64,000 nt of DNA from Robiginitalea sp. SC105. GTDB taxonomy: Bacteria > Bacteroidota > Bacteroidia > Flavobacteriales > Flavobacteriaceae. This document shows positions 1 through 64,000 of the stretch, in pieces. Each line of letters begins with the position of its first letter. The first letter of the stretch is position 1. Position numbers and translations under genes: made by a program. The notes under the pieces are model-generated. The model made no database searches and had not been told where the DNA came from. It saw only the letters and a list, made by a program, of their open reading frames with translations. The DNA lies in contig NZ_JACLZF010000001.1 in the NCBI RefSeq assembly GCF_014243345.1, forward strand, positions 558,001 to 622,000, given 5' to 3'.

Positions 1-26
1 CTATATTTAAACAAACTTCCGTCTGC

Positions 27-2183
27 ATGAAGCGCCAGCCGACCGTTACCCGTATTCCCGCCTTACTCCTGCTCCTTTCCCTGCTTGCAGGTTGCAGCGA
101 ATCCGCCGACACGGCCTTTACAGCCCCGGAAGATTTTACTGCCTGGTCGCACTACCTGGGGGATCCGGGGAGGAGCCACTTCAGCACCTTGGACGGGTTC
201 ACCCCTGAAAATATTTCGAACCTGGAGGTCGCCTGGGAGTATACGGCGCCCGACAGCGGGCAGATGCAGATGAACCCCCTCGTGGTGGACACCGTGCTCT
301 TCGGGGTGACCGCTGCCCTGCGGGCATTTGCGCTCGATGCGCGCACCGGGGAGGAGTTGTGGGTTTTCGGGGACTCCCTGAAGGCCTGGCATTCCACCAG
401 CAGGGGGTTGAGCTATTGGGAGGAAGGCGATGACCGGCGCATCCTTTATACCATGGGCTCCGACCTATGGGCCCTGGATGCAGCGACCGGGAAGCCTGTT
501 GCCGGATTCGGAGACGGGGGGCGAACCGACCTCCGGGCGGGACTGCCGGAATCGGCTGCGGAAAAATTCGTCATCTCCAATACGCCCGGGACCGTCTTCA
601 AGAATCTGATCATCATGCCCCTCAGGGTCTCCGAAGGTGCGGGTGCGGCGCCCGGGGATATCATTGCTTTCGACATCAAAACCGGGAAGGTGGCCTGGGT
701 ATTCAAAACCCTGCCGGAGGCCGGCACCCCCGGAAGCGAGACCTGGGAAAACCCTGATATACGGAGGAGCCCTGTGGTCGGGGCTGCCAACAACTGGGCC
801 GGAATGGCCCTGGATGCCAAAAACGAGATCCTGTATGTCCCCACCGGATCCGCAGCCCCGGACTTCTACGGGGGCGACCGCCGGGGTGCAAACCTCTATG
901 CCAATACGCTCCTTGCCCTGGACGCCAATACCGGGGAACGGCTCTGGCACTTCCAGTTTACCCATCACGATATCTGGGACCGCGACCCGCCGGCCCCGCC
1001 CAACCTGCTGACGGTCCGGCGGGACAACAAACCCGTGCCTGCTGTCGCCCAGGTGACCAAACAGGGATACGTATACGTGTTCAACCGCCTCACCGGGAAG
1101 CCCCTGTTTGATATCGAAGAGGTGGCGGTACCGCCGTCTACCCTTACCGGGGAAGCGGCCTGGGCCACCCAGCCCATCCCGGTAAAACCGGCGCCCTTTG
1201 CCCGTCAGGCCGGGGACCTGACCGAAGCAGACATCAGCCCGTATGCTCCGGGCCGGGATTCCCTGCGGGCATTGTTCAACCGTTCCGATACCCGTCTGTA
1301 TGCGCCTCCCTCCCTGGAACCGGTCCTGCTGTTGCCCGGCTATGACGGGGCAGCGGAATGGGGCGGGGCGGCTGCAGACCCGGACAGGGGGATCCTGTAC
1401 GTGAATTCCAACGAGATGGCCTGGATCCTATCCATGGACGAAACCGAGGTGGTCAGCGGCAACCTCCCGCCGGGGGAACAGGCATACCTCATCAATTGCG
1501 CGGTATGCCACCGGCCCGACCGGCAGGGGGTGGCCGCAAGCGGTTATCCGGCCCTGACGGGGGTCGGGGGAAAATACACTCCTGAGGAGCTCCGGGCATT
1601 GATCGCCAACGGCAAGGGGATGATGCCGGGTTTCCCCCAGCTCAGCGGGGCGGAACAGGAGGCGCTGATCGCATTTTTGCTGCAGCAGGAACAGGGGGCA
1701 ACCCCCGGGGACAAGCAGGAAGTCGCTGCGGGGCCTGCCGGGATTCCGGAATACCAGGTTCCCTACCAGCACACCGGCTACCACAAATTCCTTGACAGCA
1801 ATGGCCTGCCTGCCATATCCCCGCCCTGGGGGACGCTGCACGCCATTGACCTGAACACGGGGGAATACCTCTGGCAGGTGACCCTGGGCGACACGGAATC
1901 CCTGAAGGCCGCCGGCCACCCGCCCACAGGATGCGAAAACTACGGGGGGCCGGTGGTAACCGAAAACGGCCTCCTGTTCATTGCCGCCACCAAAGACGGC
2001 TATTTCCGCACTTTTGACAGACACACCGGCGCCCTGTTATGGGAACAGGCACTGCCTGCGCCGGCATTCGCCACACCGGCCCTTTACGAGGCGGGAGGCC
2101 GGCAGTACATCGCCCTGGCCTGCGGGGGGGAAAAGCTGGGAACACCCGCCGGCAACAAAATAATTGCATATACACTCAAATGA
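27..2183 (+). CDS. PQQ-dependent dehydrogenase with inserted cytochrome c domain, lipoprotein
   Basis: A 718-residue quinoprotein of the glucose/alcohol dehydrogenase type, expected to oxidise a sugar or alcohol in the periplasm and pass electrons to its own haem. A hydrophobic signal ends in the lipobox LLAGC (Cys23), so it is probably lipid-anchored. Beta-propeller repeats (for example LWALDAATGKPV, ILYVPTGSAAPDF) fill the N-terminal two thirds. A class I cytochrome c module is inserted at about residues 475-560: CAVCH at 491-495 binds haem and MMPGF near 532 can supply the axial Met. The propeller then resumes to the C-terminus (HAIDLNTGEYLWQ). The stop overlaps the start of the next gene, implying co-transcription. 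Substrate cannot be read from the sequence. Only 26 bases precede the start, so the promoter is mostly outside the window. Confidence 0.88.
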   Translation: MKRQPTVTRIPALLLLLSLLAGCSESADTAFTAPEDFTAWSHYLGDPGRSHFSTLDGFTPENISNLEVAWEYTAPDSGQMQMNPLVVDTVLFGVTAALRAFALDARTGEELWVFGDSLKAWHSTSRGLSYWEEGDDRRILYTMGSDLWALDAATGKPVAGFGDGGRTDLRAGLPESAAEKFVISNTPGTVFKNLIIMPLRVSEGAGAAPGDIIAFDIKTGKVAWVFKTLPEAGTPGSETWENPDIRRSPVVGAANNWAGMALDAKNEILYVPTGSAAPDFYGGDRRGANLYANTLLALDANTGERLWHFQFTHHDIWDRDPPAPPNLLTVRRDNKPVPAVAQVTKQGYVYVFNRLTGKPLFDIEEVAVPPSTLTGEAAWATQPIPVKPAPFARQAGDLTEADISPYAPGRDSLRALFNRSDTRLYAPPSLEPVLLLPGYDGAAEWGGAAADPDRGILYVNSNEMAWILSMDETEVVSGNLPPGEQAYLINCAVCHRPDRQGVAASGYPALTGVGGKYTPEELRALIANGKGMMPGFPQLSGAEQEALIAFLLQQEQGATPGDKQEVAAGPAGIPEYQVPYQHTGYHKFLDSNGLPAISPPWGTLHAIDLNTGEYLWQVTLGDTESLKAAGHPPTGCENYGGPVVTENGLLFIAATKDGYFRTFDRHTGALLWEQALPAPAFATPALYEAGGRQYIALACGGEKLGTPAGNKIIAYTLK

Positions 2184-3253
2184 TGAAAAAACAACCGATA
2201 CGCGTAATCGTTGTGGGCTGCGGGAATATGGGCACCAGCCATGCGCGTGCCTATCACGACATGGAGGGGTTCGCCATTGCTGCCCTCGTGAGCCGTTCCC
2301 CGGAAAGCAGGGAAAAACTTTCGGCAGAACTGGGCGGCTATCCCACCTTTTCCAGCCTGGGGGAAGCCCTGGAAAATAAGGGGGCCGAAGCGGTTTCGGT
2401 CAATACCTACCCGGACACCCATGCGGAACTCGTGCGGGAAGCCCTGGGGGCCGGCTGCCATGTTTTTGTCGAAAAGCCCCTGGCCCTCACCGTGGAAGAA
2501 GCTGCAGCGCTGGCAGACCTCGCCCTGGAGAAAGGGCTCAAGATGGTGGTTGGCTATATCCTCCGCGTTCACCCCGCCTGGTCCCGGTTCGTGGAACTGG
2601 CCCAAACCCTGGGCAAACCCCTGGTGATGCGGATGAACCTGAACCAGCAGAGTTCGGGGTCCAACTGGTATACGCACAAGCATCTCATGCGTTCCATGTC
2701 GCCCATCGTGGATTGCGGGGTCCACTATGTGGATATCATGTGCCTGATGACTGGCTCCCGGCCGGTTAGCGTCAGCGCCATCGGAGCCCGTCTGAGCGAC
2801 GAAATCGCGCCGGACATGTACAACTACGGACAGCTGCAGGTTCGGTTCAAAGACGGCTCTGTAGGCTGGTACGAGGCGGGTTGGGGGCCCATGATCAGTG
2901 AAACCGCGTTTTTTGTCAAAGATGTGATCGGGCCCCTCGGATGCGTATCCATACGCGATACCGCCACAGCCGATTCCGACGACGTGGAAGGGCACACCAA
3001 AACCGGCAGTCTGTTGTTGCACCACAGCGCCACGGGCGAGCGGGGGGAATTCCTGCGGGAAGATGAGATCATCAGCACGGCTGACGAACCGGACCACGAC
3101 GGCCTCTGCCGCCTGGAACAGGAGTTCTTCCTAAACGCAATCCAAACGGATGCCGACCTGGAGGACCACCTGCGGGATGCGGTAAACAGCCTGCGGATCG
3201 TACTGGCAGCCGACCAGTCCTTCAAAACCGGTAAAACCATCAACCTGGATTAG
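2180..3253 (+). CDS. Gfo/Idh/MocA family NAD(P)-dependent oxidoreductase
   Basis: A 357-residue oxidoreductase. The N-terminal Rossmann fold shows VVGCGNMGTSHARAY near residues 10-24, and the family EKP motif appears in HVFVEKPLALT, whose Lys is usually involved in cofactor or substrate binding. The C-terminal alpha/beta domain fits the GFO_IDH_MocA_C type. Family members oxidise or reduce sugars, inositols or related polyols; the substrate here is unknown. The frame stays open further upstream, but ATGATG at 2180-2185 is the natural start: it overlaps the TGA of the dehydrogenase gene and begins just before the Rossmann strand. Translation may start at either ATG. The tight coupling suggests both enzymes act on the same carbohydrate. 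Confidence 0.88.
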   Translation: MMKKQPIRVIVVGCGNMGTSHARAYHDMEGFAIAALVSRSPESREKLSAELGGYPTFSSLGEALENKGAEAVSVNTYPDTHAELVREALGAGCHVFVEKPLALTVEEAAALADLALEKGLKMVVGYILRVHPAWSRFVELAQTLGKPLVMRMNLNQQSSGSNWYTHKHLMRSMSPIVDCGVHYVDIMCLMTGSRPVSVSAIGARLSDEIAPDMYNYGQLQVRFKDGSVGWYEAGWGPMISETAFFVKDVIGPLGCVSIRDTATADSDDVEGHTKTGSLLLHHSATGERGEFLREDEIISTADEPDHDGLCRLEQEFFLNAIQTDADLEDHLRDAVNSLRIVLAADQSFKTGKTINLD

Positions 3254-3359
3254 CTGTAGCAAGGGTGATTCCCGGATTTACAGGGGGTTCAGGCTTTAAG
3301 GATTTGTTAATTAGTGGCGAAAATTTGCGTAACCCAAATTTTCTGCTATCTTACTAGCT

Positions 3360-3737
3360 ATGATCAAAGTAGAAAAGCAAGATAATATCGACATCCTGGA
3401 GAAGTCCATCCAGCATCTGGAAGCGCGCGGCTTTGCCAATATCAAGGCCGACATGGAGGGGTTTGAAACCCCTAAATCCTATACCAAAAAAAGCACGGGG
3501 AACCCGGTGACACCGGACATCACCGCCACCAAGAACGGCAGGAAGTACCTGTTCGATATCAGCCTGAAATCGGAAAAGCCGACCCTGCTGAAATCCAAAT
3601 GGCTCTTCCTGGACACCCTCAGCCGGATGAAGTCCAACAAGTTCCGCATCATCACCTTCAGGGGGCACTACAAATTTACCGACACCCTCCTGCAGGAACT
3701 GAACCTGGGGAACAAACAGCCGATCAAAGTAACCTGA
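3360..3737 (+). CDS. Small conserved-type protein, possible PD-(D/E)xK nuclease-like fold
   Basis: A 125-residue soluble protein with no signal peptide or membrane segment. I do not recognise a named family. The middle reads PDITATKNGRKYLFDISLK (about residues 53-71), which resembles the PD...(D/E)xK core of restriction-endonuclease-like folds: an Asp after Pro, a beta hairpin, then an acidic residue and Lys on the next strand. The acid-Lys spacing (DISLK) is not canonical, so catalysis is uncertain. A possible promoter precedes it (TTG at 3325-3327, 19 bases, then TATCTTAC at 3347). It stands alone between a plus-strand oxidoreductase and a convergent GNAT gene. Coding is supported by codon usage like its neighbours and a start preceded by a non-coding gap. 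Confidence 0.6.
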   Translation: MIKVEKQDNIDILEKSIQHLEARGFANIKADMEGFETPKSYTKKSTGNPVTPDITATKNGRKYLFDISLKSEKPTLLKSKWLFLDTLSRMKSNKFRIITFRGHYKFTDTLLQELNLGNKQPIKVT

Positions 3738-3746
3738 TCCGGCGCA

Positions 3747-4193
3747 TCAGCCTGCCTTCCAGTACATTTTTATATGCGGGATTCCATCTTCCAGGTATTC
3801 CGCACCGGATGCCGTGAACCCCAGTTCATTGTAGAACCGGACCAGGTACACCTGGGCGGAGATGACCACTTCCCTGCTTCCTATTTCATTTACAACCGCC
3901 TCCAGAGACGCCTGCATTATTTCCCTTCCGAACCCGCGGCCCCGGTATGAATGGTGTACGGCCACCCGGCCGATACTGGCCTGCTCCAGGTACTGACCGG
4001 GCGGGAAAATCCGCGTGTAGGCCGCCAACCGGCCCCCTTCGTAACCCAACAGGTGATACGCCTTCTCATCCATCCCGTCCGGGTCGCAATAAGCACATTC
4101 CTGTTCCACGACGAATATTTCCGCACGCAGCCTGAGGACTTCGTAAACTTGCCGGGCAGACAATTGTTCAAAAGTGAGGAGCCTGATTTCCAT
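3747..4193 (-). CDS. GNAT family N-acetyltransferase, ElaA-like
   Basis: A 148-residue acetyltransferase resembling ElaA. The N-terminal stretch LRAEIFVVEQECAYCD is typical of that subgroup, and the acetyl-CoA pyrophosphate loop is visible as YRGRGFGREIM (R-x-x-G-x-G type) around residues 83-93. The C-terminal region VRFYNELGFTASG with DGIPHIKMYW matches the usual GNAT beta5-alpha4 end. The acceptor substrate is unknown. The start at 4193 lies one base past the stop of the upstream cation transporter gene, so the two are likely co-transcribed. Confidence 0.85.
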   Translation of the reverse strand: MEIRLLTFEQLSARQVYEVLRLRAEIFVVEQECAYCDPDGMDEKAYHLLGYEGGRLAAYTRIFPPGQYLEQASIGRVAVHHSYRGRGFGREIMQASLEAVVNEIGSREVVISAQVYLVRFYNELGFTASGAEYLEDGIPHIKMYWKAG

Positions 4194-4194
4194 G

Positions 4195-5112
4195 TCAGTG
4201 GTGGGCGATTACGCGTTTGCTGTCGCATTTGCCGAACTCCGGCTGTATGCTGATGTGGCTGATACCGAATTCGTGGTATACCTTCTCTTCGATCTCCCCG
4301 AGAATGGCCTCGAATTCGGAAAGGTTGATGTCCTTCTGAAAGTCGATGTGGGCTTCCAGGTGAACGGATTCCTCATTCAGCTGCCACAGGTGGACATGGT
4401 GCACGTTTTTTACGGGTTCCAACTCGCAGATACTGCTGACGATTTCCTGAACCCGGATATGGTTTGGGCTGAAAAGCATGAGTACCCGGGTGGAGGATTT
4501 AAGCAAATCATACCCCATATAAATCAGGTAACAGGCAATCAGGATGGTCAATGCCGGATCGATCCAGTACAGTTCGAAATAATACATCAGGATCCCACCG
4601 ATCAGGACGGCTACAGAAGCCATCATGTCAGTTAACAGGTGCAGGTAGGCCGAGCGCATGTTCATGTTCTGTTTGGAATCCGCCCGCATCAGCAGCACAC
4701 TTAATCCGTTGGCCAGGATGCCCAGGATGGAAAGCCAGATAACGATTCCTGTAACAATGGGCTGGGGTTCCAGGAAGCGCTCTACGGCTTCCTTGATCAG
4801 GAAGGCCGCCACCACGATCAGTGTGGCCGAATTGACAAAAGCCGCAATGATTTCCGCCCGGCGGTATCCAAATGTTTTGTTCAGGGAAGCTTCTTTCCGC
4901 GTCAGCCGGTTGGCGATGTAACTGACCACCAGGGAAAGAACGTCGCTGAGGTTATGGAGTGCATCCGAAAGCAGGGACAGGCTGCCGGAAATAAAACCCC
5001 CAATCGCCTGGGCTATGGTGATGATCAAGTTTAAAATAATGGATATCAGCAGGTTGCGCCCGCCAGTGGGCGCGTGGTGATGATGGTGATGGTGGTTGTG
5101 GGAGTGTCCCAT
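4195..5112 (-). CDS. Cation diffusion facilitator (CDF) family metal transporter
   Basis: A 305-residue inner-membrane CDF protein expected to export Zn(II) or a similar divalent cation by proton antiport. The N-terminus is a His-rich metal-binding tail (a run of seven His near residues 7-13). Membrane segments follow, with the metal-site motifs SDALHNLSD in TM2 and HLLTD in TM5, giving the HxxxD-type residues of the zinc site. The C-terminal cytoplasmic domain (about residues 205-295, with VHHVHLWQLNEES) is the usual ferredoxin-like regulatory domain. Length fits CzcD/ZitB-type proteins. It is followed immediately by the GNAT gene and preceded by rpiB, all on the same strand. Confidence 0.93.
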   Translation of the reverse strand: MGHSHNHHHHHHHAPTGGRNLLISIILNLIITIAQAIGGFISGSLSLLSDALHNLSDVLSLVVSYIANRLTRKEASLNKTFGYRRAEIIAAFVNSATLIVVAAFLIKEAVERFLEPQPIVTGIVIWLSILGILANGLSVLLMRADSKQNMNMRSAYLHLLTDMMASVAVLIGGILMYYFELYWIDPALTILIACYLIYMGYDLLKSSTRVLMLFSPNHIRVQEIVSSICELEPVKNVHHVHLWQLNEESVHLEAHIDFQKDINLSEFEAILGEIEEKVYHEFGISHISIQPEFGKCDSKRVIAHH

Positions 5113-5139
5113 ACAAGGGGGGTTTCGAAAGGAAACGGG

Positions 5140-5577
5140 TCAGATACAGGGTATCTTATCAATGCGCCGTTGGTGCCGCCCGCCCTCGAAAGGGGTGTTG
5201 AGGAACGTACGGACCATTTCCAGTGCCTGGGGAATGGCAATAAACCGGGCAGGTAGCCCCAGGATGTTCGCGTCATTGTGTTCCCGCGCCAGTTTTACGA
5301 TCTCCGTATTCCAGCAGAGGGCTGCACGGACCTCCTGGTGCTTATTGGCCGTCATACAGGCGCCGTTGCCACTGCCGCAGACCACGATGCCCAGGCTGGC
5401 CTCCCCGGAAGCCACATCCCGCGCAACCGGATGGATGAAATCGGCATAGTCAACCCCATCCGTGCCGTCCGTACCATGGTTGATTACTTCTATATTCATG
5501 GATTTCAGCAAGCCAATGATGGCGAGCTTGTACTCGGTGCCGGCATGGTCGTTGCCGATGGCTATTTTCATTTCCAT
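5140..5577 (-). CDS. rpiB: Ribose 5-phosphate isomerase B
   Basis: A 145-residue RpiB/LacAB family protein interconverting ribose 5-phosphate and ribulose 5-phosphate in the pentose phosphate pathway. The N-terminal strand IAIGNDHAGTEYK carries the conserved D-H-A-G, and VVCGSGNGACMTANKH holds the phosphate-binding GSGxG loop. The C-terminal R and H residues (GGRHQRR) complete the active site seen in the family. In E. coli-type enzymes a Cys acts as base in the CGSG motif, and it is present here. Translation could start at the first Met or two codons later (MKIAIGN). The gene is divergent from rnr across the AT-rich candidate origin. Confidence 0.93.
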   Translation of the reverse strand: MEMKIAIGNDHAGTEYKLAIIGLLKSMNIEVINHGTDGTDGVDYADFIHPVARDVASGEASLGIVVCGSGNGACMTANKHQEVRAALCWNTEIVKLAREHNDANILGLPARFIAIPQALEMVRTFLNTPFEGGRHQRRIDKIPCI

Positions 5578-6173
5578 AGCGAATGCTTTACCCTGATAAA
5601 GTTACAAAACCCAATCCGGTTAGACCATATCCCGCGCTATTAACATCCCTTTTTTAAAAATTATCCAACACCCTCGGAATAAGTATTTTAAAAAACCACG
5701 GATTGTTAAAAACCCAACCTATAAAAAATAACAACCTGACTTTGTTTTCCAGCAATAAAATTGCATTAACCCCAATTATCCAAAAAGTCAAATGGAATCT
5801 GTAAAATCTTGTCAGGGATTATGATAAAAAAAAAGCGGGTCATCAACAGCATTTTCCTAAAAATTTATCGATAATTTCCTGTTGAAAGCACTTATCAAAT
5901 GCGGTTGATAACTTGCAGAAGCTACTGGAATCCATCGGATTTGCCCGGTAGAGATTGTCGATAGTCATTTGATTTCGGAAAACCCAAATCATTTCCGGAA
6001 ATTTTATGAGCACTATTAACAAGCCATCATAACCATTATTCTTATTCTTAAAATTTAAATGGTAATAATAATAGTGCAATGAAATTGTTAATTGCCTGAG
6101 CCGGTTAATAGGCAGGACATCAGCCAACTCCTCGGAATATTATTCGTAATTTGCGGCGAAATTAAAATCGTAC
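5578..6173. other. AT-rich intergenic region with DnaA-box-like words; candidate oriC
   Basis: This 596-base gap between divergent rpiB and rnr is about 34% GC over 5641-6180 by hand count, while flanking genes are above 50%. It holds words near the DnaA box TTATCCACA: TTATCCAAA at 5776-5784 (one mismatch), TTATCCAAC at 5661-5669, TTATCAAAT at 5892-5900 and, on the minus strand, TTATCAACC at 5903-5911. There is a 10-base palindrome TTATCGATAA at 5865-5874 and several A/T runs that could unwind. No convincing gene is present. The origin reading is inference, supported by parS-like sites some 28 kb away. It may instead be only a long divergent promoter region. Confidence 0.4.
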
Positions 6174-8357
6174 ATGTCGAAAAGAAAAAAGCGGGCGAAG
6201 AATCACCTCACAAATGAAATTACCAAAGGCATATTCAGCGTATTAGAATCAGATCCCAAAAAGGACTTCAACTACAAACAAATCGCCGGAAAACTACAGG
6301 TCGGCGATACAGAGGGCAGGAACCTGCTGATCAAACGCCTCGGACAACTCGCCCAAAAGAAACGAATACAGGAAACATCCCCCGGTAAGTATAAGGCAAT
6401 CCACAGCGTGGAGCTTTTTACCGGCCAGATCGATATCAATTCCCAGGGGAACGGATACGTTGTTATCCCGGAACTGGAACAGGACGTTTTTATAACGGCA
6501 CCCAACCTGGGGCGGGCCTTTCACAAAGATACCGTGGAGGTGCAGCTGTTCCAGAAAAAACGGGGCAGCAAACCGGAAGGCAAGGTGGTCCGTATTATCG
6601 AACGCCGCAAAAATTCCTTTGTGGGCGTGGTGGACCAGTCGAAATCATTTGCCTTTGTCCGTCCCACTGATTCCAGGATGTACACGGATATTTTTGTATC
6701 CCTGGAAGATCTCAATGGTGCCAAGGACAAGGAAAAGGTACTGGTGGAAATCAAAAACTGGCCGGAGAACGCAGATTCCCCTTATGGCAGGGTTACCGAG
6801 GTACTGGGAATCCCAGGCGAACACGATACGGAGATCCATGCGATCCTCGCCGAATACGGCCTGCCCTATACCTTCCCCTCGGAGGTGGAACATTTTGCGA
6901 ATTCCCTGGACACCCGGATCGACCCAAAAGAGGTTTCCAGGCGCAGGGACATGCGGGATACGCTTACCTTTACCATTGACCCCAGGGACGCAAAGGATTT
7001 TGACGATGCGCTTTCCTTCCAGGAATTGGAAAACGGGGATTTTGAAATCGGCATCCATATAGCGGACGTTTCCCATTATTTACAGGAGGACACCGTGCTT
7101 GAAGACGAGGCGTATAACCGGGCTACATCGGTCTACCTGGTGGATCGGGTGGTGCCCATGCTGCCGGAGATCCTCTCCAACAATGCCTGTTCCCTCCGGC
7201 CCCATGAGGACAAGTACACCTTCTCCGCTGTTTTTATCATGGACGAGGAGGCACGCGTTAAGGACCAGTGGTTTGGGCGTACGGTAACGCACTCAAACGA
7301 GCGCTTTGCCTACGAGGAGGCCCAGCATGTAATCGAGACGGGCCGGGGTTCCATCCCTGCCGATATATCCATCCGGGACAAGGCCTACCAGGTATCCGGG
7401 GAAGTGGTCAATGCCATCTATACGATGGACCGTCTGGCAAAGAAAATGCGCAAGCTGCGGATGCAGCACGGGGCGATTTCTTTTGACAAACTGGAGGTGA
7501 AATTTGAACTGGACAAAGACAACAACCCGGTGGGGGTCTTTTTCAAGGAGAGCAAGGACGCGAATAAACTCATCGAGGAATTCATGCTGCTGGCCAACCG
7601 GAAGGTGGCCGAGTTTATAGGTAAACAACGCCCGGAGAAGACCTTTGTTTACCGGACGCACGACGAGCCGGACGAGGATAAGCTCATTGCCCTCAACGGC
7701 ATTGTCAAACGATTCGGTCACCAGTTGAATTTCAAGAACAAAAAGGCCCTGAACAGCTCCCTGAACCAGCTGCTGGAAGACGTGAGGGGGCAAAAGGAGC
7801 AAAATCTGGTGGATACGCTGGCGATACGGAGTATGAGCAAGGCTGCCTACAGCACCGATAATATAGGGCATTACGGTCTTGCTTTTGACTATTACACGCA
7901 TTTTACCTCACCAATCCGCCGTTACCCGGACGTTATGGTCCATCGGTTGCTGCACCAGTACCTGAATGGGGCAAAATCCGCCCCGGAAGCCACTTACCAG
8001 GAAAAGTGCAAGCACTCCTCGGAAATGGAAAGCCTGGCCGCCAATGCAGAGCGGGATTCCATCAAGTACATGCAGATCAAATTCATGCAGGACCACCAGG
8101 ACCAGGAATTCACGGGGGTTATCTCCGGGGTTACGGAATGGGGGATCTATGTGGAAATCATCGAAAATAAATGCGAAGGGATGGTGCGTACCCGGGATAT
8201 AAAGGATGATTATTATACCTTTGATGAAAAGCAATACGCCCTGGTCGGCGAACGAAGGGGTAAAGTTTACCAGCTGGGCGATGAGGTACGGGTGATGGTA
8301 AAAAGCACCGACCTCATCAAGCGACACCTGGATTTTTCCCTCATCGGCAAGGCCTGA
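6174..8357 (+). CDS. rnr: Ribonuclease R
   Basis: A 727-residue RNase II-family 3'-5' exoribonuclease that degrades structured RNA. Order of domains: N-terminal basic tail and winged-helix region (about 1-80), cold-shock OB domains (about 80-240), the RNB catalytic domain, then a C-terminal S1 domain (GVISGVTEWGIYVEII onward). The catalytic acidic cluster is clear in TIDPRDAKDFDDALSF, and the RNB signature HFTSPIRRYPDVMVHR is intact. Length is typical of RNase R rather than the shorter RNase II. The start at 6174 (MSKRKKRAKNH) follows a sequence close to the flavobacterial -7 element (TAATTTG at 6147-6153). It is divergent from rpiB. Confidence 0.95.
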   Translation: MSKRKKRAKNHLTNEITKGIFSVLESDPKKDFNYKQIAGKLQVGDTEGRNLLIKRLGQLAQKKRIQETSPGKYKAIHSVELFTGQIDINSQGNGYVVIPELEQDVFITAPNLGRAFHKDTVEVQLFQKKRGSKPEGKVVRIIERRKNSFVGVVDQSKSFAFVRPTDSRMYTDIFVSLEDLNGAKDKEKVLVEIKNWPENADSPYGRVTEVLGIPGEHDTEIHAILAEYGLPYTFPSEVEHFANSLDTRIDPKEVSRRRDMRDTLTFTIDPRDAKDFDDALSFQELENGDFEIGIHIADVSHYLQEDTVLEDEAYNRATSVYLVDRVVPMLPEILSNNACSLRPHEDKYTFSAVFIMDEEARVKDQWFGRTVTHSNERFAYEEAQHVIETGRGSIPADISIRDKAYQVSGEVVNAIYTMDRLAKKMRKLRMQHGAISFDKLEVKFELDKDNNPVGVFFKESKDANKLIEEFMLLANRKVAEFIGKQRPEKTFVYRTHDEPDEDKLIALNGIVKRFGHQLNFKNKKALNSSLNQLLEDVRGQKEQNLVDTLAIRSMSKAAYSTDNIGHYGLAFDYYTHFTSPIRRYPDVMVHRLLHQYLNGAKSAPEATYQEKCKHSSEMESLAANAERDSIKYMQIKFMQDHQDQEFTGVISGVTEWGIYVEIIENKCEGMVRTRDIKDDYYTFDEKQYALVGERRGKVYQLGDEVRVMVKSTDLIKRHLDFSLIGKA

Positions 8358-8390
8358 CCCGGAGCATAACGTTGCACGAAAGTACCTAGG

Positions 8391-9083
8391 ATGGGCTATC
8401 TCAGACTTCTAATCCTCTGTATCGGTATGCTCGGGCCCATGGCCGGAGGGCTGCTGGCACAGGACACCCAGGTCTCTCATGAGACGGGCGCCTTCCGCGA
8501 AATCAAGGTATTTGACGGTATCTCCCTGACCCTGATACGCAGCGACCGGAACGAGGCGGTGGTACGGGGTGAGAATACCCGGCAGGTGGCCGTGGTCAAC
8601 AACGACGGGATCCTGAAGATCCGGATGGAAATCACCAAAATATTCAGCGGTTACAGGACCTTTGTGGATCTGTACTACACCCAGCCCCTGTTGGTGGTGG
8701 ATGTCAATGAAGACGCCCGCATCGAATCCAAAGATGTGATCCGGCAGGATGTACTGGAGGTGAAAGCCCAGGAAGGCGGGGAGATCATCCTGCAGGCGGA
8801 AGTGACCCAATTCCTGGTCAAGGCGGTAACCGGGGGGATCATTACGGCCAGCGGCAGCTCGAAAAACCAGGATGTGCAAATCAACACTGGGGGGATCTAC
8901 AAAGGCGAAAAGTTCCGCACCGGTTTTTGCACAGTCAATGTAAATGCAGGTTCCACGGCCGAAATCCGGGCTACCGACTATGTAAAAGCCACTGTGAAGG
9001 CCGGGGGCAAGGTTTTTGTCTTCGGGAACCCGGCGAAAATGGAAGAGAAAACGGTATTTGGCGGAACCATTAAACGTATGTAG
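8391..9083 (+). CDS. Exported DUF2807 (head GIN domain) protein
   Basis: A 230-residue protein with a signal peptide ending near GGLLAQ (about residue 24), so it is exported. The rest reads as the right-handed, repeat-like beta fold of DUF2807 'putative auto-transporter adhesin, head GIN domain': FREIKVFDGISLTLIRSD at the front and alternating strands such as VTGGIITASGSS and VKATVKAGGKVFVFG. Members are common in Bacteroidota and of unknown function, often tied to the envelope. It starts 33 bases after rnr and ends three bases before the LysE-type gene, so the three may be one transcript. Confidence 0.8.
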   Translation: MGYLRLLILCIGMLGPMAGGLLAQDTQVSHETGAFREIKVFDGISLTLIRSDRNEAVVRGENTRQVAVVNNDGILKIRMEITKIFSGYRTFVDLYYTQPLLVVDVNEDARIESKDVIRQDVLEVKAQEGGEIILQAEVTQFLVKAVTGGIITASGSSKNQDVQINTGGIYKGEKFRTGFCTVNVNAGSTAEIRATDYVKATVKAGGKVFVFGNPAKMEEKTVFGGTIKRM

Positions 9084-9086
9084 CAG

Positions 9087-9755
9087 GTGATTTGGGAAGA
9101 TATACACGCGGCACTACCCCTGGGTTTCTTTTTGAGCTTCATGGTAGGACCGGTGTTTTTTGTCCTCCTCGAAACCGGCGCCACCAAGGGCTTCCGGGCT
9201 GCCCTCGCTCTGGACATGGGGGTGGTCCTGGCCGATATCCTTTTCCTGACCATTGCCTACTTCAGCAGCTTCCAGCTCCTGGAAAACCTGAGCAACCAGC
9301 CGGGGCTCTATGTATTCGGCGGGGTAATCCTGCTGGTTTATGGGATCACCACTGTATTCCGTTCCGATTTCAAGGAAAAGAAGCCGCATATCGTGACGCG
9401 TTCCTCGGATTATTTCGGGTTGTTCGTCAAGGGCTTCCTGCTGAATTTCATCAATATCGGCGTACTGGTTTTCTGGTTGGGGGTCATTATTATCGTGGGG
9501 CCCAGCCTGGACAACCAGCCCGACCGCATCATCACCTTCTTTACGGCCATGCTGGCCACCTACCTGGCCACGGATATCCTGAAAATACTGCTGGCCAAGC
9601 AACTCAAGAAAAGTCTTACGAGGGAGCGCATCCACTGGGTCAAAAAGGCGTTGGGCATTATCCTGGTCATCTGCGGGATTGTGTTGATCATCAAGGGTTT
9701 CCTCCCCAAGGACAAGCTATCCATCGAACAGGGCATCGAACTCATCCGGGAATAA
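9087..9755 (+). CDS. LysE family transporter
   Basis: A 222-residue integral membrane protein of the LysE/RhtB exporter family, likely an amino-acid exporter of unknown specificity. The N-terminal hallmark is LPLGFFLSFMVGPVFFVLLE, matching the G-x-x-x-GP-x-x pattern of the first helix, followed by ALDMGVVLADILFL. About six hydrophobic helices are visible. The start is GTG at 9087, three bases after the previous stop; a later ATG at 9141 would remove most of the first helix. A hairpin terminator follows at 9784-9800. Confidence 0.82.
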   Translation: MIWEDIHAALPLGFFLSFMVGPVFFVLLETGATKGFRAALALDMGVVLADILFLTIAYFSSFQLLENLSNQPGLYVFGGVILLVYGITTVFRSDFKEKKPHIVTRSSDYFGLFVKGFLLNFINIGVLVFWLGVIIIVGPSLDNQPDRIITFFTAMLATYLATDILKILLAKQLKKSLTRERIHWVKKALGIILVICGIVLIIKGFLPKDKLSIEQGIELIRE

Positions 9756-9783
9756 CCCTCCAACGGGATCCCCCAATAAAAAA

Positions 9784-9800
9784 CCCCGGCATTGCCGGGG
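9784..9800. terminator. Hairpin terminator, possibly bidirectional
   Basis: CCCCGGC-ATT-GCCGGGG with an A-run on the left and TCTTTC on the right. It sits between the plus-strand LysE-type gene and the minus-strand tRNA-Cys, so it could stop transcription from both sides. The stem closely matches the one at 27535-27552. Confidence 0.75.
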
Positions 9801-9814
9801 TCTTTCATTTGTTG

Positions 9815-9885
9815 AGGCATCGAGCGGATTCGAACCGCTGTACAAGCTTTTGCAGAGCTGTGCCTAGCCACTCGGCCACGATGCC
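9815..9885 (-). tRNA. tRNA-Cys (anticodon GCA)
   Basis: Reading the minus strand, the cloverleaf is complete: acceptor GGCATCG pairs with CGATGCC, D-stem GCC/GGC, anticodon arm CAGCT-CTGCAAA-AGCTT with anticodon GCA, and T-arm AGCGG-TTCGAAT-CCGCT. The discriminator base is U, as expected for tRNA-Cys. The outermost anticodon-stem pair (27-43) appears to be a C-U mismatch. No CCA is encoded, so it must be added after transcription. Confidence 0.92.
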
Positions 9886-9930
9886 TTTAGCAGGGGTCAA
9901 AGTTAATACATTCCACCCATCCAAAAAATT

Positions 9931-10293
9931 TCAGTCCCTGTTTTTATGCAGGCAGACAGTCACTTGCTGCACATCCCCACCAATGGGAGGGTTGATTTTT
10001 GAAACGGCCACTTCGGCGGATTTTACCGCCGGCAGTTCCTCCAGGACCCGGTCCAGGATGCGGGCGGCAACGGTCTCGATAAGTTTGGTGCGGATGGCCA
10101 TTTCCTCCCGGATAATGCTTTGAAGGTGTACGTAATCCACCGTATCCCCCAACCGGTCCGAACGGGATGCGGCGCTGAGGTCGGCGGTTACTTCCAGGTC
10201 TACCCGGTAGTCCGACCCGATCATTTCCTCTTCCTTCAGGCACCCGTGGAAACCATAGAGCCTGACATTTTCCAATCGAATTTTACCGAGCAT
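9931..10293 (-). CDS. folB: Dihydroneopterin aldolase
   Basis: A 120-residue FolB family enzyme that converts 7,8-dihydroneopterin to 6-hydroxymethyl-dihydropterin and glycolaldehyde in folate synthesis. Signature segments are IRLENVRLYGFHGCLKEEE at the N-terminus, DTVDYVHLQSII with the conserved Tyr, and VSKINPPIGGDVQQVTV, with the KxxPP-type Lys motif, near the end. The frame is open for another 52 codons upstream, but the ATG at 10291-10293 gives the standard FolB length and begins right at the first beta strand; the upstream part reads as non-coding. A TAGTTTTG element lies about 18 bases before this start on the same strand. Confidence 0.92.
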   Translation of the reverse strand: MLGKIRLENVRLYGFHGCLKEEEMIGSDYRVDLEVTADLSAASRSDRLGDTVDYVHLQSIIREEMAIRTKLIETVAARILDRVLEELPAVKSAEVAVSKINPPIGGDVQQVTVCLHKNRD

Positions 10294-10310
10294 GCGAGAG
10301 GTGTTTTGTG

Positions 10311-10318
10311 CAAAACTA
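10311..10318 (-). promoter_or_regulatory. Possible -7 promoter element for folB
   Basis: On the minus strand this reads TAGTTTTG, a full match to the Bacteroidota -7 consensus TAnnTTTG, 17 bases upstream of the folB ATG. No clear TTG -33 element is seen at the right distance, so support is partial. Confidence 0.4.
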
Positions 10319-10461
10319 GGAAAAATTGCCGCAGCAGGCCCGGTGCCTTTCGACCCGTACGGTCGGCCACAGCGCGTGCGGATCCCTGCAGCCTGTCCGA
10401 ATACCCGTAACCGGAAGGATATCCGGGCCTGTCCCGGGATCGGCGGCAACCCGGTTTCCGG

Positions 10462-11424
10462 TTAGTACGTACAGCGGCAGTTGCTGAGCCCCTGGAAGAG
10501 GTCCATCCCCACCGTGATCACGTGGGTCCCGTAGCTGTAGGCCAGGATGTCGTTCAGGATCACCTGCACGGAATAGCCAAAGTAGAAGTTGTTTTTCTTG
10601 AGGCCCACGAACGGGGCAATGTAAAGCGGCCTGCCGATCTGGTCGTTCAGGAATCGGTAGTTGATCCCCCCGTAGTAGTAATCCTCAAAATCGTAGAGGC
10701 GCACCTTGACGTTCAGGTCGGTTTCCGAACGGCCGTCGCTCTCAAAGATTTTATACAGGGCGGACGGCTCGATTTCCACCCGGCTGTTCTTGTTCTTCGA
10801 ATACCGGAATCCGGTATAGACGTAATAGTTCCGCAGGTGGTTCGGTTCAAAGATGGGGTTGAAACTCGTCAGGTCCTTGTCCAGCAGGTTGGAGGCATTC
10901 ACCGCCACGTAGAACTTGTTGATCCGGTACATGAGCCCCACATCGAAGTTGTGGTTGCTCGTGGATCGGTCGTCCGTGACATTCGGGTCATTCAGCGGAT
11001 CGCCGTTGGCCTCGCGGAATTCTTCGATGTTGATCCGGAACTGGTTGAAGTTGTACGAGATCCCGAAAGACAGGAATTCATCCTCGTACCGGTCCAGGGT
11101 CAGGTGGTGGGCAAAGGAGAGCCGCGCCCCCTGTTGGCGGGTATAGCCGTTTTTGTCGTTGTAGAGGAAGATCCCGAGCCCGGATTTGTTCCCGATCCGC
11201 GCATCTGCCGCCAGGGACTGGGTCTGGGGGGCATCCTTGATCCCCACCCACTGGCTGAGGCCGTTGAGGCGGATCTTCACGTGGTCACCAATCCCCGCAT
11301 AGGTGGGGGCCAACACAAAGGGGTTATCCGCCAGGTATTGGGACAACTGGGGCGAATTCAACTCCTGTCCGCGCACACCCAGGCACCCCAACAGCAACAT
11401 CCCTAATAAAAATCTCCAGCGCAT
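10462..11424 (-). CDS. PorP/SprF family type IX secretion outer-membrane protein
   Basis: A 320-residue outer-membrane beta-barrel-type protein with a signal peptide (LLGMLLLGCLGVRGQ). The N-terminal QLSQYLADNPFVLAPTYAG and the later LGIFLYNDKNGYTRQQGARLSFAHHL are typical of the PorP/SprF family, as is the end (VITVGMDLFQGLSNCRCTY). SprF-like proteins are needed for secretion or surface attachment of cognate SprB-like adhesins through the T9SS. It lies immediately downstream of the giant adhesin gene (19 bases), the usual partner arrangement. It is probably the last gene of the operon. Confidence 0.9.
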   Translation of the reverse strand: MRWRFLLGMLLLGCLGVRGQELNSPQLSQYLADNPFVLAPTYAGIGDHVKIRLNGLSQWVGIKDAPQTQSLAADARIGNKSGLGIFLYNDKNGYTRQQGARLSFAHHLTLDRYEDEFLSFGISYNFNQFRINIEEFREANGDPLNDPNVTDDRSTSNHNFDVGLMYRINKFYVAVNASNLLDKDLTSFNPIFEPNHLRNYYVYTGFRYSKNKNSRVEIEPSALYKIFESDGRSETDLNVKVRLYDFEDYYYGGINYRFLNDQIGRPLYIAPFVGLKKNNFYFGYSVQVILNDILAYSYGTHVITVGMDLFQGLSNCRCTY

Positions 11425-11443
11425 AGTGTTGTAGGTTAATACG

Positions 11444-14400
11444 TTAACGGTACAGGGTGAAATGCCCGACGAATTCGCGGTCGTCCCGCTCGCCGTTTAG
11501 CTTGACCACATACCAGTAGTCTCCGGTGGGCAACTCCCTACCATCGTAGGTTCCGTCCCACCCCTGAACGCCGTAGGAGAGCTCGGCAACCACTCTACCA
11601 TAACGATCATAAATTTTGATTATTATTTCCGGGAAGCCTTCCATGTTGTCAGGCAGCCAGAAATCATTGTTTCCGTCCCCGTCAGGGGTGAAATAGTTCG
11701 GGATTTCGATATCGATGAATTCCATCTCGATCTGGGCAATGGCCTCACAACCGTTCTGGTCTACCACGCGGACGGTGTATACCCCGGACGCATTGATGTA
11801 GTACGTATTGTCCTCCCCGTTGTCGTCATCGTTGAAATAGAAGGTGTATGGGGCCACGCCTCCTTCGGCCAGGGCCGTGATTTCGTTGATGTTCCGCTGC
11901 TCCAGGGTCAGGGTAAGCGGTTCATACCCCTCGATTTCAAAATCGATGGTCCGCACGCATCCGTTGGCATGAGATATGGCCAGGTAATGCGGGCCGGGAG
12001 AGAGTCCGGCAAAATTCGCATCCAGTTGCATATCGGCAGGATCCGTGGAATCAAGGGCATAGAGCACCTGATTTTCCATTGTCGGGTCGTCCAGGGTTAA
12101 TTCAATATAGTTGTCAGGGATATTACCCACGCATTCGTATACCGGGGTGACGGTTGCGTTCAGGTTAACGCCCGGATCGACCTCGGCGATAACATTGGTC
12201 TCACAACCCTGAGCATCCCGCACAAAGATGACATAGGAGCCTGCCGCAAGCCCTCCAAAGGTGGATTGGGCCGGTCCGAAAGCCTCCGGCGCATTTGAGT
12301 TGAATGCAGTTTCGTAAGGGGCCGTGCCTCCGTTGATAACAATATCGATTACCCCATCCGAGTTTCCTGCACACACCTCGGGAGTCGAAGTGGCCTCCAC
12401 TTCCAGCGGAGTGGGTTCCCCGATAGTGAACTGAAAAGTCAGGAAACAACCGTATATATCCTGTGCTATCACGTCGTAAACACCCGGTTCGAGGTCTGTA
12501 AAGACATTGCTTTCGTCAAACTTGTCCAGGTTGGGAGATATGGCGTAAAGGATCGTACCGCTACCACCGGACACCTCCACGGTGATCGTACCGTCGTCTT
12601 CCCCGGCACAGGTGATATCTGTGGACTCCTGGCGGTCTACCTGGAGTGGTGCCGGCTCATCAATAACTATGGCCCCAGAGACTGTTTCACAGTCCTGGCT
12701 GGTCACAAGGACCCAGTAACTGCCCGTGCCGAGGTTGTTGAAGTCCCCGTTGGACTGGGGCCCGGACAGCAGGTCGGACAGGGACGAATCGCCGTAGAGC
12801 TCATACATATAGCTTCCCAGGCCGCCGCTCGCCGAAGCGAAGATGCTGCCGGTCATTTCCCCGGCACAATTCACCAAGGCGGCGCTGTCGTCGATGGTGA
12901 GCACCAGCGGGGGAACCGGCTCGATGGATACCTGGTTGGAGATGTCCGCCCGGCATCCGAAGGAATCCCGTACGTAGTACTGGTAGATCCCGTCAGAAAC
13001 GCTGAAAGTATGCGTATTGCCTCCGGACATCGGACTGTAGTTCACCCCGTCCGTACTGTATTCGTAGGGTGCCGTACCGCCTGATGCCGTAAGCACCAAC
13101 CCGGCATCCCCCGTACAGGTCATGGTAGCGGATTGGACCAGGTTGGCCACGACTTCGGTGGGTTCCGTGATGGCCACCTGGGCGGTTTCCACCTCACATC
13201 CCCAGGAATCCGAGACCGTAATGCTGTAGATGCCCGCACCCAGCCCGGTAAACTCCTCGCTCGGCTGGAAGCCGGAGGTAAATTCGATCGTGCTGCCGGT
13301 GTCGTCGTAATAATTGAGCTGGTACTGGTAACTGCCCGAGCCCCCGGAGACGTTTATCGCGGTTACCACCCCATTGCTGTCCCCGTAACAGGCCAGCATG
13401 GAAGGTACGGCCGTGATGTCTGCCGTTACCGGTACCGGCGGCAGCAGGTCGAGGGCGTCGTTGTAGACGCAGTCCCCATCGTCGGTAACCGCAACGGTAT
13501 AGGACCCGGCAGATAGCCCAGTAAAGACAAAAGCCGAAACGTCGTTGGCCGTCCAGGTCTGGGAAGTACCCGTGTTGGTCAACACGATATCAAAAGGGCT
13601 GTAGCCCCCGGACGGATCCACCAGGATCTCGCCCAGGTCGTCCGAACAGGTCACATCTGCGATCTGCTGGACCACGGCGGTAAGCGGGCTGGGGGGCGAC
13701 ATGATGGTCACCACGTTCGAATCGCTGCTGCAGAAAGGCGTCCCGGTCTGTGTGATACGGACAAAGTAGTTTCCGCCGCCCAGGCCGCTGATCACCAGCG
13801 GGTTTGTAGTCGTGGATCCGCTACCGTTAACCCCGGCCGGGGCTCCGGTGGAATCGAAGACCTGATAGTCGTAATTGCCGGTGTAGTTCGTCACGTCGAT
13901 GGTGAGAGAGCCGTCGGCATCCCCGAAGCAGCTAACAGGGGTATCAGGTGCAGCGACAATGTCCATGATATCGTACGGGGGCACCACAAAGGGCTCCGTA
14001 TCCACCCAACAGCCGGTAGTTATGTCGGTAACCCGGAAGACATAATTGTCGGGGGCGCTCAGGTCAAAGGTGGCCTGGTTGTACGCTGGGTTGCCTGTGG
14101 GCGTACCATTCGGGTTCCCGACGGGCAGCAGTTCAAACGTGTAGACGTTTGACGTGTCCCCGTTATCGGTTACCGTTATCAGGATCGATTCCGGGTTGAT
14201 ACAGGTAATGGCGGTCACCTGGCTTACGTTGGCAGTAAATCTGTTCAATGGTTCAATGGTCACGTCTGCAGTGGCCACACAGCCATTGCCGTCCCGCACG
14301 TATACCGTGATGTTCTGCTCGGATCCGGTATCCGCTACTTTGAAGGTGTTGTCCGTGATGTAATTTACCCCGTCGATACTGTAGAAATACGGGGCAGTTC

Positions 14401-17400
14401 CACCGGCTGGAGTAGCCGTAATGACCGATTCCGAAATCGTATTGCCTGCCGTACAACTGAACTCGGTGGCGCTTGCCGCTAGGCTTACGGGCGGGGGTTC
14501 AGAGATGACGATGGGCTCCCGGAGCGAACATCCCCTTCCGGAAAGAGCTTCCACCTCGTAGGTGCCGGCAGGAAGACCTGTAAACCACGGGTTTGTTTGT
14601 GGTCCTGCCAGAAGTATCCCACCGTTATCGTACAGGTTGTAGGTATAGGGTGGATTATCATTCACCCCAGCGGTCACGGGCTCCAGGTTGACACGAACCG
14701 CCCCGTCTGATTCGCCAGCGCAACTCGCGTTCACGATCGTATGCGGATCAAAGGTGACCGGGGAGGCCATTTCTAGGACCACCTGGGCAGCGGCTTGCAG
14801 GGTACACCCGCTGGTCGTGTCGTAGACGACCGCGATATAGGTATCCGGGTCGAGTCCTGTAAACACGTTGGATGCCTGGGGCACTCCACCAGTAATGCTC
14901 GAGTTGGTGCCATCCAGCAGATCGTAGGCGTAATTGCCTGAACCGCCCTGGGCCGTCAGGGTGATTTCCCCATCCGTACCCGTACAACTGGGTTGTGCCG
15001 TCGCCTGGGCACTAATGCCCAGTGGGGTTTCAATATACACGTTGACGGTGTATACGCACCCATTTGCGTCCCGGACAGTTATGGTGTGGGCCCCTGACAA
15101 TACACCCGAATAGGGATGCGTGTCTCCGGCATTTGCCAGGGAAGTCGTCTGGAAGGCTCCGCCATCCAGGCTGAGGGCATGGGGGCCGATGCCTGCACCA
15201 TCCAGAGTGACAACGATTTCAAACCCGCCTTCAGTTGCAACGCACTGGTTGTTGGCCACAGCCGAGATCAAAGGCTCGGGGTCCGTTGCAATGGTCAGGT
15301 CTACCGGACCGGCCATACACCCGCTGGAATCCATTGCATAGGCATCCCAATCGGTGCTGACCGCCGGGTCGAGTTCTTCATACCCGTTGGAAGTAAAGTC
15401 TCCCGGTACGGGGGCCACCCCATCCTGCACAAAGGCATAGACAAAGGACCCGCTTCCACCGGTAGCCCGCACGGTAGCCTGGGCCAGTTCATTACAGTTG
15501 GCATTGTTGAGGTCTACCAGGGAGAGGTTGATCGGCGACGGTTCGAGGATCCTGAATGCATAAGTGTTGGAACAGAATGGGCTCTGGTCTTCCTCAAATT
15601 GCAGAATATAATCGCCTGGGTCCAGACCTGTAACTGTTACCACAGACGTCGGATCGCCCAGGGTGGCGTCAATGCTGCCTGTAAATCCGGTTGGGTTATT
15701 GGTCAGGGCCTCCAAGATGCTGTAGGAAAGGGTCGATACGCCGGGGTCAAACCCGGTAAGCTGGAAGGCGATGGAGCCATTTGTGGCACCGAAACAGGTA
15801 ACGTTTGTTACAACGGGTTCCGGAACCACGTCCAAACTGGAAGGGGCGGGAATTGTCACTTCCTGGTAACTCGTGCAATTGGTGTCGTTGTCTGTAGCTT
15901 CGAAGACATAGGTCTGGCCCGGGTTCAGGTTGTAGAACTCGGCAATTTCCTCCAGAGGGCCACCGGCATATTCAGCATCCGGAGGCGTCCCGATCCCGTA
16001 AATATTGAAGGTGTAGTCGCCGGAACCTCCGTCGGCGGAAAGAATAACGGTTCCTCCGTTGATACAATCCGAGGAAGTGTTCGAGATCAGGTTCAGGAAC
16101 GGGTTGGCCCTTACACGCACTGGGCTTTCATAATATTCGCAGCCGTTGTAGTCGATAATCCGGATGTAGTAGTCCCCGAATTCGAGCCCGCCGAAACTGG
16201 CCGTGGTGCTTGAAGTATTCACGATCGGGTTCGGACCAGTTGTAGCCACGATATTGTTCTGGTTGTCGTACAGGGTATACGAGTACGTCGGGGTGCCCGG
16301 GCTGGTCAGGGTTACGTCGATCTGGCCCGGGATATTACCCCCGCCGGGAGTTCCCGAACAGGAGACATCGGTCACCGTTACATTTGCATCCAGTAAAGGC
16401 GGGTCCGTCAGGACTGCGGTGTCGGTAAAGATACAGCCGTTGATGTCCCGCACTATGTACGGATAAGAACCTGCTGCGAGGCCCGTATAAACGGTTTGCG
16501 CGCTGAATCCGGACCCGTTGAAATCCACCTCAAAGGGTGCCTGCCCGAAATTCGGGTCGATATCGATTTCAACGATGCCATTGGCATCCCCGAAACACGT
16601 CGGGTCAGTGGTTGTGGCTATCGCTTGCGGGTTGACGGCCGGGGTGGTGGTAACCACATTGGTTTCGGCGGAGCACCCCTGACTGTCCGTAATCCGAAAC
16701 TGGTAGGTGCCTGCAGCAGTTGCGGTATAGGGAAAACCTCCTGCAAACGGGGTGTATCCCGAACCGTTGAAGTTAAGTTCATACGTAAAAGGTCCTGCAC
16801 CCCCTACGAGTGCCAGGTCGATGACGGCATCGGGGGAGATGCTGCAATCAAAATCCTTGGTCAGCACGGCATTTCCGGCCAGTTGCTCCGCGATGGTCAC
16901 GCTGACGTCGTCCGTACAGCCGTTGGCATCCATCAGGATAAAGGAATAGGTCCCCGGTAGGAGCCCACCGAAGGTGTTGGAGCTTTGGAAGGGCCCTCCG
17001 TCGATATTGTAGAAATACGGGGCCGTGCCTCCTGTGCTTCCCAGGATTATAGTGGCCGGTGCACCGGACTGGTAGCACAGGATGGAAGCCGGGTCGATAC
17101 TGGCAACGGGCTCCGGCGTATTGACGACATCAAAGGTGTCGGTTACTTCGCATCCGCCGGCATCCCGTACGGTGATCGTATAGGTTCCCAGTTGGGTAAG
17201 TCCGAGGAAAACTGCGCTGTTCTGGGGTCCGATCACACTGTTGTCCGGCTGTTCGATTTCGTACTGGTAGCTGCCCCAGCCGCCACTGGCCGATATTTCT
17301 ACCGAACCGTCTGAAACACAGGACGGGGGCGTCAGGTCAAAGCTGAAATCCAGGGGTGATACCGGCCCTTCTACCGTTACGGTCTCTGTGTCCGTACACC

Positions 17401-19786
17401 CGGTTGTTTCGTCGGTTACGACAATCGTGTAATTCCCGGCGTCCAGGTTGTCCAATGTGATGGTGCCTGTGGACTGCCCCGTTACGGGAGCCCCTCCGTT
17501 CAGGGTATAGCTGTAAGTGGTGTCGAAATCACTGACGTTGAACAGGGCAGTCCCGTCCGTGACCCCGAAACAGCTTACGTTGCTGGTCAGGGAACCGGAA
17601 ACCTGAACCGGGATCAGGCTAGGGATGGTATGGTTTTCCGTGTATTCGCACCCGCTGTCGTCGGTTACCCGGAAGGTGTAGGTGCCGGAAGGCAGGTCGC
17701 TGAATGTTGCGGTGTCCCCGGCAATGGCATCCGCAGGTATGGACGAGGGCGCAATAATCTCGACCACAAACGGTTGGGTCCCATTGGAAACGGTGACCGT
17801 AACGTCCGAGGTCATTGCCGCACAGGACATATTCGTATTGGCGAAGGTCAGGTCGTCCGGGGGGTTGGCCGGGCTGATGGTGATGGGGTTTGTTTCCACC
17901 ACACATCCGTTGTCATCCCGTATGGTAACCGTGTACGTGCCGGGCAGCAGGCCGGTAAAGGTCTCGGCCCCGGCCCCGGAGGTAAAGTTGCTCCCGTCGA
18001 TGCTGTATTCGTAAGGGGCCGTTCCCCCGCTGACGTTTTGTACTTGTACGGTCCCGTCCTGCAGGCAGGTATAATCCTGGATCAGGGCCAGGTCCCCTTC
18101 CAGGGCGGTTGCCGGGCCGTCAATGGCATAAAACTCGTAGAAATCGCAGGAAGCGCTGCCCTTGCGGAAATTCAGGTGGACGAGGTAATCGCCCGGGGGC
18201 AGACCGGTAAAGTACCCAGAGGAGTTGCTCGCCACCAGGACATCGGCGGGGTCAAGCTCATCCAGGGTGCCGTAATCCTCGTACAGGTTAAAGGTCAGTT
18301 GGTACCCGTTCCGGTTGATAACGTCGTAGATGATGGCGCCGTCCGAAGCCCCGAAACACTGCACGTCCACAATGGAATCCAGTACGTAATCCACCGGGGG
18401 TACGAAGTATATGGTAACCGTGTTTGAGATGTCAAAACAACCAAAGCGGTCCACGACCACAAATGTGTACCGGCCGGGATCCCAGATATCGAAGATCTGG
18501 CTGGTCTGGAACTCGGATTGAGGAATGTCGTCAGTTGTGGCATAGGATATCTGGGCAACCCCGCCTTCATCAATGTATTCCCAGATGGCATAGGTGTGGG
18601 GTACCTTGCCGCCGTTAGATTCCATCAGGATGTTTCCCTCTTTACAGGTAATGTGTTGGGAAACCCGCGAAAACAACTCCAGGTCGGAGCTGTCGATTAT
18701 GGTCGCCTGTTCGGTATAGGTACAGCCGTTTTCCAGGTTGACGGTTACGTCATAGGTCCCCGGGTTGATGTTTGCAAAGGTGTAACTGGTATCTGTAGTG
18801 GGCCCGTACATATCCACGAGGGTCCCACCCTGGGAGATCCGGAACGTGAACGGCGCCTCCCCTTCCGTGATGGCGACGGAGAGGTCCCCGAGGCCGGTAC
18901 AACCGGCTTCCGTCGTGGTGATGTCAACGGCCACGTTTTGTTCGGCAATTGCAATGTTGTCCAGGAAGAACACGCATCCGCCGCTGACGCCTTCCTGCCG
19001 CATTTCCACGGTGTAATTCCCGGCAATGCTGATGTCGAAGTCCGGGTCTGCCTGGGCACCGTAAGGCACCAGGATGCTGCCGGTATCGGCGTTTAGGAGT
19101 CGGAATTCGTAGTCTTCCGGGATGTTGGTCACCGTGATGTTCCCGGTGGTCCCGCAAATAATGTCAGTGGCTATATGTTGCGGCTCATAGGGGTTTTTGT
19201 ACACCTTGAAGTAGTAGCGCTTGAAGCAGCCGTCGTCAAAGTCCACTTCCAGGCGGTATTCCCCTGCGCTGGTCAGTTGATATGTGTCGCCGGAACCTAC
19301 ATTGTTCCAGCCGCATGTGGAATTCTTATTAGCGCAATCCTCCACCTGGGAAGGGCAACTTCCCTCGTTGAGTTGCTGCCAGTTGATACTGGTGGCTCCT
19401 GGGATACTGACCTGGAGTGGCTCGATATCATTCAACCCGCAAAGGAATATCTTGGCCAGCTCTTCCCCGTCGTTTGGGCAGATTACCACCTCCCCATCGA
19501 TGGTATTAGCCGTGTTGTTGACGAGGACTGAGATCGGGTTGGGTTGGGTATCGCAGTTCATGGCCCCGGTGGTTATCTCCGGACGCGCAGCGACAAAGCC
19601 CCCTGGATTTACCAGGTAGGAATGCGGGTCCGCGTATTCCGGACCGGACACATTGAGAGCAGTCAGCGGCTTTTCTGCGGCGACGGCCCCTTTATCCGGT
19701 AAGGAACCAGGTAATGCGATTCCGTATGCGATGCTTATAAGGCCTGTCAGTACGAGCAGGGCCCATGTCGGTTTGTTGGTTCTCAT
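11444..19786 (-). CDS. Giant SprB-like surface adhesin with T9SS type B sorting domain
   Basis: A 2780-residue secreted protein. It has an N-terminal signal (ALLVLTGLISIAYG), a Cys-containing region, then a long tandem array of SprB-type repeats of about 80-110 residues. By eye I can list about 27 repeat starts of the form VSCFGxxDGxxxx, each usually followed by a GTYTVTVRDxxGC-like end. The last 90 residues form the gliding-motility-associated type B C-terminal domain: IPNYFTPDGDGNNDFWLP, IKIYDRYGRVV, PTGDYWYVVKL and the final HFTLYR. By analogy with SprB of Flavobacterium johnsoniae it is probably a T9SS-exported, motile surface adhesin. I chose the ATG at 19784-19786, which overlaps the upstream stop (TGATG); twelve more codons are open upstream but encode no better signal. 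PorP/SprF-type genes lie on both sides. Confidence 0.9.
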   Translation of the reverse strand: MRTNKPTWALLVLTGLISIAYGIALPGSLPDKGAVAAEKPLTALNVSGPEYADPHSYLVNPGGFVAARPEITTGAMNCDTQPNPISVLVNNTANTIDGEVVICPNDGEELAKIFLCGLNDIEPLQVSIPGATSINWQQLNEGSCPSQVEDCANKNSTCGWNNVGSGDTYQLTSAGEYRLEVDFDDGCFKRYYFKVYKNPYEPQHIATDIICGTTGNITVTNIPEDYEFRLLNADTGSILVPYGAQADPDFDISIAGNYTVEMRQEGVSGGCVFFLDNIAIAEQNVAVDITTTEAGCTGLGDLSVAITEGEAPFTFRISQGGTLVDMYGPTTDTSYTFANINPGTYDVTVNLENGCTYTEQATIIDSSDLELFSRVSQHITCKEGNILMESNGGKVPHTYAIWEYIDEGGVAQISYATTDDIPQSEFQTSQIFDIWDPGRYTFVVVDRFGCFDISNTVTIYFVPPVDYVLDSIVDVQCFGASDGAIIYDVINRNGYQLTFNLYEDYGTLDELDPADVLVASNSSGYFTGLPPGDYLVHLNFRKGSASCDFYEFYAIDGPATALEGDLALIQDYTCLQDGTVQVQNVSGGTAPYEYSIDGSNFTSGAGAETFTGLLPGTYTVTIRDDNGCVVETNPITISPANPPDDLTFANTNMSCAAMTSDVTVTVSNGTQPFVVEIIAPSSIPADAIAGDTATFSDLPSGTYTFRVTDDSGCEYTENHTIPSLIPVQVSGSLTSNVSCFGVTDGTALFNVSDFDTTYSYTLNGGAPVTGQSTGTITLDNLDAGNYTIVVTDETTGCTDTETVTVEGPVSPLDFSFDLTPPSCVSDGSVEISASGGWGSYQYEIEQPDNSVIGPQNSAVFLGLTQLGTYTITVRDAGGCEVTDTFDVVNTPEPVASIDPASILCYQSGAPATIILGSTGGTAPYFYNIDGGPFQSSNTFGGLLPGTYSFILMDANGCTDDVSVTIAEQLAGNAVLTKDFDCSISPDAVIDLALVGGAGPFTYELNFNGSGYTPFAGGFPYTATAAGTYQFRITDSQGCSAETNVVTTTPAVNPQAIATTTDPTCFGDANGIVEIDIDPNFGQAPFEVDFNGSGFSAQTVYTGLAAGSYPYIVRDINGCIFTDTAVLTDPPLLDANVTVTDVSCSGTPGGGNIPGQIDVTLTSPGTPTYSYTLYDNQNNIVATTGPNPIVNTSSTTASFGGLEFGDYYIRIIDYNGCEYYESPVRVRANPFLNLISNTSSDCINGGTVILSADGGSGDYTFNIYGIGTPPDAEYAGGPLEEIAEFYNLNPGQTYVFEATDNDTNCTSYQEVTIPAPSSLDVVPEPVVTNVTCFGATNGSIAFQLTGFDPGVSTLSYSILEALTNNPTGFTGSIDATLGDPTSVVTVTGLDPGDYILQFEEDQSPFCSNTYAFRILEPSPINLSLVDLNNANCNELAQATVRATGGSGSFVYAFVQDGVAPVPGDFTSNGYEELDPAVSTDWDAYAMDSSGCMAGPVDLTIATDPEPLISAVANNQCVATEGGFEIVVTLDGAGIGPHALSLDGGAFQTTSLANAGDTHPYSGVLSGAHTITVRDANGCVYTVNVYIETPLGISAQATAQPSCTGTDGEITLTAQGGSGNYAYDLLDGTNSSITGGVPQASNVFTGLDPDTYIAVVYDTTSGCTLQAAAQVVLEMASPVTFDPHTIVNASCAGESDGAVRVNLEPVTAGVNDNPPYTYNLYDNGGILLAGPQTNPWFTGLPAGTYEVEALSGRGCSLREPIVISEPPPVSLAASATEFSCTAGNTISESVITATPAGGTAPYFYSIDGVNYITDNTFKVADTGSEQNITVYVRDGNGCVATADVTIEPLNRFTANVSQVTAITCINPESILITVTDNGDTSNVYTFELLPVGNPNGTPTGNPAYNQATFDLSAPDNYVFRVTDITTGCWVDTEPFVVPPYDIMDIVAAPDTPVSCFGDADGSLTIDVTNYTGNYDYQVFDSTGAPAGVNGSGSTTTNPLVISGLGGGNYFVRITQTGTPFCSSDSNVVTIMSPPSPLTAVVQQIADVTCSDDLGEILVDPSGGYSPFDIVLTNTGTSQTWTANDVSAFVFTGLSAGSYTVAVTDDGDCVYNDALDLLPPVPVTADITAVPSMLACYGDSNGVVTAINVSGGSGSYQYQLNYYDDTGSTIEFTSGFQPSEEFTGLGAGIYSITVSDSWGCEVETAQVAITEPTEVVANLVQSATMTCTGDAGLVLTASGGTAPYEYSTDGVNYSPMSGGNTHTFSVSDGIYQYYVRDSFGCRADISNQVSIEPVPPLVLTIDDSAALVNCAGEMTGSIFASASGGLGSYMYELYGDSSLSDLLSGPQSNGDFNNLGTGSYWVLVTSQDCETVSGAIVIDEPAPLQVDRQESTDITCAGEDDGTITVEVSGGSGTILYAISPNLDKFDESNVFTDLEPGVYDVIAQDIYGCFLTFQFTIGEPTPLEVEATSTPEVCAGNSDGVIDIVINGGTAPYETAFNSNAPEAFGPAQSTFGGLAAGSYVIFVRDAQGCETNVIAEVDPGVNLNATVTPVYECVGNIPDNYIELTLDDPTMENQVLYALDSTDPADMQLDANFAGLSPGPHYLAISHANGCVRTIDFEIEGYEPLTLTLEQRNINEITALAEGGVAPYTFYFNDDDNGEDNTYYINASGVYTVRVVDQNGCEAIAQIEMEFIDIEIPNYFTPDGDGNNDFWLPDNMEGFPEIIIKIYDRYGRVVAELSYGVQGWDGTYDGRELPTGDYWYVVKLNGERDDREFVGHFTLYR

Positions 19787-21936
19787 CAAGCAATAAGATT
19801 TGGGGTAACACGCATGATCCACATTTTGTCGTCATACATGTTGTTGAGCTTTGAGTAGTAGGAAATAAGCGCGCTGTTCCAATTCTGGTGGCGCTTTACA
19901 TAGACATATCGGTATTTATTGGCAGGGTTGATAAAGTAACTCGCACTAAGCCCCAGTGAGTTGAGATATTTTACGAACCGATTTGCATTTTTTGGATTTG
20001 CAAACACGTTGGCAATCAGGTAGTAGCTCGTACCCCCCTGCCCTGCGACAAAGCGGTCGTCGGCTTCCGCGGCGGCCACCTTGTCCTGGGCCACCACGTT
20101 TTTCTGAAGCACATCAGCCTGGTATTGTTCGGACTTTTCCTCGATCCGGCGGGTGTTGTCGGCATACGCCTCGTTGCTGTAGCGGTTGGCGACATTCATG
20201 ACCCAAAGGTCACCCTGGTAGGCGCCGTCAACCCCGGAACGTACGGCCCGGGCAGCATCTTCCCAGTTGTCGAACCGGGTCAGGTACACGTATTTCAGCC
20301 CGTTGTTCTTGTTGTCGATATAATCCGCCTGGAAGCCATCCTGGTTGAGGCGGTCCATGAATTTGTCCATGTAGGTGGTACCCTTGTACACATTGGCCAC
20401 CACGTAGTAGCCGTCCTGAACGCCCTGCAGGTCGCGGAATTTCCGGCTCCTGACCTGGGTTTCCCCTGTTTGGGCAGCAGTGCGTTCCCCGTCCCGGGTT
20501 TCCTTTACATCCGCGGCAGCTACGGCCGTCCGGTCATTGGCGCGGGCAGGCAGCTTCCGCGCTTCTTCCTGCAGGTTGGCGGCTGCGTCCCGGTCAGTTT
20601 TTGTCTGCCGGTCTTCCAGGTTGCGGTCAATGCCTGCCAACTGGGTTTTGTCAGTTCGGTTTTCAGGAGAAATACCAGAAGGTATATTCGTTGAATCATT
20701 TGCGGCCAGGCGGGTTTGGTCGTTGTTCACAAAATAGACCTGGCGCGCTTTTTCCTCCAGGTCTGCCCGGTCACCGCCGGTTTCCTGGCGGACCATGCGC
20801 ATGACCATTTCAAAGCGCTGCTCCAGCTCCCGCTGGCGGCTGTTTTCCAAAGAATCCTGACGAAACATCAGCTCCGCGAGGATGGCGTCGTTTTCGGCCA
20901 GGCGTCGCTTGAGTTCCGCGATCTCCGTATCCTTGTCCGTCACTTCAATGGGTTCTTCCCCGGCCTCAGCCAGGGAGTCCTCCATCTCGTTCTCGAGCAT
21001 GACCCGGTCTTCGGTCAGGTTGGGCGTAAAGGAGTAGGCAAAGGAGATCTCGTGGGTCAGGCCCAGGTTATCGAAGGAATTGGACAGGCCTTTCTCCATG
21101 GTATATCCGATCGAGAGCCTGCGGTTGATGTTGAAACCGATACCGGCAGAGGCCCCGTAGAAGCTGTCGTAGCCTCCCTGCAACCATCCCAGCTTGGGCA
21201 GGTCCAGGATCAGGTTACCCCCGAGGACGGTCTCGTCCTCCCCCACTTTCCTGACCCGTGCCAATGGCATCAGGCGGCCTTCTTCAAAGATGCCGGAGGT
21301 TGCAGGAAACTGATGGGTATATTGCAGGTGGCCCGAAAAGGTTTTGTCCTTGAATTCCGTAATAAAATCACTGGCCTTCAGGTTATAGTCAATGAGGTTT
21401 TCCGCATAGACCCCAAAGTCAAAGGGGCCGTAGGAAATATTGAAACCGGGCTGGAACGTCAGGAGTGAACTGTTCTGGAAACCGCTCAGGAACGGGTCTT
21501 GCTCCACCGGGTTGGCAATGCTTTCGTCAAACCCGCTGCTGTAGTAGGAGAGGTTTGCCCCGAATGTAAAATTGCTCTTGTCGCTCAGTTTCACCCCGTA
21601 GGCGTAGTTGGCCAGGACACCGTAGTTGCTCAGGGTGCCTTCGCGCTGTGTATACAGGCTCAGCCCCAGGCCCGAGCGGTCCCCGATCCGGCCGCTGTAG
21701 CTCAGGAAGTACATCTGGTTGTTGTCGTCAAATGATACCGATTGGTTTCTGTGCAGCAAGTTAATGTACGACTTGTCTTCCCGTACCGTGGAAAAGGTCG
21801 GGTTGATCAGGAAGCGGTTGTATTTCAGCAGGTTCTGTGAGGGCACTTCGTAGGCGAGGATCGGGTTCTCCTCCTGGGCCCGCAACAGGGGACCGGTAGT
21901 GCACAACAACAGTACGAACATTAATATGCGTTTCAT
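19786..21936 (-). CDS. PorP/SprF-like barrel fused to two SPOR-like modules
   Basis: A 716-residue exported protein (signal ending near LLRAQ). Residues about 25-305 are PorP/SprF-like: NRFLINPTFSTVREDKSY, SGRIGDRSGLGLSLYTQRE, and a final barrel strand ISFAYSFTP. Residues about 320-400 are charged and likely coiled coil; 400-505 are low-complexity. Two similar C-terminal modules follow at about 506-584 (GYYVVANVYKG... YVYLTRFDNWEDA... DLWVMNV) and 636-712 (SYYLIANVFAN... YVYVKRHQNWNSA... KMWIMRV). They resemble SPOR domains, which bind peptidoglycan. Such a fusion would tie an outer-membrane T9SS partner to the cell wall; that is inference. It sits between two type B cargo genes in one operon. 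Confidence 0.82.
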   Translation of the reverse strand: MKRILMFVLLLCTTGPLLRAQEENPILAYEVPSQNLLKYNRFLINPTFSTVREDKSYINLLHRNQSVSFDDNNQMYFLSYSGRIGDRSGLGLSLYTQREGTLSNYGVLANYAYGVKLSDKSNFTFGANLSYYSSGFDESIANPVEQDPFLSGFQNSSLLTFQPGFNISYGPFDFGVYAENLIDYNLKASDFITEFKDKTFSGHLQYTHQFPATSGIFEEGRLMPLARVRKVGEDETVLGGNLILDLPKLGWLQGGYDSFYGASAGIGFNINRRLSIGYTMEKGLSNSFDNLGLTHEISFAYSFTPNLTEDRVMLENEMEDSLAEAGEEPIEVTDKDTEIAELKRRLAENDAILAELMFRQDSLENSRQRELEQRFEMVMRMVRQETGGDRADLEEKARQVYFVNNDQTRLAANDSTNIPSGISPENRTDKTQLAGIDRNLEDRQTKTDRDAAANLQEEARKLPARANDRTAVAAADVKETRDGERTAAQTGETQVRSRKFRDLQGVQDGYYVVANVYKGTTYMDKFMDRLNQDGFQADYIDNKNNGLKYVYLTRFDNWEDAARAVRSGVDGAYQGDLWVMNVANRYSNEAYADNTRRIEEKSEQYQADVLQKNVVAQDKVAAAEADDRFVAGQGGTSYYLIANVFANPKNANRFVKYLNSLGLSASYFINPANKYRYVYVKRHQNWNSALISYYSKLNNMYDDKMWIMRVTPNLIA

Positions 21937-21943
21937 CGGGTAT

Positions 21944-24205
21944 TTAGCGTATTACGGTAATGGTACCTTGTTTGAGTACTTTTCCAGTATCCCGGATCTT
22001 GTAATAGAACACCATGTTCTGTCTTGGGAAACTGGTGGCCGATGACGGCCAGTTATTCTGGTAACTGTTTTCATTCAACACTTCCTCCCCCCGCTCGTTG
22101 TAGATGATCACGTTGACATCCGGGCGGTTGGAATAGGTATTGGGCAGGATCCACTGGTCGTTGATGCCATCGCCATTCACGGAGATGACGTTGGGCACGC
22201 GGAAGGTATCCAGGTAGGAGACCGTCACGGACCGCGCCACTTCGCATCCGCCAATGGTGGCAATCAGGAGGTAGTCACCGGCTTCTGTAAAAGAATAGGA
22301 AGAGGTACTGCTAATTTGGATATTGTTGCTGTCGATCCAGCGATAGGTTTCCCCACCGGAGGCGGTAACCGTCCGGGCACTGCCCTCCGGTATCCGGATA
22401 TCCGTGCCGGGATCCAGGGTGATCAGGTTTTCATCCAGGCTGTTGAGCACCAGGTCGTTGGAAGGCACCGGGCAACCGCTGCGCATGACGACCAGCTGGT
22501 AGGTACCGGGAGCACTGACATCGATGGAGGCAGTTGCCAGGTTCAGGTTCACCCCGTCCCGGTACCAGTCAAAGGTGGCGCCGGTCAGGTCGGTGGAAGT
22601 GGAGATGGATATCGGTTCGGACGGACCGCACACGGTCGTTTCACTTCCCGCAATGGTGATGAGTTCGTCTACCCGCAACTGTACGCTGAGGGTGTTGGAA
22701 GCGGGGGTAAAGGAGGAAATGCTGCCTTCCAGGCGGTAATCCCCGTTTTCAGAGATATCAGCCAGGCTGATGGCGGATGCGGTGGCCCCGCTGACGGCCG
22801 TGCCGTCATGGAACCACTGGAAATTCATATCGGCCATGAGTCCGGCGGTAACGTCCGTGGATCCGCCGCTGCCGTCAAGGGCGCGGATGGCGGATACTTC
22901 CAGGACGATGTCCGTGTTGGTGCAGGCCGCATAAGAACCGTTGTAGGCAATGTCGATTTCAAGGGACGCAGGAATCACTACCTGGGTGGGATCCGAGTCA
23001 ATGGAGGTAGCGGAGCAGGCGCCTCCTGAAAGGGAAACACGGGCAAAATAGGTCCCGGTCTCGGTGTCTGAAACGGTCAGTGTGGACCCGGTAGCTCCCG
23101 AAACCGGGGCTCCGTCGCGGTACCATTGGATGGTCGCACCGGTCGCATCCGTGGATACGGAAAGATCCTGGGTCTGTCCCGGCAAAACCACTACAGACGC
23201 GGGGTTGTCCCGCGTGACGGTAAAGTTGCCGGAATTGGTAATGGCAACCGCAGGGGATTGTTCCACACAGGCACCGGTCCCGAAGATCTCCACGGAGTAG
23301 GCCCCTTCAAAACCGGCAACGGAGGCGTCCACCGTATAGGTGTCATTGTCCACGGCCGGGGAGGTGATAGCGGTTCCATCCCGGAACCAGGTATAAGTAA
23401 GCCCCTGGCCGGTGATATTGGCGGTCAGGTCCAGGGTTTCGCCCGGACAAAGCGTTGTTTTGGCGGGCGGGTTGATGGCAATCCCAAGGCTATTGCCCAC
23501 TGTAACGTCGATAAGCCTAGATAGGGTGTTAGACGAACCCGAGCAGGAACCGTAATCGATTTCGACGTTGTACATTCCTGAATTTGAAACCGTTATTGAC
23601 GATCCTTTATCAGAGAGCAGCGTACCGCTTCGGTACCAGTTGAACTGGTAGGTGTCTGCATTGGCAAGGTTATAGACCTCTAGTGAGATTGCGTTTCCGT
23701 CGCATACCTGCGCGATACCATCCCCGTAATCCGTTTTTCCCTGTTGACGTATACTTATGCTATTGTTTACATCGATAAAATACATGGGATAGGCTGCCGA
23801 GGCGGGGCTGGTCTGAGACGGGCTGGTGCTCTTGACACGCAACCGGTACCCTTCGCCCCGCGTTCCGGCAGGCACTGAGAACTGGAAATAAAAGTCAAAT
23901 GTGGTATTCATGTCGGCGACGCGCGCCAATTCCTGAGGACTGTCAAAGGCGCCATCGGCGTCGGACAGTTCCAGGACAAATTCGTTATCAGCATTGACCA
24001 GGGGCGGACTCCAGGTGAAACTCACCCAATAATCGTTGAAAGAATCGGACGAACAGGCCGCTGACCAAGGGGTGTTCCCTATGGGAGGTGTTTGGTTTGG
24101 GGCTGCCTGGGGGGCATTGAGTACCTGTGCCATCCCGGAATGGGCGCACAGCAATCCCCACAGTAGGGCTGTGGCAATACGTAATTTTTGGTTCATGGCT
24201 CTCAT
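21944..24205 (-). CDS. Secreted Ig-like repeat protein with T9SS type B sorting domain
   Basis: A 753-residue secreted protein. After a signal peptide (LLWGLLCAHSGMAQ) comes a fibronectin-like N-terminal part, then about five or six Ig-like repeats recognisable by FNWYRSGTLLSDKGSSI, IQWYRDGAPVSGATGSTL and FDWYRDGVNLNLATASI, each ending in G-x-Y-x-x-x. The C-terminus is the type B gliding-associated domain (FRVPNVISVNGDGINDQWIL, VIIYNERGEEVL, FYYKIRDTGKVLKQGTITVI). It is therefore a probable T9SS cargo that ends up on the surface or released. Start could be the ATG at 24205 or three codons later at 24196. First gene of the operon, seven bases before the PorP-SPOR gene. Confidence 0.87.
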   Translation of the reverse strand: MRAMNQKLRIATALLWGLLCAHSGMAQVLNAPQAAPNQTPPIGNTPWSAACSSDSFNDYWVSFTWSPPLVNADNEFVLELSDADGAFDSPQELARVADMNTTFDFYFQFSVPAGTRGEGYRLRVKSTSPSQTSPASAAYPMYFIDVNNSISIRQQGKTDYGDGIAQVCDGNAISLEVYNLANADTYQFNWYRSGTLLSDKGSSITVSNSGMYNVEIDYGSCSGSSNTLSRLIDVTVGNSLGIAINPPAKTTLCPGETLDLTANITGQGLTYTWFRDGTAITSPAVDNDTYTVDASVAGFEGAYSVEIFGTGACVEQSPAVAITNSGNFTVTRDNPASVVVLPGQTQDLSVSTDATGATIQWYRDGAPVSGATGSTLTVSDTETGTYFARVSLSGGACSATSIDSDPTQVVIPASLEIDIAYNGSYAACTNTDIVLEVSAIRALDGSGGSTDVTAGLMADMNFQWFHDGTAVSGATASAISLADISENGDYRLEGSISSFTPASNTLSVQLRVDELITIAGSETTVCGPSEPISISTSTDLTGATFDWYRDGVNLNLATASIDVSAPGTYQLVVMRSGCPVPSNDLVLNSLDENLITLDPGTDIRIPEGSARTVTASGGETYRWIDSNNIQISSTSSYSFTEAGDYLLIATIGGCEVARSVTVSYLDTFRVPNVISVNGDGINDQWILPNTYSNRPDVNVIIYNERGEEVLNENSYQNNWPSSATSFPRQNMVFYYKIRDTGKVLKQGTITVIR

Positions 24206-24494
24206 GTTTACTTATTAGCTACTTGGTGATTGCCCTACTTAGTCCGGTTTTTGAGGCGCTGCCTATGCCGATCCCCGCTCAATCTGAGCAGGTGGCAGAC
24301 CTGTGCAACCTGACTTTACCTAACAAATATGCTCTTTAGGCGCCCCACAGGGAATTTATTGTTGTCGCATGGACTATTTATGTTGTGAAATGGGGGGATT
24401 TGTATGAATGCCGTGCAATACATCTATTTAATTGAGCCTTTAATCGGTCGATGAACCGCATTTTTTCTACCTTTATCCCCCTAAAATCTTGTCG

Positions 24495-26183
24495 ATGTCA
24501 GAGGCTTCCCGATCGCTGAATTTTATCGAACACATCATCGAAGACGATCTCTCTGCGGGCTTCCCCAAAAAGCAGTTGCGTTTTCGGTTTCCCCCGGAAC
24601 CCAACGGGTACCTGCATATAGGACACGCGAGTTCCATTTGCCTGAATTTTGGACTGGGACTCCGCTACGATGCACCTGTAAACCTGCGTTTTGACGATAC
24701 AAACCCGGCCAAGGAGGAATCTGAATATGTGGAGGCCATCAAAAGGGATGTGGAATGGCTGGGGTTCCAGTGGGCCGAAGAGCGGTATGCTTCCGACTAT
24801 TTCCAGCAACTCTACGATTGGGCGGAGCAACTGATCCGGGACGGCAAGGCCTATGTGGACAGCCAGACCTCAGAAGAGATCGCGGCACAAAAAGGTACCC
24901 CTACGGAGGCAGGCACTGAAAGCCCCTTTAGAAACCGATCGGTATCAGAAAATCTTGAGCTCTTCAGGGGGATGAAGGAAGGTAAGTTTGCCCAGGGGGA
25001 ACACGTATTGAGGGCCCGTATCGATATGGCCTCCCCCAATATGCTGCTCCGGGACCCGGTGATGTACCGGATATTGCACCGGGCGCACCACCGAACAAAT
25101 ACCGATTGGTGTATTTATCCGCTCTACGATTGGACCCACGGGGAAAGCGACTATATCGAGCAGGTATCCCATTCCCTGTGTACACTGGAGTTCAAGCCTC
25201 ACCGACCCCTTTACGACTGGTTTCTGGACTGCGTGACGGAACCCGACAAACTCCGTCCGAAACAGCGGGAGTTTGCCCGCCGGAACCTCAGCCATACGGT
25301 TGTGAGCAAACGAAAACTGCTGGAGTTGGTCACAGGTGGCCATGTTTCTGGTTGGGATGACCCGCGCATGCCCACTATATCAGGACTGCGTCGCAGGGGT
25401 TGCACCCCCGAGGCCATCCGCAACTTTGCGGATACTATCGGCATTGCGAAACGGGAGAATGTGGTGGATGTGGCCCTTTTGGATTTCCATATGCGGGAGC
25501 ACCTGAACAAGGTGGCACCACGGGTTATGGCCGTCCTGGACCCGATTAAGCTGGTGATTACCAATTACCCAGAAGGACAGGAGGAATGGCTGGAAACGGA
25601 AAACAATCCTGAAGACCCGGAGGCGGGAACCCGGGAAATCCCATTTTCCCGTGAGCTTTATATTGAACAGGAGGATTTCCGGGAAGAAGCCAACCGGAAA
25701 TTCTTCCGGCTGAAACTAGGGGGAGAGGTCCGCCTTAAAAGCGGTTATATCATCAAAGCAGAGCGAGCGGTTAAGGATGATAAGGGACGGGTGGTTGAGG
25801 TGCATTGCACTTACGACCCGAAAAGCCGCAGCGGAAGCGGTACGGAAGAAAGTATGCGAAAGGTCAAGGGTACGCTGCATTGGGTCTCGGCAAGTCACGC
25901 CATCCCTGCGGAGGTACGCCTGTACGACCGCCTGTTTACAGACCCGACCCCGGACCAGCATAAGGACCGGGATTTTATGGAATTCATCAATCCCGACTCC
26001 CTGGAAGTTGTACAGGCCTGGTTGGAACCCGGCCTCGAGACCGCCCAACCTTCCGATCGTTTCCAGTTCCAGCGGCTGGGGTATTTCTGTGTGGATCCGG
26101 ATTCCACCCCTGCAAACCTGGTTTTCAACCGCACGGTTACCCTCAGGGATACCTGGGCGAAAATCGAGCAAAAGGAGGCCTGA
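24495..26183 (+). CDS. glnS: Glutaminyl-tRNA synthetase
   Basis: A 562-residue class Ib aminoacyl-tRNA synthetase that charges tRNA-Gln. The HIGH-type motif appears as PPEPNGYLHIGHAS near residues 34-47, the KMSKS-type loop as VVSKRKL, and the specificity region as IYPLYDWTHGESDYIEQVSHS. The C-terminal beta-barrel anticodon-binding domains fill the last 220 residues (VNRTVTLRD-like ending FNRTVTLRDTWAK). A TTG two codons earlier is possible, but the ATG at 24495 is preferred. A near-consensus -7 element (TACCTTTA, 24468-24475) lies just upstream. Its presence suggests direct charging of Gln rather than the transamidation route; gltX is only 2.5 kb away. Confidence 0.95.
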   Translation: MSEASRSLNFIEHIIEDDLSAGFPKKQLRFRFPPEPNGYLHIGHASSICLNFGLGLRYDAPVNLRFDDTNPAKEESEYVEAIKRDVEWLGFQWAEERYASDYFQQLYDWAEQLIRDGKAYVDSQTSEEIAAQKGTPTEAGTESPFRNRSVSENLELFRGMKEGKFAQGEHVLRARIDMASPNMLLRDPVMYRILHRAHHRTNTDWCIYPLYDWTHGESDYIEQVSHSLCTLEFKPHRPLYDWFLDCVTEPDKLRPKQREFARRNLSHTVVSKRKLLELVTGGHVSGWDDPRMPTISGLRRRGCTPEAIRNFADTIGIAKRENVVDVALLDFHMREHLNKVAPRVMAVLDPIKLVITNYPEGQEEWLETENNPEDPEAGTREIPFSRELYIEQEDFREEANRKFFRLKLGGEVRLKSGYIIKAERAVKDDKGRVVEVHCTYDPKSRSGSGTEESMRKVKGTLHWVSASHAIPAEVRLYDRLFTDPTPDQHKDRDFMEFINPDSLEVVQAWLEPGLETAQPSDRFQFQRLGYFCVDPDSTPANLVFNRTVTLRDTWAKIEQKEA

Positions 26184-26186
26184 CCA

Positions 26187-26390
26187 TTATGCATAGAGTT
26201 CTTCTATGTAGTTGAATATACCGATTGATATATACAATTCAAAACCCTTCCAAACCAACGTTTTTAAGGGCATTTTAACCTGCTTGCCATAGTATTGGTC
26301 GATCACCAGGGTTTGGATACGCTCCAGGGCTTCCAATGCGTTTTCCGGCGAAAACCGCGCCCAGGGGGGTGTCTTTTTTGCTCCTGCGGG
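26187..26390 (-). pseudogene. Short coding-like frame without a standard start; possible gene remnant
   Basis: Read on the minus strand, 67 codons are open up to a TAA at 26187-26189. The translation looks like real protein: PENALEALERIQTLVIDQYY, then KQVKMPLKTLVW and IGIFNYIEELYA. There is no ATG near the front; TTG (in ALEAL) or GTG (before IDQYY) could serve. An in-frame TGA lies just before GAKKTPPWARF, and A6 and C6 runs there would favour a frameshift. I do not recognise a family. It may be the C-terminal remnant of a decayed gene or a small gene with a non-ATG start. It is convergent with glnS. Confidence 0.4.
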
Positions 26391-26557
26391 TCAATTGGGT
26401 GCTCTATGCGTCCGCAACCCCCGAATTAACGACCTCTTAACGGATATTCTAGTGAAATTCCCTTATACTGTTAATGGATCATGATTGACAGGGGGTCGTG
26501 ACCGATCCCAAATATCGATACTGGTCAAAACCTAAGTTTAACATCAAATTTCAAATT

Positions 26558-26935
26558 ATGGCATCTAACGATACTGGATCTGTACTAATTGCACTACTTA
26601 CAGGAGCTGCAATAGGCGCAGGGGTAGGCATCCTCTACGCTCCCGAAAAGGGATCCAAAACCAGAAAAAAAATTAAAAGGAAAGCGAATAAAGCCAAGGA
26701 TGATATTTCGCACCGGGTTTCCCGGGCCACGGAAGAACTAAGCCGGACGGCCGAAGCCAAAAAGGAAGATTTTGAGCGGCGCCTGGAAGATACCATCTCG
26801 ACCATGAGCTACAAGGCAGATGACATCATCGAAACCCTGGAGCGCAAACTGGCCGACCTGAAGGAGAAAAACGCCAAATACCAGAAGGATTCCGAGGCCG
26901 ATTCAGCCCGGAAGCCGAAGGTAGTAGCCAAATAA
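26558..26935 (+). CDS. YtxH domain-containing protein
   Basis: A 125-residue protein with one N-terminal hydrophobic segment (VLIALLTGAAIGAGVGILYAP) and the YtxH signature APEKGSKTRKKIKRK directly after it. The remainder is a charged, amphipathic helix likely to form a coiled coil. YtxH proteins are small envelope or stress-associated proteins of unclear function. The frame opens earlier at a GTG (26498), but the ATG at 26558 sits right before the usual YtxH N-terminus. TAAGTTTA at 26533-26540 is a near match to the -7 element. It is the first gene of a three-gene set with the next two. Confidence 0.83.
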   Translation: MASNDTGSVLIALLTGAAIGAGVGILYAPEKGSKTRKKIKRKANKAKDDISHRVSRATEELSRTAEAKKEDFERRLEDTISTMSYKADDIIETLERKLADLKEKNAKYQKDSEADSARKPKVVAK

Positions 26936-26944
26936 GGTCCCTGA

Positions 26945-27295
26945 ATGGCATTTGAAGAATTGAAGGAACGCGCCGCGGACGCGGAGCGGGAATTCCGGCA
27001 ATATACCGAGGCCACCATAGCCTATTACAAACTCCGGGCCTTCCGCCTGGTGATGAAGAGCCTGCTCTACCTCACCAAGGGCATTGTACTGGGATTTGTC
27101 CTGCTGCTGGTCCTTATTTTCGGGTCTGTTGCGGGAGCTTTTGCCCTGGGCGAGGCTTTCGACTCCGTAGCCCTGGGCTTCCTGGTCATTTCGGGAGGCT
27201 ACCTGCTGCTATTCCTGCTGGTATACCTGCTCAGGGATTCGATGAACGCTCCCCTGCTCAGGAAATTTTCAGAATATTTCTACGAGGATGAGTAA
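26945..27295 (+). CDS. Phage holin family-like membrane protein
   Basis: A 116-residue protein with an amphipathic N-terminus (MAFEELKERAADAEREFRQY) and two membrane helices at about residues 45-68 and 76-98. It resembles the 'phage holin family / Holin-X' group that is widespread outside phages and often sits beside YtxH genes. No phage genes surround it, so a lytic role is unlikely; membrane stress or envelope organisation is a guess. It starts 9 bases after the YtxH gene and its end overlaps the following gene by 8 bases. Confidence 0.75.
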   Translation: MAFEELKERAADAEREFRQYTEATIAYYKLRAFRLVMKSLLYLTKGIVLGFVLLLVLIFGSVAGAFALGEAFDSVALGFLVISGGYLLLFLLVYLLRDSMNAPLLRKFSEYFYEDE

Positions 27296-27503
27296 ACGCT
27301 ATACATCATTCAAGGAGATCGACAAGGATCTCAAAATCCTGAATTTGCAACGTGAAATTGCTGTTGAGGATTTAAAGTTGACCTATTCGGAAACCAGGAA
27401 GAGCCTCTACCCTACCCATTTACTGGGAGGATTTTCCGGGATCATCCAGAAGCTGGCTATTTCGTTCCTTGCCAAGAAAATCATGGAAAGGCTGAGCCGC
27501 TGA
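27288..27503 (+). CDS. Small basic protein of the YtxH-holin operon
   Basis: A 71-residue protein, MSKRYTSFKEIDKDLKILNL at the start, with a predicted helix and a weak hydrophobic stretch near GGFSGIIQKLAISFLAKKIM. I think it matches a small flavobacterial family (DUF6327-like), but this is from memory only. The 8-base overlap with the holin-like gene argues for translational coupling and that it is real. A strong hairpin terminator follows at 27535-27552, ending the operon. Confidence 0.65.
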   Translation: MSKRYTSFKEIDKDLKILNLQREIAVEDLKLTYSETRKSLYPTHLLGGFSGIIQKLAISFLAKKIMERLSR

Positions 27504-27534
27504 CCGGCAAGTGTCCCAATATCAAAAATAAAAA

Positions 27535-27552
27535 CCCCGGCATATGCCGGGG
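27535..27552. terminator. Hairpin terminator, bidirectional
   Basis: CCCCGGCAT-ATGCCGGGG is a perfect 18-base palindrome with A-runs before and TTTTAT after. It lies between the plus-strand small-protein operon and the convergent SPFH gene, so it can serve both. Confidence 0.85.
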
Positions 27553-27583
27553 TTTTATGTTTCTAAAAAGCACCGTTTCCCTG

Positions 27584-28513
27584 TCAGGCTTTCTTATCCC
27601 TGTTCTGTTTCTTCATCGCCTCCCCAATCTGGTTGCTGGCAGTAAAGCTGGCGACCATGTTGTTAAGCATATCGCTTCCGGCCTGGGGGGAATTCGGCAG
27701 GAGGATGAGGTTCGTGTTGGTTGCCTCCCCGATAGCCTGTAGCGTATCGTAATGCTGGGTGACCACGATCAGGGCAGATGCCTCCTGGGAATTGATCCCC
27801 ACCTTGTTCAGCACTTCGACGGATTCCTCCAGGCCCCGGGCGATCTCCCTACGCTGGTCGGCAATTCCCTGCCCCTGCAGCCGCTTGCTCTCCGCTTCAG
27901 CCTTGGCTTTTTCGACAATCAGGATCCGCGCGGCATCCCCTTCGAACTGGGCGGCGATCTTCTCCCGTTCCGAGGCATTGATCCGGTTCATGGCAGCTTT
28001 TACCTGGGCATCCGGGTCTATATCCGTCACCAGGGTTTTGATGATGTCATACCCGTAATCCAGCATCGCATCCTGCAGTTCGGATTTGACGGCAATCGCA
28101 ATATCGTCCTTCTTGACAAAGACATCGTCCAGTTTCATTTTGGGCACCTCGGCCCGGACCACATCAAATACATAGGAGGTAATCTGCTCATGGGGGTATT
28201 CGAGTTTATAGAATGCCTCATAGACCTTATCCCTGATGATCACGTACTGTACGGAGACCTTGAGCTTCACGAATACATCGTCCAGGGTCTTGGTTTCCAC
28301 GATCACGTCGAGCTGCTGGATTTTAAGGCTCACCCTGCCGGCGATCCGGTCCACCAGCGGGATTTTCATCTGGAGTCCGGAATTCCGGATACTCTGGAAA
28401 CGACCGAAACGCTCTACGATAACCGCCGTTTGCTGCTTGACGACGAAGAATGAACTGAAGAGGATGACCAGCCCCACGAGCAGGACGGGTATCCAGAAGA
28501 ATAGTGTTCCCAT
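27584..28513 (-). CDS. SPFH/Band 7 domain (stomatin/paraslipin-like) membrane protein
   Basis: A 309-residue protein with one N-terminal membrane helix (LFFWIPVLLVGLVILFSSFF) and a Band 7 domain: VVKQQTAVIVERFGRFQSI, GLQMKIPLVDRI, and DVVRAEVPKMKLDDVF. The helical stretch KAKAEAESKRLQGQGIADQR and the end ANTNLILLPNSPQ are typical of the QmcA/paraslipin subgroup. Such proteins scaffold membrane microdomains and proteases. No NfeD partner gene is adjacent. It lies downstream of gltX on the same strand with a 124-base gap. Confidence 0.9.
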   Translation of the reverse strand: MGTLFFWIPVLLVGLVILFSSFFVVKQQTAVIVERFGRFQSIRNSGLQMKIPLVDRIAGRVSLKIQQLDVIVETKTLDDVFVKLKVSVQYVIIRDKVYEAFYKLEYPHEQITSYVFDVVRAEVPKMKLDDVFVKKDDIAIAVKSELQDAMLDYGYDIIKTLVTDIDPDAQVKAAMNRINASEREKIAAQFEGDAARILIVEKAKAEAESKRLQGQGIADQRREIARGLEESVEVLNKVGINSQEASALIVVTQHYDTLQAIGEATNTNLILLPNSPQAGSDMLNNMVASFTASNQIGEAMKKQNRDKKA

Positions 28514-28637
28514 AATTATACGTTGCTACTGATAGGTGAAGATACGAAGTATTGCCCTATGAGTCGCAAGGGAAATACTTTTGTTACAGCCAGGGCACAG
28601 CCTTCCCGGTGCGCGGGTACCGCCCGCTTCCGGCGAG

Positions 28638-30149
28638 TTATCCATCCAGACGTGTCAGCGCCGTACGGATCCTGCCCAGGGTTTCCTCCCTGCCGATGAG
28701 CTCCATGATATCGAAAAGGTGCGGCCCCTGAAGGGAGCCAACCAGGATCAGGCGCAGGGGGGCCATAACCTGCCCGAAGGAATAACCATGCTCCTGTATC
28801 CAGGCCTTGACGGATGCTTCAAGGCTGGAAGAACGAAAATCGTCCGTTTTCTCAAGCAGGCGGAGCAGGGCAGCCATCAATTCCGGGGTGTCCGTTTTCC
28901 ATTGTTTGCGAACAGCCTTTTCATCGTAGGATTCAGGCGACCGGAAAAAGTAATCGCCCAACTCCCACAAATCGCTTACAAAATCGGCGCGTTCCCGCAG
29001 CAGCGAAATCACCTTTTCCAGATAGGTATCCTTCAGGCTGGCAGAAAGCGGGTGGCTCCTGCGCAGGACCTCTCGGAAATCGGGGATGAGTGCTGCAGGG
29101 GGCTTCTGTTGTAGGTATTGATGATTATACCATTTGGTTTTATCAGGGTCAAACCGCGCGCCCCCCTTGTTCACACGGGCCAGGTCAAATGCGGCCACGA
29201 GTTCGTCCAGGGCAAACAGTTCCTGTTCAGTCCCCGGGTTCCATCCCAGTAGCGCCAGGAAATTGACCACAGCTTCCGGGAAATATCCGGCTTCCCGATA
29301 CCCGGGGGTCCCTTTCCAGCTGAGCGGAAAAACCGGGAACCCCCCTTTCTCCCCATCCCTCTTGCTGAGTTTACCTTTGCCGCTTGGTTTCATGATCAGG
29401 GGAAGGTGCGCGAATTCCGGCGGGTTCCACCCCAGGGCCTTGTAGAGCTGGATGTGCAGGGCCAGGGAGGGCAACCATTCTTCCCCCCGGATGACATGGC
29501 TGATCTCCATCAGGTGGTCGTCGACGATGTTGGCCAGGTGGTAGGTAGGCATCCCGTCACTTTTATAAAGGACCTTGTCGTCGAGCGTATTTGTATCGAT
29601 ACGGATAGTGCCCCGGATCAGGTCATGGAAGCCGAGGGTTTCATCCACAGGCCATTTGAAGCGGATCACATAAGGTTCCCCGGACCCAAGCCTTTCCCGG
29701 AGTTCCCCGGCGGGCATCCCCAGGGAATTGTCCAGTTTTTCCCGGTTGTGCCAGTTATAGATAAAGGTTTTCCCCTTTTTTTCGTGGTCGGCCCGGTGGG
29801 CATCCAGGGCTTCTGCCTGGTCGAAGGCATAATAGGCCCATCCGCTATCCACCAACTCCTTTGCGTACTGCCGGTAGAGTTCCTTCCTCTCGCTCTGTCG
29901 GTAAGGCCCGTATCCGCCTTCCCTGCCGGGGCCCTCATCATAAGGGATCCCGAGCCATTCCAGGGATTCGGCAATATACGCCTCCGCCCCTTCTACAAAC
30001 CTGTTCTGGTCCGTATCTTCAATGCGCAGGATAAACGTCCCCTGGTGTTTCCGGGCAAACAGGTAGTTAAACAGGGCCGTACGGACCCCGCCGATATGCA
30101 GGGGCCCTGTGGGGCTGGGAGCAAAACGCACGCGTACAGGCTGCTTCAT
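28638..30149 (-). CDS. gltX: Glutamyl-tRNA synthetase
   Basis: A 503-residue class Ib synthetase that charges tRNA-Glu for translation and tetrapyrrole synthesis. Motifs: FAPSPTGPLHIGGVRTALFN (HIGH-type) at residues 9-28 and KGKLSKRDGEKGG (KMSKS-type). The Rossmann catalytic domain with GEEWLPSLALHIQLY is followed by the all-helical anticodon-binding domain. Length fits bacterial GluRS. A well-matched promoter lies just upstream (TTG-N19-TATCTTTG, 30169-30198). Confidence 0.95.
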   Translation of the reverse strand: MKQPVRVRFAPSPTGPLHIGGVRTALFNYLFARKHQGTFILRIEDTDQNRFVEGAEAYIAESLEWLGIPYDEGPGREGGYGPYRQSERKELYRQYAKELVDSGWAYYAFDQAEALDAHRADHEKKGKTFIYNWHNREKLDNSLGMPAGELRERLGSGEPYVIRFKWPVDETLGFHDLIRGTIRIDTNTLDDKVLYKSDGMPTYHLANIVDDHLMEISHVIRGEEWLPSLALHIQLYKALGWNPPEFAHLPLIMKPSGKGKLSKRDGEKGGFPVFPLSWKGTPGYREAGYFPEAVVNFLALLGWNPGTEQELFALDELVAAFDLARVNKGGARFDPDKTKWYNHQYLQQKPPAALIPDFREVLRRSHPLSASLKDTYLEKVISLLRERADFVSDLWELGDYFFRSPESYDEKAVRKQWKTDTPELMAALLRLLEKTDDFRSSSLEASVKAWIQEHGYSFGQVMAPLRLILVGSLQGPHLFDIMELIGREETLGRIRTALTRLDG

Positions 30150-30168
30150 GGGATAAAGGTTATAGGCG

Positions 30169-30198
30169 CAAAGATAGGCAGTAAGGCCGGGATGGCAA
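30169..30198 (-). promoter_or_regulatory. Flavobacterial-type promoter of gltX
   Basis: On the minus strand, TTG (30198-30196) is followed by 19 bases and TATCTTTG (30176-30169), a full match to TTG-N19..21-TAnnTTTG. The gltX ATG begins at 30149, leaving a short leader. Confidence 0.65.
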
Positions 30199-30367
30199 GA
30201 AGGTATGGGAAGGGATGCCAGACGTTCCTACAGTGTGCCGAAAGATCCGGGGCGACAGCTGCCCCGCCTGGGAGTCACGCACAGAAAGGCCTGTACCGGG
30301 GGCTTTTAACATGTTTTTGGCCGGAGGATTCCCCGATCCATAGTATCTTGGCATAAAAGAAGTTGTT

Positions 30368-33300
30368 TTGGAACAGTATGAGTTGATCATTAGGAAGTTA
30401 GAGAAGTTCCTCAACCGGTACTACCTGCGGCAATTGCTCAAAGGGAGTTTCCTGTTTCTTTTCTTCGGGGGCCTGCTGCTGCTCCTGGTAAGCGGACTGG
30501 AGTATCTGCTCTGGATGGGAAGCGGGCTCCGCACGGTCTTGTTCTGGATATTGGTTGGAGTAGAGGTTGTATTGTTCCTTCGCTACCTGGTGGTTCCCGC
30601 CCTGCAACTTTTCAGGCTACGCCGCGGGCTGAGCTATAAAGAGGGCTCTGCGATGATCGGCCGGCATTTTCCGGAGGTGGATGACCGGCTGTACAACCTG
30701 CTGGAACTGGCCGAAAATCCTGCGAAATCCGAATTGCTGCTGGCCAGCATCGAACAACGGTCCCGGAATTTAAGGGAAATCCCTTTTTCCCGGGCAGTCA
30801 ATATGCGGGAGGGCCTCCGCTATGCCCGGTATGCAGCCCTGCCCGTGGGCATTGTCCTGGTTTTGTGGCTCACGGGAAAAGGACTGGATTTCTTGCAATC
30901 CTACCAAAGGGTAGTGGATTACCGCACGGCATATGAGCCCCCCGCCCCCTTTCAGTTCCGGATAATGAATGCAGGCCTTGAAACACGTGAAAACCTTCCC
31001 TTTACGCTCAAGGTTAGAACCGTAGGTGATGTGCAACCGGAAAATGTAGAGCTCGTGGCGGGGAGTCGCAGGATCCTTCTCGAAGATAAGGTCACCCATT
31101 TTGAATACACCTTCAGGCCACCCCTGGAATCCACGGAATTCCATTTGGAGGCAAACGATATCCGTTCCATGGATTATCAGCTGTCCGTGATCCGGGTACC
31201 AGTGATCGATCGTTTCCGCATGGATTTGGAGTTTCCGGCTTACCTGGGGCGGGCGGCCCAGCAGGTGCAGGGTACGGGGAGTATTACTGTGCCGGAAGGA
31301 ACCCGGATCCGTTGGAATATTCGTGCGGTACACACAGATACTGTTCGGTATGAAGATCAGGACACCGTGTTGATGGCCCTGCCGGATAATGATGAGTTCA
31401 TCCTTAACAAACGGATTTTCAAGGAGACGGCCTACCAGTTGAGCACATCCAACAGGCAGGTGAGCCGGTTTGACGAATTGAACTACCGGATCGATGTGAT
31501 CCGCGATGAGTATCCCAGGATTGCCGTACGGATGGTCCGGGATTCCCTGGAACCTAACCTGGCCTATTTCTCCGGCGAATTGACAGACGACTACGGATTA
31601 AGGGAATTAAGCGTCCGCTGTTTCCCTGTGGGGAATAAGGATGAGGTACAGGAAGTGGTCCTGGAGGCACCTACCGGCTCCTTCCAGACATTCTACTATA
31701 CCTTCCCATCCGGCTTGCAATTGGTGAGCGGACAGGATTATATGTTGGAATTCCGGGTACGGGACAATGATGGGATCCGGGGGGGCAAAGTAACCTCCAG
31801 TGAAACCTTCCGCATCTCCCAGTATACTCCGGAGGAACTCAGGGACCAACAGTTGCAATACCAGAATTCCCTGTTGGACGGACTCGGAAAAACGCGGAAG
31901 GAGCAGGAACGTTTGCAGGAGGAGCTGGACGCCTTCAAAAAGGAGCAGCAGGAAAAGGAAAACCTGGAATACGGGGACCAGCAGAAATTGAAGGAGGTAT
32001 TGAACCGGCAATTGAAACAGGAGCGCCTGATGGAGAAATTCAGCCGGGAACTGGGAGAAAACCTGAAATCCGACGAGGAAACGGACGATGAGTTTAAAGA
32101 GTTGCTGGAAGAACGCCTGGAAAGACAGGAGATAGAGGCACGGAAAAATGCCCAATTAATGGAGGAGATGCAGAAGATACTGGATCAGCTGGACAAAGAG
32201 GCCCTGAAGGAACGGATGGAGGAAATCGGTAAACGGCAGGAAGGAAACCGGCGGAGCATGGAGCAATTACTGGAACTCACTAAGCGGTATTACGTACAGG
32301 AAAAGTCCAGGCAATTGGCTTCAAAGCTCAAAATGTTGTCCGAAGAACAGGAAGTGCTTTCCGAATTGGAAAGGATGGTGAAAGATTTCTCCGAAGAGCA
32401 ACAGGAAAAGCTGAACGGGAAGTTCGAGGGCTTGCGCAAGGAATTAGGGGAATTGGAAAAGAGCAATCAGGATTTGAAAAAACCGCTACCCTGGAGCCGG
32501 GACCAAAAGAAGGAGGAAGGTGCGGCCGGTGATCAACAGGAGGCCCTGGAAATGCTACAAAAAATGCAGGTACCTGAAACTTCGGAGTCGGACCAGTCAG
32601 GTTCGGAGGCTGAAGCTTCCAAAAAGAAACAGAAGTCTGCCGCCCGTAAGATTCAGGAGCTTTCAGAAGCACTGCAACAGGGGGCAGCCTCGGGGGGAGG
32701 CAGCGGGGATGCGGAGGATGCGGAGATGCTGCGGCAAATCCTGGATAACCTGGTGGTATTTTCCTTTGAGCAGGAAGAACTGTTTGATGCCGTACAGGGA
32801 CTGGAGGAAGGTGCCTCCTCCCTAAGCGGGGACCTCCGCCAGCAGCAGGAGCTGCGGAAGATGTTCGAACATGTGGACGACAGCCTGTTTGCCTTGTCCC
32901 TGCGCAGGCCGAACATAGCGGAGGACGTGAACAAACAGATTACGGAAGTGTATTATAACATAGATAAGGGGTTGGAAAGCCTGAGTGAAAACCAATGGTA
33001 TCGCGGGGCGTCTTACCAACAGTATGTAATAACCGCGTCGAACGAACTTGCAGCCATGCTGGCTGTTTCCCTGGAAAACATGCAGGAGTCCATGCAACCG
33101 GGTTCCGGTCAGGGCTCCGGGGACTTCCAATTGCCGGATATCATCCAAAGCCAGGAGCAATTGCGCCAAAAGATGCAGGGGAGCCAGCAAGGCGAATCAG
33201 AATCCGGTTCACAAGGGAAAGAAGGGGAGTCCGGTGAAGGGGAGCAGGGCCAACAAGGCCAACAAGGGCAACAGGGCCAACAAGGGGCGCAAGGGCAGGA

Positions 33301-33889
33301 AGGAAACTCCGGCGGGCAATCCGGCAAGGGCAATGAAGGCAATGACGGCGGGCAGGGTAGCGGGTCTGAGGGTCAGGACAACGGAAATTCCGGCAGGGAT
33401 GGGCAAGGTGAAGGGAATGGCGGTCAGGATGGATCCGGGAGTGAAGGTTCCGGCGAAGGGAATGAAGAGATGAGTTACCAGGAATTGTTTGAGATCTATA
33501 AGGAACAGCAGATCATACGGAACCGTCTGGAGGAACAATTAAAGGATATGATCGACAATTCGGACAGGGAACTAGCCAAACGGATTGCACGGGATATGGA
33601 GCAATTCGAAGAAGAGTTGCTGCGAAGCGGGATTACAACACGTACGGCCGATCGGATCAACAAAATACAGCAGCAATTGATGAAGTTGGAGAACGCTTCT
33701 TTTGAGCAGGGGGAAAAGGAGGAGCGCGAAAGCCGCACCAACAGGACGCGTTTTGTCAATCCGATCACAACACGGCCGGAAGTCTTTGAAAATGAGGAGG
33801 AGAACATTGAAATATTGAACAGACAAGTATTACCTTTGCGCCGCATTTATAAAACCAAGATAAAGGCGTATTTCCAGGATGAAGATTGA
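30368..33889 (+). CDS. Large DUF4175 family membrane protein
   Basis: A 1173-residue protein. Three membrane helices lie in the first 170 residues (FLFLFFGGLLLLLVSGLEYL; FWILVGVEVVLFLRYLVV; a third near 155-172). A periplasmic beta-rich region follows (about 180-490), then long charged coiled coil (about 500-740, rich in K, E, Q, L), and a Gly/Gln/Ser/Glu-rich disordered stretch (about 920-1035) before a final helical part. The overall plan fits DUF4175, common in Bacteroidota and of unknown function. Translation likely starts at TTG (30368), since the next in-frame ATG falls inside the first helix region. The end overlaps ybeY by 11 bases. Confidence 0.8.
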   Translation: MEQYELIIRKLEKFLNRYYLRQLLKGSFLFLFFGGLLLLLVSGLEYLLWMGSGLRTVLFWILVGVEVVLFLRYLVVPALQLFRLRRGLSYKEGSAMIGRHFPEVDDRLYNLLELAENPAKSELLLASIEQRSRNLREIPFSRAVNMREGLRYARYAALPVGIVLVLWLTGKGLDFLQSYQRVVDYRTAYEPPAPFQFRIMNAGLETRENLPFTLKVRTVGDVQPENVELVAGSRRILLEDKVTHFEYTFRPPLESTEFHLEANDIRSMDYQLSVIRVPVIDRFRMDLEFPAYLGRAAQQVQGTGSITVPEGTRIRWNIRAVHTDTVRYEDQDTVLMALPDNDEFILNKRIFKETAYQLSTSNRQVSRFDELNYRIDVIRDEYPRIAVRMVRDSLEPNLAYFSGELTDDYGLRELSVRCFPVGNKDEVQEVVLEAPTGSFQTFYYTFPSGLQLVSGQDYMLEFRVRDNDGIRGGKVTSSETFRISQYTPEELRDQQLQYQNSLLDGLGKTRKEQERLQEELDAFKKEQQEKENLEYGDQQKLKEVLNRQLKQERLMEKFSRELGENLKSDEETDDEFKELLEERLERQEIEARKNAQLMEEMQKILDQLDKEALKERMEEIGKRQEGNRRSMEQLLELTKRYYVQEKSRQLASKLKMLSEEQEVLSELERMVKDFSEEQQEKLNGKFEGLRKELGELEKSNQDLKKPLPWSRDQKKEEGAAGDQQEALEMLQKMQVPETSESDQSGSEAEASKKKQKSAARKIQELSEALQQGAASGGGSGDAEDAEMLRQILDNLVVFSFEQEELFDAVQGLEEGASSLSGDLRQQQELRKMFEHVDDSLFALSLRRPNIAEDVNKQITEVYYNIDKGLESLSENQWYRGASYQQYVITASNELAAMLAVSLENMQESMQPGSGQGSGDFQLPDIIQSQEQLRQKMQGSQQGESESGSQGKEGESGEGEQGQQGQQGQQGQQGAQGQEGNSGGQSGKGNEGNDGGQGSGSEGQDNGNSGRDGQGEGNGGQDGSGSEGSGEGNEEMSYQELFEIYKEQQIIRNRLEEQLKDMIDNSDRELAKRIARDMEQFEEELLRSGITTRTADRINKIQQQLMKLENASFEQGEKEERESRTNRTRFVNPITTRPEVFENEEENIEILNRQVLPLRRIYKTKIKAYFQDED
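33241..33302 (+). repeat. In-frame 9-base tandem repeat (QQG units)
   Basis: Imperfect copies of a CAACAAGGN-type 9-base unit encode GEQGQQGQQGQQGQQGAQGQ inside the DUF4175 gene. The unit length keeps the frame, so copy-number change would lengthen or shorten the linker without a frameshift. Confidence 0.75.
33807..33838 (+). promoter_or_regulatory. Possible internal promoter for ybeY-mnmG
   Basis: TTG (33807-33809), 21 bases, then TACCTTTG (33831-33838), a full match to the Bacteroidota promoter pattern. It lies inside the end of the DUF4175 gene, 40 bases before the ybeY start, and could drive ybeY and mnmG separately from the upstream gene. Confidence 0.45.
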
Positions 33890-34301
33890 GTACCACTCGG
33901 AGACTGATTTCCAGTTATTGGAGCCCCGAAAATATACCGAATGGATTAAAAAGGTTGTTGCCTCCAGGGGCATGTACATCGAGGAACTCAGTTTTATTTT
34001 TTGTTCCGATGATTACTTGTTGGACATGAATCAAAAGTACCTGGGCCACGACTATTTTACAGACATCATTACGTTTCCAAATGCGGAAGGCTCCGGAGTT
34101 GGAGGCGATCTGTTTATTTCGGTAGACCGGGTGCGCGATAATGCCCGGGAGTACGGGGTCGACTTTGACCATGAATTGGCACGCGTAATGATTCATGGGG
34201 TATTGCATTTGTCTGGTTTAAATGATAAGACAGCAGCAGAGCAACAACAGATGCGTAAGGAGGAGGACCGTTGCCTGGAAATGTTCCACGTGAAACAATA
34301 G
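33879..34301 (+). CDS. ybeY: Endoribonuclease YbeY (rRNA maturation factor)
   Basis: A 140-residue UPF0054 family metalloprotein needed for 16S rRNA 3' maturation and ribosome quality control. LGHDYFTDIITFP and GDLFISVDRVRDNA are family signatures. The metal site reads HGVLHLSGLND: the first two His are kept, but the third ligand position of the classic HGxLHLxGYDH is Asp here, a form I believe is common in Bacteroidota. Its last six residues, MFHVKQ, are encoded by a parS-like site (34282-34297). It overlaps the DUF4175 gene by 11 bases and mnmG follows after 2 bases. Confidence 0.92.
   Translation: MKIEYHSETDFQLLEPRKYTEWIKKVVASRGMYIEELSFIFCSDDYLLDMNQKYLGHDYFTDIITFPNAEGSGVGGDLFISVDRVRDNAREYGVDFDHELARVMIHGVLHLSGLNDKTAAEQQQMRKEEDRCLEMFHVKQ
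34282..34297. other. parS-type ParB binding site
   Basis: TGTTCCACGTGAAACA matches the widely conserved parS consensus TGTTNCACGTGAAACA at every position. It lies in the last codons of ybeY, so the site also encodes the C-terminus of YbeY. parS sites normally cluster near oriC and nucleate the ParB/Smc partition complex. No parA or parB gene is in this window. Confidence 0.82.
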
Positions 34302-34303
34302 CG

Positions 34304-36172
34304 ATGTTTGAAGGAGAATATGATGTAATCGTAGTAGGTGGCGGCCACGCTGGTTGCGAGGCGGCCGCGGCCGCGGCCAATATGGGTTCCAGCACCCTGC
34401 TGGTTACCATGAACCTGCAAACCATTGGGCAGATGTCCTGCAATCCGGCCATGGGGGGGATCGCCAAGGGACAAATTGTCCGGGAGATTGATGCCCTGGG
34501 GGGATACAGCGGAGTAATAACCGACCGGTCTGCCATACAGTTTAAGATGCTCAACAAATCCAAGGGACCCGCCATGTGGAGTCCGCGCGCCCAAAGTGAT
34601 CGGATGCGGTTTGCGGAGGAATGGCGGATGGCACTGGAACAAACGGAAAACCTGGATTTCTACCAGGAAATGGTGAGTGATCTGTTGATTAGCGGAGACC
34701 GGGTCGCAGGTGTGCGTACCTCCCTGGGCCTGGAGATCAGGGGACGGAGTGTGGTCCTTACCAACGGCACCTTCCTCAATGGGTTAATTCATATTGGGGA
34801 CAAGCAGTTCGGTGGGGGTCGAGCAGGCGAAAGGGCAGCTAGGGGCATTACCGAACAGCTCACCCAGGTTGGTTTTGATTCCGGGCGGATGAAGACGGGT
34901 ACCCCCCCTAGGGTAGACGGACGAAGCCTGGATTATTCGAAGATGGTGGTGCAACCCGGGGATGATGAACCCGGTCGTTTTTCTTATTTGGACACACCTT
35001 TGCTGAAACGGCAACGGGATTGCCATATGACCTACACGAGCCCCGAGGTGCATGACCTCTTACGGGAAGGATTTGACAGGAGCCCCATGTTCAACGGGCG
35101 TATAAAAAGTATCGGACCCCGTTATTGCCCATCCATCGAGGACAAAATTCACCGGTTCAGCGACAAGGACCGGCATCAGATATTTGTAGAACCGGAAGGT
35201 TGGAGTACCGTAGAGGTGTATGTGAATGGCTTCAGCACCTCCCTGCCGGAAGATGTGCAATACCGCGCCCTTAAATCGGTCGCAGGTTTTGAAAAGGTCA
35301 AATTTTTTCGCCCGGGCTATGCCATCGAATACGACTATTTTCCCCCAACCCAGTTACGGCATACACTGGAGACAAAATTGATTTCCAACCTCTATTTTGC
35401 CGGTCAAATCAACGGGACAACGGGCTACGAGGAAGCTGCTTCACAGGGGCTCATGGCCGGCATCAATGCGCACCTTAAATTACAGGAAAAGGAGCCTTTT
35501 ATACTCAGGCGGGACGAAGCTTACATTGGCGTACTTATCGACGACCTGATCACCAAAGGCACGGAAGAACCTTATCGCATGTTCACCAGCCGGGCCGAAT
35601 ACCGGACGCTGTTGCGCCAGGATAATGCGGACCTTCGCTTAACAGAAAGAGGGTATCGTATCGGGCTTGCCTCAGAGGCCCGATTGCGTGCCGTGGAATT
35701 AAAGAGATCCCAGGCAGAGGAACTGGTAGGATTCTTTAAACAGACCAGTTTTGTGCCTGAAGAAATCAACCCGATCCTGGAAACAGTAGGTTCCAAAAAA
35801 GTAAAACAAGGGGATAAGCTTTTTAAGGTTTTTGCAAGGCCCCAGGTGGCAATGAAACACATGCTGCAACTGGACAGCGTTTCGGATTATATACGGGAAA
35901 AGGACCTGGGGTCTGAGGTGCTGGAACAGGCGGAAATCGAGGTGAAATATTCAGGGTACATCGAAAAGGAAAAGACAAATGCCGACAAATTGCAACGCCT
36001 GGAGAACATCAAAATCCCCGAGCAATTTGATTACACCCAGGTCAGATCCCTTTCTTATGAGGCGCGGGAAAAGCTGGGCAAAATCCGCCCGGCAACCCTT
36101 TCACAGGCTTCCAGGGTAAGTGGAGTGTCGCCGAGCGACATCAGCGTTTTGATGGTTTTCCTGGGACGATAG
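34304..36172 (+). CDS. mnmG: tRNA uridine-5-carboxymethylaminomethyl(34) synthesis enzyme MnmG
   Basis: A 622-residue FAD enzyme (GidA) that with MnmE modifies the wobble uridine of certain tRNAs. FAD binding: YDVIVVGGGHAGCEAAAAAA at the N-terminus. Family signatures: SCNPAMGGIAKGQIVREIDA, MKTGTPPRVDGRSLDYSK and GQINGTTGYEEAASQGLMAG. The C-terminal helical domain that contacts MnmE and tRNA is complete (RPATLSQASRVSGVSPSDIS). The ATG at 34304 is preferred over an upstream TTG because it begins at the usual N-terminus. parS-like sites lie just before the start and across the stop. Confidence 0.96.
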   Translation: MFEGEYDVIVVGGGHAGCEAAAAAANMGSSTLLVTMNLQTIGQMSCNPAMGGIAKGQIVREIDALGGYSGVITDRSAIQFKMLNKSKGPAMWSPRAQSDRMRFAEEWRMALEQTENLDFYQEMVSDLLISGDRVAGVRTSLGLEIRGRSVVLTNGTFLNGLIHIGDKQFGGGRAGERAARGITEQLTQVGFDSGRMKTGTPPRVDGRSLDYSKMVVQPGDDEPGRFSYLDTPLLKRQRDCHMTYTSPEVHDLLREGFDRSPMFNGRIKSIGPRYCPSIEDKIHRFSDKDRHQIFVEPEGWSTVEVYVNGFSTSLPEDVQYRALKSVAGFEKVKFFRPGYAIEYDYFPPTQLRHTLETKLISNLYFAGQINGTTGYEEAASQGLMAGINAHLKLQEKEPFILRRDEAYIGVLIDDLITKGTEEPYRMFTSRAEYRTLLRQDNADLRLTERGYRIGLASEARLRAVELKRSQAEELVGFFKQTSFVPEEINPILETVGSKKVKQGDKLFKVFARPQVAMKHMLQLDSVSDYIREKDLGSEVLEQAEIEVKYSGYIEKEKTNADKLQRLENIKIPEQFDYTQVRSLSYEAREKLGKIRPATLSQASRVSGVSPSDISVLMVFLGR

Positions 36173-36186
36173 TTCCACGTGGAACA
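36171..36186. other. Second parS-like site, palindromic form
   Basis: AGTTCCACGTGGAACA contains the perfect 14-base palindrome GTTCCACGTGGAAC (36172-36185), a close variant of parS. It overlaps the mnmG stop codon. With the site at 34282 it brackets mnmG, 1.9 kb apart. Confidence 0.68.
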
Positions 36187-36231
36187 ATAGTGCCAAGCCG
36201 TAAATATTCCATAATAAGAAGCATCACCAGC

Positions 36232-37110
36232 ATGTCCTTAAAGCCCCAGCCAGCTATTCTAGATCCGGTCCTTTCAACAAAGGATTACATGGTTAGCGGG
36301 GAAGAGTTTCGCATCTGCAGGCACCCTGCATTCGAGGGCTTGCTTTATACGCATCCTTTGCCGGATCAGCTGGATCCCTATTATGAATCCGAGGAGTACC
36401 TGTCCCACCAGGATCGGCCCGAAACATTTCTCGGCAGGCTTTATCGATCCGCACGAAATTGGAATATCCGCTGGAAGCTTTCCCTTTTGAAAGACTACAT
36501 CCCTGCTTCGGCATCCCTGCTGGAGGTTGGATGTGGACAAGGAGATTTCCTGGAGGCAGCCGGAAGGGTTTGGGAGGTAACCGGGGTGGAACCGAATGCA
36601 GGCGCCAGGGGCCGGGCCCGGAATAAAGGACTCGAGGTATATGCCGGACTTGGCGATGTACCTGCAGGATCCAGGGAAGGGATTGTCCTGTGGCATGTGC
36701 TCGAGCACATCCCGGACCTCGAAGGCACCATTGTCCAAATACGATCCCTTTTGCGCCAGGGCGGCTACCTGTTCCTGGCCCTTCCCAACCATCAATCCGG
36801 GGATGCAAAATTCTACGGGGAATACTGGGCGGGATATGATGTGCCTCGTCATGTTTGGCATTTTACAAAGGAACCCGTCAAACAGCTTTTTGGCGCCTAT
36901 GGTTTTGAAGTAGTGCAAATGAAGCCCATGTGGCTCGATGCATTTTATGTGTCCTGGCTTTCCGAAAAATACAGGGGTAACCGATGGGCTCCCTTTGCGG
37001 GGGCATACCGGGGTTTGGTTTCCAACTTGTCCGCCCTGAGGACCAGTCAGCCCTCCTCCCTGGTTTATATCCTTCGGTATGCAGGCCCCAGCAGCCAACA
37101 AGCCAAATAG
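36232..37110 (+). CDS. Class I SAM-dependent methyltransferase
   Basis: A 292-residue protein with a SAM-binding Rossmann fold: SLLEVGCGQGDFLEAAGR is motif I and VLWHVLEHIPDLEGTI is the motif of the Methyltransf_23/UbiE-like group. The N-terminal part has a short region (YMVSGEEFRICRHP) with the spacing of a degenerate zinc-binding segment, and the C-terminal GYDVPRHVWHFTKE is common in methyltransferases near sugar loci. The substrate is unknown. An earlier GTG (36190) is possible, but the ATG at 36232 gives a more normal N-terminus and lies clear of the parS-like site. Confidence 0.85.
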   Translation: MSLKPQPAILDPVLSTKDYMVSGEEFRICRHPAFEGLLYTHPLPDQLDPYYESEEYLSHQDRPETFLGRLYRSARNWNIRWKLSLLKDYIPASASLLEVGCGQGDFLEAAGRVWEVTGVEPNAGARGRARNKGLEVYAGLGDVPAGSREGIVLWHVLEHIPDLEGTIVQIRSLLRQGGYLFLALPNHQSGDAKFYGEYWAGYDVPRHVWHFTKEPVKQLFGAYGFEVVQMKPMWLDAFYVSWLSEKYRGNRWAPFAGAYRGLVSNLSALRTSQPSSLVYILRYAGPSSQQAK

Positions 37111-37312
37111 GGCAGTTCAGAGCCACGATCTCCTCCGGAAAGTACTCAGCTACGTCTTTGCCCGAAACAAGCCAGCAGCGCTAATTCCAGGCAGCCGGAT
37201 TAAATAGGCAAAACAGATCAAAGAGCCAATAAATAATAGACATAATCAATGGCTGTGAGGTGGTCCTGAAAATATATCAGCAGTCGGTTAATAGCGAACG
37301 ATTGAAAAGTCC

Positions 37313-37320
37313 TATTTTTG
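37313..37320 (+). promoter_or_regulatory. Possible -7 element for the OmpH-like gene
   Basis: TATTTTTG fits TAnnTTTG and lies 25 bases before the ATG at 37345. The -33 region has only GTTA at the right distance, so the match is partial. Confidence 0.4.
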
Positions 37321-37344
37321 CCCCTCAATTGAAAACCCGTACGC

Positions 37345-37851
37345 ATGAAAAAATTGATGATCCTGGCGGCCGTTGTACTGTTCAGCAGTTGCCAGCAAAA
37401 TAAGATAGGCTTTGTAGACTATACCACCCTAATGGATGGGTATAGCAAAAAACAGGAACTGGAAACCAGTTACAACTCCCGTGCCGAGGCCTATGCCCGG
37501 AAGCGCGACAGCATCTCCCAGGCTTTCCAGATGGAAGCCCAGAGCCTACAGAACAAATCCAAGAGCATGTCCCAGCAGCAGGCACAGGAAGAGTACGGTG
37601 CCCTCCAGCAACGCGGACAGGTTATCGGCAACCAGTTGCAGCAGGAGGAACAGCGCATGCAACAACAGGGCCAGCAGAAAATGGACAGCCTGATCACGGA
37701 AGTCAGGGAGCGCATCAGTGATTTTGGGAAGAACAACGGCTACACCTATATACTCGCCGCAGGAGAAGGCGGAAGTGTACTATATGGAGCTGAAAGTCAG
37801 GATGTTACGGAAGAAATACTGAAAGTCCTGAACGAGGAAGCCAAGAAGTAA
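37345..37851 (+). CDS. OmpH/Skp-like periplasmic lipoprotein
   Basis: A 168-residue protein with a lipoprotein signal (LAAVVLFSSC, Cys16) and the OmpH/Skp plan: a short N-terminal strand KIGFVDYTTLMDGY, a long Gln/Glu-rich coiled coil (about 35-125), and a C-terminal strand region NGYTYILAAGEGGSVLYG. Skp-type proteins hold unfolded outer-membrane proteins in the periplasm. A lipid anchor is not usual for classic Skp but is seen in Bacteroidota members. It has its own promoter-like element and is closed by a hairpin terminator at 37876. Confidence 0.85.
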   Translation: MKKLMILAAVVLFSSCQQNKIGFVDYTTLMDGYSKKQELETSYNSRAEAYARKRDSISQAFQMEAQSLQNKSKSMSQQQAQEEYGALQQRGQVIGNQLQQEEQRMQQQGQQKMDSLITEVRERISDFGKNNGYTYILAAGEGGSVLYGAESQDVTEEILKVLNEEAKK

Positions 37852-37875
37852 TACCCTGGTTTTCCATAATTACAG

Positions 37876-37903
37876 ACCCGGCCCCCTGCGGCCGGGTTTT
37901 TTA
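37876..37903. terminator. Rho-independent terminator
   Basis: ACCCGGCC-CCCTGC-GGCCGGGT followed by a T-run. It lies between the convergent OmpH-like and DoxX genes and touches the end of the DoxX gene. Confidence 0.85.
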
Positions 37904-38299
37904 TTGTTGCAGGAGGAAGACCAGCAGGACGGCGGGGATAAAGTATACGGCAATGGTCTTGGCCCCCTCATAATCCTTGGCCAGGCGCTGGCCAAATAGC
38001 AGCATGAGCAGGGCGATACAGGAAAGGATGGCCCCGTAAAGCGCCAACACCCGGGAGCCGCCAAGCAAGAGCTGCACCAGGCCAAGGGCGCACAGCAGAC
38101 CAGCAGCAACTTCAGTTGCCAGGACCACGGTCAGCAAAAATGGCACCAGGCCCTGTAGCGGGGTTTTTTCGAAATGGGACTTCAGCCAACTAAGGTTTCC
38201 TTTCCAGTCCACGACCTTATCGATGCCGCTCTGCAGGAAGGTAATGATGAGGAATAGCAGGATGAGGATTTCTGCGGCGTTTGATAGCAGGGTGTTCAT
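37901..38299 (-). CDS. DoxX family membrane protein
   Basis: A 132-residue protein with four hydrophobic helices and the DoxX-type opening (LLFLIITFLQSGIDKVVDWK), the conserved GxxK/DK after the first helix. DoxX proteins are linked to quinone or sulfur redox chemistry in some species, but most are uncharacterised. The start overlaps the holB stop by four bases (ATGA), so it is probably translated with holB. Confidence 0.8.
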   Translation of the reverse strand: MNTLLSNAAEILILLFLIITFLQSGIDKVVDWKGNLSWLKSHFEKTPLQGLVPFLLTVVLATEVAAGLLCALGLVQLLLGGSRVLALYGAILSCIALLMLLFGQRLAKDYEGAKTIAVYFIPAVLLVFLLQQ

Positions 38300-39462
38300 G
38301 AATTTTGATTTTCGGCAGCGCGGGTATGCAGCAACCGGGTTAACTTAATGGAGAGGTCCGTGAAGATGATTTTTGCGTTTCCGTTTCGTTCGATATGGTA
38401 GATGGCATCCTCCAGTTCGCGGAACATGGGCAGGATGTTGTTTTCGTGTATAAAAGGGGCAAACTTGCTCAGGTCAAAATCGGGTTGTCGCATTTTCATG
38501 TAGACCAGCGCCTCTGCCCGGTAGTTCATCAACAGCGCCTGGCGGATCACCGATAGGCAGTAGGCCAGGAATTTTTTCTGGGTTTCCCGACCCGTTTTGG
38601 CGATTTCCTCGCTCCACTGGATCAGTTCGTAAACGGCTCCTTTGTTTCCCTTCGCCTTGAAGGCGGTCCGCGTCCACTGTACAAACCATCGCTCAAAAAC
38701 CAGGTCTTCGCTGTCTTTCAGCATCAGGTCCAGCGCTTTGTTAAAGTTGCCGTTCGCCTCCTGGGCAATCTGGGTGGCTTCCTCCCGGTTGGCCCCGCGG
38801 TCGACCAGGGCGTCCGTGATGGCTGCCTCGGGAAGGGGCGGGAAATGCAGCATCTGGCAGCGGCTCCGGATGGTCTGCAACAGCAATTCCTCGTCTTCGG
38901 CCAATAGCAGCAATACGGTTTTGGGTGCGGGCTCCTCGATGAGTTTGAGCAGTTTGTTGGCGGCTGCCGTATTCATTCGTTCGGCCATCCAGACAATCAT
39001 GATCTTATACCCGCCCTCATAAGGTTTCAGGCTCAGTTTTTTCACGATATCGTGGGCTTCGTCCACCCCGATCTGCCCTTGTTTTTTTTCGATCCCGATA
39101 CTCCGGTACCAGTCAAAGAGGTTGCCGTAGGGTTGCTCCCTTATAAACTCGCGCCATTGCGGCAGGTAGTGATCGCTCACGGCATGGCTCTTTGCCGAAT
39201 CGGAATTGGCCACCGGGAAGGCAAAATGCAGGTCCGGGTGGGTAAGGTGGTCGCACTTGGTGTTACAGGTTTTGTCGCCGTTCCCGTTCTCGCCCCCGGT
39301 ATTGGCACAAAGCAGGTACTGGGCATAGGCAATGGCCATAGGCAGCGTCCCGCTTCCCTCCGGCCCGATGAAGAGCTGTGCATGCGGAATCCGGCCTCCG
39401 TCCGCACTGGAAGTCAGGTGATTCTTGATGTGGGCCAGGCCCAGGATCTCTGAAAACCGCAT
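38296..39462 (-). CDS. holB: DNA polymerase III delta-prime subunit (clamp loader)
   Basis: A 388-residue AAA+ clamp-loader subunit. [25 protein letters not shown] is the family opening. The P-loop position reads [11 protein letters not shown], lacking the Walker A Lys-Thr/Ser, as expected for delta-prime, which does not hydrolyse ATP. A Cys-rich insert (CANTG...[13 protein letters not shown]) fits the zinc module. [20 protein letters not shown] and [12 protein letters not shown] are typical, including an SRC sensor motif. The ATG at 39462 is chosen over an upstream frame extension. A TATCTTTG word lies only four bases before it, which would give a very short leader. Confidence 0.88.
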
Positions 39463-39538
39463 GGACCAAAGATAGCACTTTTGAGTCCCTGCCCCGAAAT
39501 TAAATGGCTTCCGGGCTGTAGGGCAATGCATTATATCT

Positions 39539-39546
39539 TATTTTTG
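39539..39546 (+). promoter_or_regulatory. Possible -7 element for pgk
   Basis: TATTTTTG fits TAnnTTTG, 24 bases before the pgk ATG. No convincing TTG at the -33 position. Confidence 0.4.
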
Positions 39547-39570
39547 GGTTGCCAAAAAAACAGCAACACC

Positions 39571-40761
39571 ATGACGATCGACGATTTTGACTTTAAGGAC
39601 AAGAAGGCGCTGATCCGCGTAGACTTCAACGTGCCCCTGAATGACGCTTTTGAAGTGACTGACACCAACCGCATCGAAGCGGCAAAACCCACCATCATCA
39701 AGATCCTCGAAGATGGGGGCAGCGCAGTGCTGATGAGCCACCTGGGCCGTCCCAAGGGCAAGGCGCAGCCGGAATTGTCCCTCTCCCATATCGTGGATAC
39801 GGTCTCCGAGATTATCGGCGTTGAGGTAAAATTCGTTCCGGATTGTATTGGGGACCAGGTGGAAAAAGCGGTTTCCGAACTGGAAAGCGGTAAGATCCTG
39901 CTGCTGGAGAACCTCCGGTTTTACGATGAGGAAGAGGCCGGCGACAAGGCCTTTGCTGAAAAGCTTTCCCACTGGGGGGATATCTATGTGAACGACGCAT
40001 TTGGGACCGCCCACCGCCCGCATGCCTCCACCACGGTGGTCGCCTCCTTTTTCCCCGGCAAAAAATGTTTTGGCTACCTGCTTGCCAATGAAATCAAAGC
40101 CATAGAAACCGTGATGGAAACCGGGGAGAAACCGGTCACGGCTATATTGGGAGGGGCCAAGGTCTCCTCCAAGATCACCATCATCGAGAACATCCTGGAC
40201 AAGATCGACCACCTCATTATCGGCGGCGGGATGACCTACACCTTTGTCAAGGCCCAGGGCGGTTCGGTAGGGGATTCCATTTGCGAGCCCGATAAAACAG
40301 ACCTGGCATTGTCCATCCTGGAGAAGGCCCGGCAAAAGGGCGTTTCGGTTCACCTGCCGGTTGACGTCGTGGCTGCAGACGCCTTTGACAACGATGCAAA
40401 CACCCGGGTCATGGCGGTGGACGCCATTGAAGACGGCTGGCAGGGACTCGATGCCGGCCCCCGGACCCTGGAGCTTTTCCGGAAAGTGATCCTGGAATCG
40501 AAGACCATCCTCTGGAATGGCCCGGTAGGCGTATTTGAGATGCCCAGTTTTGCCCAGGGGACCATTGCCATAGGCAACGACATTGCAGAAGCCACTGCAA
40601 GCGGGGCATTCTCCCTGGTAGGCGGGGGCGATTCTGTGGCCGCGGTAAAGCAGTTCGGCTTTGACTCTAAGGTCAGCTATGTATCCACCGGGGGTGGGGC
40701 CATGCTGGAAAGCCTCGAAGGGCGCACCCTTCCGGGGATTGCCGCTATACAGGATCAATAG
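39571..40761 (+). CDS. pgk: Phosphoglycerate kinase
   Basis: A 396-residue glycolytic enzyme that transfers phosphate from 1,3-bisphosphoglycerate to ADP. Signatures: [16 protein letters not shown] at the N-terminus, [25 protein letters not shown], the hinge and nucleotide site [12 protein letters not shown], and the C-terminal [14 protein letters not shown] and [13 protein letters not shown]. All major active-site parts are present and the length is normal. Thirty extra upstream codons in frame are not part of the protein: the ATG at 39571 starts at the standard N-terminus ([16 protein letters not shown]). Confidence 0.96.
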
Positions 40762-40813
40762 TTCCCTCAACAAAAGGGGCATTGCAACTGGTTCCCTCAA
40801 CCAAAAGGGGCAT
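40761..40813 (+). repeat. Short imperfect direct repeat after pgk
   Basis: GTTCCCTCAACAAAAGGGGC-AT (40761-40782) recurs at 40791-40813 with one extra C. The 30-base period suggests a local duplication in the gap between pgk and the lytic transglycosylase. No function is evident. Confidence 0.7.
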
Positions 40814-40899
40814 AGGCGCACTTTAACCGCAAAAATTTCGTTCTTATTTAAAATTGTGCGATTTTCGCTTATCCCCACTCCAAACATGCTGTTAATCAA

Positions 40900-42477
40900 A
40901 TGAAAAAGCTCTTTGTTGCAGGTGCGCTGACCTTTCTTGGCGCAGCTTTCGGCCAGCAGGAATCCATGGATTCCGGGGATGCCCGGGACACTGTGGCACA
41001 GGCGGCCGTGGCAACCCAACCCCTTGGCCTTGCCGACATACAGGAAGTCTCTTTTAGCCGGGCCGACAGCGCCCGCCTCAGGGACCACAAACTGGCGGCC
41101 CGATACGACAGCCTCTGGATGCACGAACTCCGGCAGGCTGCCGACCGCTACCCCCAGATGTATGCGGAAATCCAGCTGGCAGGCTCCGACAGCCTCACCG
41201 ACAGCACTGGGGGCTTCGATACCGAACTATTCAAGCAGCGACTCGTCCTGCTCAACCAGAAAACACCCTTTAACATTACGTATAGCGCCTCCCTGGAAAG
41301 CGTCGTAAAAACCTTTCTGACCCGGAAGCGCGACCTGATGGAGCGGATGCTAACCGCCAGCCAGTTCTATTTCCCCATGTTCGAGGAAACCCTTGACAAG
41401 CACGGGTTGCCTTTGGAGATAAAATACCTGGCCATCGTGGAGTCGGCCCTGAACCCCAAGGCGCGTTCCCGGGTGGGCGCCACGGGCCTCTGGCAGTTTA
41501 TGTACAGCACCGGCCGCATGTACGACCTGGATGTAAGCAGCTATGTGGACGAGCGGAATGACCCCATAGAGTCTACCGAGGCGGCTGCGAAATACCTGAA
41601 GCGCCTGTATGAAATATTCGGGGACTGGGACCTGGCCCTGGCAGCCTACAATTCCGGCCCCGGCAATGTGAACAAGGCCATCCGGCGTTCCGGCGGATAC
41701 ACCAACTACTGGAACCTTCGGCCCTTTTTGCCGAGGGAAACCGCGGGCTACGTGCCGGCCTTCTTTGCCGCCATGTATATTTTTGAATATGCCGCAGACC
41801 ATGGCCTGAACTTTACCCCCGCCGAGAGGCCCTATTTTGAAACGGATACCGTTTGGGTAAAATCGACCATTACCTTTGACCAGATTTCCAGGGCCACCGG
41901 GATACCCGAAGCGGAAATCGCCATGTTGAACCCGGCCTACAAGCTCAGTATCATCCCGAAGGTGGATGGCAAGAACTATGTGCTCCGGTTGCCCCGACGG
42001 GCCGTAGGTTCCTTTGTGGCCAACGAGGAGGCCGTCTATGCCATGGCCCGCGAAGAGATTGCCAAACAGGAAAAGGCGCTGCCCCAGATGGTGGAGGCTG
42101 AAGACCGGATTCGCTACCGGGTCCGCAGCGGGGACTACCTCGGGAAGATCGCGGAGCGATACGGCGTCGGTGTCAGCCAGATCAAACGCTGGAATGGCCT
42201 CAGGAGCAACGACCTGCGCATTGGCCAGCGACTGACCATCTACCCCAGGAAGCCGGTCACTTCAACCGCAACCCCGTCGGCAAAAACGGGTTCCGGGGTG
42301 GCGCAAAGCTCCGGGGACGGCCCGACGGTCCACGTGGTCCGGGAGGGTGATTCCCTATGGACCATTTCCCGGAAATACCCGGGGGTTTCGATTGAAAATT
42401 TGCGAGAATGGAACGGAATTCGCGGGAATAACCTGCAGCCGGGCACCCGGTTGAAGCTGTGTAATTGTTCCTCCTAA
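40900..42477 (+). CDS. Lytic transglycosylase with two LysM domains (MltD-like)
   Basis: A 525-residue exported murein enzyme. A short signal (FVAGALTFLGAAFG) is followed by a linker, an SLT domain and two LysM domains. The SLT signature is clear: YLAIVESALNPKARSRVGAT carries the catalytic Glu (VES), with GLWQFMYSTGRMYDL and LALAAYNSGPGNVNKAI. LysM modules are at about 401-445 (YRVRSGDYLGKIAERYGV) and 478-522 (HVVREGDSLWTISRKYPGV). The enzyme cleaves glycan strands to 1,6-anhydro-MurNAc ends during wall turnover. The DUF4837 lipoprotein gene follows 15 bases later. Confidence 0.93.
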   Translation: MKKLFVAGALTFLGAAFGQQESMDSGDARDTVAQAAVATQPLGLADIQEVSFSRADSARLRDHKLAARYDSLWMHELRQAADRYPQMYAEIQLAGSDSLTDSTGGFDTELFKQRLVLLNQKTPFNITYSASLESVVKTFLTRKRDLMERMLTASQFYFPMFEETLDKHGLPLEIKYLAIVESALNPKARSRVGATGLWQFMYSTGRMYDLDVSSYVDERNDPIESTEAAAKYLKRLYEIFGDWDLALAAYNSGPGNVNKAIRRSGGYTNYWNLRPFLPRETAGYVPAFFAAMYIFEYAADHGLNFTPAERPYFETDTVWVKSTITFDQISRATGIPEAEIAMLNPAYKLSIIPKVDGKNYVLRLPRRAVGSFVANEEAVYAMAREEIAKQEKALPQMVEAEDRIRYRVRSGDYLGKIAERYGVGVSQIKRWNGLRSNDLRIGQRLTIYPRKPVTSTATPSAKTGSGVAQSSGDGPTVHVVREGDSLWTISRKYPGVSIENLREWNGIRGNNLQPGTRLKLCNCSS

Positions 42478-42492
42478 TCCCCCACTTAGAAA

Positions 42493-43479
42493 ATGAAAAA
42501 ACTCCGAATCCTCCTTTTTTGCTTTTTGGCCCTGGGGGCCTGCGATGACGGGCCCAAGAAAAAGTACAAACCCGCCTCCATAGGTGCGCTCAATACCGTG
42601 GCTGTCGTCATGAACAACTCCCTGTGGGAGGGCCCCGTGGGGGACAAGGTCAGGGAGAACTTTGCCGCCCCGTTGATTGGCCTAACCTGGGACGAACCCA
42701 GGTTTAACCTGGAACATATGCCCCCATCCGTTTTCACGGGGACCACACGCCACCGCAGGTCGGTGCTTTACGTATCCCGGGACAGCATCACGGGCGCCCA
42801 GGTTAGGGAGGACCTGTACGCCTCCCCCCAGGTGGTCGGAGTCATCAAGGGCACTTCCGATTCCGCCCTGATCGGGGCCATCGAAAGCTACGCCGGCCCT
42901 ATCATGGACAGTATCCGGAAAATGGAAATGGAAGAAGCCCAGGAGCGTTTTTTGCGGTCCCTGAGCAAGGAAACCATCCTGGAGGAAAAATTCGGGATAT
43001 CCCTGCGCCTGCCATCCATTTACAAGGTGGGTAAACAGGAGGATAATTTTGTGTGGATTGACCGGGAAATCCAGAAAGGCAGCATGAACCTCATTGCCTA
43101 CGAATTACCAGGGGATAGTTTTGATGCGGACTCCACCTTTGTCCGGGATATAGTCCGCGTGCGGGACTCCATTGGAAAACGGTATATCCCGGGCCCCGAC
43201 GTGCCGGGTAAGATCACTTATATGGGCACGGAAAAGGCCTTTGCGCCCTCGGTCTTCCCCGCTGAAATAGGTGGCTACAATGCGGCTGAGGTACGCGGGA
43301 TCTGGGAAATCGTCAACTATCCCATGGCCGGCCCTTTCCTGACATATATTATCAACGATCCTGCCAACAACCGCAAGATGGTCCTGGAGGGCTTCACCTT
43401 TGCACCTGCCACGAACAAGCGGGATTATATGTTCGAACTCGAAGCCATCATGCGGACGGTCAAGTTCCAGGACCCCTAA
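42493..43479 (+). CDS. DUF4837 family lipoprotein
   Basis: A 328-residue protein with a lipoprotein signal (LLFCFLALGAC, Cys17) and the DUF4837 body: AVVMNNSLWEGPVGDKVREN near the front, SLRLPSIYKVGKQEDNFVWI in the middle and GIWEIVNYPMAGPFLTYI near the end. The family is specific to Bacteroidota and of unknown function. Position directly after a lytic transglycosylase suggests an envelope role. A terminator hairpin follows at 43568. Confidence 0.85.
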   Translation: MKKLRILLFCFLALGACDDGPKKKYKPASIGALNTVAVVMNNSLWEGPVGDKVRENFAAPLIGLTWDEPRFNLEHMPPSVFTGTTRHRRSVLYVSRDSITGAQVREDLYASPQVVGVIKGTSDSALIGAIESYAGPIMDSIRKMEMEEAQERFLRSLSKETILEEKFGISLRLPSIYKVGKQEDNFVWIDREIQKGSMNLIAYELPGDSFDADSTFVRDIVRVRDSIGKRYIPGPDVPGKITYMGTEKAFAPSVFPAEIGGYNAAEVRGIWEIVNYPMAGPFLTYIINDPANNRKMVLEGFTFAPATNKRDYMFELEAIMRTVKFQDP

Positions 43480-43567
43480 ACCCCCGGATACCGAACTTTA
43501 GGTCTCCTGGATGCCATGGTCTTCACGCGCCAGAGGGAATTTCGACACGTACTCAAAACATCAAAAA

Positions 43568-43585
43568 GCCCCGCAACTGCGGGGC
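43568..43585. terminator. Hairpin terminator
   Basis: GCCCCGC-AACT-GCGGGGC with A-rich left flank and a run of T on the right, between convergent genes. Confidence 0.85.
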
Positions 43586-43614
43586 TTTTTTTACTAGTTA
43601 TTATCGCCTGGGCC

Positions 43615-43785
43615 TCAATCGAAGGCATATCCGGTGGAAACCCGGAAAATAAAGGCGTACATGGTAATGATCCAAAGGGCAAAACAAAACCAGGAGAAGG
43701 CCTTGAAATACCGTTGCAAGATCATATTTGTCCAGTTCTTGAATGCTTCTAGATAGATTTCTTTTACGAGTAATAATTTTTCCAT
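43615..43785 (-). CDS. Small membrane-type protein, first of two paralogues (DUF6747-like)
   Basis: A 56-residue protein read on the minus strand: MEKLLLVKEIYLEAFKNW, then a hydrophobic centre FSWFCFALWIITMYAFIFRV and the end STGYAFD. It is clearly related to the gene at 43967-44137: both share (E)xYxEAF near residue 10, WFCFA, YAF(I/V)(F/Y)RV and TG(Y/F)AFD, and both are exactly 171 bases. One membrane helix is likely. I believe this matches DUF6747, a small flavobacterial family of unknown function. Its paralogue is the best evidence that it is real. Confidence 0.72.
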   Translation of the reverse strand: MEKLLLVKEIYLEAFKNWTNMILQRYFKAFSWFCFALWIITMYAFIFRVSTGYAFD

Positions 43786-43966
43786 AGGGGGCATATTAGA
43801 GTTTGTTCTGCCCCAAATATCACGGGTCTTATTCGGAATCCCGCATAAATCAGGTGAATCACGGAAAAATCAGGCGTAAGCGGACCGGATCGTATACGGG
43901 TTCGACAAACGCCCGGAATACTCGGTAAACAGGGCTCCTGGGGATTCCCGGCATGCGACGGGCGGC

Positions 43967-44137
43967 TCAGTCAAAGGCAAACCCGGTGGCTACCCGGTAT
44001 ACGAATGCGTAGAGGACTACCAGGTAACAGGCAAAACAGAACCAGAACAAGATCCGGTAAAGGTTGCGCAACACCCAGGATCCAATGGCCTGGAAGGCTT
44101 CCTGATAAAGTTCTCTCATAAGTATCAAGGTTTTCAT
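43967..44137 (-). CDS. Small membrane-type protein, second of two paralogues (DUF6747-like)
   Basis: A 56-residue protein, MKTLILMRELYQEAFQAIGS, then FWFCFACYLVVLYAFVYRV and ATGFAFD. It shares length, the central WFCFA motif and the C-terminus with the gene at 43615-43785, but the two have diverged in the N-terminal half, so the duplication is not recent. It lies 12 bases downstream of the OmpA family gene on the same strand and could be co-transcribed with it. Function unknown. Confidence 0.72.
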   Translation of the reverse strand: MKTLILMRELYQEAFQAIGSWVLRNLYRILFWFCFACYLVVLYAFVYRVATGFAFD

Positions 44138-44149
44138 GGCGGGTTGGTT

Positions 44150-46699
44150 TTACATGTCTACAATAATGAATTCGGACCTCCGGTTGAGCTGGTGCTGTTC
44201 GGCTGTGCAGCGTATGCTTCCGTCACAGCCGTTCAGCAGGCGGTCTTCGCCATATCCGGTAGCGCTCTGGATGCGCTCCGGGGCAATGCCTTTTTCGATC
44301 AGGTAGGCCCGGGTGGATTTGGCGCGGAGGTCGGAGAGGTAGCGGTTGTATGCACTGGCCCCCCGGGAGTCCGTATGGGACTCGATGGCGATCACCATGT
44401 CCGGGTATTCCTGCATGACGGATACCAGCTTGTCGAGCTCCGCGGCTGCATCCGGCCGGATGTCGTGCTTGTCAAAATTGAAATAAATGGCCTCTGTTTT
44501 GAGCTTTTTCACCCCATCCTCTACCACGATCCGTTCCTGGAGTTTGCGCATGGGCATTTCGAGGTCAACCTGTTCGTTGTCCCGGGTGGTCACTTCCTGC
44601 TGCATCTCGAAATACGCTTTCTTGTCTATTACCACCCGGTAACGGGTATTGCTGTCCAGGTCCTGGAAGACAAAACTTCCCTCCCGGTCGCTGACCACTT
44701 CTTTCAATTTCCGGTTGTTGGCGTCGAGCAGGGTCACCAGGGCCTCGGGGATGGCCTCCCCGCTCACCAGATCGGTGATCACCCCGGCAATTGCATTTTC
44801 GTTGGTTTCTTCCGGCAGCAGGCGCTGGAAAGAGTACAGGTCATCATCCCCTTTTCCGCCTAAGCGGTTGGAGGCGAAGAATCCCTTTTGAGTCTCCTCA
44901 TCGACGATATAGGAGAAGTCGTCTTTTTTGCTGTTGATCGGCTGGCCCAGGTTTTCCACCTCCAGGAAGCCTTCGGTCTCGTCAAATGCGACCTGGTAGA
45001 TGTCCAGACCCCCAAGGCCCAGATGCCCATTGGAGGAAAAGTAGAGTTTCCGGTTGTTGATATACGGGAATAGCTCCTTTTGGGGGGTGTTGATCTCAGG
45101 GCCCAGGTTCCTGGGCTGGGAAAATGTCCCGTCCCCGAGTACGTCCACTACGAAAATGTCTGTTTCACCAATGGTGCCGGGCATGTCGGAAACAAAGTAC
45201 AACTGTTTGCCATCCGGGCTCAGGGCCGGGTGCCCGGTGGAGTAATCCTCCCCGTTGAAAGGCAGTTCCTCGGCCTCGGACCACTCGTCCCCCACCTTGC
45301 GGGAACGGTAGAGTTTCAGGTGGTTCACCCCGTTCTTATCCCGGCGCAATTTTTTTCCATAGTTGTTCCGCGTAAAATATACCGTTTGGTTGTCGGGGGA
45401 GAAAGTCACCCCGGCCTCGTGGTATTTGGTGTTGAGCTTTTTTGAGAATTTCACCGCGTGTTGCAGGTTGTCGGCTTCGGCGTTCAATCGGGCCACATAG
45501 AGGTCCAGATAGGGCTGGTCATTCCACTTATACCTTCTGGTATGAAAAAAGGCTGAATCCACAGACGAAGCAAAGACGATGGCGTCCTCCCCATAGAACA
45601 TGGGACCGAATTCCGAATACTTTGTGTTCACATCCAGGTTCCGGACGGCGAATGCATCCTCCCGGTTCAGGATATTGTCCAGTACGGTTTCGCGAAGCAG
45701 GCGGTCCTCCCGGATGCCGGCCGACATCCCGGCCGCTTCTGTTTTCTCGTCGTAGAGCCGCATGATCCGGCGGGCCCGGCCGTATTTGCCGTTTCCTTTC
45801 AGCGAATGGGCGTATTTGAACAGGTTGGCGGCGCTCATCTGGTCTTCGTACCGGTCGTACAGGATGCCATACCAGTGGTAGGCGCGCTCCATATTGGTGT
45901 TGAAATAATGGGAATCCGCAGCCTTGCGGATGATCTCGAAGGAATATGCGGAGGCGCCCTTTGACAGGATTTCTTCATAGAGCCGTGCAGCTTCCGCATA
46001 CCACATAATTTGAAAGTACCGGTCCGCCTTCTGCAACAGCATGGAGTGTACCTTCGGCGGATCTGCCTCCTGGGTCCCGGAGGGGCCGGACTGAGCCGCT
46101 GTAATGGATGCCGGTACAACGGTGCCGCTTGCCGGTTCGGCAGGGCTGCCTGTATCCTTCCCTACCGGACCGGATAAGAGGCCATGGGCCGTATTGGCTT
46201 CGGACCCGGCCGCTGCGAATGGGGCAATGACCCCGTTGATTAGGATCCAAAGGTCCCCGCTATAGGCGCCCTCAAACCTGGTAGTGGCGGCGCTCAGGGC
46301 ATCTTCCGGGTCTGTAAAATGGCCCGCGTAAACGTAATTCAGTTGGTTTTCCGGGTTGACAAAGCTTCCAGCCGCGAGACCTTTACGGTTGAGCTTGCGA
46401 ATAGAACGTTTGAGGTTTTTCCCTTCCTTGAACACCCCGACTATGAGATAAAAGCCATTTCCGGTGGGTGCCGGTTGGTCGAATCGCCTGACCGGGATGC
46501 CCCCGGTCCGGGCACGCTCCCGGAACGATGCTTCATCAAAGGCAGCTACGATTCCCCGGGCATTTCCCTGCCCGGTTATGCCGGTCCCGGAATTGCGGTT
46601 TACCGCAAGGAGGTCCGCTTGTGGGGATCCCTGTGCGGCAAGCCCTGCAGCAAGCAGGAGGCTGTATACCAGGAACCGGATTTTTAGACGGGTATTCAT
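44150..46699 (-). CDS. PorE-like OmpA family protein with SPOR-like, TPR, PD40 and CRD regions
   Basis: An 849-residue exported protein (signal ending near LAAGLAAQ). Domain order: SPOR-like module at about 80-160 (FYLIVGVFKEGKNL... LNYVYAGHFTDPEDA), a helical TPR-like region (about 220-340), PD40/WD40-type beta-propeller repeats (SPDNQTVYFTRNNYG, SPDGKQLYFVSDMPG, NNRKLYFSSNGHLGLGGLDI), a carboxypeptidase-regulatory-like domain (AIAGVITDLVSGEAIPEALV), and a C-terminal OmpA domain (AIESHTDSRGASAYNRYLSD) that binds peptidoglycan. TPR-PD40-CRD-OmpA is the PorE plan linked to the T9SS. The added N-terminal SPOR-like module resembles those of the PorP-SPOR fusion at 19786-21936. Confidence 0.85.
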   Translation of the reverse strand: MNTRLKIRFLVYSLLLAAGLAAQGSPQADLLAVNRNSGTGITGQGNARGIVAAFDEASFRERARTGGIPVRRFDQPAPTGNGFYLIVGVFKEGKNLKRSIRKLNRKGLAAGSFVNPENQLNYVYAGHFTDPEDALSAATTRFEGAYSGDLWILINGVIAPFAAAGSEANTAHGLLSGPVGKDTGSPAEPASGTVVPASITAAQSGPSGTQEADPPKVHSMLLQKADRYFQIMWYAEAARLYEEILSKGASAYSFEIIRKAADSHYFNTNMERAYHWYGILYDRYEDQMSAANLFKYAHSLKGNGKYGRARRIMRLYDEKTEAAGMSAGIREDRLLRETVLDNILNREDAFAVRNLDVNTKYSEFGPMFYGEDAIVFASSVDSAFFHTRRYKWNDQPYLDLYVARLNAEADNLQHAVKFSKKLNTKYHEAGVTFSPDNQTVYFTRNNYGKKLRRDKNGVNHLKLYRSRKVGDEWSEAEELPFNGEDYSTGHPALSPDGKQLYFVSDMPGTIGETDIFVVDVLGDGTFSQPRNLGPEINTPQKELFPYINNRKLYFSSNGHLGLGGLDIYQVAFDETEGFLEVENLGQPINSKKDDFSYIVDEETQKGFFASNRLGGKGDDDLYSFQRLLPEETNENAIAGVITDLVSGEAIPEALVTLLDANNRKLKEVVSDREGSFVFQDLDSNTRYRVVIDKKAYFEMQQEVTTRDNEQVDLEMPMRKLQERIVVEDGVKKLKTEAIYFNFDKHDIRPDAAAELDKLVSVMQEYPDMVIAIESHTDSRGASAYNRYLSDLRAKSTRAYLIEKGIAPERIQSATGYGEDRLLNGCDGSIRCTAEQHQLNRRSEFIIVDM

Positions 46700-46920
46700 T
46701 TGGTCGGGTCTTGGAGCCGGCGGGAACGAAATCCTGCCAGTCCATGTATATGCCCCGAAAATAGGGCATGCCCGGGCCTGGGATAACTTTTTGTTGTGAA
46801 TCCGGTCAAAACTGTCGTGAACGCCCTTTTACTGTGGTCCTGAGGGGATTATATCCTGCTGAAATTCAGGGTTCGCGGGGGTTCCGCGGAGCTTTAAGTC
46901 CCGGGGAAAGGGCAAAAAAA

Positions 46921-46940
46921 AGGCACCCGTATGGGTGCCT
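46921..46940. terminator. Hairpin terminator after tatA
   Basis: AGGCACCC-GTAT-GGGTGCCT preceded by an A-run. On the minus strand that run becomes the U-tract after the hairpin, fitting termination of tatA. Confidence 0.8.
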
Positions 46941-46964
46941 GAGTATTTTGTATGAAAGGGGTTT

Positions 46965-47147
46965 TTAGTCCTTCTTTTCGTCGAGTTTGTCGTCCTCCTT
47001 GGAGGCATCCTTGAACTCTTTGATCCCGCTGCCCAATCCGCGCATCAGTTCGGGGATCTTCTTTCCTCCGAACAGCAACAACACCACCAAAACGACGATG
47101 GCGATCTGCCAGGGGCCAATTGCTAAGATAATTTGAAGTGCATTCAT
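46965..47147 (-). CDS. tatA: Sec-independent translocase TatA/E family subunit
   Basis: A 60-residue protein with one membrane helix ([20 protein letters not shown]), the FGGKKIPEL hinge, and an amphipathic helix ([17 protein letters not shown]), all hallmarks of TatA/TatE. It forms the pore of the twin-arginine pathway that exports folded proteins. No tatC is in the window. On its strand TACCTTTA (47176-47169) gives a near-consensus -7 element. It is divergent from the M23 peptidase gene. Confidence 0.93.
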
Positions 47148-47256
47148 GGCGACTTAATTTTAGGAATGTAAAGGTAGTGAAAAAACAGTTTCCCACCCGG
47201 ATTATTGTATGAGAAGCCGTATTTTAGGCAAATCGTTATTAATTGATTGCCGCGAA

Positions 47257-48126
47257 ATGGCGAAGAAAGACAAACGAAGGAAGGAAATCAAGCGGAAGCT
47301 GTTGCATAAGTACCGGCTTGTTATTCTGAACGAAAGCACTTTTGAGGAAAAAATATCCTTTAAACTAAGCCGGCTCAATGTCTTTGTATCGGGTTCCCTG
47401 GCCGCCATCGGGCTGATAGCGTTCACGACCTTGCTGATCGCATTTACGCCCCTGAGGGAGTACATTCCCGGATATTCTTCCACGGCCCTGAAAAGACAGG
47501 CCACGGAGCTCACCTATACCACGGATTCCCTGGTGACTGTCTTAAATTATACCAATCGTTATTTGGACAATATCCGCAAAGTCCTCCGGGGGGATATTGA
47601 AAACAACCAGATGAATCGCGATTCGGTTTTTGAGCCCTTCAAATTAGACCCGGCCCAGGTGGACCTGAGTCCGATCCGGGAGGACAGCGTGCTCCGGGCT
47701 CAGGTAGCTCTCGAGGACAAATACAACCTGTTTGAGCGCCCGAGCGCCGACGGCAGCATCCTGTTGTTCGCCCCCCTTACAGGCACAGTAAGCCAAGGGT
47801 ATGACACGAAGCACCAGCATTATGCCGTGGATGTGGTCGCCCCAAGGGATACGCCGGTCAAGGCGGTTGCGAACGGCACGGTGATTTTTTCCGAATGGAC
47901 GGCCGCTACCGGGTATGTCATCATCATCGAACACAAAGATGGCTTGCTGTCGGCCTACAAGCACAACGGTTCCCTGGCCAAGGAACAAGGGGCTGTGGTC
48001 CGGGCCGGGGAGGTGATCGCTTCAGTGGGCAATACGGGGGAACTGACCACCGGGCCGCACCTGCATTTCGAACTCTGGAAAAACGGCAACCCGATCAACC
48101 CGCTGAATTATATCGATTTCAATTAA
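47257..48126 (+). CDS. M23 family metallopeptidase
   Basis: A 289-residue membrane-anchored LytM/M23 protein. A basic cytoplasmic tail (MAKKDKRRKEIKRKLLHKYR) precedes one membrane helix (about residues 53-73), a coiled-coil-like periplasmic stretch, and a C-terminal peptidase domain. Metal ligands are seen in HYAVDVVAPRDTPV (the HxxxD pair) and GPHLHFELWKNG (HLH). Most zinc-site residues are present, so it may cleave peptidoglycan cross-links. The frame opens 16 codons earlier, but the ATG at 47257 fits better with the basic tail. It ends 4 bases before the GH3 gene. Confidence 0.9.
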   Translation: MAKKDKRRKEIKRKLLHKYRLVILNESTFEEKISFKLSRLNVFVSGSLAAIGLIAFTTLLIAFTPLREYIPGYSSTALKRQATELTYTTDSLVTVLNYTNRYLDNIRKVLRGDIENNQMNRDSVFEPFKLDPAQVDLSPIREDSVLRAQVALEDKYNLFERPSADGSILLFAPLTGTVSQGYDTKHQHYAVDVVAPRDTPVKAVANGTVIFSEWTAATGYVIIIEHKDGLLSAYKHNGSLAKEQGAVVRAGEVIASVGNTGELTTGPHLHFELWKNGNPINPLNYIDFN

Positions 48127-48130
48127 TCCT

Positions 48131-49627
48131 ATGTCCCTAAAGGCCCTGGCAGCCAGGATATTCGCTGCAATCGTACACTACAGGTCCCGACGCTGGATCC
48201 GCAACCCACAGGCAGCCCAACTGAAGGTCTTCCGGGAATTGCTCCGGCAGGGACGCAAGACCCGTTTCGGCAGGGAGCACGGCTTTGAAAGCGTACATAC
48301 GTATGAAGATTTCGCCTCCCGGGTGCCCATCCGGGACTACGAGGAGCTGAAACCCTGGGTACAGGCAATCCTGGAGGGTGAAGAAGATGTGCTCTGGCCA
48401 GGAAAACCCCAGTATTTCGCAAAAACCTCCGGGACTACATCCGGCGCCAAATACATCCCGATCACCCGGCTGTCCATAGCCGAACAGGTAAAGGCATCCC
48501 GGAATGCCATCCTGAACTATATCCACCGCACCGGCCGGGCGTCTTTTGTGAACGGAAAAATGATCTTCCTGCAAGGCAGCCCGGAACTCCACGAAAAAAA
48601 CGGGATAAAAATCGGCCGGCTGTCCGGGATCTCCGCCCATTTTGTGCCGGGTTACCTGCAGAAAAACCGGCTGCCCAGCTGGGAGACGAACTGCATCGAA
48701 GACTGGGAAACCAAGGTAGACCGCATCGTGGATGAAACGGTGGGGGAGAATATGACGGTTATTGCCGGCATCCCCTCCTGGGTACAGATGTATTTTGAAA
48801 AGTTGCGGGAACGCACCGGCAATGAAATCGGGGAACTCTTTCCGCAACTGGAACTCTTTATTTACGGGGGCGTCAATTTCGAACCCTACCGGGGCCGTTT
48901 TGAACACCTGATCGGCCGCCGGGTCAGCAGCATTGAACTTTTTCCGGCCAGCGAGGGGTTTTTTGCCTACCAGGATACGGATTCGGGAAAGGGCTTGCTC
49001 CTGTTGCTGGATGCCGGGATTTTCTATGAATTTGTGAAGGCTGAGGAGTTCTTTGAACCCGGGGCCCGCCGATATACGATCGGGGAGGTCGAGAAGGGCG
49101 TGAACTATGTGATGGTCCTCTCCACAAACGCCGGCCTGTGGGGATATAACCTTGGGGATACCGTTCAGTTTATTTCCCTGGACCCCTACCGGGTCATCGT
49201 TTCCGGCCGGATCAAGCACTTTATTTCGGCCTTTGGGGAACACGTGATTGCCAAGGAGGTGGAATACGCCATGGAACAGGCCCTGGAGGGCACCGGTGCC
49301 CGCGTCGCCGAATTTACTGTGGCCCCCGTGATCGAGCCGGAGGGGGAGGAACTTCCCTACCATGAATGGCTCATCGAATTCGAAAAGGAACCCGCAGACA
49401 TGGAGGCGTTTATCGCATCCCTGGATACCCGACTTCAGGAACAGAACAGCTATTACTACGACCTGATTTCAGGCAACATCCTGCAGCGGCTCAAAATCAC
49501 CCGGATTGCCCGGGACGGTTTCCGCGACTATATGAAGTCCGTGGGCAAGCTGGGAGGGCAGAACAAGGTACAGCGCCTGGCGAATGACCGCAAGCTTGCA
49601 GACGGCCTCTACGCGTTCAGGAAATAG
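48131..49627 (+). CDS. GH3 family acyl-adenylating protein
   Basis: A 498-residue protein of the GH3 auxin-responsive family. In plants GH3 enzymes join amino acids to jasmonate or auxin through an acyl-adenylate; bacterial members are common in Bacteroidota and have no settled role. ATP-binding motifs are visible: FAKTSGTTSGAKYIPIT (motif A type) near residues 97-113, a later YNLGDTVQF, and GRIKHFISAFGEHVI near the C-terminal domain. No signal peptide. It follows the M23 peptidase by 4 bases, so a link to envelope chemistry is possible but unproven. Confidence 0.88.
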   Translation: MSLKALAARIFAAIVHYRSRRWIRNPQAAQLKVFRELLRQGRKTRFGREHGFESVHTYEDFASRVPIRDYEELKPWVQAILEGEEDVLWPGKPQYFAKTSGTTSGAKYIPITRLSIAEQVKASRNAILNYIHRTGRASFVNGKMIFLQGSPELHEKNGIKIGRLSGISAHFVPGYLQKNRLPSWETNCIEDWETKVDRIVDETVGENMTVIAGIPSWVQMYFEKLRERTGNEIGELFPQLELFIYGGVNFEPYRGRFEHLIGRRVSSIELFPASEGFFAYQDTDSGKGLLLLLDAGIFYEFVKAEEFFEPGARRYTIGEVEKGVNYVMVLSTNAGLWGYNLGDTVQFISLDPYRVIVSGRIKHFISAFGEHVIAKEVEYAMEQALEGTGARVAEFTVAPVIEPEGEELPYHEWLIEFEKEPADMEAFIASLDTRLQEQNSYYYDLISGNILQRLKITRIARDGFRDYMKSVGKLGGQNKVQRLANDRKLADGLYAFRK

Positions 49628-49765
49628 CTTCCGTCCGCAGGGGTCGCCCAATGCGTACACGCCCGCCCGAGGCGGCTAACCCAGGGTGCGCTGCGAATTT
49701 TACCCTAACATGCTAACGACAGCCCTTTCCCGTCCCCCTGTCAATGGGCGAAACCCCCCAAATCC

Positions 49766-49797
49766 TTGACGGTGTACAAAAATTAAACGTAAATTTG
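49766..49797 (+). promoter_or_regulatory. Flavobacterial-type promoter ahead of the DUF6909-polysaccharide cluster
   Basis: TTG (49766-49768), 21 bases, then TAAATTTG (49790-49797): full match to TTG-N19..21-TAnnTTTG, 17 bases before the ATG at 49815. Because the genes downstream are tightly packed up to 60.3 kb, this may be the main promoter of the whole cluster. Confidence 0.65.
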
Positions 49798-49814
49798 CCG
49801 CAGGATCACTACCT

Positions 49815-51482
49815 ATGGAGACAACCCGTGCCCAGGAATCCACAAACGCCATCGAGCGCATGTACATTACCATGCGGCACCTGTTCAACCGGGGCTTTTA
49901 CAAGCCCATGGGCGTTTCAGGGGAAACCCTGCGAAATGCGCTCCTGCAGCTGCGGCCCGAGATCTACGGTTCCATAGGGGAAGACAAGGCAGAGCTAGAA
50001 GGGCTCACCTATGTGCTGGAACGCCTGCCCGAGGGCATCGAGCAGTGCCGGTTCATCAACCTGACCTCGGATGAGGGGTACGGCAGATCCCACTTCAAGC
50101 CGATCATCCCGCCCAAAAGGCGCAGGAATTGCTACCGCATCGATTCCGAGCAGATGAACATCGAGATCACCCGGGGCCGCTCGGATATATACGATATCCT
50201 GACCCACCTGACCTTCCTGTTCGTGGAATCCGACAAGATTGGCCGGCGGGTCCTCATCGACGAGGGCAAGAAGACCATCCGGGACTGGCAGAAGCTCGAA
50301 AGGGCGATTTCCAAAGAAAAATTATCCCAGGCCGACCGGGAGACCGCCCTCATCCACACGGCGAATATCCTGGGACGCTCGTTTACCGACGTGGCTGCCC
50401 TGTATGACAAGCTGGCCACCAAAAAGAATCCGTCCCGCTTCCTGCAGATCATCTACTGGATGGGCAAGCTCGCCATTGAGGAACGCACCACGGGTGAAAA
50501 GCGGACCATCACCTTCAGCACCCTGTTGCGCGAACGCCTTGGCCACCATATACACGGGGAGCGCTGGGCGAACAATATCAAGAGCGTCCTGCAGCGGGAG
50601 CAGCTGCTCCAGCGCCCGCTGCACATCATCAGCAGCAACATGCACAGCGTGCTGAATTCCCTCTTTGCCCGTAAGGCCCTGGCAAAAACGCTCCCGGGGA
50701 AAACCGACCTGGAGATCTACGAGGCCCTGAGCGACACGGGAAGCCGGAAGCTCCGGGAACTGGTGACCTCCCGGGCCCTGAAAAACGGTATGATACAGAT
50801 CGATGACCTCTCCGGCACCAACATCGACGTGCAGCTCTTCGACACGGCCCGCCTGGGACCCGACGCCTGCTGTTATGAACCGGCGGCCAAAAACGACGCC
50901 GATAAACCGGTCATCCTGGTCATGGACTACGCTTTCGGGGAGCAGGCCTTCGAGACCATAGACGAACTGCTGAAACCCTATGCCACAAAAGGGGACCTGC
51001 ACTATATGCCCGTTGCCTCGATTTCCATTATGGGCAAGGCGGGCATCCTGGATGGGGACAAGGGCGACCTGATGATCCCATCTGCCCACATCTTCGAGGG
51101 CACCGCCGATAATTACCCCTTCTACAACGAATTGAGCAAAGAAGATTTTGAGGGGAACGGGCTCAAAGTCTATGAAGGCACCATGGTCACGGTCCTGGGC
51201 ACTTCCCTGCAGAACAAGGACATCCTCAGTTTTTTCCACGACTCCACCTGGAATGTCATCGGGCTGGAAATGGAGGGGGTCCATTACCAGAAAGCGATCC
51301 AATCCGCCTCCCGAATACGTAAAAGCATACGGGAGGATGTCAAGGTACGCTATGCCTATTACGCCTCGGACAACCCGCTGAAGACCGGGCATACCCTGGC
51401 ATCCGGCGGCCTGGGCACCACAGGCGTCAAGCCGACCTACCTGATTACCGACAAAATATTGAAACAAATTTTTAATTCATAA
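49815..51482 (+). CDS. DUF6909-like protein with nucleoside phosphorylase-like C-terminus
   Basis: A 555-residue cytoplasmic-type protein found, from memory, across Flavobacteriia (DUF6909). The N-terminal half is mainly helical and basic (IPPKRRRNCYRIDSEQMN, NNIKSVLQREQLLQRPL). The C-terminal third reads like a nucleoside phosphorylase/nucleosidase core: VILVMDYAFGEQAFETID, MPVASISIMGKAGIL, VTVLGTSLQNKDI and GLEMEGVHYQKAI, where the MEMEG-type motif matches the ribose-binding MExE of that superfamily. A nucleotide-cleaving or binding role is inference. It ends 3 bases before the Wzz-like gene. Confidence 0.75.
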   Translation: METTRAQESTNAIERMYITMRHLFNRGFYKPMGVSGETLRNALLQLRPEIYGSIGEDKAELEGLTYVLERLPEGIEQCRFINLTSDEGYGRSHFKPIIPPKRRRNCYRIDSEQMNIEITRGRSDIYDILTHLTFLFVESDKIGRRVLIDEGKKTIRDWQKLERAISKEKLSQADRETALIHTANILGRSFTDVAALYDKLATKKNPSRFLQIIYWMGKLAIEERTTGEKRTITFSTLLRERLGHHIHGERWANNIKSVLQREQLLQRPLHIISSNMHSVLNSLFARKALAKTLPGKTDLEIYEALSDTGSRKLRELVTSRALKNGMIQIDDLSGTNIDVQLFDTARLGPDACCYEPAAKNDADKPVILVMDYAFGEQAFETIDELLKPYATKGDLHYMPVASISIMGKAGILDGDKGDLMIPSAHIFEGTADNYPFYNELSKEDFEGNGLKVYEGTMVTVLGTSLQNKDILSFFHDSTWNVIGLEMEGVHYQKAIQSASRIRKSIREDVKVRYAYYASDNPLKTGHTLASGGLGTTGVKPTYLITDKILKQIFNS

Positions 51483-51485
51483 GCG

Positions 51486-52478
51486 ATGAGTGAGCAGCAA
51501 GGAAACCAATCCACTTCGGATGAAATAGACCTGGGACAGTTATTCAGGCTGGTCGGCAAGGGGTTTGACAGCCTTTTCCGGGGGATACTGAGAATTTTCC
51601 TGTACTTCAAGCGCAACTTCTATTGGCTGGCAGGACTGCTAATAGTTGGTGTGGTCCTCGGGTTGGTGCTTCGGCTGGCCCTGGTGCAGAAACAAAAACT
51701 GGACGTGATCGTAACGCCCAATATGAATAGTAAAGAGTACCTGCAAGATGTCGTGGATGAATTGCAGTCCATAATCAAATCGAAGGACACCGCTGCTCTA
51801 GCGACTTTGGGGATGGATATTACAAAAATAGAGGGCTTTGAAATCGAATTAATTCCGCTTCGGAATCGGGTAGATGAGAATAATCCGGCCGAAATGGAAT
51901 TTTTGGAATCATTAAAGGAGTTTGAAAACTCAGAGGCGATTGCCGACATTATCCGATCCGAATTGCAGGAACGTACCACCCGGGATCACCGGATCACCTT
52001 TTATTTTAAGGATGCACGCATTGGCGCTGAGTACAGTGAGAAAATACTTAATTATATCAACTCAAACAATTATTATTCGGAGCTTAACAACACCTACAGG
52101 AAAAACGCTGAAATCCGGATGCGAAAAAACGACTCACTGATTCGGCAGATTGATCTGCTTGTCGAACGATATAGTGAGAAAATGTCGCGGGAGCAACAGG
52201 GTAGTGAGGGCAGGCTTATTCTGGATACTGAGCAGGCCCTGGATGTGCCTTCTCTCCTAACGCTTAAAAATCGGCTGGAACAGGAAAACGAAAACAAGCG
52301 TTTGGAATTAGTTATCCGGCAAGATCCTATTAAGGTTATCAATTTTGGGAAAGCACACGTGATCCAGAAGCCTTTTTACGGCAAAAATATTGTGTTGGCC
52401 CCTGTCGTCCTGGTTGGAGGCTTCCTGCTTATTTCGCTATTAGGTTTCCTCAACCGTAAGGCATCGGAACTCAAGTAA
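51486..52478 (+). CDS. Wzz-like chain-length determinant / polysaccharide copolymerase
   Basis: A 330-residue inner-membrane protein with one helix at about 40-63 (FYWLAGLLIVGVVLGLVLRL), a large periplasmic domain with coiled coil, and a second helix near the end (VLAPVVLVGGFLLISLLGFL). This two-helix plan fits Wzz/PCP proteins that set the length of O-antigen or capsule chains, though sequence motifs are weak and the tyrosine-kinase domain of PCP-2a is absent. Context supports it: dTDP-rhamnose genes follow 11 bases later. Confidence 0.7.
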   Translation: MSEQQGNQSTSDEIDLGQLFRLVGKGFDSLFRGILRIFLYFKRNFYWLAGLLIVGVVLGLVLRLALVQKQKLDVIVTPNMNSKEYLQDVVDELQSIIKSKDTAALATLGMDITKIEGFEIELIPLRNRVDENNPAEMEFLESLKEFENSEAIADIIRSELQERTTRDHRITFYFKDARIGAEYSEKILNYINSNNYYSELNNTYRKNAEIRMRKNDSLIRQIDLLVERYSEKMSREQQGSEGRLILDTEQALDVPSLLTLKNRLEQENENKRLELVIRQDPIKVINFGKAHVIQKPFYGKNIVLAPVVLVGGFLLISLLGFLNRKASELK

Positions 52479-52489
52479 GCCCCACGAAA

Positions 52490-53500
52490 ATGCCGGAAAG
52501 GATACTCATAACAGGCGGATGCGGATTTATAGGAAGTAACTTTATCCGGCTCCTGATGGAGCAGAGAGATGATGTGCACATCGTAAACCTGGATAAACTC
52601 ACCTATGCCGGCACCCGGGAAAACCTATCGGACCTCGAGGGATCCGGACGCTATCAATTTGTGCAGGGGGATGTTGCTGACGCAAAGAAAGTACGAGAAA
52701 TATTTGATAATCGGCATATTGATGGCATCATTCATTTTGCGGCGGAATCCCACGTGGATAATAGCATCAGCGGCCCTGAACCTTTCGTGCGCACCAACAT
52801 CGACGGCACTTTTGTGCTTTTGGAAGCGGCACGGAATTTCTGGACGTGTAGCCTGGAGAAACCTTCGTCCCGTCGATTCCTCCATATCTCCACCGATGAG
52901 GTTTTCGGTAGCCTGGGGGCGGAAGGGCATTTCGATGAGAACAGCTGCTACCGGCCGAACAGCCCTTATAGCGCTTCCAAGGCAGCGTCTGACTTACTCG
53001 TACGCAGCTATCACAAAACCTATGGCCTGAATACGGTAATTTCCAACTGTTCCAACAATTTCGGGCCCTACCAGCATCGCGAAAAACTGATCCCCACGGT
53101 GATCCGAAAGGCCCTGGCCGGGGAGGGGATTCCTATTTACGGGGAAGGTAAAAATGTCCGGGACTGGCTCTATGTCGAGGACCACTGTGAAGCCCTGCTC
53201 CGTATTTACTACAACGCCCCTGCAGGGGCAAATTACGTGATTGGCGGGGGAAATGAGTTGAGCAATATCGATCTGGTGCGTCGGATCTGTGGAATACTGG
53301 ATAGGCTCCAACCCCTTGAATCCGGAAAATCCTATACGGATCAGATCCAATTTGTGGCTGATCGGCCTGGTCATGATTTCAGGTATGCAGTGGATGACAA
53401 AAAGGTTCGCAGGGAACTGGGGTGGGCTCCAAGGACACGATTTGAAAAGGGGCTTGAAGCAACAGTTGGTTGGTATATTGACATTATAAAATCGGCTTGA
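52490..53500 (+). CDS. rfbB: dTDP-glucose 4,6-dehydratase
   Basis: A 336-residue extended short-chain dehydrogenase that makes dTDP-4-keto-6-deoxyglucose, step two of dTDP-L-rhamnose synthesis. NAD binding: [18 protein letters not shown]. Active site: [12 protein letters not shown] with Thr-Asp-Glu, and the Tyr-Lys pair in [29 protein letters not shown] is a strong family marker. Length normal. It is followed by rfbA after 1 base. Confidence 0.95.
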
Positions 53501-53501
53501 T

Positions 53502-54368
53502 ATGAAAGGGATCATTTTGGCAGGAGGATTGGGAACGCGCTTATATCCGTTGACCCTTGCCGTAAGTAAACAGCTAATGCCTGTTTACGACAAACCCATG
53601 ATTTATTATCCGCTGTCTACCCTGATGAGCGCCGGTATCCGGGAGATCCTCATTATAACCACCGAAAGGGATACACCGATTTTTAAATCCCTTTTGGGTA
53701 AGGGGGATAAACTCGGGTGCAGGTTCGCCTACGCCTCTCAGGTGGAGCCCAGGGGAATTGCCGATGCTTTCCGGATCGGTAAAGACTTTATCGGGGGAGA
53801 AAATGTGGCTCTCATCCTGGGGGACAATATTTTTTACGGTACCGGACTCGCACGGCAATTACAGGCTAATAGTAATCCGGACGGGGGCATTATCTACGGA
53901 TACCACGTAAACAATCCGGGCCGTTACGGTGTTGTGGAATTTGATCGGGATGGCCGGGTACTTTCCATTGAAGAAAAGCCCCAAAAGCCGAAATCCAACT
54001 ACGCAATTCCAGGCATCTATTTTTACGATAATGACGTGGTGCGCCTGGCAGAAGAATTACAACCCAGCGCACGTGGTGAACTTGAAATTACCGATATAAA
54101 CAAAGCCTTCCTGGAGGCTGGCAAGTTACAGGTCAGCATCCTTGACAGGGGGACTGCGTGGCTGGATACCGGCACCTTTGAATCCGTCATGCAAGCGTCT
54201 CAATTCGTCGAGGTAATCGAAGGACGTCAGGGGCTCAAAGTCGGCTGTATCGAAGAGATTGCCTACCAGATGGGTTATATAGACGGGCCCCGGCTTCGGA
54301 AACTTGCCCAGCCCCTGCGGAAAAGTGGTTATGGAGAATATCTGTTGAATTTGTTGAAACAGCGCTAG
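53502..54368 (+). CDS. rfbA: Glucose-1-phosphate thymidylyltransferase
   Basis: A 288-residue nucleotidyltransferase making dTDP-glucose from dTTP and glucose 1-phosphate, the first step to dTDP-rhamnose. The nucleotide loop [20 protein letters not shown] is at the N-terminus; [27 protein letters not shown] and [17 protein letters not shown] are all typical of RmlA. Complete and of usual length. Confidence 0.96.
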
Positions 54369-54375
54369 GGAAATC

Positions 54376-54921
54376 GTGAAAACAAGGAACACAAAAATAG
54401 CCGGTTGCCTGATTGTCGAGCCCGAACGATTCGAGGATCAACGCGGTTGGTTTTACGAAGGGTACCAAAAGTCAAAAATTGATAAAGCTCTCGGCCGGGC
54501 GATCAATTTTGTTCAGGACAATTATTCACATTCTCACAAAGGGGTAATCCGGGGCCTGCACTTACAGCGTGCACCTTATGCTCAGGCCAAACTCGTGCAG
54601 GTGCTTCATGGCTGCATAAGGGACGTGGTTGTAGACCTCAGGAAGGACAGTATGACCTATTTGGAACATGTGTTGATTGAACTCAATTCGGACCGCCCTG
54701 AATTGCTATTCATCCCGGAAGGCCTTGCTCATGGGTTTCTGTCCGTGGAGAATGACACCCTTTTGCACTATAAATGCAGTGCCTATTACAACCCCAAAGC
54801 AGAAGCAGGCATCCGGTTCGACGACCCGGACCTGGCTATTGATTGGGGCATTGATGCCAGCGAAATACGGCTTTCGGAGAAGGACCGGAATTTGCCGCTG
54901 TTCAAATCGATTGCGCTGTGA
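54376..54921 (+). CDS. rfbC: dTDP-4-dehydrorhamnose 3,5-epimerase
   Basis: A 181-residue cupin epimerase, third step of dTDP-rhamnose synthesis. Signatures: FEDQRGWFYEGYQKSK, NYSHSHKGVIRGLHLQ with the catalytic His, and FIPEGLAHGFLSVEND. The start is GTG at 54376; no ATG fits at the N-terminus. Its stop overlaps the rfbD GTG start (GTGA). Confidence 0.94.
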   Translation: MKTRNTKIAGCLIVEPERFEDQRGWFYEGYQKSKIDKALGRAINFVQDNYSHSHKGVIRGLHLQRAPYAQAKLVQVLHGCIRDVVVDLRKDSMTYLEHVLIELNSDRPELLFIPEGLAHGFLSVENDTLLHYKCSAYYNPKAEAGIRFDDPDLAIDWGIDASEIRLSEKDRNLPLFKSIAL

Positions 54922-55715
54922 AAAGGGTATTGGTCACTGGCGCCGGCGGGCAACTCGGTCGAACCCTAAAAGACAAGATTCACCAGTTTCCCGGACTCGA
55001 TGGGATATTCCTGGGCAGGGAAGACCTCGATATCACAGACCGCAGGGATGTTTTTGAAAAATTAGCTCAAAACGCCCCGGATTATTGTATCAATTGCGCA
55101 GCCTACACGCTTGTCGACCAGGCCGAAAAAGATCCACAAAGGGCATTAGAGGTCAATGCAGAAGCCGTGGGGTACCTGGTGGAGGCTTGCCGAGTGATGC
55201 AGGTAGTGCTCGTACATATTTCCACGGATTATGTCTTCGACGGCACCCGCAAGGCGGGCTATGTTCCTGGCGATACCCCGAATCCTATAAATGCATATGG
55301 CCGTTCCAAATTGTTGGGTGAATTACGGATTCTTGAAGGATTGAAACGTTTCTTTATTATCCGGACTTCCTGGTTGTATTCCAGACAGTACGGACCGAAT
55401 TTTTACCTGCGAATCCTGGAGAAGGCGCGGTCCGGAGAGGAGCTTCACGTTGTGGACAACCAGCGGGGATGTCCTACCCTGGCTGACAACCTGGCAATTT
55501 ACCTACTGAAACTGGTATCCGGAGAACCCCGTCCGTTCGGTATTTACCACTTTACGGATGGTAAAGCGATGACGTGGTTTGAATTTGCTAGGGAGATACT
55601 GATAGAACACAGTTTACAACATTCCGCACAACTTGTGAAGGATAATAAAAGTCGTAGTTTTGCCCGGAGACCAGTAAATAGCATTCTGCTCCGCAACGAA
55701 GGTGAGTTCCTATGA
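54918..55715 (+). CDS. rfbD: dTDP-4-dehydrorhamnose reductase
   Basis: A 265-residue NAD(P)H-dependent reductase that completes dTDP-L-rhamnose. RVLVTGAGGQLGRTLKDK binds the cofactor; HISTDYVFDGTRKAGYV and NAYGRSKLLGE hold the Thr-Asp and Tyr-Lys active-site residues; RTSWLYSRQYGPNF is typical of RmlD. It starts at GTG, overlapping rfbC by 4 bases, and overlaps wecB by 4 bases. Slightly shorter than many RmlD proteins (about 280-300), with the C-terminus ending early. Confidence 0.93.
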   Translation: MKRVLVTGAGGQLGRTLKDKIHQFPGLDGIFLGREDLDITDRRDVFEKLAQNAPDYCINCAAYTLVDQAEKDPQRALEVNAEAVGYLVEACRVMQVVLVHISTDYVFDGTRKAGYVPGDTPNPINAYGRSKLLGELRILEGLKRFFIIRTSWLYSRQYGPNFYLRILEKARSGEELHVVDNQRGCPTLADNLAIYLLKLVSGEPRPFGIYHFTDGKAMTWFEFAREILIEHSLQHSAQLVKDNKSRSFARRPVNSILLRNEGEFL

Positions 55716-56857
55716 CCGTCAAGAACCTGATTATATTTGGCACAAGGCCGGAGGCCATTAAAATGGCACCACTCATCCATGAATTCCGGAAACACCCGGA
55801 ACTATTTGAAACTAGGGTCTGCGTGACGGCACAACACAGGGAAATGCTAGACCAGGTGCTCAATTTCTTTCAGATCCTACCGGATTACGACCTGGACCTG
55901 ATGCAGCCCAATCAGAGTCTCTTCAGCATCACGGCCGGTATCCTGACCGGACTGAAGCCTGTTCTGGAAGATTTCGCACCTGATTTCATCTATGTACACG
56001 GGGATACAACCACGACCATGTCGGCGGCAATTGCAGGCTTTTATTCGGGTGCACGGGTGTGCCATGTGGAAGCCGGCTTGCGCACCTTCAACAAGCGATC
56101 GCCCTTTCCGGAAGAAATCAACCGTTCGGTAACGGGTGTGCTGGCAGATATCCACTTTGCTCCCACAGAAACCTCAAAGCAAAACCTGCTCAGGGAAGGA
56201 AAAAGTGCAAAGGATATCGTAATTACGGGAAATACCGTTATCGATGCCCTGAATTATAGTGTTGCGCGGGTTGCCGAGCCAGATTATTCTGACGAAGAAA
56301 TCGAATCTCTCAAAAACCTGATTCGGGTGCAAAAGCGTCAAATACTAATTACTGGCCACAGGCGCGAGAACCACGGAGGTGGTTTCCAGCGGATATGCCA
56401 GGCCATACGGAGGTTGGCCGAAGCATTCCCTGACGATCAGTTCATATATCCGGTACACCTGAACCCCATGGTCCAGAAACCAGTTCATGCCCTGTTGGGT
56501 GATTTGGCAAATGTGCACCTGATCGCCCCACTTTCCTATCCGGCTTTCGTTTGGCTCATGGAGAAAAGTTACCTCATCCTAACAGACAGCGGGGGGGTTC
56601 AGGAGGAAGCTCCCAGTCTGGGCAAACCCGTTCTGGTTATGAGGAATACTACAGAGCGTCCCGAAGCGGTTTGTGCCGGCACGGTTATCTTGGTTGGGAC
56701 GGAAGAAGACCGCATTTACAGTGAGGTATTCCGGCTTTTGACAGATGAGGCCAGCTATCGTGAAATGGGTCGTCGGCACAACCCATACGGGAACGGCCGC
56801 GCCTGCCAACAGATTGTCGAATTTATTTCAAATATCAAATTGGATGCAAAGTCATGA
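55712..56857 (+). CDS. wecB: UDP-N-acetylglucosamine 2-epimerase (non-hydrolysing)
   Basis: A 381-residue GT-B-fold epimerase producing UDP-ManNAc. Signatures: IFGTRPEAIKMAPLIHEF, YVHGDTTTTMSAAIAGF, CHVEAGLRTFNKRSPFPEE and LTDSGGVQEEAPSLGKP. All typical active-site regions are present. The next gene, a UDP-ManNAc dehydrogenase, starts 14 bases before the end of this one, so the two steps to UDP-ManNAcA are coupled. Confidence 0.95.
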   Translation: MTVKNLIIFGTRPEAIKMAPLIHEFRKHPELFETRVCVTAQHREMLDQVLNFFQILPDYDLDLMQPNQSLFSITAGILTGLKPVLEDFAPDFIYVHGDTTTTMSAAIAGFYSGARVCHVEAGLRTFNKRSPFPEEINRSVTGVLADIHFAPTETSKQNLLREGKSAKDIVITGNTVIDALNYSVARVAEPDYSDEEIESLKNLIRVQKRQILITGHRRENHGGGFQRICQAIRRLAEAFPDDQFIYPVHLNPMVQKPVHALLGDLANVHLIAPLSYPAFVWLMEKSYLILTDSGGVQEEAPSLGKPVLVMRNTTERPEAVCAGTVILVGTEEDRIYSEVFRLLTDEASYREMGRRHNPYGNGRACQQIVEFISNIKLDAKS

Positions 56858-58055
56858 TGTGGTAATGATGGGGATGGGCTATATCGGCCTGCCCACGGCT
56901 GCGCTGATTGCTCAGAACGGTTTGAAGGTACACGGGGTGGATATCAACCCAGACGTGGTCCAAACGATCAATTCGGGCAAGATTCATATTGTGGAACCCA
57001 CCTTGGAAGAGACCGTGGCCCGGTCCGTGGAAGAGGGCTTGCTGCGGGCGGCCATCGAACCAGTTGCAGCGGATACCTACTTGATAGTAGTCCCAACCCC
57101 CTTCAAAGGGAAGAACGAACCGGATATCTCCTTTGTAAAGTCGGCCACTGCGGCCCTATTGCCCTTGCTGAAACCCGGAGACCTGTACATCATCGAATCC
57201 ACTTCACCGATCGGCACTACGGAAGCTATGGCCGATTTTATTTACTCGGAGCGGCCCGAACTCAAAGGCAAGCTGCATATTGCATATTGCCCAGAACGGG
57301 TTCTGCCGGGCAACGTGATGTATGAGCTGGTACATAACGACCGGGTTATCGGTGGGGTTGACGAAGGTGCCACGGATCGGGCTGTGGCCTTTTACAGCAA
57401 ATTTGTCAAAGGTGATTTACACAAGACCACTGCGCGGACTGCAGAAATGTGCAAACTGGTGGAGAATTCCTCCCGGGATGTGCAGATCGCATTCGCCAAT
57501 GAATTATCATTGATTTGCGACAAGGCGGGAATCGATGTCTGGGAACTCATTGAACTCGCCAACAAACATCCTCGGGTGAATATCCTGAAACCGGGTTGTG
57601 GGGTTGGGGGGCATTGTATTGCTGTAGATCCCTACTTTATTGTCTCTGATTATCCGCTTGAATCAAAAATTATCGGCACGGCACGCGAGATAAACAACTA
57701 TAAGTCATTCTGGTGTGCAGAGAAGATTCAGAGTGCCCGTTTGCAATTCCAACTGGATCACGGGCGCAAACCCAAAATTGCGCTTTTTGGGCTGGCCTTT
57801 AAGCCCAATATTGACGACCTAAGGGAGTCCCCAGCCAAATATATTGCTCAGAAGGTTTTGCAAAATGCTAACAACGAGGAGTATTTCATTGTGGAACCCA
57901 ACATAAGCAAGCACAATGTCTTTAAACTGACAGATTACCAGATGGCCTATGAACAGGCGGATATCCTGGTGATGCTTGTAGCTCACGACGTATTCAAATC
58001 GCTGCCATACAGCCGGCAAAAGGTAGTCCTTGATTTTTGCGGGGTTACCAGATAA
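56844..58055 (+). CDS. wecC: UDP-N-acetyl-D-mannosamine dehydrogenase
   Basis: A 403-residue UDP-sugar dehydrogenase that oxidises UDP-ManNAc to UDP-ManNAcA. NAD loop: VVMMGMGYIGLPTAALIA; catalytic Cys in LKPGCGVGGHCIAVDPYF; C-terminal LFGLAFKPNIDDLRESPA. The WecC rather than Ugd assignment rests on the adjacent wecB and on LVVPTPFKG-like motifs. An upstream extension of the frame inside wecB is discarded because the ATG at 56844 begins at the normal N-terminus. Confidence 0.92.
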   Translation: MQSHDVVMMGMGYIGLPTAALIAQNGLKVHGVDINPDVVQTINSGKIHIVEPTLEETVARSVEEGLLRAAIEPVAADTYLIVVPTPFKGKNEPDISFVKSATAALLPLLKPGDLYIIESTSPIGTTEAMADFIYSERPELKGKLHIAYCPERVLPGNVMYELVHNDRVIGGVDEGATDRAVAFYSKFVKGDLHKTTARTAEMCKLVENSSRDVQIAFANELSLICDKAGIDVWELIELANKHPRVNILKPGCGVGGHCIAVDPYFIVSDYPLESKIIGTAREINNYKSFWCAEKIQSARLQFQLDHGRKPKIALFGLAFKPNIDDLRESPAKYIAQKVLQNANNEEYFIVEPNISKHNVFKLTDYQMAYEQADILVMLVAHDVFKSLPYSRQKVVLDFCGVTR

Positions 58056-58062
58056 CGGTTTT

Positions 58063-58070
58063 GAAGGAGG
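58063..58070 (+). promoter_or_regulatory. Strong Shine-Dalgarno sequence for the flippase gene
   Basis: GAAGGAGG sits 9 bases before the ATG at 58080. Flavobacteria rarely use strong SD sequences, and no other gene in the window has one this good, which may point to foreign origin or high translation. Confidence 0.6.
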
Positions 58071-58079
58071 AAATATTAC

Positions 58080-59453
58080 ATGGCCGAAAAAGGAAATCAC
58101 AACGGTTCTGAACAATTTCGCAAACGCTCTGATAAATCCTTGTCCTTGCGGAGCATCCTGGCCGATAGCGATTTTAGAGAAATTCTAACGAAGGGCTTTG
58201 GTTTTGTATTGTTTAAGGCAGGCGGGATGTTGCTTGCGGCCTTATTTACGTTGTTAGTTGCCCGTTTTTATGGAGCTTCGGTTAATGGTTTGGTTTCGCT
58301 CGGGTTCACACTCCTCTTATTTATCAGTGTCATTGGACGACTTGGCATTGATATCAATCTTGTCAAGTTTTATTCGGAGGAAGAAAATCTCAGGAAGCAT
58401 CCCGGGCTCTTTTTCCGGGTACTGGCCAAAGGCATATTGATTTCAGTTGTCTTGGCCATCATCCTGTATTTTTTCCGTGACCTGGTCGCCATTGATCTTT
58501 TTTCAAAGCCTCAGTTCCGGCCTTATATTGCCTGGACAGCCCTTAGTATTCCCTTGTGGGTAATTACTCTTATATGCTCAGGCTTTCTCCGGGCAAGAAA
58601 GCAAACAAATTGGTTTGCTTTTCTAAATACCCCCGGGCGGTTCTTATTCACGTTGTTCGCCCTTCTTGTAGGGAAGCTTTTGACAGAAGATCCCTTACTG
58701 GCCATCCAAGCCCACTTTGTTGGGTTGGTTATACTTGCCATACTAGCTTTGGCCGAATCAATCAGGCAGATTAAACGGGTTTCCTTCCGACCCACGATTA
58801 GTTCCTGGATTTTCCTCAAACAAGCATTCCCGATGATGTTATCGGGAGCGATAATTGTATTTCTGGGATGGATGGATATTTTTGTCCTGGGAATATTTGC
58901 CACAGATGATGTGGTTGGCGTATATAATGTAGTACTCAAAATAGCCACATTAACCAGTTTTTCCCTTCAGGCCATCAATGCGATCCTTATGCCGAAAGTG
59001 GCTGCGAATTACCATAATGGAAACCACCGACAGGTTGAACGATTGATACAATTCTCGACAACGCTCAACTTTTTCCTTACCCTTTTAAGCGTAGCCATTA
59101 TCATCTTGCTGAAAGATTGGCTTTTGGGTCTTTTTGGACCTGAATTCCTAACCGGGGGCTTTATTTTGATAATACTGTGCCTAGGTCAGCTTGCCAACTC
59201 AATTTCGGGTTCTGTTGGTGTCATTCTTCAAATGACGGGATATCAGAAAATGTATCAGAATATAGTCTTTGTGGCATTAGTCATAAATATTTTACTGAAT
59301 GTCGCACTAACTCCGCTTTATGGCGCCCAGGGGGCAGCTATTGCCACGGTAATCAGCATTTCGTACTGGAATATTTCCGGTGCCATTATCATTAAACGCA
59401 AGCTAAATATTGAATCATTTTTTAATCCGGTTAAATTTATGAAGTGGAGATAA
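58080..59453 (+). CDS. Oligosaccharide flippase (Wzx-type)
   Basis: A 457-residue integral membrane protein of the MATE-like polysaccharide transporter group with about twelve to fourteen hydrophobic helices (for example LLAALFTLLVARFYGASVNG at the start and FMVALVINILLNVAL-like ones near the end). Wzx proteins move undecaprenyl-linked repeat units across the inner membrane. Placed between sugar-nucleotide genes and a sulfotransferase, it is well explained as the flippase of the cluster. A strong SD precedes it. Confidence 0.87.
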   Translation: MAEKGNHNGSEQFRKRSDKSLSLRSILADSDFREILTKGFGFVLFKAGGMLLAALFTLLVARFYGASVNGLVSLGFTLLLFISVIGRLGIDINLVKFYSEEENLRKHPGLFFRVLAKGILISVVLAIILYFFRDLVAIDLFSKPQFRPYIAWTALSIPLWVITLICSGFLRARKQTNWFAFLNTPGRFLFTLFALLVGKLLTEDPLLAIQAHFVGLVILAILALAESIRQIKRVSFRPTISSWIFLKQAFPMMLSGAIIVFLGWMDIFVLGIFATDDVVGVYNVVLKIATLTSFSLQAINAILMPKVAANYHNGNHRQVERLIQFSTTLNFFLTLLSVAIIILLKDWLLGLFGPEFLTGGFILIILCLGQLANSISGSVGVILQMTGYQKMYQNIVFVALVINILLNVALTPLYGAQGAAIATVISISYWNISGAIIIKRKLNIESFFNPVKFMKWR

Positions 59454-60322
59454 AGCTGAATTTTCTGATCATTGGGGCCGCCAAGGCAGGAACTACTACC
59501 CTGCACGCATTATTAAGTGGCCACCCCGAGATATTTATGCCTGAAGAAAAGGACTTTAAGTATTTTGACAATGACGAGAATTATACGAAAGGGGACGATT
59601 GGTATAAGGCGTTTTTCAGGAATTACAATGGTCAGAAAATAGTAGGCGAAGCCAACTCGGAATATATGTTCAGCCAAGCTGCGGTTTCACGAATTTATGA
59701 AAAGGCAGGCCCCCGAACCCGACTTATTGCAATTGTCAGAAACCCGGCCGAGAGGAGTTATTCGGAATATCTGCATCAGGTCCGGTATGCCCGAACAGAT
59801 TTGGATTTTGAGACCTTCATGAATACCGCAGTCGAGACTGGCGGGGATTCCGAGGACGAATTGTCCGGAATTATTTTCGGGCGGAGCAGGTATGCCGGTC
59901 ACCTCAAGCCTTTTGTCGAAAAATTTGGCAAGGACAATGTATTGCTAGTTGTACTGGAAAAACTAAAGAGAAACCCGGATCAGGAACTTTCGCGCATTTT
60001 TCGCTTTCTTTCCGTAAATGAAAGCCACAAAAGCAGGCTTTTAAGGGCGAACAAGGCTTACCAACCAAGGTATCATTGGCTGAATAATCTGATTTTACAG
60101 CCAAACAGCCTTCGGAGGATGGCCCGAAAGATGATCCCCTTTTTCAGCCTTAGAAACAAAATACGGAAAAAGATAAAGAGCCTGAATACAGCAAATGATT
60201 CTGCGAATTTGCAGTTGGGCGAATCCAGAAAAAAAATACTGATGGAACAGGTCTTCCCGAATGAACGGAAGGAATTGGAGCGGCTGTTTGAATTGCGTAT
60301 CGAGGAATGGATCTCAGATTAG
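59444..60322 (+). CDS. PAPS-dependent sulfotransferase
   Basis: A 292-residue sulfotransferase. The 5'-phosphosulfate loop is LIIGAAKAGTTTLHALLSGH near residues 8-27, and the 3'-phosphate motif is IAIVRNPAERSYSEYLHQ near residues 95-112. These two are the defining PAPS-binding motifs. It starts at GTG, overlapping the flippase gene by 10 bases. In this context it probably adds sulfate to the surface polysaccharide, a feature common in marine bacteria and algae but not often noted in O-antigen clusters. Confidence 0.9.
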   Translation: MEIKLNFLIIGAAKAGTTTLHALLSGHPEIFMPEEKDFKYFDNDENYTKGDDWYKAFFRNYNGQKIVGEANSEYMFSQAAVSRIYEKAGPRTRLIAIVRNPAERSYSEYLHQVRYARTDLDFETFMNTAVETGGDSEDELSGIIFGRSRYAGHLKPFVEKFGKDNVLLVVLEKLKRNPDQELSRIFRFLSVNESHKSRLLRANKAYQPRYHWLNNLILQPNSLRRMARKMIPFFSLRNKIRKKIKSLNTANDSANLQLGESRKKILMEQVFPNERKELERLFELRIEEWISD

Positions 60323-61402
60323 CTGCTCAAGGCGTTTATAAAGTCGTTTTGCAACGGCCGCATCATCAAAATATTTTGCCGTCTCAAGGCATTCCCGCCG
60401 CATATGTTCCCGCTCTTTCGATCCGATAGATCGGTACTGCAGAATTTTCTGATAAAGGTCTTTTGCGTTTTGGGGTTCAAAAAGGTAACCATTTTGTTTT
60501 TCCCTTATGTAGGTCATTGGTCCTCCCGACTCGCAAGCAACCACAGGGACACCGCAAGCCATAGCTTCCAGCCCCGTCAACCCAAGACTTTCTGCTTTTC
60601 GGTAGGATGGAAAAACAAAAAGGTCCATCCGACCATAAACCTGGCCTAGATCTTTCTGAGGAACAAGTCCGAGAAAGTCCACCCGATCACCGAGTTTGTG
60701 TTCCGAAAGATGCTTCTTTATCTTTTCTTCATCCGGCCCTTTACCTGCGATTACGGCGCGATACTGCGGTTCGGACTGCAGGAGTAACTCGAGAGCGTCA
60801 AGGAAGGTCTCCCATCCTTTTTCACGGATAAAGCGCGAAACATATCCTAGGACAAACGGACCACCTGGCTCTCTTGTTGTAGGGAAGAACCGTTTTGCAT
60901 CTATACCCCCTGATGGTGAAATAAAGACTTTTGACTGTTCCAAAAAGGGATAGCGGGCTATAACCAAATGCTGGAAGTAAGTTGTAGGAACGATTAACAA
61001 GTCTATTTTCCGCATTATGCTTTGAGAAACAGACCAGAGGAACCCCGACGTGGGTAATTCCACAATATCCGATCCATGTACGTTGACCACAAGTGGCTTC
61101 TTCTTTAACGTGAGTAATAACCATAGTATGGGTATGTGGTGCATCAGGTAATGCACATAGATCAGGTCGTAATTGCTGCCTAAGGCTGCACGAAGTATTC
61201 GGAGGTAATGGAGCAGGTAGATGAAAAACTTCCTAAAAGGATTTCCCGATTTCCCACGAATTAGTGCATGTGATGGAAATTGGACCCCTAATTCCTCAAG
61301 CTTCGTCTTGAAATTCTTGACAAATATTCCAAAGAGCGGATCTTTTTTGGAGGGAAACATATTGGATATCAGCAATATGTGTAATTTTTCAGGTGTCTGC
61401 AT
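60314..61402 (-). CDS. Glycosyltransferase family 4 protein
   Basis: A 362-residue GT-B glycosyltransferase. N-terminal ISNMFPSKKDPLFGIFVKNF is typical of cluster GT4 enzymes; LGYVSRFIREKGWETFLDAL and FPSYRKAESLGLTGLEAMAC, with the E-x7-E donor-binding motif, define the C-terminal domain. The sugar it transfers is unknown. It is the only minus-strand gene of the cluster, convergent with the sulfotransferase gene (9-base overlap) and divergent from the next membrane gene. Confidence 0.9.
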   Translation of the reverse strand: MQTPEKLHILLISNMFPSKKDPLFGIFVKNFKTKLEELGVQFPSHALIRGKSGNPFRKFFIYLLHYLRILRAALGSNYDLIYVHYLMHHIPILWLLLTLKKKPLVVNVHGSDIVELPTSGFLWSVSQSIMRKIDLLIVPTTYFQHLVIARYPFLEQSKVFISPSGGIDAKRFFPTTREPGGPFVLGYVSRFIREKGWETFLDALELLLQSEPQYRAVIAGKGPDEEKIKKHLSEHKLGDRVDFLGLVPQKDLGQVYGRMDLFVFPSYRKAESLGLTGLEAMACGVPVVACESGGPMTYIREKQNGYLFEPQNAKDLYQKILQYRSIGSKEREHMRRECLETAKYFDDAAVAKRLYKRLEQLI

Positions 61403-61429
61403 TTATATCATCAATACCGTTATAATTAG

Positions 61430-61437
61430 TAGTTTTG
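61430..61437 (+). promoter_or_regulatory. Possible -7 element for the polymerase-like genes
   Basis: TAGTTTTG matches TAnnTTTG, 17 bases before the ATG at 61455, in the gap where transcription must restart after the minus-strand glycosyltransferase. No clear TTG at the -33 position. Confidence 0.42.
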
Positions 61438-61454
61438 TCTCCAGCGATTCCTAA

Positions 61455-62705
61455 ATGATCCGACTCTTGATAATCCCAGCTAAAAGCCTTGACAAGTTCA
61501 TTCTCCTTCTTATGGGATATATCATTCTCATTGATATGGTCAACGGTTTGTTTTTGATGCAGGATTTTGCATTACCGATAAGCCAAGGTATCAAATTTAT
61601 TCTTTTACTTCTTTTTCTGGTTCGATTGTCGCCAACCGGGGATTTCACTTTTGCCATTTTGCTGATTGTCTTCTTTCAGCTTAGCCCGGTAGCCGGACTG
61701 ATACGCAACGGGGATTTCTCCGCCTATTTCGGGGATGTCGTTTTTGCCGCAAAATGGATCAATGTACCCTTGAGCTACCTGTATTTTAAGTGCCTTTTTC
61801 AATCCGCTTATGCCGATACAATCCAATCGTCCATCAAACGAATGGTGGGCAGGAATTTCATCTTTTTGTGCGTGAATATGGCGCTGGGAGCTTTAGGGCT
61901 CGGTATGTCGTTCTACTTTCACGGTTATGCAAATGCCGTCGGGACCAAAGGCTTCATTTATGCCGGAAACGAGTTGACGATTCTTGTGCTTTCGCTTCAT
62001 TTTATTATCGGTTCCTATTGGTATTACAAACAGGAGTACCGGAAATACCTAGGTTTATTCCTGGTTTTTCTGGCGATTTCGTTCCTGATCACTTCAAAAA
62101 CGGTCCTCATCGGGGTCCTGGTAGTAGGCGCTATCCCGATTATCGCATCGTTAAGACAAAGGATTCACAAAAAATGGATCAATAGGATTTCTGCCCTGGT
62201 CCTTTTTGGGACGCCAATATTCCTGGCACTTATCTACCTGGGGGTTACCAGGTCGGGGGTCATCGATAAAATTCAATACTCCCTTGAACGGAATAACTTC
62301 GACCTGCTGACAGTAGTCCTCTCGAATCGGAACAGGTTTGTAGCAGAGGGGTGGGATGTGTTTTCCCGGGATTTTTCGTGGTTTGGACAACTCTTTGGAT
62401 TTGGACAACACCACCACCTATACCTCAGCGGCCACTCTGCAGAGGTGGATTTTTTCACGATCCTTTTTGCATCCGGCCTACTCGGGCTGTTGTTCCTCCT
62501 CATCCTCTTGCTGTTTTGGTTGCTAAATGCACAGAAACTCATGAAAACCTCTGGCTATGTACTGGCAAAGAATACCTGGTTATTCCTGCTTTTCCTGATA
62601 TTGGTCGCCAATCTTGCTGGTCATATATTCGGTTCCGGTATTGCCGGTATTTTTATTGGACTTTCAATTGCCCTGATGCATTTCAAGCCTGTCAGCCATG
62701 GTTAA
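61455..62705 (+). CDS. Polytopic membrane protein, O-antigen polymerase-like (Wzy candidate)
   Basis: A 416-residue protein with about ten hydrophobic helices and a polar loop before the last few (GQHHHLYLSGHSAEVDFFTI then LFASGLLGLLFLLILLLFW). The His-x2-Glu-Val-Asp plus following helix arrangement recalls Wzy and WaaL loops. Polymerase versus ligase cannot be decided from sequence. Its end overlaps the next membrane gene by 8 bases. Confidence 0.72.
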   Translation: MIRLLIIPAKSLDKFILLLMGYIILIDMVNGLFLMQDFALPISQGIKFILLLLFLVRLSPTGDFTFAILLIVFFQLSPVAGLIRNGDFSAYFGDVVFAAKWINVPLSYLYFKCLFQSAYADTIQSSIKRMVGRNFIFLCVNMALGALGLGMSFYFHGYANAVGTKGFIYAGNELTILVLSLHFIIGSYWYYKQEYRKYLGLFLVFLAISFLITSKTVLIGVLVVGAIPIIASLRQRIHKKWINRISALVLFGTPIFLALIYLGVTRSGVIDKIQYSLERNNFDLLTVVLSNRNRFVAEGWDVFSRDFSWFGQLFGFGQHHHLYLSGHSAEVDFFTILFASGLLGLLFLLILLLFWLLNAQKLMKTSGYVLAKNTWLFLLFLILVANLAGHIFGSGIAGIFIGLSIALMHFKPVSHG

Positions 62706-63933
62706 AAAAAACAACATCCAGGATCTGATGACTTCGTTTTTCCTGTTTTCTGCGGTATTTTTTTTGCCTCTGAAAACGGGACTGAGTAATTTCGGTATTA
62801 TCGGCTTGCTGACCACCACGTTTTTTGCCTTTTACCGTTCCGGGCTGAGACCGCTCCGCGCATTCAGACCCTGGATTTACATGGGCCTTCCCTGGCTACT
62901 ATTTTTGCCATTGCTTGTGGGAGGCCTCTATACGCCTTTCCCAGAAAATCTACCAGGTCAACTGGTAAAATTGGTTTTTTACATTTTGCTCCCGCTGGTA
63001 ATTTTCCGAAAGGACCTGTTGAAAAATCGTGCAAAGCGTATTGCGGCCAGTGGCATGATCTTAGGAGCAGTTGCCAGCGCCACGTATCTTCTAATACGCA
63101 ACACCATTGAATTTATGGACGCGGGAGTTGCCTTCAGGGGGCTCTTGAGTTACCAATTTACTGGAAAAAACTTTGTGGAGCCCCTGGCAGAAATGCATCC
63201 GGTTTACCTGGGCTCATATTACCTTTTTGCAGCAGTATTGGTCTGGTTGTCCGACCTGCACTTGTCAATTAGGCTCAAATGGGTAGTCACCGTGTTGCTT
63301 GTGGTTGCCATCTTCTTCGTGAATTCGCGTAGCATCCTGGCACTTACCGCTCTAATGAGTTTCACAGTGGTGTATCGGTTATTGGGGCGGAAATATGTGC
63401 TAGGAGCAATTCTGGCCTGTATTGCAGCCCTTTTGTTTGCCCTTCCCGTAATCCGTGACACCTATGTATTTAAGAAATTTTCGGATGGAACAATATGGGA
63501 ACTGGAAAAAAATGTGGGAATTAGTAATACCGATGCTGATAACCCCTCGGATTCCCGGATGTCCCGCTGGCTTGCCAGTTGGGAGATTTACATTGACAAA
63601 CCCTATCTGGGCCACGGAACGGGAAGCGCACGGGAGCTGTTGCTAAAGGCCTATACAGAGAAAGGGATGGACGCATCCCTGCGCCAGCAATACGATTCCC
63701 ATAACCAATTTCTGGCCTATGCGATGGAGTTTGGGGTTGTTGGAATCCTTTCCATTCTCTCGTTTTTCCTTGTGAATCTATTTTGGGCCCTTCGCCACGG
63801 GGATGGGCTTATGGGAACCTTTACCTTCCTGGTTTTTGTCATATGCCTAACAGAGAATTATTTAATCCGGAATATGGGGGTTAATTTTGTGGCGCTCTGG
63901 ATAGTGATTTTTCATTTGAAAACGGATGATTAA
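62698..63933 (+). CDS. O-antigen ligase/polymerase family membrane protein
   Basis: A 411-residue polytopic membrane protein with the Wzy_C-type motif: after a large periplasmic loop it reads YDSHNQFLAYAMEFGVVGIL, the H-N-x-F-L pattern of WaaL and related polymerases, plus GHGTGSARELL before it. It overlaps the previous membrane gene, so the pair may split polymerase and ligase roles. It also overlaps the following partial gene by 8 bases. Confidence 0.82.
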   Translation: MVKKNNIQDLMTSFFLFSAVFFLPLKTGLSNFGIIGLLTTTFFAFYRSGLRPLRAFRPWIYMGLPWLLFLPLLVGGLYTPFPENLPGQLVKLVFYILLPLVIFRKDLLKNRAKRIAASGMILGAVASATYLLIRNTIEFMDAGVAFRGLLSYQFTGKNFVEPLAEMHPVYLGSYYLFAAVLVWLSDLHLSIRLKWVVTVLLVVAIFFVNSRSILALTALMSFTVVYRLLGRKYVLGAILACIAALLFALPVIRDTYVFKKFSDGTIWELEKNVGISNTDADNPSDSRMSRWLASWEIYIDKPYLGHGTGSARELLLKAYTEKGMDASLRQQYDSHNQFLAYAMEFGVVGILSILSFFLVNLFWALRHGDGLMGTFTFLVFVICLTENYLIRNMGVNFVALWIVIFHLKTDD

Positions 63934-64000
63934 AAAAGTAACCTTTCTGATCTATTTACTGCTGTTCAGGAACACGCCCGAAGACTACCGGCCCTACGCC
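63926..64000 (+). CDS. Truncated gene at window edge, unidentified
   Basis: An ATG at 63926 overlaps the previous stop by 8 bases and the frame stays open to the window end (25 codons: MIKKVTFLIYLLLF then RNTPEDYRPYA). The hydrophobic then basic start would fit a polysaccharide acyltransferase or glycosyltransferase, but too little is visible to say. Confidence 0.5.
   Translation, partial: MIKKVTFLIYLLLFRNTPEDYRPYA

What the first reader, a model, noticed from the sequence alone, without database searches (positions are those of the whole stretch)
34282..36186. Two parS-like sites bracket mnmG, one encoding the C-terminus of YbeY
TGTTCCACGTGAAACA (34282-34297) is a full match to the parS consensus and doubles as the last YbeY codons (MFHVKQ). 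A palindromic variant spans the mnmG stop (36171-36186). Protein end and partition site are thus under joint selection. In most bacteria parS lies near oriC, so this fixes the window's likely chromosomal position.
Basis: partly seen in the sequence, partly recalled or inferred. Interest (0 to 1): 0.72.

Follow-up and report, generated by a model that had tools for sequence, protein, structure and literature searches.

The report
Centromere sites flanking mnmG
Two short DNA sites of the kind bacteria use as a chromosome "centromere" sit on either side of the tRNA-modification gene mnmG in this Flavobacteriaceae genome and at or near mnmG in most relatives examined, and one of them spells out the last few amino acids of the neighbouring protein YbeY.

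Summary
The two sites are the only parS matches in the 3.58 Mb genome, even at one mismatch. A ParA-ParB pair lies 1.17 Mb away; its ParB keeps residues tied to parS binding and CTP gating. Of 80 loci fetched by MnmG similarity, 76 have an exact site just 5' of mnmG, 69 just 3', 66 both. In the phylum sample 274 of 296 genomes have exact sites; of 37 outgroup genomes whose places were listed, 33 have one within 600 bp of mnmG.

Selection acts on the DNA: the site lies inside ybeY in 39 of 77 loci and after its stop in 35. In FHV[EK] tails His is always CAC and Val always GTG, beyond codon usage. The YbeY tail looks like a by-product of the centromere, not a jointly selected protein end.

"Near oriC" holds in relatives: 22 of 22 16S genes run away from parS, 10 of 22 from dnaA, and GC skew switches 35-110 kb from parS in two genomes. 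The own genome's skew is too weak to show it. No SMC or ScpA was found. Binding is inferred, not shown.

The parts
34282..34297 (+). parS site 1 (16-mer; 14-bp core 34283-34296), inside the last codons of ybeY and 6 bp before the mnmG ATG
   Evidence: 0 mismatches; one of only two sites in the genome; a 5' site is present in 76 of 80 named mnmG loci
36171..36186 (+). parS site 2 (perfect 14-bp palindrome 36172-36185), overlapping the mnmG stop by 2 bases
   Evidence: a 3' site is present in 69 of 80 named mnmG loci
33879..34301 (+). ybeY (rRNA maturation RNase); tail MFHVKQ encoded by parS site 1
   Evidence: TIGR00043 E 8e-30; translation
34304..36172 (+). mnmG/gidA, the gene bracketed by the two sites (the ORF is open from TTG 34271, but ATG 34304 is the likely start)
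   Evidence: TIGR00136 E 1e-253; translation
36190..37110 (+). next gene downstream of site 2, weakly methyltransferase-like; not part of the partition system
   Evidence: weak matches NF045667 and TIGR01983, both under cut-off

Best explanation
The two sites are the chromosomal centromere (parS) of a ParABS partition system. Inferred step by step: the single chromosomal ParB binds each 16-bp palindrome, closes as a CTP clamp and slides away. The ParB-coated DNA over and around mnmG is then moved by the ParA ATPase, so that the origin-proximal region segregates first. Shown here: the sites, their uniqueness, the ParA and ParB genes with intact DNA-specificity and CTP motifs, conservation at mnmG across the phylum sample, and closeness to the replication-strand switch in relatives. 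Inferred: binding, sliding and segregation. The YbeY tail FHV[EK] is what the parS DNA happens to read as when the ybeY frame stays open through it. The absence of SMC and ScpA hits suggests that ParA-driven movement, not SMC loading, is the main output of the site here.
For: Two sites in 3.58 Mb and no other at 1 mismatch. One ParB, E 7e-49, next to ParA. ParB aligns to Spo0J/Noc/ParB structures with GKKRS..N and MGHGR, which I match by motif to the R173 and G201 parS-type residues of Jalal 2020 (PMC7383237, passages seen), and with QPR, SIRELG, GERR and ENIQR, matching the CTP-contacting residues named in passages of PMC8367383. Exact sites in 34 of 39 relatives plus the own genome and in 274 of 296 genomes of the phylum sample, own included; the reversed pattern matches in 14 of 296 by my count. 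76 of 80 mnmG loci have a 5' site, 66 of 80 both. 33 of 37 outgroup genomes have a site within 600 bp of mnmG, and 7 of 9 genomes without an exact site have a 1-mismatch site there, reversed control 0 of 9. ParB in 62 of 62 genomes searched. His codon CAC 39 of 39 (13.8 expected), Val codon GTG 37 of 37 (6.9 expected). 16S direction 22 of 22.
Against: No binding data. Nine of 56 outgroup genomes have no exact site; two of those nine show nothing within 1 mismatch at mnmG. Four of 37 have their sites on another contig than mnmG, and 6 of 24 class-level parS loci hold no mnmG within 1.5 kb. Capnocytophaga L099 has no site within 2 mismatches at mnmG. Own-genome GC skew shows no clean origin; fourfold-site skew does not show the split even in G002 and G141. 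No DnaA-box cluster was found near the sites. In G041 the 16S genes fit an origin at parS in only 1 of 2 cases. parAB is not a neighbour of parS in any of 12 genomes measured, unlike the textbook neighbourhood.
Confidence: 0.93

Rival explanations
1. The YbeY tail MFHVKQ is a functional, conserved peptide, and the parS resemblance is a codon coincidence.
For: The FHV[EK] tail recurs in 37 of 77 loci, plus FHMEQ in 2 of 77.
Against: 35 of 77 loci have YbeY ending before the site while the DNA site persists. The tail state changed at least 7 times on the MnmG tree, 4 of them forced by well-supported branches. His and Val use one codon only. The same motif recurs 3' of mnmG, where no YbeY is encoded.
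Confidence: 0.02
2. The palindromes work as RNA hairpins (attenuator or terminator) around mnmG, not as DNA sites.
For: They sit just before the start and just after the stop of mnmG, and palindromes can fold as RNA.
Against: Asymmetric variants that break the RNA pair (C-A, 38 of 180 sites) are at least as common as those that keep it by wobble (U-G, 22 of 180). The letters themselves, not just the pairing, recur across a phylum sample. In some genomes many copies lie in tandem, eight within about 440 bp in G243.
Confidence: 0.03
3. A transcription factor's operator (CACGTG core) or a Noc-type site bound by a ParB paralogue.
For: The location at the mnmG start is promoter-like. TIGR04285 (Noc) gives the best E-value on ParB, but under its cut-off.
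Against: Only two sites, not dispersed. By my motif mapping ParB keeps R and G at the two positions that differ between ParB and Noc. One ParB in the genome.
Confidence: 0.02

Closest known systems
Chromosomal ParABS / parS centromeres (B. subtilis Spo0J-parS, Caulobacter ParB-parS; Livny et al. 2007 survey, not held here, recalled)
   Same: Same 16-bp consensus, few copies, one chromosomal ParA and ParB, origin-proximal in relatives
   Different: parS stays at mnmG while parAB lies 0.3-1.2 Mb away in 12 of 12 genomes measured; one site doubles as the C-terminus of YbeY in about half of the loci
parS of gut Bacteroidetes (PMC10197239, passages seen): parS clustered at the origin, origin not always at dnaA, no known condensin found in its two Bacteroidetes
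   Same: In Flavobacteriaceae the origin region is marked by parS and not by dnaA; no SMC over cut-off and no ScpA in the own genome
   Different: The passages seen do not mention mnmG or ybeY; here mnmG is shown as the usual anchor in the phylum sample
gidA as an origin-linked gene (PMC2099444, passages seen: parA, parB, gidA, gidB, dnaA and others as a possible ancestral origin cluster)
   Same: gidA (mnmG) lies near the replication-strand switch; in 3 of 6 one-contig genomes outside the order dnaA is still within roughly 15-75 kb of it (lengths rounded)
   Different: The cluster is broken up: parAB is far in all 12 genomes measured and dnaA far in the seven Flavobacteriaceae; mnmG keeps parS
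Noc / NBS nucleoid occlusion sites
   Same: Related protein family and similar palindrome
   Different: Two clustered sites instead of many dispersed; parS-type specificity residues in the ParB

Membership tests
Chromosomal ParABS (parS) | 16-bp parS consensus palindrome | tested here: met
   0 mismatches for site 1; perfect 14-bp palindrome for site 2, which has 2 mismatches to the 16-mer
Chromosomal ParABS (parS) | few sites, clustered on the chromosome | tested here: met
   2 sites 1.89 kb apart, no other within 1 mismatch in 3.58 Mb
Chromosomal ParABS (parS) | cognate ParB with parS-type recognition residues and CTP motifs | tested here: met
   read against passages; residue numbering mapped by me from motifs
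Chromosomal ParABS (parS) | partner ParA ATPase | tested here: met
   257-aa ATPase with KGGVGKTT directly upstream of parB; ParA/MinD-type NCBIfam matches, all listed ones under their cut-offs
Chromosomal ParABS (parS) | origin-proximal position | tested here: inconclusive
   met in relatives: 22 of 22 16S genes in seven Flavobacteriaceae and plain-skew switch in G002 and G141; own genome's skew too weak
Chromosomal ParABS (parS) | ParB binds the site in the cell and moves it at segregation | not testable with these tools
   needs ChIP-seq or imaging
SMC-ScpAB loading site | SMC and ScpA in the genome | tested here: not met
   no SMC over cut-off, best 25 bits; ScpA 0 of 1
Noc/NBS | NBS-type residues (Q173, R201) and dispersed sites | tested here: not met
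   R and G kept; two clustered sites

The most novel reading that the evidence does not exclude
mnmG is the phylum-wide home of the Bacteroidota centromere, kept while parAB (and in Flavobacteriaceae dnaA too) moved away and SMC-ScpAB is missing, because ParB loading on both sides of mnmG also tunes its expression and so couples tRNA modification to chromosome segregation. Meanwhile the centromere has repeatedly written and erased the C-terminus of YbeY.
Probability: 0.15. Interest if true: 0.75.

Novelty: new member of a known kind. Interest (0 to 1): 0.5.

Why it matters
Chromosome segregation is little studied in Bacteroidota (my general knowledge). A centromere address at mnmG, readable from sequence alone, marks the origin region in Flavobacteriaceae, where dnaA does not. 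It would correct origin assignments, growth-rate estimates from coverage, and the start points of genome records. The YbeY tail is a clear case of a DNA-binding site dictating a protein's end, which warns against reading such conserved tails as protein function.

Tried and rejected
Fourfold-site GC skew did not give a clean origin in G002, G141 or G000, whereas plain GC skew did in G002 and, with exceptions, in G141. A search for a DnaA-box cluster near the sites gave at most 2-3 boxes in 500 bp, so oriC itself is not located. A first count of YbeY tails was inflated because tblastn had read through stop codons in L104, L105, L107 and L110; it was redone from the conserved core motif, and only the redone counts are used. 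RNA-hairpin, codon-coincidence and Noc readings were considered and rejected as told under rivals. Literature: searches listed no paper whose title or abstract start describes parS at mnmG in Bacteroidota or a parS-encoded YbeY end. The lists were capped at 20, only passages of five papers were opened, and Livny et al. 2007 is not held, so earlier notice cannot be excluded.

Rows dropped and choices made: 3 of 80 named loci had no ybeY in the stretch and were left out of YbeY counts. The 56 outgroup genomes were picked by me, at least one from each of 48 families outside the order, with nine site-less genomes taken on purpose. In one search, 37 of the 47 with sites were used, because one search listed no places for the other 10. 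In the 16S count two damaged 16S copies (one in G002 in two pieces, one in G333 in pieces) count as one gene each, and the terminus is assumed opposite the origin. G041 was computed but left out of the 22-gene total because it is not in the family (1 of 2 for either origin). G217 (one 16S gene) was not scored because its parS places were not listed. Four of the 14 genomes gave no 16S match, and the own genome's only one lies on the small third contig.

Full report
What is there. The 16-mer TGTTCCACGTGAAACA (34282-34297) and the palindrome AGTTCCACGTGGAACA (36171-36186) are present as described. The first covers the last codons of ybeY (ATG TTC CAC GTG AAA CAA TAG) and ends six bases before the likely mnmG ATG at 34304. 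The second overlaps the last two bases of the mnmG stop. The genes are YbeY (TIGR00043) and MnmG (TIGR00136). The window is C1:558001-622000 of a 3.58 Mb assembly in 3 contigs, and these are the only two matches to GTTYCACGTGRAAC in it, allowing one mismatch.

The rest of the system. The one ParB found (E 7e-49) lies directly downstream of a 257-aa ParA-type ATPase, 1.17 Mb from the sites on the same contig. Against Spo0J, Noc and ParB structures the ParB shows GKKRSTVTN and MGHGR. By motif position (my mapping) it therefore has the R173 and G201 that PMC7383237 (passages seen) reports as conserved in ParB and changed in Noc. It also has QPR, SIRELG, GERR and ENIQR, matching the residues Q58, R60, S74, G79, E102, R103, R104, E135, N136 and R139 of the CTP pocket as named in PMC8367383 (passages seen; again my mapping). 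SMC has no match over the cut-off (best 25 bits) and ScpA no match. This agrees with PMC10197239 (passages seen), which found no known condensins in its two gut Bacteroidetes.

Conservation. Besides the own genome, 34 of 39 relatives have exact sites. All 8 congeners with a match have two, 1,889-1,891 bp apart; the one congener without is 74% complete. In the phylum sample 274 of 296 genomes match (own included), most often with two sites; the pattern read backwards matches in 14 of 296 by my count. Eighty named loci were fetched by MnmG similarity, not by the motif: 76 have a site 5' of mnmG within 600 bp, 69 have one 3', 66 have both and one (Capnocytophaga, L099) has neither. Some loci without an exact copy keep a one-mismatch copy in the same place, for example GTTCCACATGGAAC in L074 and L092. 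Further out, 18 of 24 class-level loci around parS hold mnmG within 1.5 kb (L134-L157). I then picked 56 genomes outside the order, at least one from each of 48 families: 47 have exact sites. Of the 37 whose places were listed, 33 have one within 600 bp of mnmG, 12 of them on both sides. Of the 9 without an exact site, 7 have a one-mismatch site at mnmG, with the reversed-pattern control at 0 of 9. ParB was found in 62 of 62 genomes searched. Exceptions are real: four of the 37 have their sites on other contigs than mnmG, and two of the nine have nothing within one mismatch.

DNA, not peptide. In 77 loci with ybeY, the site is inside the gene in 39 (37 read FHV[EK], 2 read VSRET in another frame), after the stop in 35, and not exact in 3 (two of these read FHMEQ). 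In the 39 tails matching FH.[EK], chosen without regard to codons, His is CAC in 39 of 39 (13.8 expected from each locus's mnmG codon usage); of the 37 with Val, it is GTG in 37 (6.9 expected). Loci are related, so these are not independent trials. On a FastTree MnmG tree the inside/outside state changes at least 7 times, 4 of them forced by well-supported branches (L074 and L092 counted as inside, L112 not counted). The parsimonious reading is that parS is held in place and the YbeY frame closes before it or runs into it. The two half-sites vary independently, and pair-breaking C-A combinations (38 of 180 sites) are at least as common as U-G ones (22 of 180), which argues against an RNA hairpin.

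Where the origin is. In seven Flavobacteriaceae genomes, one-contig or complete, 22 of 22 16S genes run away from parS, but only 10 of 22 run away from dnaA (terminus assumed opposite; two damaged 16S copies counted). In same-genus G002, the 20 sampled stretches split into one negative and one positive arc, switching between 795 and 860 kb (parS at 757 kb) and again between 2360 and 2580 kb. In G141 the switch lies between 1.63 and 1.70 Mb (parS at 1.593 Mb), with three stretches of 20 off-sign or zero. In both, the switch is on the 5' side of mnmG. In the window's own genome the skew is weak; the local minimum in the 252 kb read is near 527 kb, also on the 5' side. Fourfold-site skew gave no clean answer, and no DnaA-box cluster was found. 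In these Flavobacteriaceae parB lies 0.8-1.2 Mb (six genomes) and dnaA 0.9-1.6 Mb (seven) from parS. Outside the order, six one-contig genomes have parB 0.3-1.1 Mb from mnmG, while dnaA is near mnmG in three (G041 16 kb, G068 27 kb, G042 about 26 kb with a rounded genome length) and 0.25-1.0 Mb away in three. So parAB is uncoupled from mnmG in all 12 measured, dnaA in only some.

Conclusion. This is, by sequence, a chromosomal parS pair of a ParABS system. Its unusual features are the anchor gene mnmG across a phylum sample, its separation from parAB, and the overlap with ybeY. Binding, sliding and segregation are inferred from the family. My literature searches (listings only, capped) showed nothing on the mnmG anchor or the YbeY tail; the key survey (Livny 2007) is not held. 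The genus is probably Robiginitalea: I recall the chromosome length of R. biformata as that of G002; no call names it.

Noticed in passing
window 33879-34301 (YbeY, HGVLHLSGLND): The third position of the YbeY metal triad H-x3-H-x5-H is Asp, not His, here and in 77 of 77 loci, while 4 of 4 solved YbeY chains align with GYDH there. PMC6943124 (passages seen) describes a histidine triad. Whether this is already known was not searched.
   Followed up: partly
window 34271-34303: The mnmG frame is open upstream of its ATG through parS, read as VPRET, and several MnmG tblastn matches run into it. Automatic start calls at TTG or GTG codons here may be wrong.
   Followed up: partly
genome G000 (whole): No SMC over the cut-off and no ScpA found; what condenses this chromosome is open. 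MukB and MksB were not searched.
   Followed up: partly
L064, L066, L070 (Flavobacterium by record title); G243, G208 (genus g32): Tandem clusters of 5' parS copies, mostly about 40-70 bp apart, lie on the ybeY side of mnmG, where relatives have one: six or seven in L064, L066 and L070, seven or eight in G208 and G243. Genomes of genus g32 hold 3 to 10 sites.
   Followed up: no
L074, L092, L081, L082, L084: Recurrent one-base variants GTTCCACATGGAAC or GTTCCATGTGGAAC stand in place of one of the pair and break the central CACGTG symmetry; perhaps weaker ParB sites.
   Followed up: no
window 30368-33889: A 1173-aa ORF with a long low-complexity stretch rich in Gly, Gln, Asn and Ser; no Pfam match at 1e-5 and only a sub-cut-off NCBIfam match.
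   Followed up: no
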